Assembly (NCBI GenBank): GCA_030280995.1
Contig: JASXTE010000016.1
Location: 25,195,501 to 25,259,500 of the forward strand
Length of the DNA: 64,000 bases
Reading direction: 5' to 3'
Source: Hemileia vastatrix
Taxonomy: Eukaryota > Basidiomycota > Pucciniomycetes > Pucciniales > Zaghouaniaceae
Of this stretch, positions 1-64,000 are shown piece after piece. The notes under the pieces were generated by a model that was not told the DNA's origin, did not search any database, and was given only the letters and a program-made list of their open reading frames with translations. Both the position numbers and the translations under genes were made by a program. Positions within the stretch are counted from its first letter, which is position 1. Every line of letters begins with the position of its first letter.

Positions 1-3000
1 GTTAAACTGCAATTATCTCCTTCTATTATGGAGCTCCAGCAAGAGGGTAAACTGCAAAAATCTTATCAAAATCCAATAAAAAATCTCAGTATAATTAAAA
101 CACAAAAAAATAATTTTTGTGAAAATTCAATTCCGGTTCCCCAGCAAGAGGTTAAACTGCCGACTTTATTTACGGGTGATTTACTGTTGGATAAGGGAAG
201 CAAAGGTGTTGGAAAATCTGTTTATAAATTAGTAGAGGGAAAGGAGAAAAGGGTAAAATTTAAAAATGAAATAAAATATTTTTCTAATTTTTCTTATTCC
301 GATTCTGGCGATCAAGAAGATTCATTTGATGAAAGTTTTAATGGCAATACAAAAGAAAATGTTTTACCTCAAGTTTATTTAGATGTGGACGCAGCTAAAT
401 ATAAGAAAGTAGCAAATAAAGTTCGACCTATTAATGAACCTCTACCTGCTGAATTAAATCCACCTTTGAGAAGACCAAGGTTATCAAGAATTCCTTATGA
501 AAGTCCCTTGGTAAAGAATCTGCCTGAATTTTCTGTGACGTCAAGAATCACTTTTGAGAGACTGGGTGTTGTTAATTTTGGACCTGATGGTTGGTTGTCT
601 GGAGAAGAGAAGAAGTTGTTGTTGGATGTGATGGACAAGCGAGACAAGGCCATTGCTTTTGTAGAAGAGGAGAGGGGTGTGTTGAAGCATTCCTATGGGG
701 AGCCTTACAAGATTCCTGTGGTATGTCATGAACCGTGGCAGCAGAAACCGATTCCTATTCCGGCTGCATTGAAAGAAGCTTATATCGAAGTTGTCAGAGA
801 ACGGATACGCACTGGACTGTATGAGCAATCAACGTCAAGTTATTCTAGTCCGGTATTTTGTATCAAGAAACCGAATGGCAAGCTTAGAGTTGTTCATGAT
901 CTTAGGGAATTAAATAGGGTTACAATAAAGGATGCTGGGATACCGCCTAGTGCTGAGGAGTTTGTTGAAGCGTTTGCAGGGAGAGTGTGTTATGGATTGG
1001 GAGATATTATGGGTGGATATGATGAGAGAGAGTTACATCTGGACTCAAGGCCTCTCACTACATTCGATACGCCACTTGGACGTTTACAGTTAACAAGATT
1101 ACCTCAAGGAGCAACAAATTCGGTTGCAGTTTATCAAGCTCAGATGGCTTGGATCCTTCAAGACAAAATTCCACAATATGCTGGAATCTTTATAGATGAT
1201 GGAGGAATTAAGGGACCAACAACCGACTATGATAACCAGGTGTTGGAAGAGAATCCCGGGATACGCAAATTCATTTGGGAGTTTGCAATTACTTTAGAAA
1301 GAATCTTGTTTCGAATTGAAGAGGCTGGTTTAACTATTTCAGGTTCAAAATTTTCATGTTGTGTGCCAGCCTTAGAAATATTAGGCCATGTGGTATGTAG
1401 AGAGGGTAGGATTATGTCCAAGAAGAAATTTAACAAAATTCAGTCCTGGCCAAGACCCAAGAATACGACCGAAGTCAGAGGGTTTTTAGGCGTTTGCGTA
1501 TATGTTAGAATGTTTATCAAGGACTTTTCTTCATTGGCAGCTCCATTGAGACGGTTAACGAGAAAGGATTCAGACTGGGAGTGGGATGAAGAGTGTGAGA
1601 AGGCGTTTGTGAAGTTGAAGGAGGTTGTGGGGAAGGATTTAGTCCTGCGCAAGTTGGATTATGGAAAAGATGCTGGCAGAATTTATTTAGCAGTTGATTC
1701 AAGTCAGGGTGCAGCTGGGGCGGTTCTGTCTCAGATGGATAAAGCTGGTTACATCAGGCCAGTTAGGTATGAATCTGTAGTATTTACTGAGGTCGAATCA
1801 AGATATTCACAACCAAAATTGGAATTATGTGGTGTGGCGAAAATACTGAAGAAACTTCAGCATATTTTGTGGGGGCAACATTTTGAGTTGCAAGTGGATG
1901 CGAAATCGTTAATCCAGATGATTAATTCCCCAAGTTTACCGAATGCACTCAAGACGAGATGGGTAGCTTTTATTCAACATTTTTCTTTTGATTTAGTTCA
2001 TAAGCCTGGCAAAACTTTTACTATGCCAGATGGTTTATCAAGGAGACCACCCACTGAAGAAGATTCAGACTCAGAAGAGTTCGATGATGATATACCTATT
2101 ATCAAAGCCAGCACTAAAGGAGCTGAAGACTTTCCATACCTCCCCCATGAGGTTAAACTGGCAGGACTATTGTGTTTAGATTATGGTGTTGATGACCTCC
2201 ACCAAGAGGATAAACTGGAAAATAGTTTTTATGTTAATAAAGGTGTTGGAAAAGGTGTAGATAAATCCGGTAGAAAGGAGGTAGAAGAAGATGTGGTGTA
2301 TGTAGAGGAAGATGGATTGGTAGTGTGGGATAGTAGTAAATTAAGGAATGGTGTATATGTTGGAGAATTAGAGAATTTAAATAAAAGGGTGGATAAAGAG
2401 AAAGAGGTATTTTCAAATACGGTTTACGAAGGATCCAAAGGTTCAGAAGAAAAACGTCAACATAGCTCGATTAAAGATTTATTTAGGGGTCAAAAATTAT
2501 TGGCTCATTCATGTGCAGGTGATATTGGTAATAGAGAAGTCCCTATTGATGTTATATTAATTGATTTTCAAGATGAAGTTTGGGGTCAGACTGGTTTTTA
2601 TTTTTTGTTAGTCAAATATTTGTTGACTTTAGAGAGGCCAGAAGATTGTGAAGACGATGAATGGGTGGCTATCAAGAGGAAGTCATCTACTTTTTACCTA
2701 TCTGGTCGACGTTTAATGAGGAGAAGGTATCCAAATCCTCAAGTAGTTATAACTCAAGAGACGGGGCAAGAATTTGTTTTGAAATCACTGCATGAAGATC
2801 TCGGGCATAGAGGCGTTGGAGAAACGTTTAGAAGAAATTCTGATCGATTCTGGTGGCCTGGTATGAAGATGGCTGTTAAACAGTGGGTTAAGTCATGCGA
2901 AGAATGTCAAAGACGAAGTTATTTAAGGCCAAAAGAACCTGGACGTGCAACCGGTGAATATACGCTCTTTGGGAGAGTTAGTTTAGATGCCGTTCATATA

Positions 3001-3525
3001 AAAGAGGGATGGTATAAATATTTAATTGTGGCCAGAGATGATTTATCTGGTTGGGTAGAGGCAGGGCCTCTTATTAATTTAACTGCCAAAAATGTGGCAG
3101 AATTTTTTTTGAATAATTGGGTATATAGGTATCGGGTGATGAAGTTGGTAACGGTAGATGGAGGTCCTGAATTTGGGACAGAGTTTAAAGAGGCCGTATT
3201 GAAAGTTGGATCAAAGGTTAGGGTAGCAACCCCATATTATCCTGAAGCTGAAGGCATGGTTGAAAGAGGGCATCAAGTTATTAAGGATGCCTTAGTTAAA
3301 ATGTGTGGGACAAGTGCCGAAAAGTGGAGGCACTATTTACCTTTAGTTTTATTTGCTGATCGAATCACTGCCAAAAGGACGACCGGATTTTCACCTTATG
3401 AACTTGTTTTTGGACAGAAAGCAGTTTTACCGGTTGATTTAGAAGCTGAATCATATCTTGGAGTTGACTGGGACACGGTCAAAACTACTGAAGAATTATT
3501 GTGTGCAAGAATGATGCAGCTATAA
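1..3525 (+). CDS. Gypsy Pol polyprotein (RT, RNase H, integrase), 5'-partial, ends at an internal stop
   Basis: The frame is open to the left edge; the first ATG in view is at 28 but is probably not the real start. Numbering from that ATG: a charged linker to about residue 215; reverse transcriptase about 230-470 with FIDD at 388-391; RNase H from about 550 with first Asp 557; integrase zinc finger H922-X4-H927-X29-C957-X2-C960; integrase core D987, D1044, E1079 (D-34-E). All catalytic residues seen are present. The frame is closed by TAA at 3523-3525, but the same frame continues to 3852 with homologous protein, and GyA2 has a Glu codon at this place, so the stop is probably a disabling mutation. 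Four hairpin-TAAACTGG units lie in this frame and read as L-x-x-E-x-K-L peptides. Confidence 0.9.
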   Translation, partial: VKLQLSPSIMELQQEGKLQKSYQNPIKNLSIIKTQKNNFCENSIPVPQQEVKLPTLFTGDLLLDKGSKGVGKSVYKLVEGKEKRVKFKNEIKYFSNFSYSDSGDQEDSFDESFNGNTKENVLPQVYLDVDAAKYKKVANKVRPINEPLPAELNPPLRRPRLSRIPYESPLVKNLPEFSVTSRITFERLGVVNFGPDGWLSGEEKKLLLDVMDKRDKAIAFVEEERGVLKHSYGEPYKIPVVCHEPWQQKPIPIPAALKEAYIEVVRERIRTGLYEQSTSSYSSPVFCIKKPNGKLRVVHDLRELNRVTIKDAGIPPSAEEFVEAFAGRVCYGLGDIMGGYDERELHLDSRPLTTFDTPLGRLQLTRLPQGATNSVAVYQAQMAWILQDKIPQYAGIFIDDGGIKGPTTDYDNQVLEENPGIRKFIWEFAITLERILFRIEEAGLTISGSKFSCCVPALEILGHVVCREGRIMSKKKFNKIQSWPRPKNTTEVRGFLGVCVYVRMFIKDFSSLAAPLRRLTRKDSDWEWDEECEKAFVKLKEVVGKDLVLRKLDYGKDAGRIYLAVDSSQGAAGAVLSQMDKAGYIRPVRYESVVFTEVESRYSQPKLELCGVAKILKKLQHILWGQHFELQVDAKSLIQMINSPSLPNALKTRWVAFIQHFSFDLVHKPGKTFTMPDGLSRRPPTEEDSDSEEFDDDIPIIKASTKGAEDFPYLPHEVKLAGLLCLDYGVDDLHQEDKLENSFYVNKGVGKGVDKSGRKEVEEDVVYVEEDGLVVWDSSKLRNGVYVGELENLNKRVDKEKEVFSNTVYEGSKGSEEKRQHSSIKDLFRGQKLLAHSCAGDIGNREVPIDVILIDFQDEVWGQTGFYFLLVKYLLTLERPEDCEDDEWVAIKRKSSTFYLSGRRLMRRRYPNPQVVITQETGQEFVLKSLHEDLGHRGVGETFRRNSDRFWWPGMKMAVKQWVKSCEECQRRSYLRPKEPGRATGEYTLFGRVSLDAVHIKEGWYKYLIVARDDLSGWVEAGPLINLTAKNVAEFFLNNWVYRYRVMKLVTVDGGPEFGTEFKEAVLKVGSKVRVATPYYPEAEGMVERGHQVIKDALVKMCGTSAEKWRHYLPLVLFADRITAKRTTGFSPYELVFGQKAVLPVDLEAESYLGVDWDTVKTTEELLCARMMQL

Positions 3526-3852
3526 AAGAAAGAAGAATATCTAGAAAAGGCATATTCACGGATGATGAAGATCCAAAATCAATCAGTCAGATATTGGGAT
3601 GAGCGGTTGGCACATCGATTAAGGAAACCTTTGAACCCAGGTGATATGGTCCTGGTGTATAATAGGAGTTTGGAAAGTCAGTGGGGAAAGATGTTTGCAG
3701 ATAGGTGGAATGGACCGTATAAAATCAAGGAGCAAGTTTCCGGCAGTTCATATGTGCTAGAAGAGTTGGATGGAGTAGTATTGAAGAAGAGGGTAGCAGC
3801 CAATCAAGTGAAACGGTTCTATCCTAGAGGCACCAGGAGTGCCAAAGTCTAA
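3526..3852 (+). pseudogene. C-terminal end of GyA1 integrase, cut off by an in-frame stop
   Basis: This is the same reading frame as the Pol ORF, reopened after TAA 3523-3525, with an internal ATG at 3562. It encodes the integrase C-terminal region with a GPY/F-type module (RWNGPYKI around 3706-3729). GyA2 carries the homologous segment at 48554-48829 and there has stops at different positions, so the ancestral gene read through. Without readthrough the GyA1 integrase lacks about 109 C-terminal residues. Confidence 0.85.
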
Positions 3853-4017
3853 CTCCGAAATGAGGATAAACTACAATTTTAATGACTTTTATTAAATTTA
3901 TACCTCCGCAATGAGGATAAACTATGATATCGACGAAATTTTATGGATTCCTCCGCAATGAGGATAAAATATGATGTTTATAAAAATCTTATCGACCTCC
4001 GCAACGAGGATAAAATA
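3853..4017 (+). repeat. Four tandem CCTC/GAGG hairpin-TAAACT units at the pol stop
   Basis: Four units start at 3853, 3903, 3950 and 3996 with spacing of about 45-50 bp. Each reads CTC, loop CGCAAT or a variant, GAGG, A, then TAAACTA or the weaker TAAAATA. The first unit overlaps the pol stop codon region; GyA2 keeps the homologous unit at the same place (48497-48519). Confidence 0.85.
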
Positions 4018-4344
4018 TCTTCTTTTTTTATCAAAATACTTTACTATCGTTACATTGTATATGGTCGACGAAACTATGATGGAATTTAACGAAATTCAAG
4101 AAGACCTTCTTTGAAATTTTCAAAAACTTAAAATTCTTTAAATATGGGTGAAGATAGTGTTGGAAAAAATTTTTTAAAAATTTATTGGAAGAAGTGTTCA
4201 CAGGGGAACCTTCTTAATTTAATATTGGCAAGTGTGGGGGTAATTGATGGGCTGGCTGCTCTATACATAATTACCCCATAATGTTCGTTTCCAAAATTTT
4301 CCCTGTTTCTAGTTGAATCCTGGCTTTGTCTTTTAATTTTAGGA

Positions 4345-4367
4345 AGTCCACTAAGACTATAAACTGG
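4345..4367 (+). repeat. Single AGTC/GACT hairpin-TAAACTGG unit
   Basis: Stem AGTC 4345-4348, loop CACTAA, stem GACT 4355-4358, then A and TAAACTGG 4360-4367. It lies downstream of a conserved segment (about 4230-4320) that GyA2 carries twice, at about 47540-47620 and 48300-48390; the GyA2 homologues of this unit are at 47444-47466 and 48211-48235. Confidence 0.8.
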
Positions 4368-4489
4368 AACGAATCAAGAGACACCGCTCTCAACGCCGGA
4401 TTCAAGATTATTTTATTTTATTTTGTTTTTGATTTTTTTTATGTTAGATTGTGATTTCTTTTCTTTAATATATATTATGAATTATTGTA

Positions 4490-4650
4490 AAGGTGATGCT
4501 CACTGGTGGTCTCTAATCATTTTTATAAATTGGAGGGAGCCCACCCAGTGATCATCATTATAAAAATTATCTTCTAAAAAACTTTCATTTATTTTATTTT
4601 CTTTTCAATTTCTTAAAATTGTGTAACCACATCAAGTTGCACTTGGATGT
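4490..4650 (+). other. Two conserved stem-loops in the GyA1 3' noncoding region
   Basis: Imperfect inverted arms of about 20 bp at 4492-4512 and 4533-4556 (TGATGCTCACTGG against CCAGTGATCATCA) enclose an AT-rich loop. A second inverted pair, CCACATCAAG at 4627-4636 and CTTGGATGTGG at 4642-4652, follows. Both are retained in GyA2 (about 48065-48130 and 47860-47890) although the surrounding DNA has diverged, so they may be structured RNA elements. No ORF is present here. Confidence 0.55.
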
Positions 4651-4824
4651 GGGTATGATGTTGAGGGTACGGTTCATCAAATGGCCGGGGGGCATCTTTT
4701 AAAATTTTATTTTAAAATTTTTTTAGTACTTTTTTTATCTTTCTTTTCACATTCATTTATCTTTCTTTAAAATTAAATTTTAACTTTTATTTCAAAACTA
4801 TCTTTTCTAAAATCTTTTATTTTA

Positions 4825-4975
4825 AATTTAAAAAAAAAAAAAAAAATTAAAATTAAAAAAAGAAATAATAATAATAATAAAAATAAAAATAAAAATAAAA
4901 TAAATAATAAATAAAAAAAAATAATAATAATAATAAAATAAAAAAATAAAATTAAATTAAAAATAAAATTAATCA
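4825..4975. repeat. A/AAT-rich simple sequence
   Basis: A run of A followed by AAT and AAAAT microsatellite-like units inside the GyA1 3' noncoding region. No coding content. Confidence 0.85.
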
Positions 4976-5114
4976 ATTAAATCAAAATTATTATTATATT
5001 TCTTAGTTTTATTTTTTTTAGTTTTCATTCTTTTTAGTTTATTCATTTAGTTTAGACAGGAAACAGGGTCTAGGGGAACTCAATACCTATGGTATTTTAC
5101 TTCAAGACAGTTGT

Positions 5115-5883
5115 TAGTCCTCCAAGACTATAAACTGGCTACTGTTCATAACGTTCTTTAAGGTTTTTTATACGTATTTTGGATCTGTTAGTCCTCCAAG
5201 ACTTTAAACTGGCTACTGTTCAAGACTTTCCTTAAGGGTTTTATACAAATTTTGGAGCTGTTTGTCCTCCAAGACTTTAAACTGGCTAATTTTCAAGACT
5301 GTCATTAAAGATTTTATATTGGAGCTGTTAGTCCTTCAAGACTTTAAACTGAATTTCAAGGATAATCAAGATTTTATGGATATTTTTGGAGACGGATTTT
5401 TTTTATCAATCAAATGATAGGTCCACCAAGACCTTAAACTGGAGTTTTATCATATGTTAGGTCCACCAAGACCTTAAACTGGACTATTATCAAGCTGTTG
5501 GGTCCACCATGACCTTAAAATGGATTTCTTATCGATCAAATGTTTGGTCCACCATGACTTTAAACTGGTATTTCATTCATTGTTTAGTCCACTATGACTT
5601 TAAACTGGAAAATTAATTTCTGCAGGATAATTCAACATTCATTGGTCCACTATGACATTAAACTGGATTATCAAGTTTATTCAATCTTTGGTCAAGCCTA
5701 GGCCTTACTTAGGAATATTTCAAGTTATTCATGCACTTAAAAGATCTTTGGTCCACCAAGACCATAAACTGGCAATCGATTATATGTTTGGTCTACCAAG
5801 ACTTTAAATTGGAATGTCAATCTTGTTTGGATAACTCAATTCAGTCTTTTAATTTATCACTGTCCACTAAGACTCTAAACTGG
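5115..5883 (+). repeat. Array of 13 hairpin-TAAACTGG units
   Basis: Units start at 5115, 5190, 5263, 5330, 5419, 5459, 5501, 5546, 5586, 5644, 5750, 5790 and 5861. Each is 22-24 nt: a 4-5 bp stem, a 6-nt loop of type CWCCAA or CACTAT, one spacer base and TAAACTGG. Stems change as pairs: AGTC/GACT in some units, GGTC or AGGTC with GACC or GACCT in others. Spacers between units are unrelated in sequence and 20-80 nt long, so this is not a simple tandem duplication. Confidence 0.9.
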
Positions 5884-6539
5884 TTATTCAATTATTTCTG
5901 GAATTGGGTGCTGATAAGCTTTAGGAGGTTGAAATTTTAGGTGGTGATGATGCTAATGAAAGCATAATGGTTAATTAGGTGAAATTTGTGGCGCTTTAAC
6001 ATGGTCTAAAGTTAATATTATTATTTGAAGCCTGGCAAAAGTATTTTATGGGTTTGCTGCATAGCAAAGTTTGAAAATTGTGATGAAGGAATCAGAAGTT
6101 AGGATGGTAGTTGGATTTTAGGGAATGATTTTTTTTAGTGCCTCAGTGTTAGGCCATTTTTGGTGTGAAGCTTGGAGGACCTTATGGCGAGATTGGAATC
6201 ATAGAATTCGGCTCAGTGGGTGGCCCTATGAGGTTGGAATCAGGAGTATTTGGCTCATAGGAAGATCCACTCTCTCAATGCTGTGACAAGAAGGAAGACT
6301 GGTTAATGGGAGTCTGAAGGGATTCAAACCTTGCCCTCGTAGTGGAATCATCACAAGATTTATATTATTTTATTTAATGTTATATCAAGCCAGAGAAGAA
6401 GAAACAACGTTTTTATTATCAAGAATTAAAAGAAGACCAGCTAAAACAAATTTATCAAATTACTTTATTGGAAAAGATAATTCTTTTGGAATTGCTCAAC
6501 CACTTATGCAAAGTTATAAGAATGGGGACATTCTCAATT
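5884..6539. other. 3' end of GyA1 noncoding region, no gene seen
   Basis: No convincing ORF. Around 6170-6260 two segments with GGAGGACC-TATGGCGA and CCCTATGAGG resemble, in inverse reading, the three GAACTGCAATGATC...CCATGAGG repeats of GyA2 at 47145-47400, so this is conserved element sequence. Confidence 0.6.
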
Positions 6540-6549
6540 GGAGGGAGGA
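6540..6549 (+). promoter_or_regulatory. Polypurine tract of GyA1
   Basis: GGAGGGAGGA directly abuts the LTR start TGTGG. GyA2 has GGAGGAAGGA at the same place. This is the expected plus-strand priming site. Confidence 0.85.
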
Positions 6550-7649
6550 TGTGGTAGCCTAAAGTTTAGTATGGCACCTAAGTACGTAAATGGAGTTTTT
6601 ACGGTGTGCAAGATTGGTGTTATTATTTTTTTATATATAAAAGGGTTTTATTTAATTTATTTGAGTTTTAAATATGAAGAAATTTGTCACAAGCGAATGG
6701 CTACATGAAAACAATTTATTTTACAGAGAAAACTTATTTTTACGGTCTGAAAAATTTATAAGTATCAAGTCGAGTCACTCAAGAACCTTGGGAAATTTTC
6801 CCAGAATTTTTACTATTTTTCTTATATTTTTAAATGAATTTTAAAGTTTTATAGAAATATTTACATTTTCAGAAATTACTTAACTTTGATGAATTTTCAC
6901 GGGGTAATTAGAGCTGCGCAGACTACGAAAATTAGTTTTATATGTAAAGGGGAAGTAGCTCTATTATGTTTAATTTTTCTAGATTTTTTATTATAGTTTT
7001 AAGGTTCTAATTGAGTCCGGAAGTCCGGACGGACTCCGTATGGACTCCGTACGGGCTCCGGATTGACTCTGGGAGAGCTCTGGAGGGGAAAACTTAGGCA
7101 CGTGACTAGGAATACTTAAGAGCATCTCAAACTCGAGATTGAGGGGGGGGATACATCATACAGCTTAATCATTGACCACCACGGTCTCATTTTTTATTAC
7201 TCAACAAATTAAATAAATTTGTAATACCCTTATAACTTTATATTTTATATATAACATTTTAGAAATACTACTCAACAATTTAAATCACACTTCATACAGG
7301 GTATCTTTAGAAAGGTCTTCATCGCTGGGACTTGATTATTGCTGTCTCATAAAAATTCAAATTATTATAAAAACATAAAAGTCAATCTTTTCAGATCTTT
7401 CACTGGTACACCTTAATTGTTGTTATCAGTATTTCTTTCTCAACAGCCACTTTCTTTAAATCTCAATAAGTGTTAATTATTTTAGAGTTTCATTATTTTT
7501 ATCAATCAGATCCAAGTAGATTGGTTAGCTTAGTGATTTAGAATTCCCATTTTGTTATTTTTATTCGAAGGACGGGGTTTTCAGCTAAATCCACATATCT
7601 CCTCCGGATTCTGCTTACAGCAAGGCGACTGTAAGAGTTTACCTTACCA
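6550..7649 (+). repeat. 3' LTR of GyA1 (1100 bp)
   Basis: Starts TGTGGTAGCC after the polypurine tract and ends TTACCTTACCA. Its last 40 bases (GGATTCTGCTTACAGCAAGG and following) match the ends of the GyA2-family LTRs, fixing the boundary. A diverged relative is the split solo LTR at 15479-17962. Short ORFs inside are not credible. Confidence 0.85.
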
Positions 7650-7772
7650 TAGCGAGTACACAAAGGAAAATCACAGTTGCTATGGAGAATTGCTTTCTAC
7701 GCTTCAAGTATGGATTTAGACCTCTGTATTATTGATTTGATGAGCTGCTTTTGCCTTGAGTGTCACGTGGCG
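7650..7772. repeat. 120-bp direct repeat, left copy
   Basis: Begins at the last base of the GyA1 LTR with TAGCGAGTACACAAAGG and ends near CTTGAGTGTCACGTGG. A copy about 92% identical lies at 15354-15478, where it abuts another LTR on its other side. Several differences are CG versus CA. Nature unknown; possibly a remnant of a GyD LTR or of a host repeat. Confidence 0.75.
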
Positions 7773-7877
7773 CATGACAGATGCCCGGGTATAAGAACGT
7801 GAGCTCCGTTGAGCGTAAGACATACTTCCCACACTAGTTTCCCTTTACTTTTATTTATAATTACTCTATAATTTACT

Positions 7878-8869
7878 ATGATGGATTTCCCTACTCCAAC
7901 TCCCACGCCTCCACACCCTAAAGCAGATGGGGGAATTGTTACACAACAGTTTTCCAAGACTTGCACGTCCTGTGAGTCGTTGGAATATTTTTGCATAGAG
8001 AGCACGGCAACACAAGGGCCTCACCAGAAGTGCGAATTTTGCCGATGGAGAAGGGTGGCGTGTGACGCCTTGTCGAAGAATGCTGATATCAAGAGTCGGT
8101 TCACTAAGACAAAATATTGGGTAATCTCTAAGACAAAGGAAGTAGTCGAAGACATTTGGGACGTCTCAATTGGGGACAATCAATCGGTGGGGGAGAGTGA
8201 GGAGGAGGTTGAGGATGATGTGGAAACCTGGGTGACTCGGGCTGTGAGCAAGAAGCGAGTAGTAGAAGAGGAGGTCAACGAGTTGGTCGAGGAGGAAGAG
8301 GAGATTTCCATCTCAAAGAGGACCCCAAAAAGTGACAGGTGGTCATCAAAGATGACAAAGAGGAGAGGGATGTGGCGGTGGAGGTCACTCCAAAATTATT
8401 TTTGGAGGCTGACCCTATTTTCGAAGTAAGTCTATTCCCTGATATTTTAGAAATTTAGGTACTGATGGTCTTGTTTTAGAATTCAGACATCATCATCGAA
8501 GTCCCTACAGCGGAAGCTTCAAATGTGGAAGCGACCCTTGTGGAACCCACTGCTGAGGAAGTGGCAGTGTTGGTCCAAGATAGATTACCGGCAGTTACCT
8601 CAAGGGAGGAACAAGAAGAAACCCTCGATCAGGTATGGTCGAAGAAGCCTCGTCAGGTTTGACAAGCAAAATTTATTGAAGACTTGAGCGGGGAAATCAA
8701 TAATATTGTTGATGCCGCTTCCTTCGACGTAGCTGAGGAGCTACTGGAACTTGGAGAATTGATTCCGGTAGGAGAGGGGGAGAATTTTGAAAAATGTAGA
8801 AAGGAGATAAGGGAAATTTTGGAGAAGATGAAGGGATTGGTTCGGGAGAAGATAAAGAAGAAAATTTAA
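7878..8869 (+). pseudogene. Zn(II)2Cys6-type cluster protein gene, one intron, frameshift and premature stop
   Basis: The start ATGATGG at 7878 opens a Pro/Thr-rich N-terminus followed by Cys 29, 32, 39, 52, 55 and 62, spaced C-X2-C-X6-C-X12-C-X2-C-X6-C, the spacing of fungal binuclear zinc clusters. An acidic, Glu-rich region follows. Near 8338 one base seems lost: the acidic reading continues in another frame up to a GTAAGT donor at 8426. Removing 8426-8479 (54 nt, ending TTTTAG) joins exon 2 in phase. That exon runs to TGA 8660-8662 and continues in the same frame, with coiled-coil-like acidic sequence, to TAA 8867-8869. A DNA-binding role is inferred from the Cys pattern only. It could be a transposon-associated gene rather than a host regulator. 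Confidence 0.65.
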
Positions 8870-9700
8870 AATGAAAAGAGAAAAGAAAAGAAAGAAAAGA
8901 AAAGTAAAAAACAATTTGTATTTAGTAATTTTATTTTGTTGTTTTATGAAAATTTTAATATTTTATTTTTTTATAAGATTTTGGGAGAAAAAAAGAAAAG
9001 ACAGAAAAAAGATTTAAATAGAATTTTGTTTTAAAATTTTGAAAGAAGAAGTTTAAATGAGAGAGGAAAAGACTGAATATTTAATTGAAGGAGTTTTAGT
9101 TTCAAAGTTCAAAAAGAAAAAGAATTAAGTAAGAAGAAAGAAAGAAAGAAAATAGAAATAATTGATTGAAATAATTGTGTTGTAAAATAAAATTTAATGA
9201 AAAGAAACAATTTGTTATTTATAAAAGTTTTTTAATTGAATATTTGAGGAATTTAGTTATTTGAAAAAAGAAAAGAAAGAAAAGAAGAGAAGAAATAATT
9301 TTTTTTTAAAGAGTTTTGAAAGAAAAGAAGTAATTTTTTCGAAGGATTTAAAAAAGAGATTTAGTGGTTAAAGTGAATTTGGAGAAGAATTTTGATAGTT
9401 TGAGGAAAAGAAAATTTTAAAGAAAGAATGTATTTAGAAAATTCAGAAGGAAAAAAGAAAAAGAAGTAAATTTTTAAAAGAAAAAGATTTTAATTTTATT
9501 TGTTTTATTTTATTTTATTTTAATTTGGTTTTATTTTATTTTATTTTATTTATTTTAATTTAATTCAATTTTATTTATTTATTTATTTTAATTTGAATTT
9601 TATTTCATTTTATTCTATTTCAATTTAATTTTATTATTTTAGATTTTAAAAAGAAGAAAAGAAGAGAGAAGAAAGAGAAAAAAAAGAGAAAGAAAAAATA
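8870..9700. repeat. Purine-rich and T-rich low-complexity DNA
   Basis: About 830 bp of AAAGAAAAG-type plus-strand purine runs, with a TTTTATTTTATT stretch at 9480-9640 and almost no C. No ORF or terminal repeat recognised. It fills the place where the 3' LTR of GyD would be expected. Confidence 0.8.
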
Positions 9701-9710
9701 AAAGAGGGTT

Positions 9711-10528
9711 TTAAGGTTTTGGTTTTAAAGGATATTTAAGTTGATAAGATTTTAGGAGTTCAGGGGCGTTAGAAACATTGATGGCTGGTTCCCAGGATGT
9801 TTTTTCTGAGTCATTGAGGAAGCCTTCCCATTCCACGAGGTATTGAAGTTTCCCCTCGCGGTTTCTTGAATCAAGGATACCGCTTACTTCCCACTCTAGA
9901 TGGTCTTCTAATTCGACCGGTTCCGGAGGAGGTTGGTTCTTGCACAGGTATATTTCTTAAGCCAGTTCCAGAAGAGATACGTGAAAAAAAGGTGAATAGC
10001 CTGCCATTTAGGAGGTATCTTGAGTCGAAATGCAGTTTTAGAGACTTCAGAGTCAATTTCAAATGGCCCCAAGCTTTTTTCAGCCAGTTTCATTGATGGT
10101 CGAGTCTTTCGAATGTTTTGTGCGTTGAGCCATACTTTGTCGCCTGGTTTAAAAGAAGGAGAAGTTTGTCGATGTTTGTCTGCCTGTTCCTTGTGCCTTC
10201 GAACCGCTAATTCAAAATTTGATTTAAGTTCCTCTTGGAGTCGTGATATGGTTCGAAGATAATTTTCCGCAGGATGATTAGTTCCTACATGGATTGAGTT
10301 GAATCGAGGATGTCTTCCATAAACAGTTTCGAAAGGAGATTGTTGTGTCTAAGATTGAGTCGAGTTATTATAAGCAAATTCGGCCAATGGTAACCATGTG
10401 GTCCAATTGTCTTGTTGGTAACTGACATACATTCGAAGATATGGTTCAAGGATTTGGTTGACCCTTTCCGTTTGCCCATCGGTTTCAGTTTGATAAGCTG
10501 TGGAGAGGTTCTTCGTGATATTGAGTTG
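9711..10528 (-). pseudogene. GyD integrase C-terminus with chromodomain
   Basis: From about 10510 the minus strand reads the end of the integrase core ([12 protein letters not shown]) in a shifted frame, then a GPY/F-like region near 10020-10100. From about 9925 to TAA 9711-9713 it reads a chromodomain (LEWEVSGILDSR, YLVEWEGF, SWEPA). Frame changes separate the parts. Chromodomains of this class guide integration to particular chromatin; here it is a relic. Confidence 0.8.
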
Positions 10529-11410
10529 TCAACACAGTTGAGTCAAGAATGTGGATACAAACAATGAGCCTCTATCTGAAATAATATCATTAGGTAAGCC
10601 GTGTTTGGAAAATACATATTCTAGAAACCATTTTGACAAATCTTCTGCAGTAGCAGTAGTAGTTGTTTTAATAAAAATAGATATTTTTAAAAATCTATCT
10701 ACTATTACTAATATAGCATCAAAATTATTAGAAAGAGGAAGTTGAGAAATAAAATCTATCAATAAAGATTCCCAAGGTTTAGAGGGAATAGGAAGTGGTT
10801 GAAGCGACCCATACTTCCGGTGACAGGGAGCCTTATTCCTATTACATTCGTAACAAGCTTTTATATAGGCCTTGATTTCCCTGGTCATACCTGGCCAGAA
10901 GAAATCCCTCGCTATTAACTGGTAGGTTTTATCAACCCCAAAATGACCAGCTAATGGAGAATCATGTCGACTATTGAAAATCCATAATTTAATTTCATTG
11001 TTGTTGGGTATGACTACTCTACCCTCAAAAACTAATAGACCTGATTCAATAATAAATCTTTCCGCCCCTTTCTTCAAGAGTATTTTGTCTTTTAACCCCA
11101 AAAAATAATTGTCCTTTGACTGAGCTTCAAGGATGTTGGATAGTGGATTTTGAAAAAATTGAATTGTCATCAAATTAAGTTGATGAGTCGTTAACATTGA
11201 TTTGTTGAAGATTGATTTCACATTTGCCTGGTTCTTGAAAGCAAATGCGTCCCCCCGCTGTCGATAAACGTTGTCCCGATGTGACAAGATATCTGGGACA
11301 ATGCAGTTCTTACCTGGGCAATAGGAAATAGAAAAAGGAAATTCAGACAGAAATTCAGACCACCTGGCTTGACGCCTGGTTAACACTTTGGAAGACATAA
11401 AGTATTTCAA
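10529..11410 (-). pseudogene. GyD RNase H C-terminus and integrase core
   Basis: An open minus-strand stretch of 293 codons that begins within RNase H (TRRQARWSEFLSEF), has an HHCC finger (HDSPLAGHFGVDKT then CYECNRNK) and the first two core aspartates (LLIDFISQLP, IISDRGSLF). It ends at a stop before the catalytic Glu, which follows in another frame. The tether sequence and finger match Gypsy integrases of the chromovirus group. Confidence 0.85.
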
Positions 11411-12879
11411 AGAATTATTGTCTGTTAAAATTTGAAAAGGACTATCTAAACTGAAAAGATAAGAGCACCATTTTTTAAGACAATGAATAATAGTTAAAAG
11501 CTCTTAGTCATGAATTTCATAATTCAATTCTGCTGCAATGAGTTTGCGTGACTCAAAAGTAACAGGATGAAACAATTTTGTTTGAGGATTTAATTAAGAA
11601 ATGAGCCCCGCAATAGCATAATCGCTAGCATCTGTCTTGACTATTGTCAAAGCAGAAGGATCAAAGTGTTGAGGAATTGGAGCTGTGTTAAACACAGTCT
11701 TCAATTCTTCGAATTCCTTTTGTGCTGTAGAAGTAAAAACAAAAGGAATATCTTTTCTAAGAAGAGAAGTAAGATTGGAAATAGTTTTAGAGTAATCTTT
11801 TATAAATCTTCTATAGAAATTGGCAAAACCCAAAAATCCTTTGATGGATTTAATGGTTTCGGGCTCAGGCCATTCCAGGACTTTTTGGGCCTTTTTGTCG
11901 TCCATTACTAAACCATCAGTGGATAATGTAAACCCCAAAAAATCAATATATTTAAGATGGAATTCACATTTATTGTGCTTGGCATAGAGACCATGATCTC
12001 GAAGGAAATTAAGAACCTATCTAACATGATGAATATGTTCATCCAGTGTCTTCAAGAAAATTAAAATATCGTCTAAGTAGACGACAACAAATTGTTTGAC
12101 AACATCTTGAAAGATGTCATTAATGAAAGTTTGAAAAGTAGATGGTGCGTTACATAATCAAAAAGGCATTACTAAATATTCAAAACTACCAAATCTAGTG
12201 CGCAGTGCAGTCAGTGGTTCATGACCCTCCGCAATGCGATTAAGATTGTAAGCGCCTCTAAGATAAATTTTAGAAAAGAAATTAGCACCATTAAAAAGGG
12301 TAAGAAGAAATGACATAGGAGGAACAGAATATGAATTCTTCTTAGTGACTGTGTTGAGCTTTCTATAGTCAACACACAACCTAAGACTTCCATCGTTCTT
12401 TTTTACAAAGAGAACACGGGAGCCGGTTGGAGATTTACTGGCTCTGATGAAACCTTTGGCTACATTCTTTGCAATGTAGTCTCAAAGAAATTGAGATTTT
12501 TCCTTCGATAAAGAATAGACAGGACCTGCCGGAGGTACTGGACCTATTAACTCTATCTGATGGTCCTAGGGTCAATGAGGTGGTAAATTATCAGCCTTGC
12601 GGATTGAAAAAACATCGAGAAAATCATGATAGATTTCTGGTAGAGTTGAATTAATGGTTTCAACTTCGATTTGGTTGTCCTCATCATCTTGAGAGAATAT
12701 GTTGAGGGAAGACCAGAATTGAGAGAGCATAATTTGATTGCTTTGAGGCAATTTAAATGCTCTTCGAGTGAAGTCATCGAGCTAGAAGGGTTAGCCAATT
12801 GCTCATTTAAAGAAAGATCAGATGCTTGCAGGTCATCTCGCAGAGATTTGTCCTCTAGCAGGACATTGTCAGGCGGGTT
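11411..12879 (-). pseudogene. GyD reverse transcriptase, interrupted by several stops
   Basis: Reading right to left: RT N-terminus with [12 protein letters not shown] and VDYRKLN (from about 12450, in several frames), open block 12379-12158, then a TGA after VMPF, the catalytic YLDD near 12072-12083, a TAG shortly after, open block 11938-11594 covering the RT thumb/connection and RNase H start (VKTDASDYAIAGL), then further stops at about 11590 and 11507. Order and motifs are those of Gypsy RT. At least four in-frame stops are visible. Confidence 0.82.
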
Positions 12880-13341
12880 TTATAACTCCCTATTTACCTT
12901 CATTGAAGAATCAGAAATATACTTAGTACGTGGGGTGATCAATCCCCGTGTCCAATCAATTTCAGGATTCCAATGCATTAAAAAGTCATGGCCAAGAATG
13001 GTATTGTCCAATATTGGGGCGTCCAAGACTGATAATTCCCACTCGAAGGGGGGAAAGTTCGGAAAGTTGAAAACCCATAAAACTTTCTTCCTGACCAAAT
13101 ATTTGGGTTCCTCTGATCCGACCAAATAAATTAGAGTTTGATCGATATCTGTAAATGTCAGCTGTAACTTCTCGGAAAAAGATAAGCTGACAAAAGAAAT
13201 TGAAGCTCCAGAGTCTATAAGAAAACTGAAGGGGATATCCTCCTTAAAAAGAATGAATCTCAAGAAATTTAAGGCAACCCTAGTCCTTAAGACATGGAGG
13301 ATCTGTGCACTGGGAGAGATAAGATAGTTTGCTTTGCACAC
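12880..13341 (-). pseudogene. GyD aspartic protease region
   Basis: 153 codons with the retropepsin signature LIDSGASISF (catalytic Asp) and, about 70 residues on, ILGHDFLMHWNPEIDW, the usual second conserved block. It stands between Gag and RT and was presumably part of one polyprotein; a stop at 12880 now separates it from RT. Confidence 0.78.
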
Positions 13342-13355
13342 AAGTAAACTATCTA

Positions 13356-14543
13356 CTAGTTTTTTGACTTCGAACTAGTACCTTCTCTTTCCTTCAATTT
13401 CACACAATCTTCCAGCTTATGCTTACCCCCACAATACATACATAACCCATTATCTGCTTGCCTCTTCATCTCAGTATCTTTAATTTCCCATGGAAGATCC
13501 AGTACTTTACTGATATTGCCTGGGGTTGAGCTTTTTGGTTGAGGTTTGTCCTTTCCCTTATTGGGTTTGGATTGAATCAAGGAGGATTGAGTTGTATGTG
13601 GGTGTGAAGAAGGTCCCGATTTAAAATTTAGGCCTTGAGATTTGTTGGTGTATCGACGATGTTGAAGTTGTCCTTGGTAGATGCCGTCAAGTTTGAGGGT
13701 TTGATCCATTAAATACGTTAAAGTAGTCATCTTCTGACCATGAATATTTAATTTATCCAGAATCCTCGAAGGAAGTCCTTTTCTGAAATGATACTTGAGG
13801 GAAGCATCATTCCAACCTACTGGAGTTTGAAGCGCTCTGAAGTTCGAGATATATTCAGAGGCTTTACCATTATCACTCATGCGAAGAATAATCAAGTTCA
13901 ATTTCCATGTTTTCAGTTTCATTAGGGTCACCATACAACGTGAAGAGTTGGTCTTCAAACTTTTCCCAATTATTAATAAGTAAATGGGTTTCAGTTGAAG
14001 TGAGCATGAGAAGATAAGGTTTGAACAATCTTGCTGCTTTCCAGCCAGGAATGAAGAAGCATATACAACCTTTGATCGGTCGTTATTGAAGGTTTGAGGG
14101 TCATTATGGAACAGGAGCTTGGAGGTTTGAAAGAAGGGTTGCAATCTGTCTGGATGTTCTCCATCGAATTCATCAGGAGATTTCATAGAAGGTGTTTTGA
14201 ATTTAGATCTCTCTGAAGACGTTGAATTTGAAAGAGTCTTCATGAAAAGTCTCATGAAATCTTCCAGAGAATTAGATGGTCCAGGTTCTGAAGGTTGACC
14301 AGAAGGGTGATTAGCAGGGACAGATGGTGCCTCGTGCATTGTATACTCTCCTCCTTCATCATCATTAGAATCATTAAAATCTTGTGGGATGTCTTCTACA
14401 GATTGGACTGAATGTTGCAGTTCCCTAAGGTCAAGTGGCTCCAAGGATTGAGTGCGGGAAACTGGCCAAGTGGCTGTTGGCCTGTCTCTGGTGCGAGCTC
14501 TAGTAGTAGCGCCCGTAGGAGGAGTACGTTGAACAGGTGCCAT
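13356..14543 (-). pseudogene. GyD Gag with two compensating frameshifts
   Basis: 395 codons from ATG 14543. A Pro/Ser/Thr-rich N-terminus is followed by a retrotransposon capsid region (DEFDGEHPDRLQPF, later NGKASEYISNF) and a zinc knuckle C-X2-C-X3-H-X4-C (CMYCGGKHKLEDC) near the C-terminus. Between about residues 168 and 228 the reading is unlike Gag, while a neighbouring frame gives typical Gag sequence (WEKFEDQLF, YGDPNE). Two indels that cancel each other therefore scramble about 60 capsid residues although the ORF looks intact. Confidence 0.8.
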
Positions 14544-15353
14544 TTTAAGAATTTAGAGAAAACACCTGAAAAGGGACGTAGTAGTGCAAAGAATGAGAAC
14601 TACTGAAAATTAAATTATACTGTCACCGGAAGACCTACGCACAAGGTCGAGGATGTTCCTGTAAGTGAGATGAGGAGTTTAGATACTTCTTTGAAGCACA
14701 GAGGGATGGTTCAAGGAAGTGATTTGAAGATGACTCAAAGGAAGAACTACTACTTCGAGATATATTTGAGAAGAATTCCAATATAGTTTAAAGGTAAGTA
14801 AAAATTCTTATAGTCTCACAAATGGTTGGAAACTCAACAATCCAGGTTTTAGGATTTAGAAATAATTATTGAGAAAAGTAAGAAAGATACAATAATAATG
14901 ATTTCACTTAAAGCTTTTACCACTTATTAACTATAAATATGTTTTATAATATAATTCTAAAGAATATAGAACCAAAAACCCAACCCCTTTTATATCCTTT
15001 ACTCCTCCTTGCATTGACCTCATACCCATCCACTATTCTGCACACCACAGACGATTAAAATCCATCCATTACACCTGGACCCTCCTCACTAACATCCATT
15101 ACACCTTGACCCTCCTCACTAACATCCGTTACACCTGGACCCTCCTCACTAACAACCGTTCAACCCCTTAATCCTCCACTATCCATTCCGTCCATGCTCA
15201 CTACCCCTTTTAATAATTCACAGACCTTTAATAAACGTTTTAGTGCACCATTTCATTGATTATTGCGCTGTGTGTTGCTTATTGAAGAAAAGACTGAGAC
15301 ACAGTATTGAGATATTGACTAATTTAGATTTAGAGTTTAGACTGACGTGGTTG
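14544..15353 (-). promoter_or_regulatory. Probable GyD leader/5' LTR region, no gene
   Basis: Upstream of gag. Contains a minus-strand TATA box (GGATATAAAAGGG at about 14984-14996) and three exact-length 30-bp direct repeats at 15063-15152. A possible LTR end (CCGGTGACA, minus strand) lies near 14620. LTR limits cannot be fixed because no matching left LTR is recognisable. Confidence 0.5.
15063..15152. repeat. Three tandem 30-bp repeats
   Basis: Units start at 15063, 15093 and 15123 with core TTACACCTGGACCCTCCTC. They differ at only a few positions and lie upstream (minus-strand sense) of the TATA box, where enhancer-like repeats are common in LTRs. Confidence 0.85.
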
Positions 15354-15478
15354 AATAGCGAGTACACAAAGGAAAGTCGCAGTTGCTATGGAGAATTGCT
15401 TTCTGCGCTTCGAGAATGGATTTAGACCTCTGTATTATTGATGTGATGAGATGCTTTTGCCTTGAGTGACACGTAGAG
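15354..15478. repeat. 120-bp direct repeat, right copy
   Basis: Matches 7650-7772 in the same orientation. Here the sequence before TAGCG is uninterrupted, so it represents the unoccupied version of the GyA1 insertion point; its right side is cut by the LTR starting at 15479. Confidence 0.72.
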
Positions 15479-15946
15479 TGTGAAACTAAAAGACTATTCA
15501 GAATTTTTATTGGGAATAGTACGGTGATTGGAAAAGCCAGATATAATTTAAAAAATTTTTCAAAATGAAAGTAAAGTTGAAAAATTCAAGATATGAATGT
15601 TTGGTCAGATTTATCAATTTCACAGGTCATATGATTTTTAAACGGCCAAAAAATAAAATTTAATAAAAGTCAAGAAGCTCAAGAACTTTTGGGACTTTTT
15701 CCCAAACTTTTACTATTTTTCTTATATTTATAATTATTTTTTATAGATTTATTAATTTATTAAGGTTTTTCAAAAATCTTTGATGAATTTTTTATAGGTT
15801 GAATAGATCTGGGCAGACTATGAAAAATAGTTAGGAAAATTAAGGATGAGTAGATCTATTATGTGTTTATTTTCTTGATTTTTAATTATAGATTTAAGGC
15901 TTTTAATTGATTCCGGAGGTCAGAAAGGGCTCCTTACAAGCTCCAT

Positions 15947-17358
15947 TGTAGAGTAGACTCCTACAGTCACCTTGCTGCAGGCAGAATCCAAGGGAGTTGG
16001 AAAAACAAAAAGAAGTCCCTGTACCTCTAATTAAATGTAAGATTCAATTAACTATGCTTTAAGATCTGCTTGAAGAGTAGGATAAGTTGAAAATCTGAGA
16101 GAAAGACTTTGAAAATGTTGGAAACCTATAATATAGGAAAAAAAAATAAGTGCAATAAATTATTACACCCTCAAAACAAATACCTTATACCAGATTAAAC
16201 TGATAAAAGTCACAGCAAATACTTAGAAAAAGCCGCAACACTTGCCCCAGAGACTGAAAATTACAGTAAAGTACCCCAGAAACTACACTTGGGATGATCT
16301 GTTCAAAGGTGCCTTATTAAGGGTCTGCCCCAGATTTACCCAGTTTCCCACCAAAATTAAAGAGTGTTCTTTATTATATTTTTATTTTATAAATTTTATA
16401 AGAAAATAAAATAAATTTGAGTCACCAAGGATGAGAGCTATCTAATGGTAACCTATATGTTGATATTTTTTATTATAATTGTTGTTATATGTTAAATATT
16501 TTTAATTATCAAAAAAGACCCTTATTATCAAAACTAAAAGACAAAAAACATGTAGAAGACTAAGATTCTCCCCCCCATATGATTCTCCTGTTCCAGAAAT
16601 TTCCAACAATACCCTACATGCATATGGTCTACAATAAACTATTGATCTAGTAAGCATAATAACTTTCTAACCAAATTTCGCCACAATAGCCAAACTTTTG
16701 GCACAGTGACCAAACTTTGCACTGGTGATCAGACTTTTCTTCAGTGACCAAACTTTGCCACAGTTCCCAGACATTTCTGCAGTGACCAAACTTGGCACTG
16801 GTGATCAGACTTTTCTACAGTGACCAAACTTTGCCACAGTGCCCAGACTTTTCTGCAGTGACAAAACTTTGCACTGGTGATCAGACTTTTCTACAGTGAC
16901 CAAACTTTTCCACAGTACCCAGACTTTTCTGCAGTGACCAAACTTTGCAAAAGTGCCTAGAATTTTCTGCAGCAATGACCAAACTTTGCCACAATGACCA
17001 ACTTCGCCACAGTGACTTTGCTTTTGAACTGGAAAATCACTGGAGCAAACCGGAGCGCACTGGAAAAAAATGGCTAATCCATGAGTACACTGCATCCAAC
17101 AAAAATACTAAGAGAGCCCTAGAAAATCCAGTAAAACCAAAACCCAATCCATGAAACCATCAAATAACAATAGGAATATCAACATATATCTATTCCAAAA
17201 AACCATAAATCCTCCAAAAAATCACCATAAATCCACCCAAAAAAAACCCAGTTAACTCCTTTCAACAAAATTAACACCTGCTAACACCATTATTTTCTTC
17301 CAACCAAGGTCCAATCAAATTTTCACCTAAGTAGCCTACCCAGATTTGGAATGCCACA
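15947..17358 (-). repeat. Solo LTR of the GyA2 family (1412 bp)
   Basis: TGTAGAGTAGACTCC at 15947 to GAATGCCACA at 17358 matches the two GyA2 LTRs (45616-46977 and 55455-56852) end to end. Flanking 4-mers are CCAT and CCGT, a possible 4-bp target duplication with one CG-to-CA change. It lies inside the GyA1-type solo LTR and is therefore younger than it. Confidence 0.88.
16690..17010. repeat. LTR-internal tandem repeat: 76-bp unit built of 19-bp subunits
   Basis: Alternating CAGTGACCAAACTTTGC, CTGGTGATCAGACTTTTCT, CAGTGCCCAGACTTTTCTG words recur with a 76-bp higher-order period. Shorter versions occur at about 46340-46480 and 56195-56400, explaining most of the LTR length differences in the family. 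Cys/Lys-rich minus-strand ORFs here are by-products of the repeat. Confidence 0.82.
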
Positions 17359-17962
17359 CCGTACAAACTCCGTCCAAGCTCTGGCCGCGCTTCAAAGGCA
17401 AAAAGGTCACATGACTGATTATTATGCATATAAGGCTGAAGACTGATTATTAATCAAGGAGAATAGTGGAACACAATAATATAACAGATTACAACAACAA
17501 CAATTATTCATATTTTTCTTTTTTCAACAAAATAATTAATTGTTTATAATACCATTATAAAATAACAATTTTACATAACACTTTAAATATTTTACTCAAC
17601 AACTCATAAACATTAACATATAGGGTATCATTAGAAAGGTATCAACTCCAGTAACTACTTTATAGTAGCTTTTTTCAAAAATTATTAAAATCTAAAAACA
17701 TTAAAACTTCATTCTTTTAAAATATTGTATCTGGTGTAACTTTATTGTTGAATTTCAGTTTTTTTGCACAGAAGAACCGCTCAATCATCCTAAAAAGTGT
17801 TAATTAAATAGGGTTTCATTCTTTATTATTATAAAGTAGAATTTTAAGCTTATTTATCTAAAAAACTCACAAATTCATTTAGAGGGACAGGGTTTTCTCT
17901 GATTATCCAACTCCTTTGGATTCTTCTTACAGCAAGGCAACTGTAAGAGTCTACCTACACCA

Positions 17963-19119
17963 TAGTCCCAATAATCACTGAATAAAACCAGAAAAAACAC
18001 CCCATTATTCAACCAATGCCAATTAAGACATAGCAAAAAAACACCAAACAGACCAACAAAGGCCTCTGCCAATTTTGGAAGACCACAATGTGACCTATCT
18101 TTTCTCAACACTACATTTTTTCTTCTTCTTATTGATTGACCATTAAAGATGCTAACTCAAGGTTTATGTGTCTATTCTTGAATATTGAACAAAATTTTGG
18201 TAAAATCATTTAAAATAATAAAGTGTGATGTTAGTATTACATTTCCATTACTTAGTTTCACCACAATTTTATTTTACTGTAATCCATATGACAGTTTGAG
18301 CCAGAGAAGTGGAAATAAAGTCATGCAACAGAAAAGACACTGCATCTTTTTAGCATGTGACTTTTATCAAACTTCTAGCATAAAAAAAATTCAAAAAATA
18401 GGAAGAAAAAGTAAAAAAATAAATAAATTCAAATGCATAAAAAAAACTGCCATCTTGACCACTGTGCCTCTTGAAGAATCTTGAGGGTATGAATAACCAC
18501 CTCCACATTTTCCCCCTAATGGAGCCATACCACTACCTGGCCTAGATAAAGCTTCATAAATAAAAATAAATTCATGTCAAAAGAGAGCACAAAGAATAAT
18601 TTTTTTCTTTGAGACATAAGGTTTTTTAAGAAATTTTTTTTAAATTTCAAAGTGTATAGTGACTATTGTTCCAAAATAAAGATTTTATTTACTTATTTCT
18701 GAATAAATGGTAAAAATGAGCCTCATAAATATTGAATGAAATAAATATATGATTATGGGGTATTAAGGGAAGAAAAAAAGAAAAAAAAAGTGACAAATAT
18801 GCTTAATATATCCATTATGTCATGAAATAAAGATATTAAAATTTGTGGGCCAAATTTCGTGCAAATTTTTAACAAAACTAAGTTGACATATTGTCAGCCC
18901 TTCATTAGCCCCAAGTCCAGCCTGGATGGGTCCCTGCGGGGTCAACAAAAGGGATTATTAAAAAGTTTACAGGGGAAAAAAGGGCCAAAACTAATATAGT
19001 TACAAAGATATTAAAAATTTTCTTCCTTTCTAATTATTATGGACTTGTATTTCTAATAAAACTTACAAAATTTAGTTTCTTTATTTAACCTTACAGTATC
19101 TTCAGCTAAAAGGAAAGTT
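17963..19119. other. No gene or recognised element
   Basis: AT-rich sequence. The ORFs at 17875-18111 (minus) and 18185-18484 (plus) show no domain, composition or homology that I recognise. A GC-richer patch at 18895-18945 (GGTCCCTGCGGGGTC) has no assigned role. Confidence 0.5.
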
Positions 19120-19299
19120 GATTCAAATAAACCTAACCCTAATTCTGACTCTTCTTTTCAACTTTGCACAAAAACTTGAAGAGTGATGATGAAAAGTTAA
19201 AAAAGAGAGAGATAAAAGCCTAGATAACAATCAGATAAGAGTTTTAGAATCCATATTCTCTAATTATGCAATATAAAAATGTGAAATAAGCTAAGTGAA

Positions 19300-19625
19300 A
19301 TTTGGAAAAAAAGGCTCAACTTCAAAGGTCAAAATCTCAGCAACCACTCAACCTAATTCAAACCTGTTTGTGAAAAATGGAAGATTGGCTTTAGTCGAGT
19401 ATTCAGTTATAGGACATGTGATTTAAATAATCCTAACCCTAATTTCTTACATAAAAAATTGAAATAAAAACTTAAATTGAGAAAAAAAGGCTCAACTTTA
19501 ATGGTCAATATCTCATCAACTGCTGAACCAAATACAAATCTGTTTGTACGAAATGAAAGGTAGCCTTCAGAAAAATCTTCAGAAAAAAAAATTTGATTCA
19601 AAAAAACCTAACCCTAATTCCGAGT
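19300..19625. repeat. Two tandem ~185-bp Harbinger subterminal repeats
   Basis: Each unit runs from AAAAAGGCTCAACTT through AACCACTGAACC-type sequence to CCTAACCCTAATT. The same pair is at 34400-34725 and an extra partial unit is at 19120-19200. Confidence 0.75.
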
Positions 19626-19751
19626 CTTATTTTCAAAATTTTACAAAACCTTGAGAATTAGTAATGAAGATTATAATAAATATAGTTTAATAAGTTCACT
19701 GTTATCCAGATAAGACTCATACATATATTTAAAATGAATTTTTCATAGAAG

Positions 19752-19756
19752 GAATG
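19752..19756. repeat. Target site duplication of GyC1 (GAATG)
   Basis: GAATG here and at 28933-28937 directly flank the two LTRs. A perfect 5-bp duplication, as expected for Ty3/Gypsy integration. Confidence 0.95.
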
Positions 19757-20897
19757 TGTCAGCCAGGCTATTCCAGGAGTCCAGTAAATGATATATAAAT
19801 TATAAAACCTTAAAGAGTGGGTAAGACTTGTATTTAATGAATATAACTTAATATTTTATTACATAATGAAATTATATAAGAATTTTATTATATACAAATG
19901 TTACATTAAATTTATTGGTTATATATATTTTTACATACAATTAAATTGAGCATAATATAATATATTCTACAAATAATGGCGCATTTTTATATATTTAATA
20001 ATTATAAATTTATATTAAATTAATTAAAAAACATATATTATAATTACAAGTGTAAATTTGATTTATAATATATTTAAATTAATTACTTAAATTTATATAT
20101 TAACTAATACCTCTCATATGATACTAAACAATTATTAAGGACGCTTCTTTTGACCCTTACTTGTGTTAGAAAAAACAAATAAATTAATTTGAACTAAATT
20201 GAGATTAATTGCTTGTTTTGTTGTGTCAAATTATTTTTTGTTTCACTTAAAATGTCCTCTAATCAGGATGTACCATCTGTTGGGAATTATATTTCTCATA
20301 GTTCCTATGTTTCCACTCTTGTTTAGTTATTTACTATTGTCACTTACTGATTTGGGGATTAATGGCGGGGAAATTGGATTCTTAATTGGGCTTTTAATTA
20401 TTTGTTTCATGTTTTTCTCTATATTGTTATGTTTCATTTACTCTTTTGATATATTTGTTTTATTCCATTCTAATCATTGTATTTACAAAGAGAGTAGCGC
20501 TTCAGAGGACCCATTGCCTATAAAAGGGCCTTGGATAATCCCCTGTAGCCTCATCACTTATTATACACTCAACAAATTAAATACAATTTTTATATTATGT
20601 TTATATTCTTTTTATTAGTAATAAAATTCTAATTAAAATTTTATATAACAATTTAAAGGTTGCTTTAAGTCTGATAGTAATTATATTGGTTGCCGCGCAG
20701 AATTCTTACTTAAATAATATTAATATTTATAAAACCAAATTGTTATCTCTTCTCAGCTCACTCGTCGTTGCCTTTCTCTCAATAAATTAAATAATTTTAT
20801 TAAATTTTATTTGTTTTATTACCCATACTCCTTTCCTCCTTCTCCTCCTCTCTTTCTTTCTTCTATCCTTCTCCTTCTTCTAGACGACCGGCCGACA
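19757..20897 (+). repeat. 5' LTR of GyC1
   Basis: TGTCAGCC to GGCCGACA. The 139-codon ORF at 20199-20618 recurs in the 3' LTR only because the LTRs are near-identical and has no recognisable domain. Confidence 0.96.
20517..20530 (+). promoter_or_regulatory. TATA box of the GyC1 LTR
   Basis: CCTATAAAAGGGCC in the U3 part; conserved in the 3' LTR (28552-28565) and in the diverged GyC2 LTR (minus strand, 45511-45523). Transcription would start about 30 bp downstream. Confidence 0.75.
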
Positions 20898-21590
20898 ACT
20901 GAGGGCCTTTCCAAACGACGACGACGATCGAAGCCTGGCGACGAACGACAAAACGCACGGACCACCTAGCAAAACGAAACTTTTGCCGCGACTGTGTTTC
21001 GAACTTGGGTTCGACATCTTAGGTTTATATAATATTAATTTTTATATTATTTTGAAGTGATTTTTCGATCACTATAGTAAGTTCACCTTTGTGCCTCTCA
21101 CTCATATTACTATATTTTTATTGCAATAACAGTGATTGTGGCTTAATTTCTGATTCACTGAGTGTAAGTGTTCAATTTTTAAAAATTTTTTTTTCCTAGT
21201 TGACCATTATAGAGTGTTAAATCCTCTTAGTCCTAGAAGAATTGACATTATTATTAATACAAATTGAATTATTAATTTAATTTTTTTTTATTAATTATTG
21301 TTAATTTTGGTTGACTTAAAAGTACATTGTGCTTAGTCCCAATATATTGCCATATTTAATATTGGTAATTAATTGGTTGAATTAACTGACTTGTTATTCC
21401 CAATTCAAACTTGCAATCCATTTTTTTAAAAAAAAAAATTAATTTTTTAATTATTACTTTATATTGAAAGTTATTTTTTCTATAATTTAATTAATTAAAA
21501 AATTTTTTTATATTATTTGGAGCAATTATTGACTAACTTTGATTATTTTTTTTATAAAGTACAAAGTAAAATATTAATCTTCCCACTAGT
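20898..21590 (+). other. GyC1 leader between LTR and first ATG, no gene
   Basis: 693 bp. A GC-rich, CGACGA-containing first 90 bases is followed by AT-rich DNA. No ORF. Aligns with 63326-64000 of GyC2, where most CG dinucleotides have become TG or CA. Confidence 0.7.
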
Positions 21591-22272
21591 ATGTCCAACA
21601 ATTTGACAGAAAAAATGGATAACATGCAAGTGGATGAAATAGAAATTGACTATGATGCTGACACTGTAAGTTCTTCTAAAGTTGGTCATAAAAAATCTTA
21701 TGTTAACACAAAGAATTCACATACTGCAGGATGTGGAAATGACAGGAAATGCAAACAAACCAAACCCCCTTCCCCCAGTACCACAGAAGGAAGTAAAGCC
21801 TCTAGTGCCTCAAGAAGGTCTTCCAAAAGGCTTCAAAATAAAAAAGCTTCCTCTGCCACAACAAATCAGCAACCTATCCAGTCATATAAAAGAGTTGAAG
21901 ACAGAAAATATGACGTACAAAGCAAAGGTAGACACATTGTGGGATCAGGTCCAAGAACTCAGGAACCAGATTCAGGCCCAGGCCCCTCCTCAATTGCCTC
22001 CCAATCAGCTTCAATTTCAGGCTCAACCTTCACAGCCACCCAGCTCAACCATCCAAAATCCAAATACTATGGAAGTAGAGCAATGGAAATGGGATTATCT
22101 AATGAGTCACTACCAACAGAATGTGCAACACCCTCCCCATCATCAGCCTGGCCCATCCAGAACACCCAATTTCCATCCACCTCCTCATCCCTACCAACAA
22201 AGCAGGAGAAAGAAGGCCCAAGCACAATCCCAAACCCAGTCCCAGGGGAAGTTTCCTCCTCTGCCATGGTAA
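21591..22272 (+). CDS. GyC1 ORF1: spliced, overlapping-frame N-terminal Gag-like protein (predicted 205 aa)
   Basis: ATG 21591 plus 25 codons, then a GTAAGT donor at 21666. Removing 21666-21729 (acceptor CTGCAG) moves translation into the +1 frame, open to TAA 22270-22272. The product has an acidic start, a Pro-rich segment, a heptad-patterned coiled coil (ISNLSSHIKELKTENM) and a Gln/Pro-rich, then basic C-terminus ending KFPPLPW. GyC2 (62690-63325, minus) keeps this reading: codons compared by eye differ about twice as often at third positions of this frame as at either other position, the opposite of what the long ORF would require. The stop overlaps ATG 22266 as ATGGTAA, which could allow reinitiation for the pol frame. 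Splicing has not been shown. Confidence 0.6.
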
Positions 22273-25200
22273 GTAATTTGGTTGATAGTCACTTGGGTAT
22301 GTTTTCTAATAAATCTTCTTCTGCAGGTAATATTATTGAACATGGTGAAAGAAAAGTTAAACCTGTTAAAAGACAGCTTCCTGTAACTAGTAGCCCTATT
22401 GATGTAATTAGCAAATTGTCATTTGATGAACCTTTACATTTAACTTCTACATCTTTAATTAATCCTTCTCTTGCAATTAAAAATGATTCTGTTCCCCCTG
22501 AAATCTATAACTTAATTGAAAAAACTTCTGAGGAAATTTTGAAAGATACCCTTGATTTTAATATTGTGAAAGACAAACATGTGAGAGATGTGTTAATCCA
22601 TGAAAATGATAGATTAAATAATTTACACTTGCAATGTAGAGTGAGTTCTTCTGTACAAGATACAGCTTATTTAAAAATCAAAGAAACCTTGAATATTGTT
22701 CTTAGTCAACAAAAACAAATAAGAAGTGACCATAGAGCTATCTCAGATAGAAATATCAGTCTGCATAAGACATTGAGTGAATTGAAACCCCTTATTGAGG
22801 AAAATTATTCATTGAAAAATGAAATAAAATCTCTACAAAATGAGTTGAAGAAACTAAAAAATGACTTCCATGCACTAAGTACCAAACACTCAGTTTCTGA
22901 GGACAGAAATGTTCTATCTCTTGCAAAAGTGAATGACCAGATGTCTGAAATTCCAAGAATAAGAAACTATGTGTCTGACCTACAGGAAAAGTTCTCAACC
23001 TTAACCATCAATAATGAATTAAATGAGATTTCTGCCAGTAAGCTGCATAAAAATAAAGGGAAAAAACCTGAACAAAGTTCATCCTTTCTTCCTCATATTT
23101 CAACCATTAAACAAACTGACAATGAGTCTGTAAAATCTTTTGCTACTAGCAAAAAATCTTGTGATGGTCATGCACCAGCTGTTTCTGTAAATAATGAAAT
23201 TTCTGAACACCTGGCTAAACTTCAGGAATTATTACTAATGAATAATTCAAACCAAAAAGTGGACCATCCCAGTAGTCAGAAAAATTGGCCTAAGTTAGAC
23301 CAATATCCTACCTTTGATGGTGATTCTTCCTCTGATTGGCAACACTTTATCCAAAGAATTGATAATTTAAAGAGATCTTATAAACTACCTGATGAGGAAA
23401 TTGTTTCTAAGCTAATTTCTTTATTTTCCAATGTAGCCTTGATGTGGTATGAATCTGTCCTCTTAGATAACAATCATTATACATGGAATGATTGGAAATC
23501 CTTGATTGAGAATCAGTTTGGTGGTTCAAAATTCAGGTTAGCTCAGCAAAGACTGTATGAGAATACTAGATATGTATCCTCCTCTGTTGAAAAGCCCATT
23601 GTTTTTCTGATGAAAATAACTAAAATCCTTAGAGCAATTGATCCAAAGATGGATTATGATATTTGGAGAGATAAAATCTTGTATAAATTACCAAATTCTC
23701 TTAGGGATTTGATTGTTGCTAGAACTGAGCATGTAAGGGAAAATTCTTCTTTCATTAATATCTGTAATGAAGTACTACTCAACCATAGATATGAACCAAA
23801 GAATTACCTTAGTAAATCTTATAATGATCAGAATAAACCTTCTATAAAGCTCCCAGAAAAATCTGGTAAACCCTCTGCCCCAGTTGCACCTAAAAGATAT
23901 GCAACAAATACTTGTTATAAATGTAACAAACCGTGGCAGAAGGGTCATGTTTGTGACAAGAAAATTCATCTTGTTGAACAAAATGAAGACACTGATGAAC
24001 TTGAACTTGATGTCAATAATTCTTCCAGTGACTGTGAAAGTAATATCTCCTATGACAATGAATCTGTTAAAGATGTTTTAATGTTGGAACATGATGTCCA
24101 TTATTTAAATAATATATCTGAAGATTGTGTATTGAATTTATCTTCAGTAGAAAATGCTGAGATAATTAAAGATATTACTAACAATTCTATTCCTATATCC
24201 CCTTTGAAGGCACCTGTTATCATTAATGGTAAAAATTTTGATGTAGTTCTTGATTCTGGTGCTGGAGGAAGTGTAGTATCTGAAAAAGCTTTGGCTTCAG
24301 TGGATAAGGAATATTTGAGTAAATTATTGCCTATAACTTCTGAAAAATGGAGAGGGTATGGTTCTACCTTATTTCCTATTGGCAAATACAAAACCTCTGT
24401 ATTCTTCAAATATAATGGTGGTTTTGTCAGAGCTATTTGTGAATTTGTTGTCATGAAAAATGATAATTTGAGCAATTGGTTTATTATGGGAAATGATATT
24501 TTAACCATGTTTGGTGTGAAACTGGACCCAGCAAATAATTGCTTTACCTTAGGAATGAATGGGAAAAGAAAATTCAAAATTTCTTCTCCTAAACCTTCTG
24601 GGCATTTGTTGAAATCTTGTAACTCACTGACCCAATGTAAAGGTAGAACAACAACTGAAATGGATGATTTATTACATGAAATAAATACCGCTTCTTTTGG
24701 TGATCATTTGACTAATGAACAAAAGGATTCTATTGTTGCCTCTATTACCTCTTTCCCTATGGCTTTTGCTCATGGTTCTCATGTCTTGGGAATTGTTCAG
24801 GAAGAGATGAAAATTACCTTATCCTGTAATTTGAGTGATATTCCTCCTTCCCTTAAGAAAAAACCATATCCTGCTTCTCCATCAAAAAGAAAAGATATTG
24901 AAGATAATATTGAAACATTATTGAAAATGAATATCATTGAGAAAGTGGATGTCACCCCCAAATATTGTGTCATCTCCCCAGTCTTAATTTCTTATGAAAA
25001 AGATAAAGCTAGATTATGTGGAGATTACAGAGCTTTAAATACTTATACTGTTGATGATATTTATCCTTTACCCAGAATTAATTCAATACATGCTACCTTG
25101 CAAGGTGCAAAATTTATTAGTTGTCTGGATGGTAATAAAGGGTATCATCAAGTTCCAGTTGAGAAAAATTCTCAAAATTTTTTGCTTATTGCTACTCATA

Positions 25201-27758
25201 TGGGAATATATAAGTATGTTAGGATGCCATTTGGCCCTAAAAATGCTCCTTCAGTTTTCCAAAAAGTCATGGATAACACTTTCCATCAAGAAATTATTGA
25301 AGGTTGGCTCATGGTTTATATTGATGATATTATTGTTTTTTCAAAAACTTTTGATGAACATATGATTCACTTAAATAGAGTTTTCCAAAAAATGGATGAA
25401 ATCAATATGACCTTATCTTTAAAAAAGTGTAAATTTGGTTTTCAATCTTTGAAAGTCCTTGGCCATTTTGTGTCAGGCTTACAAATTTGTGTAGACCATA
25501 ATAAAGTTGCTGCCATTCAAAATGTGAAAGCACCAACTTCTGTAAGAGAAATCCAAAGTTTTTTAGGTATGTGTGGCTATTATAGACAATATATTAAAAA
25601 TTATCAGGTCATAGCCTTGCCTCTTACAAAACTAACCAGAAAAGATGTTGCTTTTCTCTGGAATGATGACTGTCAAAAAGCTTTTAATACATTGAAAAAT
25701 TGCTTAATGTCAGCCCCTATATTGGCTCTCCCAGATTTTAACAAGCCATTTGTACTTTATACAGATGCAAGCTTTATTGGTCTGGGTGCTGCCCTTCACC
25801 AAAAGAAAATTATTAATGATAAATCCTCAGAGGTTGTAATTTGTTATATTTCAAGAACCTTAAGAAATAGTGAATTGAAATATGGTGCCACTCAATTGGA
25901 GTGCTTAGCAGTTGTTTGGGCTCTTGAGAAACTTCATTACTACTTGGATGACCAAAAATTTGAGTTGGTAACTGACTGTAGTGCTGTGAAATCTCTCTTA
26001 AACCTCAAAACACCTAACAGACATATGTTCAGGTGGCAACTTGCTGTTCAGGAATACAGAGGAAGGATGACTATTATCCACAGAGCTGGAAATGTTCACT
26101 CTAATGTTGATATGCTCTCCAGATTGCCTCTGCCAAATAATGACTCCAATCCTGCTTATGTACCTGAGGATGACACTGTTCATATACATGGTATATTTAT
26201 AGTTGATATGGAAGAAGAGTTATTACAGTTAATACTGGATTCATATGATAAAGATTCTGACTTAAATAAATTAGTTACTATTTTGAATGATCCTAAGAAT
26301 GCTTCAATTCAAGCATTAATAAAAACTCTTCCTGCAAAATACCAAAATGCTTTAAATAAAGGAAAGTTTTCTATTGAAGATGGTTATATTTATTATAGAA
26401 GGAAGCTTACCAATGTAATTGTTATTCCTCCTTCAATGAAAGAAACTATCCTCAAACTTTGTCATGATGACATATTAGCTGGTCATTTTGATCTTGAAAA
26501 AACATTGATTAGAATCAAAAACACTGCATGGTGGGCTAATATGTCTGAAGACACAAAATTATATGTTGAATCTTGTGATTCCTGCCAAAAATCTAAAAAG
26601 TTAACAGGTAAAAGGGCAGGGTTATTACAACATATTGAAGCACCTAGTGCTCCCTGGCAAATCATTAATATGGATTTTGTCACTGGTCTTCCTGTTGCAG
26701 GTAAAGACAGCTTTAACTCTTGTTGGGTAATAGTTGATAGATTCACAAAAATGTGCAAATTTATTCCAACCCACAAAGATGTATCCACCAAAGAATTAGC
26801 TTTCTTATGGTGGTCTTACATGTTTAATATTATTGGTTTTCCAAAAGCCATTATCTCTGATAGGGATCCAAAATTCACTTCTGAGTTTTGGACCTCTTTG
26901 ATGGATATTTGTGGCTGTGAGTTAAAATTGTCTACAGCTCACCATCCTCAGACTGATGGTCTAGCTGAAAGAATGATTCAAACTCTGGAAGATATGATTA
27001 GAAGGTATTGTGCCTTTGGTTTAGAATATAAAGATAATGACAGATTTACTCATGATTGGGTCACTCTTTTGCCTGGTCTTGAATTTGCATATAATAGCAC
27101 TGTTCATTCTGTCACTGAGAAAAAGCCTTTTGAGCTTTGGTTAGGTTATGTCCCAAACACTCCTGCTCAGATTCTCAATAATAAATTACCTAAGTTGGAA
27201 CTACACCCTGGTGTAAAATCTTTTATGCAAATGCAACAGCTATGCAGAAAACATGCTCAGAGTTGTATTGATAAAGCATTTGAATATGAAAAGAAAAGAT
27301 GGGATAAATCCCATAAAGAATACACATTTAACAAGGGTGATGAAGTGTTGATCTCTACTGTCCATTTCAATTTACAAGGTAACCACAAATTAAAAGATCC
27401 TTTTGTAGGACCATTTGTTGTTAAAAGAATGGTTGGTGATAATGCAGTAGAAGTTGTATTGTATTCTCCATATGATAGGAAACATCCTGTCTTTCCCATT
27501 TCTTTGCTTAAACCTTATACTTCCAACAGTGACTTATTTCCAAAAAGAAAAGGAAGACCTAAGAAGAACCCTCAGGAAGTCACAGAAACAGCAGAAATTG
27601 ATAAAATTCTCAATGATAGAATTATCACTTCTGAAAGAGGTACTGAATATTTATTGAGATATAAGAACAAATCATCTGAACATGATGCATGGATACCTGG
27701 CAAAGAAATTTCAAATCTGCCTGCTCTGTTGAAAAAATACAAAAAGAAAAAATCTTAG
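21591..27758 (+). CDS. GyC1 Gag-Pol polyprotein, intact 2055-codon frame
   Basis: N-terminal 225 residues low-complexity (overlapping frame, see next entry); coiled coil about 385-440; capsid region about 565-690 (LDQYPTFDGDSSSDW, NQFGGSKF); Cys-rich knuckle CYKCNKPWQKGHVC near 775; protease D888 (VVLDSGAGGS); RT with YIDD 1243-1246; RNase H D1392; integrase H1625-X6-H1632-X29-C1662-X2-C1665 and D1695, D1757, E1793 (D-35-E); C-terminal chromodomain about 2001-2050. All key residues are present and nothing is broken, so the element may be competent. The real N-terminus may differ: the constrained reading upstream of about 22266 is the +1 frame, and ATG 22266 is a second candidate start giving 1830 residues. 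Confidence 0.95.
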   Translation: MSNNLTEKMDNMQVDEIEIDYDADTVSSSKVGHKKSYVNTKNSHTAGCGNDRKCKQTKPPSPSTTEGSKASSASRRSSKRLQNKKASSATTNQQPIQSYKRVEDRKYDVQSKGRHIVGSGPRTQEPDSGPGPSSIASQSASISGSTFTATQLNHPKSKYYGSRAMEMGLSNESLPTECATPSPSSAWPIQNTQFPSTSSSLPTKQEKEGPSTIPNPVPGEVSSSAMVSNLVDSHLGMFSNKSSSAGNIIEHGERKVKPVKRQLPVTSSPIDVISKLSFDEPLHLTSTSLINPSLAIKNDSVPPEIYNLIEKTSEEILKDTLDFNIVKDKHVRDVLIHENDRLNNLHLQCRVSSSVQDTAYLKIKETLNIVLSQQKQIRSDHRAISDRNISLHKTLSELKPLIEENYSLKNEIKSLQNELKKLKNDFHALSTKHSVSEDRNVLSLAKVNDQMSEIPRIRNYVSDLQEKFSTLTINNELNEISASKLHKNKGKKPEQSSSFLPHISTIKQTDNESVKSFATSKKSCDGHAPAVSVNNEISEHLAKLQELLLMNNSNQKVDHPSSQKNWPKLDQYPTFDGDSSSDWQHFIQRIDNLKRSYKLPDEEIVSKLISLFSNVALMWYESVLLDNNHYTWNDWKSLIENQFGGSKFRLAQQRLYENTRYVSSSVEKPIVFLMKITKILRAIDPKMDYDIWRDKILYKLPNSLRDLIVARTEHVRENSSFINICNEVLLNHRYEPKNYLSKSYNDQNKPSIKLPEKSGKPSAPVAPKRYATNTCYKCNKPWQKGHVCDKKIHLVEQNEDTDELELDVNNSSSDCESNISYDNESVKDVLMLEHDVHYLNNISEDCVLNLSSVENAEIIKDITNNSIPISPLKAPVIINGKNFDVVLDSGAGGSVVSEKALASVDKEYLSKLLPITSEKWRGYGSTLFPIGKYKTSVFFKYNGGFVRAICEFVVMKNDNLSNWFIMGNDILTMFGVKLDPANNCFTLGMNGKRKFKISSPKPSGHLLKSCNSLTQCKGRTTTEMDDLLHEINTASFGDHLTNEQKDSIVASITSFPMAFAHGSHVLGIVQEEMKITLSCNLSDIPPSLKKKPYPASPSKRKDIEDNIETLLKMNIIEKVDVTPKYCVISPVLISYEKDKARLCGDYRALNTYTVDDIYPLPRINSIHATLQGAKFISCLDGNKGYHQVPVEKNSQNFLLIATHMGIYKYVRMPFGPKNAPSVFQKVMDNTFHQEIIEGWLMVYIDDIIVFSKTFDEHMIHLNRVFQKMDEINMTLSLKKCKFGFQSLKVLGHFVSGLQICVDHNKVAAIQNVKAPTSVREIQSFLGMCGYYRQYIKNYQVIALPLTKLTRKDVAFLWNDDCQKAFNTLKNCLMSAPILALPDFNKPFVLYTDASFIGLGAALHQKKIINDKSSEVVICYISRTLRNSELKYGATQLECLAVVWALEKLHYYLDDQKFELVTDCSAVKSLLNLKTPNRHMFRWQLAVQEYRGRMTIIHRAGNVHSNVDMLSRLPLPNNDSNPAYVPEDDTVHIHGIFIVDMEEELLQLILDSYDKDSDLNKLVTILNDPKNASIQALIKTLPAKYQNALNKGKFSIEDGYIYYRRKLTNVIVIPPSMKETILKLCHDDILAGHFDLEKTLIRIKNTAWWANMSEDTKLYVESCDSCQKSKKLTGKRAGLLQHIEAPSAPWQIINMDFVTGLPVAGKDSFNSCWVIVDRFTKMCKFIPTHKDVSTKELAFLWWSYMFNIIGFPKAIISDRDPKFTSEFWTSLMDICGCELKLSTAHHPQTDGLAERMIQTLEDMIRRYCAFGLEYKDNDRFTHDWVTLLPGLEFAYNSTVHSVTEKKPFELWLGYVPNTPAQILNNKLPKLELHPGVKSFMQMQQLCRKHAQSCIDKAFEYEKKRWDKSHKEYTFNKGDEVLISTVHFNLQGNHKLKDPFVGPFVVKRMVGDNAVEVVLYSPYDRKHPVFPISLLKPYTSNSDLFPKRKGRPKKNPQEVTETAEIDKILNDRIITSERGTEYLLRYKNKSSEHDAWIPGKEISNLPALLKKYKKKKS
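21666..21729 (+). other. Predicted 64-nt intron in GyC1
   Basis: GTAAGT donor, TTAAC branch-like sequence about 17 nt before the acceptor, CTGCAG acceptor. Length is not a multiple of three, so retention and removal give different proteins. A second candidate intron of 58 nt, 22269-22326, has GTAAGT, CTAAT and TTCTTCTGCAG. Confidence 0.55.
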
Positions 27759-27779
27759 CATTTTTTTTATTGTTTTTTT

Positions 27780-27791
27780 AGAGTGAGGGAG
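27780..27791 (+). promoter_or_regulatory. Polypurine tract of GyC1
   Basis: AGAGTGAGGGAG directly before LTR TGTCAGCC; identical in GyC2 (57618-57629, minus). Confidence 0.9.
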
Positions 27792-28932
27792 TGTCAGCCA
27801 GGCTATTCCAGGAGTCCAGTAAATGATATATAAATTATAAAACCTTAAAGAGTGGGTAAGACTTGTATTTAATGAATATAACTTAATATTTTATTACATA
27901 ATGAAATTATATAAGAATTTTATTATATACAAATGTTACATTAAATTTATTGGTTATATATATTTTTATATACAATTAAATTGAGCATAATATAATATAT
28001 TCTACAAATAATGGCGCATTTTTATATATTTAATAATTATAAATTTATATTAAATTAATTAAAAAACATATATTATAATTACAAGTGTAAATTTGATTTA
28101 TAATATATTTAAATTAATTACTTAAATTTATATATTAACTAATACCTCTCATATGATACTAAACAATTATTAAGGACGCTTCTTTTGACCCTTACTTGTG
28201 TTAGAAAAAACAAATAAATTAATTTGAACTAAATTGAGATTAATTGCTTGTTTTGTTGTGTCAAATTATTTTTTGTTTCACTTAAAATGTCCTCTAATCA
28301 GAATGTACCATCTGTTGGGAATTATATTTCTCATAGTTCCTATGTTTCCACTCTTGTTTAGTTATTTACTATTGTCACTTACTGATTTGGGGATTAATGG
28401 CGGGGAAATTGGATTCTTAATTGGGCTTTTAATTATTTGTTTCATGTTTTTCTCTATATTGTTATGTTTCATTTACTCTTTTGATATATTTGTTTTATTC
28501 CATTCTAATCATTGTATTTACAAAGAGAGTAGCGCTTCAGAGGACCCATTGCCTATAAAAGGGCCTTGGATAATCCCCTGTAGCCTCATCACTTATTATA
28601 CACTCAACAAATTAAATACAATTTTTATATTACGTTTATATTCTTTTTATTAGTAATAAAATTCTAATTAAAATTTTATATAACAATTTAAAGGTTGCTT
28701 TAAGTCTGATAGTAATTATATTGGTTGCCGCGCAGAATTCTTACTTAAATAATATTAATATTTATAAAACCAAATTGTTATCTCTTCTCAGCTCACTTGT
28801 CGTTGCCTTTCTCTCAATAAATTAAATAATTTTATTAAATTTTATTTGTTTTATTACCCATACTCCTTTCCTCCTTCTCCTCCTCTCTTTCTTTCTTCTA
28901 TCCTTCTCCTTCTTCTAGATGACCGGCCGACA
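27792..28932 (+). repeat. 3' LTR of GyC1
   Basis: Same length as the 5' LTR. Seen differences: G/A in AATCAGGATG, C/T in TTTTACATAC, T/C in ATTATGTTTA, C/T in CTCACTCGTC, C/T in TCTAGACGACC. All five are transitions and three involve CG. Confidence 0.96.
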
Positions 28933-31092
28933 GAATGAGATATCCTTTAGGAATGAAAAAAAGGAGATGAAACTTACCTTGTTGAAAAGTAGGAAAAATA
29001 GAGTGAGAAAGATTGATGTTGGAATTGTAAGGAAATCAAATATGGAGTAAGTGAAATGCATAAAGAATGTGCAATGTATGTTTTTTAATTACATGCAGCC
29101 ATTAAAAGTGAAATAGGGGAAAGGGGGAATAATGATCATGCCAAGGCAGGATGAAGAGTAGGATGATGGAGCTAAAAAAGAAAGTAAAGAGGGAGAGAAA
29201 AAAAAGGTTGATTTTACCATTATAATCAAAAATAACCGCTTACAAAAAATTTAGATAAAAAAAATTAAAAAACAGAAAAAAAACATAAAAAAATTATACT
29301 TAGTAATAAAAAAATCAAAAAAAAAGAATAAAATGTCTTACCTGGAGAGATAAGATGAGAAAAAAAAATGAAACCATATATTTTGAGGGATGTTGGAGGA
29401 GAAGAGGAAAAGGATATGAAGGATGAATGAAAAAAGAAATAGTGAAAAACTATGTGATGTCATGTTGAGCTGGTGAAAGAAAATCAATGAGCCATCCATA
29501 AAAAAGATATTAACCTTTAATTCAAAAAAAATGATTGTTCAACAATCATAAATACCAAGCAAAGTGAAAAAAGTATACAAAGTGCACATTTGGATAGTAT
29601 TAAAACAAAAAATTTAAAGGGTTGTGTGTCAAGATGGTGGAGGGTGATTGGCATAATGATAGAGTGTATGCCAGTTGAATGAATGTTTTGTGATTCAAGG
29701 GAGGGGAGAGCTGGTGCTGGTTCAGGATCCTCTTCTTCATAAAGATCATTCCACTCATCCTTTAAATCAGCCAGGATATTGTGGATTATAACACAAGTCA
29801 TTATCCAAGGATTTGCAGTTTTTATTTCCATTTTTTTTGAAATTGGATTCTGCTTTCATGGAGACTAGAAAATCTTCCCTTTAAAATCTCAATAGCATTT
29901 TCAATATGTACTCTTTATTGGGAAAGTTGATAATTAAATGTGGTTTTGGGTTCATTTTCTAAGGCTGCACCATGGAAAGCTAGTATAATGAACTTTCCAC
30001 TTGCATATGCTGAGTCTGAAAGGAGGTACAGATAATGGTCAAAGTATGAGTCAGGACTTTGAGAAATCCTCATTCTATGGAAGATGGAAGCGTCATGACG
30101 TGAGCCGGGGAAGCCACTATGAAAAGCAATAAACTTTTTTTTGATGTCACAAACAAGTTTAACAGCAATAGAGTATCTACAAAGAAGATAAAAAGTTAGT
30201 TTATGAAAGATGAGAAATTGGAGAACATTTTGAAGAAACCTTTTTTTGTGATCAAAATAATGGTTGCCATAATGAGCAGGCTTTTAACTCAAAGGTATAG
30301 TTCTACCATAAAAAAAACCTAAACATCCAGAAAAACCTTTGTCTTGCCTTACTTGAGAGGTTCAAATTCCTGTTGTGGAGTCAACCAAGAAAGTGTTTGA
30401 GACTTGAGAAAAAGGATAGCAATCATGCAGTGCTTGGTGTATAATATGATGGTACCATACGCTAAGGTAAAGAGGTTATCTAAACTTAATACAGAATCAC
30501 CATTTCCATTTGAACCAAAGCAACATAATTTAACAGCAAGTTGAAAGGCAGGATCAAGCTGTTTGTTATGGTATTTATTATGGAAGATAGGATGATTGGA
30601 GATGAGTTAAGAAAGTTTAAAAAAAGAATAAGGAGAAATTCAAAATAGTTGAGTTAACTTTGGTTGAGGAATGTTGAAAATGGAGTGGAGATTATATCTG
30701 GGACATGATAAAGATTTCGCTCACTTGGGATTGTGTAACCCTTTTTGGAAAGATAAGACATACAAGCTAAAGTCTCTTCCAAACCACAGTCAGAATAAGA
30801 GTCAGAGGCTAAAACTAAAGGTATAGAATTCATAGCTGTGTGAAGTTGCTTCCTAGTAGAGAGGTGCTTCATTATTGTTGGTAGAAAAGTTTTTTGGTAG
30901 AAGGTTTAGGTTATGAGTGGGAAGTGAGAATTTTCCGCCAAATGAGCAGGTGGTGCGTGTAGATAGAAAAAAATTTTATGTGTTTGTCACCAAAATTAAG
31001 TATCAGAGAGTGAAAAAACAAATAAGGATGAGAAAAAAATTAATGTTTTTACCACCAAAAGTTAGTATCATAAAGTGAGGAAATGCTTAATA
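28933..31092 (-). mobile_element. Harbinger copy H1, right part
   Basis: Continuation of the copy split by GyC1. It contains the transposase remnant at 29517-30872 and noncoding DNA matching 34870-35560 and 36750-36880 of the neighbouring element. Its terminal 245 bp are missing: at 31093 it is directly followed by the left end of the next Harbinger element. Confidence 0.75.
29517..30872 (-). pseudogene. H1 Harbinger transposase (DDE superfamily), degenerate
   Basis: The minus strand begins with the MKHLSTRKQLHTA start shared by all three copies in this window. Later come a relic of the first Asp region (about 30290), GFPGSRHD-type sequence near 30100, the Ala-Tyr-Ala-Ser-Gly-Lys block near 30000, an I-E-N-A-I-E block retaining the third acidic residue, and C-terminal WIMTCVIIHNILADLKDEW. 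A putative intron with CTAAC branch and TTTGTAG acceptor lies near 30180-30245. Many stops and frameshifts. Confidence 0.72.
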
Positions 31093-31442
31093 GGGGGTAT
31101 CAATGTTGACCGATCCGCAATTAAATTAATTGCGGAAAATAATCTGCATACCCCAATTATCTTCCGCAATTATTTTTGCTAATAATTGGGTTATTAGACA
31201 CTTTACGTGTCAATGTTCACCTCCTATCTGACATTTTTATCCTCAATATCTGATAACCACATCTTGGACAACTTTCTGGATATCCCAGCCTTCTACCTTG
31301 CTGCGCACTTCAATTCTCATCCCATCCTGTTCATTTTATCTGCTCAGAATTTCTCCCCATTTAATCTATTTGATTCTGCTCCTTTTCATCTCGCTATCTC
31401 ATCTGCTTGTTTCTGCTCCTTTTCATCTTCATTTATAATAAC

Positions 31443-32839
31443 ATGCCTCGTCATCCTAGATCTTCTCAAAGGCAGCCATCACCCAGTTGTTCTTCAATTC
31501 CCACTACTTCCTCTTTCACCCGCTCAGCTGAGAAATCAAAGACCGTTCAATTAAAAAAAGATGAACATCTCATTCTTATCAACTGGCTGAAAACCAAATC
31601 TAACTATGATTCTTGTTTTGGTACTGAGTATTCCACTAAAGTAGGACGGCCCCCTGCATCAAAAGTTAATGGCTATCTTCTAATGGCAAATGAATTACGG
31701 AATAAGACCAAGGGAAGGATTGATCTTTTGACTAAACAGATGTCTGAACGATTCAAGCATTACCGAGCAAAATACAAGAAGGCAAAGGCTCTTTCATCTT
31801 CCACTGGTTTTGGGGTTACCAACAACAATATAACTAAGGGCATAAAATCCATAGACAATAAACTTGAAACTTTATGTCCTTACTTTAAAGAGATGGATGC
31901 AATTTTTGGAGAGCAAGCCGATGTTAATCCTGTAAACATGTTGGATGGTGAAGATCCTATCTCCAAACATGATGTCAAAGCAAATCTTTTCCCATCCTCT
32001 TCCTCCACTCAAGCCTCCCCTCTTCTAATTTCTACGAATCTAGATAGCTTTGCTATTGATCCTATTGGCGATTTAACCCAACCCAATCTAACTCAGGTCT
32101 GTATTTTTTTCTTTTATCTTATCAATACTTTTTTTATTTACTTAGATTTTCTTATTTCTTAAAAGGCTGATGAACAAGCCCAGGACCCACAATCAACTGA
32201 GTCTGAAGCTAGTGACAATGATGAGGAAAATATGACCTTGAACAAGAAGCGTAGGGCTTCAAGTAGTCTAAATTTCCACTCAAAAAGAAGACAAAAAAAT
32301 GATACTTCATCAAAAACCCCTTTTTCTTTGATGGAACAGTTTTTAGAGAAACGTGATGCTGGTAAGTGATATCATACCTATTAATACTTTACTCTACTTT
32401 TCTTCTACTTATTGTTAACATTGCTTATCACTCTAGAACAAGTGGAAGCTGCTAAAGAGACTCTAAAGTTTGAAAAGTAAAAATATGAGCTCTCTTTAAG
32501 GAGGGATGATAGGCTACAAGATTTGGAAGAGAGGAAGTATGAGCTCACTTTACGGAAGGATGATCGGGCCCAAGATTTGGAGGAGAGGAAATGCCAGCTC
32601 TCTTTGCGGAAGGATGATCAGGCCCAAGATTTGGAGGAGAAGAAGTTTGAGTTAAATCTAAGTATTGAAAAATAAAAAAAGAGGAGAAAACACTCAAACA
32701 TCAAAACCTATTAGAGCAGATGAAATATAAGTTAGATCATGAAGAAAATTCCAAAAAGAAAGATTTCTTGATAGAATGTGTTAAAGCTAATAAATCTGTT
32801 GAGGAAATTGAACTTTTAAAGAAATTGTTGGATGACTAG
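31443..32839 (+). pseudogene. Harbinger accessory DNA-binding protein (Myb/SANT-like), two introns, premature stop
   Basis: Start chosen at ATG 31443 (MPRHPRSSQ). Exon 1 to 32096, intron 32097-32165 (69 nt), exon 2 32166-32361, intron 32362-32436 (75 nt, GTAAGT...CTCTAG), exon 3; all junctions keep frame. Residues about 30-160 form a trihelix/Myb-like region (HLILINWLKTKSNYDSC, MSERFKHYRAKYKKAK, LETLCPYFKEMDAIFG). TAA at 32478-32480 interrupts. Beyond it the frame continues into three 18-residue charged repeats and, in another frame, a typical C-terminus (VEEIELLKKLLDD) ending at 32839. Accessory proteins of this kind bind element ends and help transposase entry; the role here is by family. 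Confidence 0.72.
32484..32645 (+). repeat. Three 54-bp in-frame repeats of the accessory gene
   Basis: Units at 32484, 32538 and 32592 encode 18 residues each of the pattern YELSLRRDDRLQDLEERK: highly charged, coiled-coil-like. Confidence 0.9.
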
Positions 32840-32964
32840 TTTGTTTTATTTTTCTCACACTTCAACTGTTCATATTTATTTGTACATAAAATTTCCAATA
32901 ATTTCTTTTATTTCATTACTCTCCCACTTTTTTTAAATAAAATTTTCTTGTCTCCTTTGAAAAT

Positions 32965-33390
32965 TTGACGATCCCCCACCCCTGGATTTTTTTGAAGTAA
33001 GGGGTGGGTATCACAAAAATTCTTTCATATCATGAATCTTGAAAGTCTTATATGAAAATTTGGCTTAACTACCTCCTGCATTTTACTGGTATCCCAAAAA
33101 TTCTTACATGTCAAGAATTTCACAAGTCTTATAAGAAATTTTGGCAAAACCCCCCATGAATTTTATTGAAGTAAGGGATGGGTATCACCAAAAAAATTTC
33201 AGCAAAATATTTACAAGTCAAAAAAATTCTATATCTGTTTTAAAAAATTGGCAATACTCTCCCCTGCATTTTATTGAAGCAAGGGGTGGGTATCACCAAA
33301 ATTTTTCTAAGTCATCAATTTCACATGTCAGATTTGAAAATTTCCAAATACCCCCCCCCCCTGCATTTTATTGAAGTAAGGGGTGGAAGT
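32965..33390. repeat. Five diverged ~95-bp minisatellite units
   Basis: Recurring TTTTATTGAAGTAAGGGGTGG joined to CAAAAATTCTTACAAGTC-type sequence. The first unit also forms an inverted pair CCCACCCCT/AGGGGTGGG. Confidence 0.8.
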
Positions 33391-33690
33391 CATATAAATT
33401 TAATATGATTACATAAATTATTAAATAAATATCTAATATATATCAATTTCCCTAGTTTATAGTGATGACAATTCTTCAAGCCAAAATGCAGACCAAGTCT
33501 AGAAACAAAAGTTTGGGACTTTCTACAGGTATAGGCAAGAGGAACATCACGAATCAAACAAATAAATGTTATCATGATTACCTGTTATACAATCAAAGGT
33601 CGATGGCTCATCACATTACTTGAGAAAATTGATATATAAAAAATATTTATTAAAAATTTATGAAAAAATATAAAATTTTCGATAACAACT
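33391..33690. other. No gene recognised
   Basis: AT-rich sequence between the minisatellite and the oxygenase fragment. The minus ORF 33390-33575 is not recognised; it could be a further degenerate part of the oxygenase gene or of the transposon. Confidence 0.4.
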
Positions 33691-34307
33691 CTAATCCCCA
33701 TACTTTTTGGATCTAGATAAAGTTTTTTTAAATTGAATAAGTTTACCTTCTTTTTTTACCTTATTGATTCTTTGTATCAACTTATTACTGATTTGAAATG
33801 AGCAACCAAAATGTGTGAAATCTTGACAGGATTCCAAACCAGGAGGAGCTTTGGTCGTTTGAGTATTATCCTGAGATGAATTCCAAATACTTTCGATGAT
33901 ACCATTTCCCAAACCAAAATCAATGATGCACCGGTGGTCTGGAAAATATAAACCATGTCTTTGATTTTAGCTGGAGATGGTATTGGGTGGCCAGTTATTG
34001 GATTGATATATGAGAATATTCCAAAAGTAAGAAAATTGGCATCATTCTTATCAATATGAATCCTATTGTGAAATCCAGAATGAGTGATAATAACATTAGA
34101 AAATAAAAGATATTCGTGGCTGATATCTTCCCATTTGGAGTCACACCAATTTGGTATTCCAACTTTGGTTGCAAGTTCATGATTTTCTTCAAATGCTTTA
34201 TTACAGAGTTTTTTGAGTCGAAAAGCAAGAAAAGAGTCAAAGGAAGGTAGAGTGTCCCATAAGCAAAAATATTCATCTTTTTGAGCTTTAGTGATATTCT
34301 TGACCAA
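33691..34307 (-). pseudogene. Tet-like 2OG-Fe(II) oxygenase fragment
   Basis: The ORF from ATG 34307 has WCDSKWEDISHEYLLFSNV, then NRIHIDKNDANFLTFG with an H84-X-D86 metal-binding motif, then YINPITGHPI. Around 33955 the frame shifts; the next frame reads YFPDHRCIIDFGLGNGIIES and IWNSSQDNTQ to about 33691. This pattern recalls the Tet-like 2OG-Fe(II) oxygenase family abundant in rust fungi, related to Tet/JBP enzymes that oxidise 5-methylcytosine. The N-terminus is missing and I see no convincing distal His after the tryptophan block, so it is dead. Family assignment is from memory of the motif order, not a search. Confidence 0.55.
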
Positions 34308-34399
34308 CGAATATATGCCTAGATAATAATTATATAAGAGTTTCAGAATCCTTATCCTCTAAATATGCAATATAAAAATGTGAAGTAAGACAAGTGAAA

Positions 34400-34725
34400 T
34401 TTGGAAAAAAGGCTCAACTTCTAAGGTCAAAATCTCAGCAACCACTGAACCTAATTCAAACCTATTTGTGGGTAATGAAAGATATGCTTTAGTAGAATCT
34501 TCAGTTAAAGGACATGTGATTTAAATAAACCTAACCCTAATTTTTTACATAAAAAAATGAAATAAAAATTTAAATTGGGAAAAAAAAGGCTCAGCTTTAA
34601 TTGTCAAAATCTCAGAAACCACTGAATCAAATTCAAATCTGTTTGCAGGAAATGAAAGGTAGCCTTCAGGAGAATCTTAAGTAAAAAGAACATTAGATTT
34701 GAATAAACCTAACCCTAATTCCGAG
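34400..34725. repeat. Two tandem ~185-bp Harbinger subterminal repeats
   Basis: Same repeat pair as at 19300-19625, with CCTAACCCTAATT at the end of each unit. Lies 3' of the transposase gene. Confidence 0.75.
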
Positions 34726-35560
34726 TCTGATTTTCAAAATTTTACAAAAACTTGAAAAGTGGTAATGAAGATGAGATCAAAAGGAGTTTTATAAGATCAC
34801 TGTTATCCAGATAAGAGTCATACATATATTTAAGTATGAAGTTTTCATAAAAAGAATGATATATCATATAGGCATGAAAAAAAGGAGATGAAACTTACCT
34901 TGATTGAAAAGTAGGAAAAATAGAGTGAGAAAGATCGATGTTAGAATTGTGGGGAAATTGAATATGGAGTAAGTGAAATGCATAAAGAATGTGCAATGTA
35001 TGTATTTCAATGAAATGGATCCAAAAAAAAGTGAAATAAGGGAAAGGGGGATAATGACAATGCCAAGGAGGGATGAAGAGTAGGGTGATGGAGCTAAAAA
35101 ATAAAGTAAAGAGGGAGAGAAAAAAAGGTTAATTATACCATTGAAATCCAAAATAACTACTTACAAAAAAAATTTAGATAAAAAAATAAAATAAACAGAA
35201 AAAAACAAAAAAAAATATAATTAGTAATCAAAAAATCAAAAAAAAGAATAAAATGACTTACCTGGAGAGATGAGATGACAAAATGAATGAAACCAAATTG
35301 TTTGAGGGATGTTGGAGGAGAATAGGAAAAGGATATGAGGGATGAATGAAAAAAAAAATCACTGACAAAATATGCAATTTCAGAAAATATGCAATTTCAT
35401 GTTGAGCTGGTGAAAGAAAACCAATGAGCCATCCAAAAAAAAGATTTTCACCGTAAATTCAAAAAAAAAAATTAATATGCAACAAACCAAAATACAAAAC
35501 CAAGTGAATAAAGTACACAAAGAGGACATTTAGAAAGTATAAAAACATAAAAATTAAATA

Positions 35561-36750
35561 TTAAAAGTGTTGCAAAGTGAAATGTTGGAGAGTAATTGGC
35601 ATTATAATGGAACATATGCCAGTTGATTGAATGATTTGTGAATCAAGGGAGGGGAGTGCCGGTGGTGGTTCAGGATCCTCTTCTTCATAAAGATTATTCA
35701 ACTCATCCTTTAAATCAGATAGAATATTGTGGAGTATTACGCAAGTCAAGATCCAATGATTTGCAGTTTTGATCTCCAATCTTTTTTGAAATTGGATTCT
35801 GAGCTCCCGAAGACTAGAAAATTGTCCTTTTAAAATACCTATAGCATGATCAATTCGTACTCTTGACTGTGCAAGGTGATAATTAAAGGCAGTTTTGGGG
35901 TCATTTTCTGAAGTTGCACCACGGAAAGCAGGTATAATGTACTTTCCACTTGCATATGCTGAGTCTGCAAGGAGGTACTGAGATTCGTCAAAGTATGAGT
36001 CAGGGGATTTAGAAATCCTCATTCTTTGGAAGACGGAAGAGTCATGACACAATCCAGGGCAGCCACTGTGAAAAGCAATAAATTTTTTATTGACATCACA
36101 TACAAGTTGAACGGCAATTGAGTATCTAGAAAGAAAATAAAAAGTTAGATTGTAAAAGATGAGAACTTGGAGAAGATTTGGAAGAAACATTTTTTTGCGA
36201 TCAAATTAATGGTTGCCATCATGAGCAGGCTTTTGACTCAAAGGTATAGTTGTGCCATCAACAAATCCTACACAGCCAGGAAAACCTTCAGCTTTCATTA
36301 CTTGAGAGGATTCAAGTTGCTGTTCTGGAGTTGGCCAAGCAAGAGTTTGAGACTTAAGGGACGTCTTACGGCAGCACCATTTCCATTTGACCCAAAGCGA
36401 CATAGAGCAATAGCAAGTTGGATGGCAGGATTACGCTGTTTGTTATGAGAATTGTTATGAAAGATAGGATGTTCAGAAATGAGTTGATAAAGTTTGAAGA
36501 AAGAATCAGGAGAAGTTCTAAAAAGTTGGGTGAAGTTTAAATGAGCAATGTTGAGAATGGAGGCCAGATCATATAGGGGATCATGATAAAGATTTGGCCC
36601 CCTGGTGATTATGTAACGCTTTTTGGAAAGTAAACACATATAAGCTAAAGCATCTTCCAAATAAGAGTCAGATTTATAGTAGAGAACTAAAAGTAAAGTG
36701 ATGGCATTAATAGTGGAGTGAAGTAGCCGTCTAGTAGAGAGGTGTTTCAT
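35561..36750 (-). pseudogene. Harbinger DDE transposase (DDE_Tnp_4 type), degenerate
   Basis: Start ATG 36750 (MKHLSTRRLLHSTINA). First catalytic Asp in FVDGTTIPLSQKPAHDG (about 36240), then a TAA where the H1 copy has Tyr. Intron 36126-36188 (63 nt) is inferred from H1/H3 alignment. Second Asp in YLLADSAYASGKY. The third acidic position reads R-I-D-H-A-I-G, Asp instead of the usual Glu kept in the other two copies. The C-terminus WILTCVILHNILSDLKDEL is typical. About 80 nt present in H1 and H3 are missing near 36365, shifting the frame. It would have cut and pasted this element; it is now inactive. Confidence 0.8.
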
Positions 36751-36885
36751 TGTTGCCGGTGGAAGGGTTATGTGATGAGGGAAGTGGGAATTCACGGCCA
36801 AATGTGCAGTTGGGGTGTCTAGATAGAAAAAAAACTTAAGTGTTTGCCACCAAAATTATGTAGCAAAGAGTGAGGAAAGACTTAA

Positions 36886-37376
36886 GGATGGCATCAGCAA
36901 TTATGAGTCATGTGACTTTCTTGCAAATCCATCATGGATGAGATGAGTTTGTGATCAGGAATTAGGAATGGAAATTGGGGTATAAGAGGCGGGATAATGC
37001 ATTATCGTGGATTTCTTATCCACTAGCCCCAGGGCTAGTGGATAAGAATCTTCCGCAATTAATAATGTCTGATCCCGGGAAAAAAAAATACTGATCCCTA
37101 ATTGTGGATCCCTGAACATTGATACCCCCTAATGATGGCATCAGCAATTATAAGTGATGTGACTTTCTTAAAAATCCATCATGGATGTGATGAGTTTGGG
37201 ATTAGGAATTAGGAACAGAAATTGGGGTATAAGAAGCCAGATAATTCATTATTATGGATTCCTTATCCACTAGCCCCAGGGCTAGTGGATTAGAATCTTC
37301 CAAAATTAATAATTTCTTATCACAGGGAAAAAAATTCCTGATCACTAATTGCAGATCCCTGAACATTGATACCCCC
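36886..37376. repeat. Harbinger terminal ~245-bp segment in tandem duplicate
   Basis: 36886-37129 and 37134-37376 are two copies, each ending GAACATTGATACCCCC. Each contains a near-perfect palindrome with 15-bp arms (37015-37029/37032-37046; 37262-37276/37279-37293). The same segment, inverted, begins copy H3 at 38173. Confidence 0.88.
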
Positions 37377-38172
37377 TATTATGTTGCTGATATATTATTA
37401 AAAGTTTGTTTTTATTTCCAGAAATAAAAATGGCACCATCTATCAGGTCTATATGTATCAAAAAACAATGGAACTTCTGTTCTGGTGGGGGGACCCCTTC
37501 TAGCATGTGATATAAATTATTGTAGTTAAATATTGTTAAATTATACATAAAAATCAATTAAATATATAGTGAATCATTGAAAAAATTATTAAATTACATA
37601 AAAGAAAGTAGGAATTTTTTTGCTTAAACTTTTTCTTCATTGATTCAAATTGTAATGGTGTTATAAATGTGGGGGGGCTTTTTTTATTTGAAATTTTAAT
37701 TTTGTTAAACTATTTTCTGCTTCAATGGAGCCTATAAATATAAAATATACGTTTTATGATCTCTTGTATTAATTGATCCCAGATATTTTAAATTCTCATG
37801 GATTAGTAAAACATATCTCTCTGTGCACATTTTTACTAACTCAAATATCATTAAATTTAAGGGACCTAAACCAAAATTGGATGTTTAAAATATTTCTAAA
37901 AATTATATAATATATAAACATCTTTTTTTGGTAAATTTCAGATTTCATGTTAAATTTAGCACTGTTTGTGGCTGGTTAGGTGTTCAAAGATCACCCCAAA
38001 CTTCAATAAAATCCATACTTCTTCTTTAAAAAAATTGAGAAATTTCTATTAAGAAAGCTATGTGAATGAAAGGTTCCATAAAAATTTATATTTATTTTTT
38101 CAAACCTTTCCACAAGTTATAAACTAGGAACATTCAAGGATATCAAGCAGAATAACTTATGATGGTATATTA
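37377..38172. other. AT-rich spacer between two Harbinger ends, no gene
   Basis: Flanked by TATTA on both sides next to the two transposon ends. No ORF of note; GGTGGGGGGACCCC at about 37485 is isolated. Confidence 0.55.
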
Positions 38173-38617
38173 GGGGTATCAATGTTCAGGGATCCGCAAT
38201 TAGGGATCAGGAATTTTTTTCCCTGGGATCAGACATTATTAATTTTGGAAGATTCTTATCCACTAGCCCCAGGGCTAGTGGATAAGGAATCAATGATTAT
38301 TCATTATCCCGCCTCTTAAAACCCAATTTCTGTTCCTTATTCCTGATCCCAAACTCATCACATCCATGATGGATTTTTAAGAAAGTCACATCACTTATAA
38401 TGGCTGATGCCATCCTTAAGAATTTTGTCTTTCTATGATACTAAATTTTGGTGTCAAACACATAAATTTTTTTCTCATCCTTATGTGTTTCTTCACTCTC
38501 TGATACTTAATTTTGGTGACAAAAACATAAAATTTTTTTCTTTCTACACGCCCCACCTGCTCACTTGGTGGCAAATTCCCACTTCCCACTCATCACCTAA
38601 ACCTTCTACCAAAAATA

Positions 38618-39798
38618 ATGAAGCACCTCTCTACTTGGAAGAAACTTCACACGGCTATTAATGCTATCACTCTAGTTTTAGCCTCTGACTCTGATTCTGA
38701 CTCTGGTTTGGAAGTTACTTTAGCTTATATGTTTTATCTTTCAAAAAAGGGTTACATCATCCCAATGGGGACAAGTCTTTATCATGATCCCAGATATGAA
38801 ATCCACTCCATTCTCAACATTTCTCAACCAAACTTCGCTCAACTATTTTGAATTTCTCCTTATTCTTTTTTTAAACTTTTTCAACTCATCTCCAATCATC
38901 CTATCTTCCATCATCATTCTCATAACAAACAGTGTGATCCTGCCTTTTAACTTGCTGTTGCACAATGTAGCTCTAGTTCAAATGGAAATGGTGCTTCTGC
39001 AAGACATTTAGATAATTTCTTTAACATATGATATGGAACTGTCATATTATACACAAAGCACTGAATGATTGCTATCCTTTCTCTCAAGTCTCAAAAACTT
39101 GCTTGGAAAACTACAAAACAGCACTTGAATCCTCTCAAGTAATTCAAGAAAAAATTTTCCCTTAATGTGTAGGTTTTGTTGGTGGTCCAACTACGATTTT
39201 GAGTCAAAAGCCTGCTCATGATGTCAACCATTATTTTGATCACAAAAAAGGTTTTTTCAAAATGTTTTCCAATTTCTTATCTTTCAAATACTAACTTTTT
39301 ATCTTTTTTGTAGATACTTTATTGCTCTTCAACTTGTCTTTGAAATCAACAAAAAGTTTATTGCTTTTCATAGTGACTTCCCTGGCTCATGTCATGACTC
39401 TTCTGTCTTAAAAAGAATGAGGATTTCTCAATGTCCTGACACATACTTTGTCAAATCTCAGTACCTCCTTGCAGACTCAGCATATGCAAGTGGAAAGTAA
39501 AATTACCTGCTTTCTGTGGTGCAACCTTAGAAAATGACCCCAAAACCACCTTTAACTATCACCTTGTCCAATCAAGAGTACAGACTGAACAAACTATTGA
39601 GACTTTATAGGGAAGATTTTCTAGTCTCAAGGAATTCAGAATCCAATTTCAAAAAAAAATAAAAATAAAAACTGAAAATCATTGGATAAAGACTTGCATT
39701 ATACTTCAAAATATCCTAGCTGATTTATGGGATGTTTTGAATGATCTTTATGAAGTAAAGGATCCTGAACCAGCACCGGCTCTCCCCTCCCTTTAATC
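38618..39798 (+). pseudogene. H3 Harbinger transposase, degenerate
   Basis: Starts MKHLSTWKKLHTAINA at 38618 and stays open to 38851, then continues through several frames: first Asp region near 39180 (GFVGG-type), intron-like segment about 39250-39315 ending TTTTTTGTAG, S-D-F-P-G-S-C-H-D block near 39380, A-Y-A-S-G-K near 39490, a Glu-containing third-residue block near 39590, and the Pro-rich C-terminus at 39760-39798. Frameshifts and stops throughout. Confidence 0.75.
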
Positions 39799-39826
39799 AC
39801 AAAACATTCATTCAAACGTCATACAC

Positions 39827-42631
39827 TGTAGAAAGTTCTAAAGTACTAAGCAGTAGACACAATGCAAGATGGGTTGGTTCTTCTTTTCAATTTCTAAAAA
39901 GAAGCTCCTTCCACTCTTATTTTAAAGAGAGAGGAATAATGTGTAACACTAATATCTGACTAGATAGTTTAAAAGTTGAGAGATCAGTTAAAAGATAAAG
40001 AAAAACAAATATTACTATCTGGATATTTCTATTCTTAATAAGTGCTAATATCCACAGCTACTCCCTCTTGAAGCCCTTTCTTTGAATATGCCTTATTATA
40101 GAAATAAAATAACTCTAATAATAGTTTATCCTACTGAATCTATATATTCTCTCTGTGTTGCGCTTTTTCATTATACTATATGAAATACACACACAGACAC
40201 ACAAACTCTAAAAGACTCAGAATATTTCCAATATGCTTTTAAACACTTAATCACAGAAAAATCCAATCTCTTACTGTTATCAGAGTAATCACAAAAATAG
40301 ACAAATCACTATATATCACAAAATATTTCAAAAGTATATAATAGGGGGTATCAAAGATAGAAATTTGTAATTCTTTGAAAAATATTTCAAAACACCAAGA
40401 GAAAGCCCCAAACTCAACATTAATTCTCACTAAAAAGGTATTTTGGGGGCACAATATGGCATGTTTTAAAAAATAATCATGGTTTATTTGGAGGGGAAAA
40501 GAGGTATTTTGAAATGAAATCTTCCTAAATTTGAGACCCCCTAATATAAGGCACTAATATTTGTAATCTAATGACTGATTAAAATAATAATTTTCCTATC
40601 CAACTACCACTACACTCCTCCTAGTAGATAGCCTTTCCTTCTAATATTTTTCAGTGCTCCAGACACAGTTCCCTAGTGGATCTCCAGTGCTGTCTCTAGA
40701 ACCACATTAGTAAAACAATAACTAATCCATTAGTAAAATAAATACACCACTTGTAACAACTACAGTTCCTAAACATATCTTTTGCTTACTAATACTAGTA
40801 TTAACTTGTTTCACTCATATTTCACATGCGCACTGAAATCTGTACCTTTGCATTGTTTCAGGACTACTTCCCACATTGATAACTTTCAGCACTGATCCTT
40901 GTATCTTCAAACCTTGGGTAGTTTTTGTGATCAATTCACCATCATCCTCACTTAATTAATAAGTCCATAGTTCTGAAAATTCACTTAAATAGTTAGCCTC
41001 TGCAACATACATTACCTTTTTCAGTAAGTTACCACACTAGCCGCTGTGCAGTATACTATGTACTTGAGGCCTTTGTTGAGCCAAAATTCCTTCCTTAAAA
41101 CATGACACACAATTATTTGAAAATCAAAATCCATAATGTTCAGCGCTTGCACTCCTAAGTTTATAACACACAATTCCTTTTGTGCAGAACATCTTGCTGT
41201 AAAATCTGAGCACACAGACCCTAAATCCTCTTCTGCACTTCTCTTTCTCTTTTTTCTTTTAAAATCATAATTACATATTAATAATAGCTCTATCTACTGC
41301 ACTATGATCCCCTTTTTTTTCTGGGCTACACAAGCTGATTGGTTCAAAAGATAAGTTACCTGTGATGCACATACCACATTCTACCTCTACTTGCAACTGT
41401 CCCCAGGAGCCATGCACAGTTTCCTTACTCCATCTTCCAACTTCTTCTTCATTTTCTAAAAATTATCATCATTTTCATCCTTCTTCTTCTACTAAATATT
41501 TATACCCTCTTATATTCTTTTATCCACTTTTTTTTTCATAACTTCTAAAAAATGAAAACAGAAAACACTACCATTAATACCAAGAATACTGCCAATGTCG
41601 TGAAGGCTATCCATTGCGCTTTTTCACTATACTATGTGAAATAAACATACAGATGCACAAACTCTAAAAGACTAAGAATATCTCAAATATGCTCTTAAAC
41701 ACTTAATCACATAAAAATACAATCTCTTACTGTTATCAGAGTAATCATAAAAATAGGAAAATTGCTATATATCCCAATATATTCAAAAGTATATAATATG
41801 AGGCGCTAATATTTGTAATCTAATGACTGAATCAAATAATAATTTTCCTATCTAGCAACTAATACTCACCTCCTATTAGATAGCCTTTCCTTCTTATATT
41901 TTTCAGTGCTCCAGACACAGTTCGCTAGTGGATCTCCAGAACTTTCTCTAGAACCACATTAGTAAAACAATAACTAATCCATTAGTAAGCTAAATAAATT
42001 ACTTGTAACAGCTACAGCACCCAAACATACCCTATGCTTACTAATACTAGTATTAACTTGTTTCACTCATATTTCACATGCATGCTTGTGACTGTACCTT
42101 TGCATTTTTTCAGTGCTACTTCCCACATTGAAACCTTTCAGCACTGATCCTCGTCTCTTCAACTCTTGGGTAGTTTTGTGATTGAGTCCACATCCTCATT
42201 TCTTCATTACTAAGTCCATAGTTCTAAAAATTCACTTAACTTATTAGCCTCTGCAACTTACATTACCTGTTTCAGTAAGCTACCACACTAGCTGCTGTGC
42301 AGTGTACTATGTACTTGAGGTCTTCCTTGAGCTATAATTCCTTCGTTAATGCATAACACAAAATTATTGAAAATCCAAATACATAATTTTCAGCGCTTGC
42401 ACTCCTAAGTTGATAACACTCAATTCCCTTTGTGTGGCACATCTTTCCTTAAAATCCAAATGCAAAAACCCTAAATGCTCTTCCATGCTTCTCTTTTCCT
42501 TTGTTCTTTTAAAACCATAATCACATATATAAAATAGGGCTATCTACTTCTCTATGATTCCCCTTTGCTCTTCTTGGGGTACACAAGCTAATTGTTCCAA
42601 AATATAGGTTACCTGCAATGCATGTACCACA
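39827..42631. mobile_element. 2.8-kb insertion with 1018-bp direct repeats, possibly a non-autonomous LTR element
   Basis: Termini TGTAGAAAG and TACCACA (TG...CA). Comparison with H1 shows the interruption of the Harbinger sequence between CATACAC and CTCTGTCATTATG. Direct repeats 40158-41378 (with a 198-bp MITE and its duplication inside) and 41614-42631 are both 1018 bp once the MITE is subtracted, and both end ...TACCACA. No protein-coding content. The first 330 bp have no partner, so the LTR model is incomplete. Confidence 0.55.
40344..40541. mobile_element. 198-bp MITE with GGGGGTMTCAAA inverted ends and TAATA target duplication
   Basis: Ends GGGGGTATCAAA and, inverted, GGGGGTCTCAAA. 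TAATA on both sides (40339-40343, 40542-40546). The paralogous repeat at 41614-42631 carries the empty site with one TAATA (AAGTATATAATATGAGGC). The ends resemble those of the larger Harbinger elements here, so it was probably moved by their transposase. Confidence 0.85.
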
Positions 42632-43160
42632 ATGCTCTGTCATTATGCCAATCACCCACTATTTGACACACAACCCTTTTTAATTTTTTCTTTTCATACT
42701 GTTCAAATGTCAACTTTGTATACTTTATTCACTTGGATTGTTATTTTTGTTTCTTGTATATTCTTTTTTTTCAATTCACAGTGAATATCTCTTTTTTGGA
42801 TGGCTCATTGGTTTTCTTTCACCAGCTCAACATTAAATCCCATATTTTTTGAAATTGAATATTTTTTCATTGTTTCGTTTTTTCATTCTTCACTCATATC
42901 TTTCTCTTCCTCTCCTCAAACATATCTCAAATATTTTGCTTGCATTTTTTTAACTCATCTAACCAGATATAAGTCATTTTATCATTTTTGTTGATTTTTG
43001 ATTTGGTAATCATGAATTTTTTTTTGCTTTGTTTTTTGTTTTTTGTCTTTTTTTTTTGTAGTTTCTTCACTTATTATTTTTCAAGGTTAGACAATTTTTT
43101 TCTCTCCCTCTTTACTCTCCTTTTCCCCCTTCTTGAAAGCCTAAATCCCCACTTTCCCCC

Positions 43161-43589
43161 CTTATTCTCTACCTCACCCCTCATTTGTCAGTGTATCTAG
43201 TATATAAGTATGATTTAATAGTATATATTAATATTCCTACTACTTATTTATAAATACTTTAGTTATTAAACCTCAGGGGAAGACTAATAAAATAGTTATA
43301 CTCAAATAAAACTCACAATACTTGCATTTAAATGTGTGCTAGTGGTCAAAAATAGATAAATAGAATATAGTTATAGCTTATATAATGATAATATCAATTT
43401 AAAAATACTTTATCTTATATTTCTAAATGATAATAATAGTGTTTAAATGTTTAATTGAATTTTAGTAAGTAAGTGATGTCTTATAACCATCAAAATACTC
43501 CCTTACTTATACCAAAATCCACTGGAGTGCACAGACCTTCAATCCAGATGATGTCACTGCTATCCCCGGCAATTACAGCACTATGAGGG
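43161..43589. other. No established gene; possible coding remnant at its end
   Basis: Mostly AT-rich. From about 43505 the plus strand reads T-K-I-H-W-S-A-Q-T-F-N-P-D-D-V-T-A-I-P-G-N, continuing to the ATG at 43583, composition more protein-like than its surroundings, but I recognise no family. Confidence 0.35.
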
Positions 43590-44300
43590 CCAACCTCACC
43601 CCCCTCCCCCCCTCATCCCCCTATCCCCTCAACCACTTCCTCCCCTCCCCCCCTACCACCTTATTGCTTTCCACCCTCTCCCCCCTCCCCCCTTATCCCT
43701 TTCCCCTCTCCTCCCTTTCCTCTCACCCTGCCTCCATCCCCCTTTTATCCCTAAACAAATCACTTAGAGATTTTTTAGGGATTAAATGGGGGAGGGGGGA
43801 AGGGATAAGGGGAGAGGGGAGAGGGGAGAGGGGAGAGGGGAGAGGGGAGAGGGGAGAGGGGAGAGGGGAGAGGGGAGAGGGGAGAGGGGAGAGGGGAGAG
43901 GGGAGAGGGGAGAGGGGAGAGGGGAGAGGGGAGAGGGGAGAGGGGAGAGGGGAGAGGGGAGAGGGGAGAGGGGAGAGGGGAGAGGGGAGAGGGGAGAGGG
44001 GAGAGGGGAGAGGGGAGAGGGGAGAGGGGAGAGGGGAGAGGGGAGAGGGGAGAGGGAGGGGGGAGAGAGGGGGAAGGGGGAGAAGTGGTGGAGGGAAGAG
44101 GGGGATGAGGGGGGGGGAAACAGGTGAGGTGGTATGAAGGAGGGAAAAGAGGTGTCTGAAGGAGGAAAAAGGTGCCTCAAGGGGGGAAAGGGGAGGAGGA
44201 ACTGATGAAAAAAGGGGGGTAAGGGAATTTGAGGAGATCAAGAAGGGTAAGGGAAGATTTGAGGACACCAAAAAGAAGGAAATGAGGCAGACAAGGAGGG
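43590..44300. repeat. C/T-rich block followed by G/A-rich block with (GGGGAGA)n
   Basis: 43590-43745 is nearly all pyrimidine (CCCCTCC, CCCCCTT), and 43785-44300 nearly all purine. 43802-44057 is an almost pure array of about 36 GGGGAGA units. ATCCCTAAA (43748-43756) and TTTAGGGAT (about 43775-43783) form a stem between the blocks. The long RGEGRGE and [13 protein letters not shown]s in both directions are artefacts of the repeat. Confidence 0.95.
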
Positions 44301-45144
44301 GTAATATGGGAGTTTGTAAAAAATAACTTTATTAATTTTATTTAAATTATTTTTTTTTTATTTTTTTTTTACATAATGTCATTGTTTTGTATTCTTTTTT
44401 AGTTTTTTTTACAGAATATTATAAAAAAAATTTATGGTTCAAGCTGATTGAAAAATACATTTGGTATGTTGATAATTTTAATATATTATTTTTGCAAATA
44501 ACTTTTCTGATGCATTTTTTTTTTTGATTTTTGAGTATAGTTTTTTTTATCCATTTTTTTCAAGGACTTTAGGTGATATATCTAACACCAAATAACTTTA
44601 AAATTCATTTATATGGCAAATAATTTTACTGATGTTTGTTTTTATGTTATTTTATTTTTTTGTTTAAATTTTTATTCAAGGAAAGTTTTAGTAATAGATT
44701 TCTTTTCAAAAAAATAAGTATATGTATTTTTTTATTAATATTATTCTCAAGGTTGGATAAACAAACTGAATTTTGTGAGTTTTATTTTTCTTCCATTTTT
44801 TTTTTGGTTTTTAATACAAATTTTTTTTTGTTCATAGAAAAAAATGTCTATTTTGTCAGAATAACATCTTACTTCTTTATCATCATCATCTTTATTATCT
44901 TGATCATTATTTTCAACTTCAACTTCATTTCAATCATCATCCAAAATATCAAAAAAAATGATGATAAAATTCAGCAGAATGAAAGAAAATTAAAAAGGAA
45001 AATTTATTTCAATTGCAGGTATGTAACTGAATCAGGAGAGGAGTAAATTAAAGAAGTGATCATTAATTCTTTTAAACCTCAATTTATTTATGAAAAACAT
45101 TCTTTTAATGGTTCAAAATATGTAACCTTTAAACAACTATCTTA
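44301..45144. other. T-rich intergenic DNA, no gene
   Basis: Runs of T with Phe/Ile/Leu-rich ORF 44636-45046 that only reflect composition. No terminal repeats recognised. Confidence 0.6.
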
Positions 45145-45615
45145 TCATTGGGTCTTCTAGAAGATGAAGGAAAAGAGGGACAAAGATGAAGTGGAAGTGA
45201 AACATAAAGAATCAGTTTGTAATAAAAATGAAAATATAATATAACTGAGTTTATGGAGAGAAATACAACAACACTTTTTGAGTAATTACACTTCAGTAGA
45301 TTTAAATGATATATAAAATTATTAATAAGTTATATCTCAATGTTAAGAAATTAATTATTGTTATTAATAGACTTATGGCAACCTTGAAATTATATAAGAT
45401 TTTTATTATAACTGTAAGACTAATAAAATTAATAATAATTTGTATGATATTTAAAAATATAATAAAGTATGAGTGTAAAAAGTGATAGATAAAAAAGAGG
45501 AATTACAAGACCCTTTTATAGGCAAGGATACATTCTGAGGCGCTTTCAATGTATATACAAAAAGGATAGTATGTGAAACAAAAAGACCAAAAGAACTTAA
45601 TTAAAACATACACAT
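45145..45615 (-). repeat. GyC2 3' LTR, left part
   Basis: Diverged match to the GyC1 LTR in inverse orientation: TCTAGAAGATGAAGG near the start, TATA region ACCCTTTTATAGGCAAGG at 45508-45525, GAGGCGCTTTCAATG. Broken at 45615 by GyA2; continues at 56853. Left limit approximate. Confidence 0.72.
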
Positions 45616-46977
45616 TGTAGAGTAGACTCCTACAGTTTCCTTGCTGCAGGCAGAATCCAAGGGAGTTGGAAAAACAAAAAGAAATCCCTGCACCGCTAAT
45701 TAAACGTAAGATTCAATTAACTATGCTTTAAGATCTGCTTGAAGAGTTGGATAAGTTGAAAATATGAGAAAAAGAATTTGAAAGTGTTGGAAACCTATAA
45801 TATAGGAAAAAAAAATAGGTGCAATAAATGATTACACCCCCAAAAAAAATACCTTATACCAGATTACACTGATACAAGTCACAGCAAATACTTAGAACAA
45901 GCCGCAACACTTGCCCCAGAGACTGAAAATTACAGTAAAGTACCCCAGAAACTACACTTGGGATGATCTGTTCAAAGGTGCCTTATTAAGGGTCTGCCCC
46001 AGATTTACCCAGTTTCCCACCAAAATTAAAGAGTGTTCTTTATTATATTTTTATTTTATAAATTTTATAAGAAAAGAAATAAATTTGAGTCACCAAGGAT
46101 GAGAGCAATCCAATGGTACCCTATATGTTGATATTTTTTATTATAATTGTTGTTATATGTTATATATTAATAATTATCAAAAAGACCCTTGTTATTGAGA
46201 CTAAAAGACAAAAGAAATGTAGAAGACTAAGATTCCCCCCTCTCTATCTGATTTTCCTCCTCCAGAACTTTCCAACAATACCCTACATGCATAGGATCTA
46301 CAATAAACTATTGATCTAACAAGCATGATTAATTCTAATCAAATTTTGCCACAATAGCCAAATTTTTCTGCAGTGACCAAACTTTTCACTGGTGATAAGA
46401 CTTTTCTACAGTGACCAAGCTTTACCACAGTGCCCAGACTTTTCTGCAGTGACCAAACTTTGCACTGGTTATCAGACTTTCCCATTGTGAGAAAATTTTG
46501 CCACAATGAGCTCTTTTTGCCATAATGAGCTAATTTGGCCAGAGTGAGTTAATCTTTTCACCATAACCAAACTTTTCCACAATGACAGAATTTTTCCAGT
46601 ACACTTCGCTTTTGCACCAGAAAATGACCGGAGCACACCGGAAAAAAATGGCTACTCCATGAGCACACTGCATCCACCAAAAATACCAAGAGAGCCCTAT
46701 AAAATCCAGTAAAACCAATACCCAATCCATGAAACCATCAAATAACAATGGAATACCAACATATATCCATTCTAAAACACCATAAATCCTCAAAAAAATC
46801 ACCTTAAATCCTGCAAAAATCACCATACATCCTCCAAAATTCACCATAAATCCACCCAGAAAAAATCCAGTTAACTCCCTTCAACAAAATTAACACCTGC
46901 CAACACCATTATTTTCTTCCAACCAAGATCCAATCAAATTTTCACCTAAGTAGCCTACCCAGATTTGGAATGCCACA
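45616..46977 (-). repeat. 3' LTR of GyA2 (1362 bp)
   Basis: TGTAGAGTAGACTCC to AATGCCACA. Matches 55455-56852 and 15947-17358. Contains a short version of the 76-bp VNTR (about 46340-46480). Confidence 0.93.
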
Positions 46978-46987
46978 TCCTTCCTCC
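46978..46987 (-). promoter_or_regulatory. Polypurine tract of GyA2
   Basis: Minus strand GGAGGAAGGA abutting LTR start TGTGGCATTCC. Confidence 0.85.
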
Positions 46988-48515
46988 AATATGGAATGTC
47001 CCCATTCCATTCTGAATCACATAAAAAATTTTTCCACCATCATTTCAATAAAAATTTTACTTTTAAAGTTGACTCCACTTGATTTTTGATGCTTCAATCT
47101 GCTGAGTATGAAAGATTAGGCTTTAAACCCTACTGAGCTAGAACTGCAAGGATCTAGACACCACCATGAGGTCCTCCAAACTCCTCTACCATTCACCTTC
47201 AACAAATAAGAAAATTAAGAGAGTGAGATTTCATCTCCACTGATTCAGAACTGCAATGATCTGGACATCGCCATGAGGTCCTCCAATTTCCAAAATCACC
47301 AACTACAGAAAAGAAAATTTAAAGAGTGGGCTTTCATCTCCACTGAGCCAGAACTGCAATAATCTGGACATTGCCATGAGGTCCTCCGATTTCCAAAAAC
47401 GACCTCCACTTGAATTTTCTTGAGTCATCAAGCTCAAAAATCACCAGTTTATAGTCTTAGAGGACTTCCACCTGCATCACAAAACCAATGCTAGAGATCA
47501 ATCTATAAACAATAAAGCATATAAAAAAACTTTTTGGGGTAATTGTGTATAGAGTTGCCAACTCATCAACTACCCCCAAACTTTCCAATATATAATCTAG
47601 AAGGTTCCCCAATGAAAACTTCTAACTAAAAGAAATCCTCCTCAAATCTTGACCATTATAATTCCTAGTTTTATTGACATCTTCAGTTTTCCGCGGTCCT
47701 GAAGTTTAGGACCAATCATAAATGATCTTGAAAAAAATTTCAGTTTTAAGTCTTGATGGACTAGCAGAATGAAAAAAAAATAAATATATAATAAAAGAAA
47801 AAGATAAATAAAAAAATAAAAGATGTACCCCAGCCATTTAGATGAGACGAACCCCTGACATCATACCCACATCCAAGTGCAACTTGATTGTGGATACACA
47901 GGAAAGAAAATTTTAAAATATGCCATAAAATGAAATTTTTGAAAACAAATTATTTTTGAAAATAATAATTTTTTTTTTGAAAATATTTTTTTTTTTTTAA
48001 ATTAAATTTTGAAAATTAGAAGATTTGAAAAATGATCATTTAATGAAAATCAAGGAAACAAAATAATGATCACTGGGTGGGCTCCCTCAAATTTGTAAAA
48101 ATGATTGAAGACCACAAGTGATCATCCACCCCAATACAACAAAAAAATGAAACAAAACAAAATTCTTGAATCCAGACATCCAAAAGTTTGTGCTGTGTCA
48201 ACACTAGGCTCCAGTTTATAGTCATAGAGGACTACCTATATAACAAAAAACAAAGCCAGGATTCATCTAGAAACAGAGAAGGGTTGGAAACAAACTTTGT
48301 GGGGTAATTGTGAATAGAGCTGCCAACTCATCAATTACCCCCAAACTTGCCAATATAAAATCTAGAAGGTTCCCCTGTGAACACTTGTAACATAATTCAT
48401 TTTCCCCTCTTATTTTCACCACATAATAAAATTTTAAAATTGAAGTAATGATTGATTTTTCGAAAGACAGTGAGATTTCCTAAACGATTTATGTTGTAGT
48501 TTATCCTCATTTCTG
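46988..48515 (-). other. GyA2 3' noncoding region with several repeat families
   Basis: No gene. Contains three ~95-bp repeats with GAACTGCAATGATCTGGAC...CCATGAGGTCCTCC (about 47145, 47235, 47330); a duplicated segment with GGGGTAATTGTG and CTAGAAGGTTCCCC (about 47470-47620 and 48230-48390); hairpin-TAAACTGG units at 47444-47466, 48211-48235 and 48497-48519; and the two stem-loops conserved with GyA1 (about 47860-47890, 48065-48130). Confidence 0.75.
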
Positions 48516-51500
48516 AGTCAAACTTCAGCACTATTTGTTCCCCTAGGGTAAAACTACTTCACTTGATCAGCAGCTACCCTCTTATTTAAGACAACACCAT
48601 CCAATTCTTCCAAAACATATGAACCACCAGAAACCTGTTCTCTAATCCTATATGGTCCATTCCATCTATCAGCAAACATTTTCCCCCACTGACTTACCAA
48701 ACTCCTATTATACACCAACACCATATCACCAGGCCTCAAAGGCTTCCTGAGTCTATGAGCCAACCTTTGATACCAATACCTGACACATTGATCCCTGATC
48801 TTGATCATCCTATCGTATGCCTTCTCCAAATAATCCTCCTTCTTTTCTAACTGTTACATTCTAGCACAGAGCAAATCTTCAGTAGTTTTGACTACATCCT
48901 AATCAACACCAAGATAAGATTCAGCTTCAAGATCAACCAGTAAAGCAGCTTTCTGACCAAAAACTAATTCATAGGGAGAATAACCAGTTGTCCTCTTGGT
49001 GGTAATCCTGTCATCAAATAAAACAAGGGGTAAAATATGCCTCCACTTTTCAGCACTTTTTCCACACATTTTAACCAAAGCATCCTTAATAAGTTGATTC
49101 CCCCTTTTAACCATTCCTTCTGCTTCAGAATAATATGGGGTTGCCACCCTAACCTTTGAGCCAATTTTTGAAACAGGTTCCTTGAAGTCCGCACCAAACT
49201 TGGAGCCACCATCAACAGTTACCAACTTCATAACACCATACCTATACACCCATTCCTCCATCAAAAATTCTGCTACATTTTTAGCAGATAAACTAATAAG
49301 AGGGACAGCCTCAACCCAACCAGACAAATCATCCCTTGCCACAATAAAGTACTTATATTTACCTTCCTTGATGTGAACAGAATCCAAACTAACCCGTCCA
49401 AAGATAGTATTTTAACCAGTAGCATTTCCAGGTTCTTTTGGCCTTAAATAACTTCTTCTCTGACATTCTTCACATGACTGAACCCAAGATCTAACAGCCA
49501 TCTTCATTCCACGCAACCAAAATCTATCAGCAATCCGCTTATAAGTTTCTCCAAAGCCCCTATGCTCTAAATCTTCATGAAGAGATTTCATCACCAATTC
49601 TTGACCTTTTCTTTGAGATACAACAACTTGAGGATTCAGATGTCTTCTTTTCATCAACATTCTATCAGACAAACAAAAACCAGGTGACTTCTTTTTGATA
49701 GCCACCCATTCAGCTTCATCACATTCTTCTGGTTTTCCCAGAGACAACAAATATTTCACCATTAAAAAATAAAACCCAGTCTGGCCCCAAATTTCATCAG
49801 AAAAATCCAATAATATAACATCCAAAGGAACCTCCCTGTCACCAATATCTCCCAATTTTGAATAATCAATCATTCTCTGAGCATTCCGCTGTTTGCTGAA
49901 ATTCACATAATACACCTCATTCAAAAATTTTTGCATGCTACCACTATCCTCCTTCAGATCCCAAACATAAACACCATTAACCAACTTCCAATTATCCCAA
50001 ACAACCACACAATCCTCATCTAAAAAAACCTCATGATCAACTAGATCATCAACTTCATCAAATTCAACAAAAATAGAGCCAGCCAGCTTAACCTCATGGG
50101 GGAGGTATGGAAAGTCCTCAGCACCCTTGGTACTGGCCTTGATTATAGGTATATCTTCATCAAACTCTTCTGAATTGGAATCATCTACTGTAGGTGGTCT
50201 TCTTGACAATCCATCAGGCATAGTGAAAGATTTTCCAGGCCTGTGCACTAAATTGAATGAAAAATGTTGAATAAAAGCTACCCACCTAGTCATTGGAGCA
50301 TTAGGTAAAATAGGTGAATTAATCATCTGAATTAAAGATTTAGAATCCACTTGAAGTTCAAAATGTTGACCCCATAAGATATTTTTAAGTTTCTTTAAAA
50401 TTTTTCCCACACCACAGAGTTCCAACTTTGGTTGTGAATATATTGATTCCACCTCAGTAAAAACTACAGATTCATACCTAAATGTTCTAATATAACCACC
50501 CTTATCCATCTGAGAAAGCACTGCACCAGCAGCCAGCTGACTAGAGTCAACAGCTAAATAAATCCTACTAGCTCCTTCACCATAATCCAACTTATGAAGA
50601 ATAATATCTTCACCAACCACCTTCTTCAACTTAACAAAATCTTCTTCACAAGCTTCATCCCAATCACAATCAGCATCCTTCCTAGTTAATCTTCTCAATG
50701 GAGCAGCCAATAACCAGAAATCCCTAATAATCATCCTAACATAAACACATACTCCCAAAAATCCTCTAACTTCAGTAGTGTTTCTAGGTCTCGGCCAAGA
50801 TTGAATTTTTTTGAATTTCTTCTTTGACATAATTTGGCCTTCCCTACACACCACATGACCAAGAATCTCTAAAGCTGGAACACAAAAAGAATATTTAGAA
50901 CCGGAAATAGTTAAACCAGCTTCTTAAATCCTAAACAACATCCTTTCGAAAGTTAATGCATACTCCCAAATAAACCTCCTAATACCTGGCTTCTCCCCCA
51001 ACACTTCATTATCATAATCATTTTAAGGACCTTTAATTCCACCATCATCAATAAATATACCAGCATACTGTGGAATTTCATCTTGAAGAATCCAAGCCAT
51101 TTGTGCTTGATAAATAGCAACAGAATTATTAGCACCTTGAGGTAATCTAGTCAGCTGTAACTTTCCAAGAGGAGTATCAAAAGTTGTCAGAGGTCTTGAA
51201 TCCGGATGTAATTCTCTTTCATCATAGCCCCCCATAATATCACCCAAACCATAACATACCCTACCAGAAAAATCATCAACAAATTCCTCTTCACTTGGAG
51301 GAATACCAGCATCTTTTATAGTCACCCTATTCAATTCCCTAAGATCATGAACAACTCTAAGCTTTCCATTAGGCTTCTTGATACAAGAAACTGGACTTGA
51401 AAAACTTGATGATGATTGTTCATAAAGTCCAGTCCTAATCCTTTCCCTAACAACTTCAATATAATCATCTTTAAGAGCAGCAGGAATCGGAATTGGCTTG

Positions 51501-52596
51501 AGTTGCAAAGGTTCATGACAAAAAACTGGAATCTTGTAAGGTTCACCATAAGAATGCTTTAAAACACCCCTCTCTTTTTCCAAAAATACAATAGCCTTCT
51601 CCCTCAGCACCATCAAATCCAACAACAAGTTCATCTCCTCACCAGATAACCAACCCTCTGGCCCAAAATTTACAACACCAATCCTATCAAAAGTAATTCT
51701 TGACGTTTCAGAAAATTAAGGCGGATTCTTTCTTAAAGGAGTTTAATATGGATCTCTTGAAAAAAGTGGTCTCTTCATCGGCGGATTCAATCTAGTTGGC
51801 AGCGCTTCATTAATTGGTTTAACTTTCACAGCAACCTTCTTATATTTTGCCGCTTCCACTTCCACGTGTACTTGAGGAATTGAGCTCTTTCATCAACAGA
51901 ATCTTCATCTTCATCAGAATTAAGAGTAACAGAATTTTTACAAAAAGAATTATTAGAATCAGATAAAGAAATTTTATCTGTTTTATTTTTATTTTTATTT
52001 TTTTGAAAAAGAATTATTAAAGTTTTTATAAACAGAATTATTGGAATTTTCAAAAATATTGTTATCTATTTTTTCATTATGCAGAAAATTTTTAATTTGA
52101 TTTTTACTTTTAGAAAGAAGAAAAGAATAATCAAAAGTATGAAAAGTTGGCAGTTTATCCTCATGCAGGAGGTTAACAGCATGCCAAGTAGGCTCAGACC
52201 TATTTACAATATCTTTACATAAATAATTTTTATTTTATTTTCATTTTTCTTGAGATTTTTTTCTTTATTTTTGTCAAATTGTTTCTTGCTATTCCTAGAA
52301 AAACAACCAGGGGTGTCCCCAATGCTCACATGTGTGGCCGTGGTAATGTTTTTGAAAGGTGTAGAAGAAACACTAGTGGTGCACAATTTGGAGGACTTAC
52401 TTTTAGACCCATTTTCCACCACTCCAAATCTTTTCTGCTCCAACAAAATTTTCCCTAAAACATCTTCAGAACTTGAAATAAATTTGAGAGAAAAACTTGA
52501 AGAAAAACTGAAGCCAGACAAATAATTTGACGAAAATTGACATAATAAAGTAATATTATCTACAAAAAGTTGAGATTCCACTTGATATATCTCCAC
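48516..52596 (-). pseudogene. GyA2 pol (RT, RNase H, integrase), many stops
   Basis: Homologous throughout to the GyA1 Pol. RT N-terminal half 51634-51023 with FIDDGG near 51045; RT end, RNase H and integrase zinc finger 50854-49412 (HEDLEHRG, CEECQRR); integrase core 49387-48899; C-terminal GPY/F part 48829-48554. Breaks visible include stops at about 51718, 51021, 50923, 49412, 48899, 48854 and 48554. The first zinc-finger H-X4-H survives but the second catalytic region reads VDGGSKFG. Carries hairpin-TAAACTGG units at 50084-50106 and 52150-52172. Upstream (52173-52596) is a low-complexity linker. Confidence 0.88.
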
Positions 52597-52667
52597 TTGA
52601 GCTGATCTACAGCGATCCGGGATTTCTTCTTGAGGAGAGATTACAGCACTAGACTGATCAGCCCTAT

Positions 52668-53924
52668 CTACCCTAAAAAAGAAGGGTCACCAACAAAATG
52701 ATCACCACTATCCTCAAATACACCAGAAGAGGACTTCAAATCTTTCCTCTTCCTAATGCAAGTGCAACACTGACAAGATGCAGAAACACTAGGCCTAGTT
52801 TCCCAACCTTCATCACCTGGGGGTGCCAACCTCATATGTAACCGCCTCATATCCTCCCCAGTAATCTCCAAACTAATCCCAACACCAGACTGATAACCAA
52901 TCTTGGCCTCAAAATCCATCAAAAATGGCCCTCCTAAAACTGTCTTCACAGCTCTTCTACCCTTATAAAAATGAACTTTTCCAAAAGCTCCACCTACACC
53001 TAACTTTAAATGCTCCGCTGTACCAATCAACTAAGTATCATTATCACCTATCCCTCTGAGATTTCTTCCAACACCAGCTTTAATTGGCAAATCCAGACTA
53101 GTTGCTTGATACAATGAAATTAAATTTATTTGTGAGCCTGAATCAACCAATGCTGTCACATCTTTGCCATTTAAAGAAACCACCAAATATCCCAAAGAAG
53201 CAGAAAAATGAGTCTCCACCTCATTACCAAACTTCTCCACATTTTCACACATATACTCCACCTCACCAGTAGCCACTCTCCTCCTATTCAAATGCTTCTT
53301 CTGATTTTCAGAAAGGGCTGGACTAATAGTGAACAATTCACCCAAAGATAATGGAATCTGAAGCCGATTCACCCTTCCCAAAACAACATCCATAGCATTC
53401 TCTTGACCAGAAACCACTTGCCTCTCATAATGAGCCTTAATCCTAGAAACCTTTGCACTAGAAGACTCCTGAGGTCCCACATTACCAACAACATCATGCA
53501 TCTCCACGTCAGAATTATCCCCATGAACCTTTCCATCCACAGAGACCAAACCAGAACCATCAACAGTAGTTCTAAATCCCTCCATTGGCCCACTAGAACT
53601 TGGCCTAGGCAAAGAAGCCAAAGGCACATCCTCCTCTGTATTTGAACCATCATCCAAAGGCATAGGATCATCATTAAGATCAAAAGCACCAAAACTAGGG
53701 GGACCCATATCAGCTATCCCCTTCTGCATCTGACGAATCTCTTCAGGCGTATAAATCTTCTTGGGATCATCAGCCTTCTTCGAATCCGCCTTTCCACCTC
53801 TTGACCTTAACTGATTAGAAATACTGCTTCTAGCTTTAGAAGCAGCCACCCTCGTAGCAGCCTCCACATCATATACACCAGCCATACACTCACCATCCGC
53901 CTTAACAACCTTAACTAACTCCAA
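52668..53924 (-). pseudogene. GyA2 protease region
   Basis: 53924-53031 and 53030-52668 are one frame divided by TAA at 53031-53033. A Pro/Ser-rich acidic linker leads to the retropepsin signature ALVDSGSQINLIS (about 53130) and a second block GGPFLMDFEAKIGYQSG (about 52890), then a Cys-rich stretch SCQCCTCIRKRK. Links Gag to pol in one polyprotein in the intact ancestor. Confidence 0.8.
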
Positions 53925-54056
53925 ATTTCATTATGAAGTAGAAAAAGTTGCCTTACTAACCTTTTTTTCCCTCCCCTTATCTCATGAATTATTTCCAGTA
54001 CCAGAAGAAGCCTCAGTAGGCAATTCCTCAAACCTAGCTCTCTTTTCACCCATACT

Positions 54057-55140
54057 ATTCCTCCTCACCAAAATCCGAAGGAGCCTGAACTTCACTGGGA
54101 TTGATAAAAGATCCATCAGGAATCCTAAATACCTTTCCATCAAATTTTAATCTACCAGCAGCCTGATCCCTATTCAAAGTCCAACAATCATTAGACTTAT
54201 GTCCCTTCCGGTTACATTAGGAACAAATCCAAATTTCAACAGTACCACCATTCCTCCTATCATAACCTCTACTTGAATAAGATGATGAAGAAGAAGCTGA
54301 AACCCTGCTGGCCTTCTGAGTTTCTTGAACAAAAAATTTCAATTGCTTTGTTAAGTCAGCCAATTGATCCACCATCTCCTTATCCACATTCTTGTCCACC
54401 TTAGGAACCGGTTTACCCAACTGAGCTTTTCTTTCCTCCTGAGCCTTCTTCATAATATTGTTATTATCAGCTAAAACTTCATTAATTTTGCTGACATACT
54501 GTGTACAGGTTTCTTGATTACTGTCCACAGCCAAAAGCCTGAGGTGAGACTCCACCGATTCTTTAACCACCTTAAGGGCAGGCAACTTCTGCTCCCCATT
54601 AGGTAAGGTTTTCATAAAACCCTTCCTAGATAACTCCTTTAACACATCCATCCTAACATCCCTCCCAAAAGCGGACCAAAATAAATCTTTGACTGCATTT
54701 TCATGATCCAATTCCTCTACCTCCAACAGATATTCCACCACAGTTTCAAAACTACCAAAAAATTTCCTATAACTCACCAAAGAAGTTATTCCACCCTGCA
54801 CTTACTGTTCTCCAACAACCTTATTTAAATCCACCATTGAATATCTGACTCCCCATCTGTCCACCATTTCCCTACTAAGCCTTTTCCAATCCCTAGTCTT
54901 ATAAACCTCCATACCAGTAATCTCCTTCTCAAATTCCCTATCACCAATGAAAAAGATTACCTGCTTCACCATATCTAAATGAGAAGCCCCATCAATTCCA
55001 GCATCAGCCTCATATCTGCCTAAAAACCACTTTACATCATCACCAATAAACTTGGGCCCATCCCAAGTTTGAATCCTTACTGAAGGCCTGACACCATCAG
55101 CAGCAGCTGCAATAACACCAGCACCAGATGGAGAAGACAT
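54057..55140 (-). pseudogene. GyA2 Gag with stop inside the zinc knuckle
   Basis: Start ATG 55140 (MSSPSGAGVIAAAADG). Capsid-type helical region from about residue 25 (WDGPKFIGDDVKWFLGRYE) to about 215; TAA at 54802-54804 interrupts at residue 113. Then a Lys/Glu-rich linker, a Ser/Arg stretch and a C-X2-C-X4-H-X4-C zinc knuckle at about 54177-54225 whose second X is TAA 54217-54219. Frame runs to TAG near 54057. Gag packages the RNA; this copy could not. Confidence 0.82.
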
Positions 55141-55172
55141 CCCAAATAGAACCAGAAACCAATAAAATCTGC

Positions 55173-55332
55173 AAGGGTTCAGCCCTTTACCAGACAACCA
55201 AAAATATCCTACAAGGGTTCAGCCCTTTACTAGGATAAAACAACAAACAAAATCAAAAACAACAGATCAAGCAAGGGTTCAGCCCTATACCTAGATCCCT
55301 ACTACCACAGATCCTGTACTGGTTCAGCCAGT
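55173..55332 (-). repeat. Four leader hairpins with constant loop (GyA2)
   Basis: On the plus strand, stems around TTCAG: AAGGG/CCCTT at 55173-55187 and 55213-55227, AAGGG/CCCTA at 55273-55287, and ACTGG/CCAGT at 55318-55332. The element RNA carries CUGAA loops. They lie between the primer-binding site and gag, where retroelement packaging or dimerisation signals are expected. Confidence 0.75.
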
Positions 55333-55434
55333 TACCAGAATCACCAAATAACCAACCAATCAAAATCCAACAACCAGAAAACAAAAATCCAGAAGTCCAA
55401 CAAGTAAGTTTCTTCAGAAGCTAGAGAATTCAAA

Positions 55435-55451
55435 CCCCACGTTGGGCGCCA
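55435..55451 (-). promoter_or_regulatory. tRNA-type primer-binding site of GyA2
   Basis: Minus strand TGGCGCCCAACGTGGGG, three bases downstream of the 5' LTR. The TGG start and GC-rich 17-nt length are typical of tRNA 3'-end complements; the tRNA is not identified. Confidence 0.85.
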
Positions 55452-55454
55452 AAA

Positions 55455-56852
55455 TGTAGAGTAGACTCCTACAGTCGCCTTGCTGCAGGCATAATCCAAG
55501 GGAGTTGGAAAAACAAAAAGAAATCCCTGTCCCTCTAAGTAAACGTAAGATTCAATTAAATAAGCTTGAAGATCTGCTTGAAGAGTTGGATAAGTTGAAA
55601 ATCTGAGAAAAAGAATTTGAAAGTGTTGGAAACCTATAATATAGTAAAAAAACATAAGTGCAATAAATGATTACAACCCCAAAACAAATACCTTATACCA
55701 GATTACACTGATACAAGTCACAGCAAATACTTAGAACAAGCCGCAACACTTGCCCCAGAGACTGAAAAGCACAGTAAAGTACCCCAGAAACTACCCTTGG
55801 GATGATCTGTTCAAAGGTGCCTTATTAAAGGTCTGCCCCAGATTTACCCAGTTTCCCACCAAAATTAAAGAGTGTTCTTTATTATATTTTTATTTTATAA
55901 ATTTTATAAGAAAAGAAATAAATTTGAGTCACCAAGGATGAGAGCAATCCAATGGTACCCTATATGTTGATATTTTTTATTATAATTGTTGTTATATGTT
56001 AAATATTAATAATTATCAAAAAGACCCTTGTTATCGAAACTAAAAGACAAAAGACATATAGAAGACTAATATTCCACACTCTCTATCTGATTCTCCTCCT
56101 TCAGACCTTTCCAACAATACCCTACATGCATAGGATCTACAATAAACTATTGATCTAACAAGCATGATAAATTCTAACCAAAATTTGCAACAATAGTTAA
56201 ATTTTTCTGCAGTGACCAAACTTTGCACTGGTGATCAGAATTTTCTACAGTGACCAAACTTTACCACAGTGCCCAGACTTTTCTGCAGTGACCAAACTTT
56301 GCACTGGTGATCAGACTTTTCTACAGTGACCAAAATTTACCACAGTGCCCAGACTTTTCTGCAGTGACCAAACTTTGCACTGGTGATAAGACTTTTCCAT
56401 TGTGAGCAAATTTTGCCAAAATGAGCTAATTTGGCCAGAGTGAGTTAATCTTTTCACCATAACCAAACTTTTCCACAATGACAGAATTTTTTCAGTACAC
56501 TTTGCTTTTGCACCGGAAAAAAATGGCTACTCCATGAGCACACTGCATCCACCAAAAATACCAAGAGAGCCCTAGAAAATCCAGTAAAACCAATACCCAA
56601 TCCATGAAACCATCAAATAACAATGGAATACCAACATATATCCATTCCAAAACACCATAAATCCTCCAAAAAATTACCATAAATCCTCCAAAAATCACCA
56701 TAAATCCTCCAAAATTCACCATAAATCCACCCAAAAAAAATCCAGTTAACTCCCTTCAACCAAATTAACACCTGCTTACACCATGATTTTCTTCCAACTA
56801 AGGTCCAATCAAATTTTCACCTAAGTAGCCTACCCAGATTTTGAATGCCACA
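55455..56852 (-). repeat. 5' LTR of GyA2 (1398 bp)
   Basis: TGTAGAG...GAATGCCACA in plus orientation; ORFs within are repeat-derived. VNTR part at about 56195-56400. Confidence 0.93.
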
Positions 56853-57617
56853 ACGTTGAGGGAAAATCAAACAACAAATTAAACCTGTGAATAAGTTAAT
56901 AACTCTCCCATATTAAAGCTCCAAACATGTTATTAATCTAATGAATAAATAAGTATGATTCCATGAGAATTTTGAGAAAAAATAAACCAAACATGTATTA
57001 TAATAAGATGTAAAGGTTTTAATTTAAAACAACTAGAATTATTTTCACACAAAAATTTATATAATCAATTTAGTTCAATTATAAAGAGAAATTAATTTAT
57101 TGTTTTAACTACTTTCAATAATTAATTTAATTGAAACAATTAATTAATTTAATTGTAACTTATATAAAGTGAGAATTAAATATTAATATAAGAAATATTT
57201 ATTATAAATTGTTTGCTAATTCTATTGACACAATTAAGGGTCAAAAAAGCACCCAATATTTATGGATAAAATTATATGATGAGTTAGATTTAATATCTAA
57301 GTTATATTAAATTAATTTTAATTACATTATAAGTTAAATATAATTAAGCTTATAATGTTATAATTAATTTAATTAATTTTTAGATATATTAAATACATAG
57401 AAATGCATCATGTTTTTATAGAATATAATAATTATTTATGTAATAAAACTTATTTAGTAATAAAATTAAATATAGTGTTTATTTTTTTGTTCATAAAATA
57501 TTTATAATTTTATTATTTAATAAAATAATTTATTGTAACTACATAGTGTAATTCCCTTACATGATTTCAGTAACTTATTATATAAATTACTGGGCTCCTG
57601 AGATAGCCTGGCTGACA
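56853..57617 (-). repeat. GyC2 3' LTR, right part
   Basis: Continuation of the LTR interrupted at 45615. Ends AGATAGCCTGGCTGACA, the inverse of the GyC1 LTR start. AT-rich, strongly diverged. Confidence 0.8.
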
Positions 57618-57629
57618 CTCCCTCACTCT
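57618..57629 (-). promoter_or_regulatory. Polypurine tract of GyC2
   Basis: Minus strand AGAGTGAGGGAG, identical to GyC1, directly before the LTR. Confidence 0.88.
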
Positions 57630-57650
57630 AAAAAAAACAATAAAAAAATG

Positions 57651-60600
57651 CTAAGATTTTTTCCTTCTTTACTTTTTTAACAGAGTAGGAAGATTTGAAA
57701 TTTCTTTCTCATGTATCCATGCATCATGTTCAGATGACTAGTTTTTATATCTCAAAAAATATTCAATACCCCTTTCTGAAGTGATAATTGTATAATTGAG
57801 AATTTTATCAATTTCAGCAGTTTCTGTGACTTCTTGAGGGTTTTTCTTAGGTCTTCCCCTTCTTTTGGGAAATATATCACTGTTGGAAGTATAAGGTTTA
57901 AGTAAGGAAATTGGGAAAACAGGGTGTTTCATATCATAAGAAGAATACAATACAACTTCTACTGCATTATCTCTAACCTTTATTTTAACAACAAATGGTC
58001 CAACAAAAGGATATTTTTATTTGTTTTTGCCTTGTAAATTGAAATGGGCAGTAGATATCAACACTTCATAACCCTTGTTAAATGTGCATTCTATATGGGA
58101 TTTATCCCATCTTTTCTTTTCATATTCAAATTCTTTATCAATACAGCTCTGAGCATGTTTTCTGCATAACTTTTGTATTTGCATAAAAGATTTTACACCA
58201 GGATGTAGTTCCAACTTAGGTAGTTTATTATTGAGAATCTGCACAGGAGTATTTGGAACATAACCTACCAAAGCTCAAAAGGCTTTTTCTCAGTGACAGA
58301 ATGAACAGTGCTATTATATGCAAATTCAAGACCAGGCAATAGAGTGACCCAATCATGAGTAAATCTGTCATTGTCTTTATATTCTAATCCAAAGGCACAA
58401 TACTATCTTATCATATCTTCTAGAGTTGGAATCATTCTTTTAGCTAAACCATCAGTCTGAGGATGGTGAGCTGTAGATAATTTCAACTCACAGTCACAAA
58501 TATCCATTAAAGAGGTCCAAAACTCAGATGTAAATTTTGGATCTCTATCAGAGATAATGGCTTTTGGAAATCCAACAATATTAAACATGTAAGACCACCA
58601 TAAGAAAGCTAATTCTTTGGTGGATACATCTTTGTGGGTTGGAATAAATTTACACATTTTGGTGAATCTATCCACTATTACACAACAATAGTTATAATTA
58701 TCTTCACCTGCTACAGGAAGACAAGTGACAAAATCCATTTGAATGATTTTCCAAAAAGCATCAGGTGCTTAAATATTTTGTAACAATCCTGCTCTCTTAC
58801 CTGTCAATCTCTTAGATTTCTGACAATAATCACAAGATTCAAGATAAAATTTAGTGTCTTCAGACTTAATTGCCCATCAAGTGTTGTTTTTAATTATGAT
58901 AATGGTTTTTTAAGATCAAAATGTCCTGCTAATATGTCATCTTTACATAGTTTTAAGATGGTTTATTTCATGGAAGGAGAAATAACAATGACATTGGTCA
59001 GTTTTCTCCTGTAGTAAATATAACCATCTTTAATAGAAAACTTTCCTTTACTCAAAGCACTCTTGTACTTTGGAGGAAAAGTTTTTATCAATGCTTGGAT
59101 GGATGCATTATTTGTATCATTTAAGATTTTAACCAATTAATTTAAATTAGAATCTTTTGCATATGAATCCAGAATTAATTGTAACAGTTCCTCTTCCATA
59201 TCCACAATGTATATACCATGTATATACACTGTATCATCTTCAGGTACATATGTTGGATTGGATACATCATTTGGAAGAGGCAATATGGACAAAATATCAA
59301 AATTTGAATGAAAATTTCCAGCCCTGTGAATAATATTCATTTTACCTCTGTATTCTTTAACAGCTAGTTGCCATCTAAACATATGTCTATTTGGTGTTTT
59401 TCAAGTTTAAGAGGGATTTCACAGCACTGAAATCAGTAACTAATTCAAGTTTTTGATAATCTAAGTAGTAATAAAGCTTTGCTAAAGCCCATACAACTGC
59501 TAAGCACTCCAATTAGGTGGCACCATATTTCAATTCACTTTTTCTTAAGGTTCTTGATATATAACAAATTACTACTTCTGAACATTTTTCATTCATAATT
59601 TGTTTTTGATGAAGAGCATCTCCAAGTCCAATAAAACTTGCATCTGTATAAAGAACAAAAGGCTTATTAAAATCAGGAAGGGCAAGGATTGGTGCCCTAA
59701 TATATTTGTAAATTCCAATATGGGTTGCAATTATCAAATATTTTTTGGAAGACTGTTCTACAGGTATTTGATGATAACCTTTATTACCATCCAGACAGCT
59801 GATGAATATAGCACCTTGTAAGGTAGCATGTATAGAGATAATTCTGGGTAATGGGTAAATATCATCCACAGTATAAGTATTCAAAGCTCTATAATCTTCC
59901 CAAATTCTAGCTTTATCTTTCTCATAAGAAATTGAAACTGGAGAGATGACACAATATTTGTGTGTAACATCCACTTTCTCAATAATATTCATACTTAGTA
60001 AAGTTAAGATATTATCTTACATATAATTTCTCTTTGTGGGAGAAGCAGGATAAGGTTTTTTCTTTAAGCTAGGAGGTATTTCATCCAAATTGAAAGATAA
60101 AGAAATTTTCATTTCATCTCTAACCAATCCTAACACATGTGAGCCATGAGCAAAAGCCATTGGGAAAGATTTACTTAAATCCACTATTGAATCCTTTTAT
60201 TTATCAGTTAATTGATTAAAAAATGAAGCTTTTTCAATTTCAGACAATAATACATTCATTTCCTCTGTTTTTCTACCTTTAAATTGGATCAAAGAATGAC
60301 AAGATTTCAATAAGGGTGTAGAATTCTTTCTCAAAGAAGAAATTTTAAATTTTCTTTTCCCATTCATTCCCAAAGTAAAACAATTGTTTGCAGGATCTAA
60401 TTTAATGCCGAACGTGGTTAAAATATCATTTCCCATGATAAACCAATTGCTTAAATTGTCATTTTTCATCACAACAAATTCACAAATTCCTGACAAAACC
60501 ACCATTATATTTAAAGAATACAGTGGTTTTGTATTTGCCAATGGGACATAGAACAGAGCCAACACCTTTCAATTTTCAGATGTTATAGGTAATAATTTGC

Positions 60601-63325
60601 ATTGAAAATCCTTATCTACAGAAGCCAGTGCTTTTTCAGACACTAAAATACCTCAAGCACCAGAGTCAAGAATAACTTCAAAATTTTTACCATTAATGAT
60701 AACAGGTGCTCTCAAAGGTGACATTAAAATAGAACTGTCAGTAATATCTCTAATTACTTCAGCATTTTCTACACAAGATAAATCAATATCACAATTATCA
60801 GACCAATTATCCAAATATTGGATATCTTTTTCTAGAACCAGAACTTCCTGAGAAGACTCATGGTCATAAGAGATATTGCTATCACAGTCACTTGAGGAAT
60901 CATCAAGATCAGCTTGAGTATTTTCAGATTCCTCATTATGTTCAACAAGATGAATTTTTTTATTACAAATATGTCCTTTTTCCATGGTTTGTTACATTTA
61001 AAGCAAGTATTATTTGGATATTTCTTTGGAGCAACTGGGGCAGAAGGTCTACCAGTTTTGTCTGGAAGTTTTGTGGAGGTCTTTTGTTGGTCATGATAAG
61101 ATTTAACAGGATAATTCCTTGGTTCATATCAATGATTTAGTAGGACTTCATTACAGATATTAATAAAGGAATAATTCTCTCTTACATGCCCAGTCCTTTC
61201 CACAATCAAATCTCTCAGAGAATTTGGTAATCTATAGAGAATTTTATCTCTCCAAATATCATAATCCATTTTAGAATCAATGGCTCTAAGAATTTTTTAA
61301 ATTTTCATAAGGAAAACAATAGTTTTTTCAGGAGAGGAGGACGTATATTTAGCATTCCCATATAATCTTTGCTGGGAAAGCCAGAATTTGGAACCACCAA
61401 ACTGATTTTCAATCAAGGTTTTCCACTCTTTACAAGTATAATGTTGGTTGTCCAGTAAAACATATTCATACCACATTAAAGCTACATTGGAAAATAAAGA
61501 AATTAATTTAGAGACAATTTCTTCATCTGGAAATTTATTAGAGTTTTTCAGATGAACAATTCTCTGAACAAAGTGTTGCCAGTCAGATGAAGAGTCACCA
61601 TCAAAAGTGGGATATTGATCCAGTTTGGGCCAATTTTTCTGGCTATTGGGATGTTCCATCTTTTGGTTTGAATTTTTTAACAATAATAATTCTTGAAGTT
61701 TAGCCAGGTGTTCAGAAATTTCATTATTTACAGAAACTTCTGGTTCATGACCACTAAAAGATTATTTTCTAGTAGCAAAAGATTTTACAGACACATTGTC
61801 AGTTTGTTTAATGGCTGAAATATGTGGAAGAAAAGAGTTGCTCTTTTAAGGTTCCTTTCCCTTATTTTTATGCAGCTTATGGGCAGCCTTCTCATCTATA
61901 CCATAATTATTGATGGTTAAGACTGAAAATTTTTCCTGTAGGTTAGACACAGAATTACTTATCCTTGGAATTTCAGAAATCTGGTCATTTATTTTTGCAA
62001 GGGATAAAAAATTTCTGTCCTCAAAAACTGTGTATTTGGTACTAAGTGCTTGGAAATCATTTTTCAGCTTTTTAAACTCATTGTGCAGAGACTTAATTTC
62101 AGGTTTCAATGAATAATTCTCTTCAATAAGGGGTTTTAACTCACTTAAAGTTTTATGAAGATGAATATTTTTATCTGAGATAGCTCTATGATCACTTCTT
62201 ATTTGTTTTTGTTGGCTAAGAAGAATATTCAAAGTTTCTTTGATTTTAAAATAGGCTGTATCTTGCACAGAAGAGCTCACTTTGCAATGTAAGTGCAAAT
62301 TATTCAATCTATCACTCTCATGTACTAATACATCTCTTAAATTTTTGTCTTTTACAACATTTAAATCAAGTGTATCTTTTAATATATTCTCAGAGGTCTT
62401 CTCAAGAAAGGTATAAACTTCAGGTAAAACAGAATCATTTTTAATTGTAAGAGAAGGATTAATTAAACAAGTTGAGTTTAAATGTAAAGGTTCATCAAAT
62501 GATAATTTAATAATTAAATCTTTAGGGATACTAATTAAATAAATTTGTCTCTTTAAGGCTTTAACTTTTCTTTCACCATTATCCACAATATTACCTGTGG
62601 GAGAAGATTTGTTATTATACATACCAACATTTTTATCAAACAGATTACATACCATGGCAAGGGAGGAAATTTCCCTTGTGCCTTCTTTCTTCTGCCTCCC
62701 TGATAAGGATTGGCTTGAGGAGGTTGATGGTAGATTTATGTCCTGGATGGGCCAGGGTGTTGAGCTACTGGCTGCTGAACATTCTGTTGGTAATAATTCA
62801 TCAGGTAATCCCATCTCCACTGTTCCACTTTCAGAGTGTTTTGACTTTGAGTGAAAGAGCTGGATTCCTGATGAAGCTGTGGCTGAGGCTGAGAGGCTGG
62901 GAAAGTGAGGCTGAGGCTGAGAGGCTGGGAAAGGAGGAGATTGAACCTGCTTTTGATTATGTGGCTCCTGCATCTGTTGCCAGTGTGTGTCTACTTTTTC
63001 CTTGTACTTCATGCTTTCTGCTTTCAGTTCTTTTATATGGCTGGAATAATTGCTTATTTGTTACGTCAGAGGGATCTTTTTTATTTTTATAACCTTTAGA
63101 GGATTTTCCTGATTGATATGAGGCTTTACTTCTTTCAGAGTAGTTTGGTGAGGGGGGTTTGCCACTTCTCCTGACATTTCTATTTCTTAAAGGGTATGAA
63201 GATTTAATATTAACTGAAGAATTCAGGTAATTTAATTTTGAAGAACCTGCAGATTCATTATCTACATCCACATCATTTTCATCCACATGAGGGTTATCCA
63301 TGCTGTTTGCCAAACTACTGGACAT
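57651..63325 (-). pseudogene. GyC2 gag-pol, degenerate, with deletion of the RT catalytic core
   Basis: Collinear with the GyC1 gag-pol from ATG 63325 to TAG 57651-57653. Open blocks: 63325-62957 and 63012-61846 (N-terminus, coiled coil), 61683-61297 (capsid), 60985-60197 (knuckle relic, protease VILDSGA), 59992-59513 (RT start joined to RNase H), 59382-59137, 58738-58403 (integrase core DFVTCLP, ISDRDPKF), 58271-58017, 57950-57738 (chromodomain start). At about 59695 the protein jumps from IYKYIR to APILALPDF: 489 bp of the GyC1 sequence, including YIDD, are missing in frame. A 26-bp duplication at about 62880-62935 shifts the N-terminal frame. Flanked by GyC2 LTR DNA on the left only; the 5' LTR is beyond the window. 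Confidence 0.9.
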
Positions 63326-64000
63326 GGAACTATGAAGAAAAATTTAAAAGTTATTTAATAATTCAAATTTATATTACAAAAAAAAAATTATTTCTTGAAA
63401 AAATTAAATTCATAAAAAAAATTAAATAAAATAATTAACAATAAAAAATGTAATACAAAAATGTGTAATTAAAATTTATATTTTTAAGAATTACAATTCT
63501 TATTAAGGGGCCAAACCAAAAAATGTTTTAATAAGTCAACCAAAATAATTAATCCAAAAAAAATATCTTTGTAATATTGGGACTAAGTACTTATTACTAT
63601 TATGGTCAACCAATTTAAATCAAAAAAATATTCAATAATATTATATTAATAATTTATTTAAAATATTTTATAATGATCTTCTAGGACTAAGAGTTATAAC
63701 TCTATTATGGTCAACTAGGAAAATAAAAATAATTTTTTTTGAACATTTACACTCAGTGAATCAGCAATTAAGCCAGAATCACTGTTATTGCAATAAAAAT
63801 TTAATAATATAAGTGAGAGGTGCAAAGGTTAACTTACTATAGTGATCAAAAAAAAACTTCAAAAGTATATATTATTTAATATATTATAAACCTAAAAGCT
63901 TGAACCCAAGTTCAAAACACAGTTGCAGAAAAATTTTGCTTTTTTGCTTAGTTGGTCTGTGCGCAGTGTTGTTTGTTGCAAAAGGGTGTATTGTTGTTGT
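63326..64000 (-). other. GyC2 leader, no gene
   Basis: Homologous to GyC1 20900-21590 in inverse orientation. The right edge is about where the 5' LTR should begin. CG sites of the GyC1 leader mostly appear as TG/CA here. Confidence 0.65.

What the first reader, a model, noticed from the sequence alone, without database searches (positions are those of the whole stretch)
5115..5883. A recurrent hairpin-TAAACTGG unit with compensating stem changes in GyA elements
Seen directly: GyA1 has 22 units of the form stem (4-5 bp), 6-nt loop, stem, usually one base, TAAACTGG. Thirteen are in this array, four at 3853-4017, one at 4345, four in the pol frame (34, 139, 2138, 2196); a 23rd tail is cut by the window edge. 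GyA2 has five on its own strand (47444, 48211, 48497, 50084, 52150). Loop and tail stay nearly constant, while stems alternate as pairs: CCTC/GAGG, ACCTC/GAGGT, GGTC/GACC, AGGTC/GACCT, AGTC/GACT, TAGTC/GACTA. Spacers are unrelated. Paired changes with a constant loop and tail are the signature of a selected RNA structure, for example a protein- or primer-binding array. Inference: a retroelement cis-acting RNA code; I know of no described counterpart. Some units have one stem mismatch (5263, 5644).
Basis: partly seen in the sequence, partly recalled or inferred. Interest (0 to 1): 0.88.

Follow-up and report, generated by a model that had tools for sequence, protein, structure and literature searches.

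The report
Repeated RNA mini-pseudoknots in fungal retroelements
A family of jumping genes in a rust fungus carries up to about twenty copies per element, and over 100,000 in the genome, of a tiny predicted RNA knot whose paired letters change together, which suggests that the element's RNA bears a repeated recognition tag.

Summary
The units are real and at the stated places: 22 in GyA1 and six, not five, in GyA2. The tail is not constant: its last three bases pair with the middle of the loop, giving a predicted H-type RNA pseudoknot (stem 1 of 4 bp, stem 2 of 3 bp). In the window 23 of 23 main-type units pair fully in stem 2; five variant units (type B) do not. In the 747.6-Mb host genome (a rust fungus by protein matches) loop/tail CCA/TGG occurs 39,896 times and GCA/TGC 19,516, against 152 and 147 for the two mispaired combinations. 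A contrary class, CCA/TGA (13,629), has a G one base on in 12,632 cases, against 778 of 13,604 for TCA/TGA. In a 200-kb sample 19 of 20 structural hits lie in GyA-lineage Gypsy sequence, all on its sense strand. Spacers diverge faster than units between diverged copies. Function is inferred: a multivalent recognition platform on the genomic RNA, most likely for Gag and packaging. Eight paper searches listed no counterpart.

The parts
32..55 (+). type A unit in pol, before RT; loop GCA / tail TGC; outer S1 pair mismatched
137..160 (+). type A unit in pol, before RT; loop GCA / tail TGC; S1 one mismatch
2138..2161 (+). type A unit in the pol linker between RNase H and integrase; CCA/TGG
2195..2218 (+). 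type A unit in the same linker; CCA/TGG
28..3525 (+). GyA1 pol open frame as found (RT, RNase H, integrase zinc domain); similarity to GyA2 runs on to about 3850-3880
3851..3874 (+). type B unit (S1 only), about where the pol-like reading ends
3902..3925 (+). type B unit
3949..3972 (+). type B unit
3995..4018 (+). type B unit
4344..4367 (+). type A unit 3' of a conserved folded 3'UTR domain; CTA/TGG
5115..5138 (+). type A array unit 1, CCA/TGG
5189..5212 (+). type A array unit 2, CCA/TGG
5262..5285 (+). type A array unit 3, CCA/TGG, outer S1 pair T-T
5329..5352 (+). type A array unit 4, TCA/TGA; the aligned units in L064 and C2:611k are CCA/TGG
5419..5442 (+). type A array unit 5, CCA/TGG
5459..5482 (+). 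type A array unit 6, CCA/TGG
5500..5523 (+). type A array unit 7, CCA/TGG (TAAAA)
5545..5568 (+). type A array unit 8, CCA/TGG
5585..5608 (+). type A array unit 9, CTA/TGG
5643..5666 (+). type A array unit 10, CTA/TGG, outer S1 pair G-A
5749..5772 (+). type A array unit 11, CCA/TGG
5789..5812 (+). type A array unit 12, CCA/TGG (TAAAT)
5860..5883 (+). type A array unit 13, CTA/TGG, outer S1 pair T-T
6549..7652 (+). GyA1 3' LTR (approximate): the array lies between pol and this LTR
   Evidence: same stretch at 90-94% in L061, L063, L073
47444..47467 (-). GyA2 type A unit, CTA/TGG
47740..47763 (-).
48211..48234 (-). GyA2 type A unit, CTA/TGG
48496..48519 (-). GyA2 type B unit
50083..50106 (-). 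GyA2 type A unit in the pol linker, CCA/TGG (TAAGC)
52150..52173 (-). GyA2 type A unit before RT, GCA/TGC

Best explanation
Each type A unit is a minimal H-type RNA pseudoknot formed in the sense RNA of GyA-lineage Ty3/Gypsy elements. S1 is 4 bp; L1 is 2 nt, the first nearly always C; S2 is 3 bp, pairing loop positions 3-5 with the last three tail letters; the junction is nearly always A or U; L3 is NUAAAC. The pseudoknot is supported by covariation (predicted, not probed). Up to about 20 copies per element (18 of type A in GyA1, 5 in GyA2) stand in pol linkers and the 3'UTR. Inferred: the constant parts (first loop C, UAAAC, knot shape) are read by one RNA-binding partner at many places, so the array is a multivalent recognition platform. 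The likeliest partner is the element's own Gag, which has a CCHC knuckle, and the likeliest use is choosing genomic RNA for retrosomes or particles. I put the pseudoknot at about 0.9, multivalent recognition at about 0.6, and Gag packaging in particular at about 0.35.
For: S2 genome-wide: CCA/TGG 39,896, GCA/TGC 19,516, cross pairs 152 and 147, that is 299 of 59,711 mispaired. TCA/TGA 13,604, CTA/TGG by U-G wobble 21,591. With the tail fixed as TGG and loop positions 2-4 left free, 100 of 100 listed matches (of 34,359, all 100 from one contig) have C at position 3 and C (75) or T (25) at position 4, while position 2 varies. Selection blind to S2: 55 of 74 distinct units paired at the outer S2 pair against 32.4 expected. 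It holds inside each S1 class: 19 of 20 against 9.8 and 29 of 33 against 26.0, p 0.0016. Structure count on 53 distinct units: 93.5% of cells paired against 76.0 +- 1.5 shuffled, 21-40% when slid. S1 pair 3 is G-C in 34 and C-G in 33 of 74; the mispaired G-G form with YYA/TGG occurs 101 times genome-wide beside 61,487 CCA/TGG and CTA/TGG units (the C-C form was not counted). Both sides differ at one aligned site: CTCCAA..TGG in L064 and C2:611k, CTTCAA..TGA in the window and C2:479k, the tail change coming with a 4-base gap in the alignment. Wobble on the sense strand at the middle S2 pair: CTA/TGG 21,591 against CCA/TAG 490. In 200 kb of sampled genome 19 of 20 descriptor hits lie in GyA sequence, all on its sense strand. 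GyA has CX2CX4HX4C at the gag position. Ty1 Gag prefers RNA with an intact pseudoknot in competition in vitro (PMC8396678, abstract and passages).
Against: CCA/TGA, with a C-A outer pair, is as common as TCA/TGA (13,629). 12,632 of them have a following G that can restore a C-G pair across a bulged A, but that rescue was thought of after seeing three local copies. The wobble test at the outer pair (TCA/TGG) was not counted. Type B units (5 of 28 in the window) have no S2. L076, one of the more diverged GyA relatives sampled (69% RT identity), has none of its four units with full S2. Middle and inner S2 pairs add little by permutation (p 0.085 and 1.0), and S1 pair 4 is weak inside the S1 classes (p 0.089 and 0.024). 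In one search two of five measures do not exceed the shuffles: pairs with a change on both sides (4 against 3.9) and further pair types (10 against 9.9). Copies are related, so the genome counts are not independent events; the clearest aligned change involves a small gap, not two plain substitutions. Close copies (window and C2:479k) show no unit-spacer difference, 0.97 and 0.95. Rough stability is modest: S1 stacks average -6.8 and S2 -3.8 kcal/mol before any pseudoknot penalty, with a recalled stacking table. No binding, expression or probing data exist; at least one other element (L061:9349, plus strand) also has a CCHC knuckle without units. Ty1's pseudoknot could not be shown to act in packaging (PMC4974528, passages).
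Confidence: 0.5

Rival explanations
1. The pseudoknots are right, but the array works as a 3'UTR stability, translation or export element read by host factors, like the upstream pseudoknot domain of tobamoviruses, rather than for packaging.
For: 18 of the 22 GyA1 units (14 of 18 type A) lie after the pol reading. The TMV upstream pseudoknot domain in the 3'UTR is said to act in replication and translation (PMC4683447, search listing and abstract start only).
Against: Units also sit inside pol, where a 3'UTR element has no evident use. No transcript data.
Confidence: 0.25
2. Hairpin plus linear tail: S1 is selected, the loop and tail letters are only a sequence motif.
For: Type B and the L076 units show S1 without S2. 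The hairpin alone is predicted in 13 of the 14 units printed.
Against: Loop position 3 and the last tail letter change together genome-wide and inside each S1 class.
Confidence: 0.07
3. DNA-level site: a palindromic protein site, cruciform or duplication-prone repeat.
For: The unit is palindromic and part of the array is tandemly duplicated.
Against: Half-sites change in a paired way, unlike a fixed DNA recognition site. At the middle S2 pair the wobble allowed on the sense RNA is common and its antisense counterpart rare (21,591 against 490); the outer pair was not tested so. All 19 sampled descriptor hits in GyA face the transcript.
Confidence: 0.05
4. Peptide motif: in pol the unit reads [LP]xxExKL, so selection is on protein and the 3' copies are remnants.
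For: The four GyA1 pol units read in one frame.
Against: 18 of 22 GyA1 units lie after the pol reading. Of 177 relatives 12 match a loose form of the motif; of the ten printed for the linker only P0121, 98% identical to GyA1, has it there. The other 11 matches were not placed one by one.
Confidence: 0.03
5. Neutral by-product of tandem duplication.
For: 73-nt and 40-nt periods in the array; no unit-spacer difference between the close copies.
Against: Units 0.88-0.92 against spacers 0.62-0.64 identical between diverged copies, 0.85 against 0.72 for L064 and C2:611k; non-tandem units in pol.
Confidence: 0.02
6. Ribosomal recoding pseudoknots (-1 frameshift or readthrough).
For: The stem and loop sizes resemble luteovirus frameshift pseudoknots (recalled).
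Against: I saw no X XXY YYZ heptamer 5-9 nt upstream of the four pol units when reading by eye; most GyA1 units are untranslated.
Confidence: 0.03

Closest known systems
Luteovirus-type mini H-type pseudoknots (BWYV, PLRV, PEMV-1, ScYLV)
   Same: Very short H-type knot: S1 about 5 bp, L1 2 nt starting with C, S2 3 bp, 1-nt junction, A-rich last loop (dimensions recalled; the list of solved structures seen in passages of PMC3835772).
   Different: Those act once, downstream of a slippery site. Here there are up to about 20 per element, mostly untranslated, and I saw no slippery sites.
Dispersed packaging signals of ssRNA viruses (Twarock and Stockley)
   Same: Multiple, common dispersed signals along one RNA that promote assembly (PMC6281560, search listing and abstract start); shared motif on variable stems (recalled).
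   Different: Those are stem-loops with a known partner (recalled); here the motif is a predicted pseudoknot, more uniform, and the partner is unknown.
Ty1 5' pseudoknot
   Same: Retrotransposon RNA pseudoknot contacted preferentially by Gag (PMC8396678 and PMC4974528, passages).
   Different: Single, long-range, at the 5' end, in a Ty1/copia-type element.
Tobamovirus upstream pseudoknot domain and FMDV 5'UTR repeated pseudoknots
   Same: Consecutive small pseudoknots in an untranslated region (PMC4683447 and PMC3094298, search listing only; details recalled).
   Different: A few per genome (recalled), in RNA viruses, not reused inside coding linkers.
Tandem repeats in 3'UTRs of plant LTR retrotransposons
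   Same: Array between pol and the 3' LTR (PMC7004042, search listing only; the 3'UTR detail recalled).
   Different: Those are described as sources of satellite DNA, not as covarying RNA structures.

Membership tests
H-type RNA pseudoknot | Two interleaved helices, S1 and S2, both supported by paired changes | tested here: met
   genome counts. Within S2 the support comes from the outer pair. Type B units and the L076 units do not meet it for S2; CCA/TGA needs a bulge.
H-type RNA pseudoknot | Folded structure shown by probing or structure determination | not testable with these tools
   needs SHAPE, NMR or crystallography
-1 frameshift pseudoknot (luteovirus type) | Slippery heptamer 5-9 nt upstream | tested here: not met
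   read by eye upstream of the four pol units, no script; the other 18 GyA1 units follow the pol reading
Retroelement packaging signal | Bound by Gag and needed for encapsidation | not testable with these tools
   no protein or particle data
Retroelement packaging signal | Usual place near the 5' end of the genomic RNA | tested here: not met
   in L061 the scan found no unit from the 5' LTR end (7288) to 4242, about 3 kb; units begin about 0.9 kb before RT
Dispersed packaging signals | Many copies with a shared recognition motif on variable stems | tested here: met
   23 type A units in two elements
Dispersed packaging signals | Contact with the coat protein | not testable with these tools
   none available
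Ty3/Gypsy LTR retrotransposon (the carrier) | RT, RNase H, integrase order and LTRs | tested here: met
Known RNA families (Rfam 15) | Match at the gathering score | tested here: not met
   0 matches in the 64-kb window

The most novel reading that the evidence does not exclude
GyA elements use a written RNA code: one small pseudoknot, reused up to about 20 times in linkers and the 3'UTR, that a dedicated protein reads in a multivalent way to tell element RNA from host RNA. It would be a retrotransposon counterpart of dispersed viral packaging signals built from pseudoknots, and perhaps one reason for this lineage's large copy number.
Probability: 0.35. Interest if true: 0.88.

Novelty: new variant of a known kind. 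Interest (0 to 1): 0.76.

Why it matters
How LTR retrotransposons select their own RNA is not precisely defined even in yeast (PMC4974528, passages). A 24-nt unit with over 100,000 natural copies in one genome, in several paired forms, is a ready-made variant set for a minimal pseudoknot. It makes both the fold and its reader testable with short synthetic RNAs, and it marks one expanded Gypsy lineage in a rust fungus.

Tried and rejected
Fifth S1 pair: not supported. Extra S2 pair between loop position 6 and the fifth tail letter: 0 of 53. Peptide motif: disfavoured on pol relatives. Rfam: nothing at gathering score; the one weak hit at 4483-4565 is not a unit. A chimera in L064 (GyA 3'UTR behind a 25%-identical pol) was considered and dropped: the other element lies between direct repeats at 2455-2990 and 9466-10000, so a nested insertion is likelier.

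Relatives elsewhere: viral contigs protein scan none. The viral contigs pattern gave 27 stretches with one hit each, fewer than my rough hand estimate of chance, not followed up. Genome contigs protein and pattern scans none; plasmids none. So other species were compared at protein level only.

Wished but not obtained: counts for CTA/TAG, TCA/TGG and the other S1 classes; more random sampling of the genome; structure probing. No covariance model was built because the tool takes no pseudoknots, and R-scape is not on hand. The RNAalifold run on three 3'UTR pieces put part of the tail in a different outer pairing; the permutation and slide tests favour the S2 register.

Rows dropped: of the 74 distinct units, 21 were left out of alignment A1. 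Seventeen have loop position 4 = A (type B and like). Four are loose matches (TCATAT, TTTGCA twice, TTTTCA). The 53 kept were then used.

Full report
Where we are. The window is G000:C531:25195501-25259500 of a 747.6-Mb assembly in 791 contigs. The named proteins that best match a 300-aa RT piece of GyA1 are mostly of Austropuccinia psidii, so the host is a rust fungus; the species was not determined. GyA1 is a Ty3/Gypsy element on the plus strand (RT, RNase H, integrase zinc domain). Its open frame ends at 3525, similarity to GyA2's pol runs to about 3880, and the LTR begins at about 6549. GyA2 is a broken relative on the minus strand.

The observation. All units claimed are present, plus one more in GyA2. 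By a free-letter descriptor they are far above chance on the sense strand and absent on the antisense strand. Two points in the finding are wrong: part of the array shares spacers by tandem duplication (73-nt and 40-nt periods), and the tail is not constant.

The second helix. Reading the units side by side showed that loop positions 3-5 are the reverse complement of the last three tail letters: CCA with TGG, GCA with TGC, TCA with TGA, CTA with TGG by a U-G pair. That makes an H-type pseudoknot. In the window 23 of 23 type A units form all three S2 pairs; all five type B units fail.

Tests. Units were collected from the window, 30 search loci and 20 sampled 10-kb stretches using only the inner TC..GA and TAAAC, so neither S2 nor S1 pairs 3-5 were used in that script; the 30 loci came from a search with the tail TGG. 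Among 74 distinct units S1 pair 3 pairs in 70 (34.3 expected) and pair 4 in 52 (31.3 expected). Pair 5 pairs in 22 (32.7 expected), so S1 is 4 bp. The outer S2 pair forms in 55 (32.4 expected), the middle in 47 (39.9), the inner in 68 (65.3). After leaving out 17 units with A at loop position 4 and four loose matches, 53 units give 93.5% of cells paired against 76.0 +- 1.5 in shuffles. The covariation score is 0.426 against 0.147 +- 0.019, and sliding the partner by 1-3 columns drops pairing to 21-40%; two of the five measures, the number of pairs with a double change and of further pair types, do not exceed the shuffles. The outer S2 pair holds inside each S1 class, so it is not a by-product of the two S1 families; the middle pair (p 0.085) and the inner pair (hardly varies) add little.

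Whole-genome counts. The pattern TC-NN-loop-N-GA-NNN-TAAAC-tail was counted for chosen loop/tail pairs on both strands. CCA/TGG 39,896; CTA/TGG 21,591; GCA/TGC 19,516; TCA/TGA 13,604. CCA/TGA 13,629; CCA/TAG 490; CCA/TGC 152; GCA/TGG 147. Reversed-pattern controls gave 0 or 1 per strand. For C or G at position 3 with G or C at the tail end, 299 of 59,711 units are mispaired. Of the 109,025 units in these eight counts, 94,607 have three standard S2 pairs. Other combinations were not counted, and copies are related, so these are not independent events.

The exception. CCA/TGA should be mispaired, yet it is as common as TCA/TGA. In three local copies (L052) the next base was G. The genome count then gave TGAG in 12,632 of 13,629 CCA/TGA units, against 778 of 13,604 TCA/TGA units. 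A C-G pair can thus be restored across a bulged A, or the helix can run on when loop positions 1-2 are C. This fits the pseudoknot, but it is an added assumption.

Aligned change. At the fourth unit of the array, L064 and C2:611k have CTCCAA..TGG, and the window and C2:479k have CTTCAA..TGA at the same aligned place; the tail change comes with a 4-base gap, so it is not two plain substitutions. Unit columns are 0.88-0.92 identical and spacer columns 0.62-0.64 for the window or C2:479k against L064 or C2:611k; 0.85 and 0.72 for C2:611k against L064; 0.97 and 0.95 for the close pair window and C2:479k.

Where units occur. In the 20 sampled stretches the free-letter descriptor gave 20 hits. Nineteen lie in seven stretches with GyA pol or GyA 3'UTR (L060, L061, L063, L064, L065, L066, L070), all in the element's sense orientation. 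One, with an A/T stem, is in L075, about 3.3 kb past the integrase of another Gypsy element. Stretches whose only Gypsy RT is 25-31% identical to GyA1 (L059, L062, L068, L069, L072, L075, L077) have no other hit. L076 (69% RT identity) has four units after RNase H and after integrase, none with a full S2. The peptide read through the pol units was seen in one of ten printed linker proteins, P0121, which is 98% identical to GyA1 there.

How it may work. Shown: paired evolution, sense-strand bias, faster spacer change between diverged copies, restriction to one lineage in the sample. GyA has one CCHC knuckle at the gag position (L061, L066; in GyA2 with a stop in it). Precedents seen: Ty1 Gag tells RNA with an intact pseudoknot from RNA without in competition, although point mutations in that knot did not change packaging (PMC8396678, passages; PMC4974528, passages). 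Many RNA viruses use dispersed packaging signals (PMC6281560, search listing). The main functional rival is a 3'UTR stability or translation element.

Novelty. Eight paper searches listed no repeated pseudoknot array in an LTR retrotransposon; only the listed top results were looked at. The one paper holding pseudoknot, rust fungi and retrotransposon together is a Lichtheimia genome paper with each word once (listing only). The library lacks most subscription papers. Rfam has no match. The fold is a known kind; its use in this number and these places is what looks new.

Noticed in passing
window 4190-4343 (+); 48235-48392 and 47468-47625 (-): A conserved folded 3'UTR domain with a 10-bp GGGGUAAUUG stem lies just 5' of a unit in GyA1 and occurs twice in GyA2; RNAalifold gives -31.6 kcal/mol over three sequences, units included.
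   Followed up: partly
window 4483-4565 (+): Long hairpin in the GyA1 3'UTR with a similar stretch in GyA2 (by eye); only a chance-level Rfam hit (mir-764, E 0.87).
   Followed up: no
window 3851-4018 (+), 48496-48519 (-); L060, L061, L066, L070: Type B units about where pol ends keep S1 and TAAAC but lack S2, mostly ending in TAC or TAT; the letter at loop position 3 goes with the tail ending (A with C, C with T) without pairing. Unexplained.
   Followed up: partly
P0121: A protein filed under Xanthomonas sp. A2111 is 98% identical to GyA1 over 43% of the query and carries the linker unit's peptide, so that bacterial assembly probably holds rust DNA.
   Followed up: no
window 43789-44067: About 40 copies of a GGGGAGA repeat, G-rich enough for G-quadruplexes.
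   Followed up: no
window 16670-17016, 46341-46585, 56203-56418: LTRs of the GyA2 type hold 19-bp and 38-bp tandem repeats of differing copy number between LTR copies.
   Followed up: no
L064:2455-2990 and 9466-10000: Direct repeat (96% over 536 nt) flanking another Gypsy element next to a GyA 3'UTR: probably a nested insertion.
   Followed up: yes
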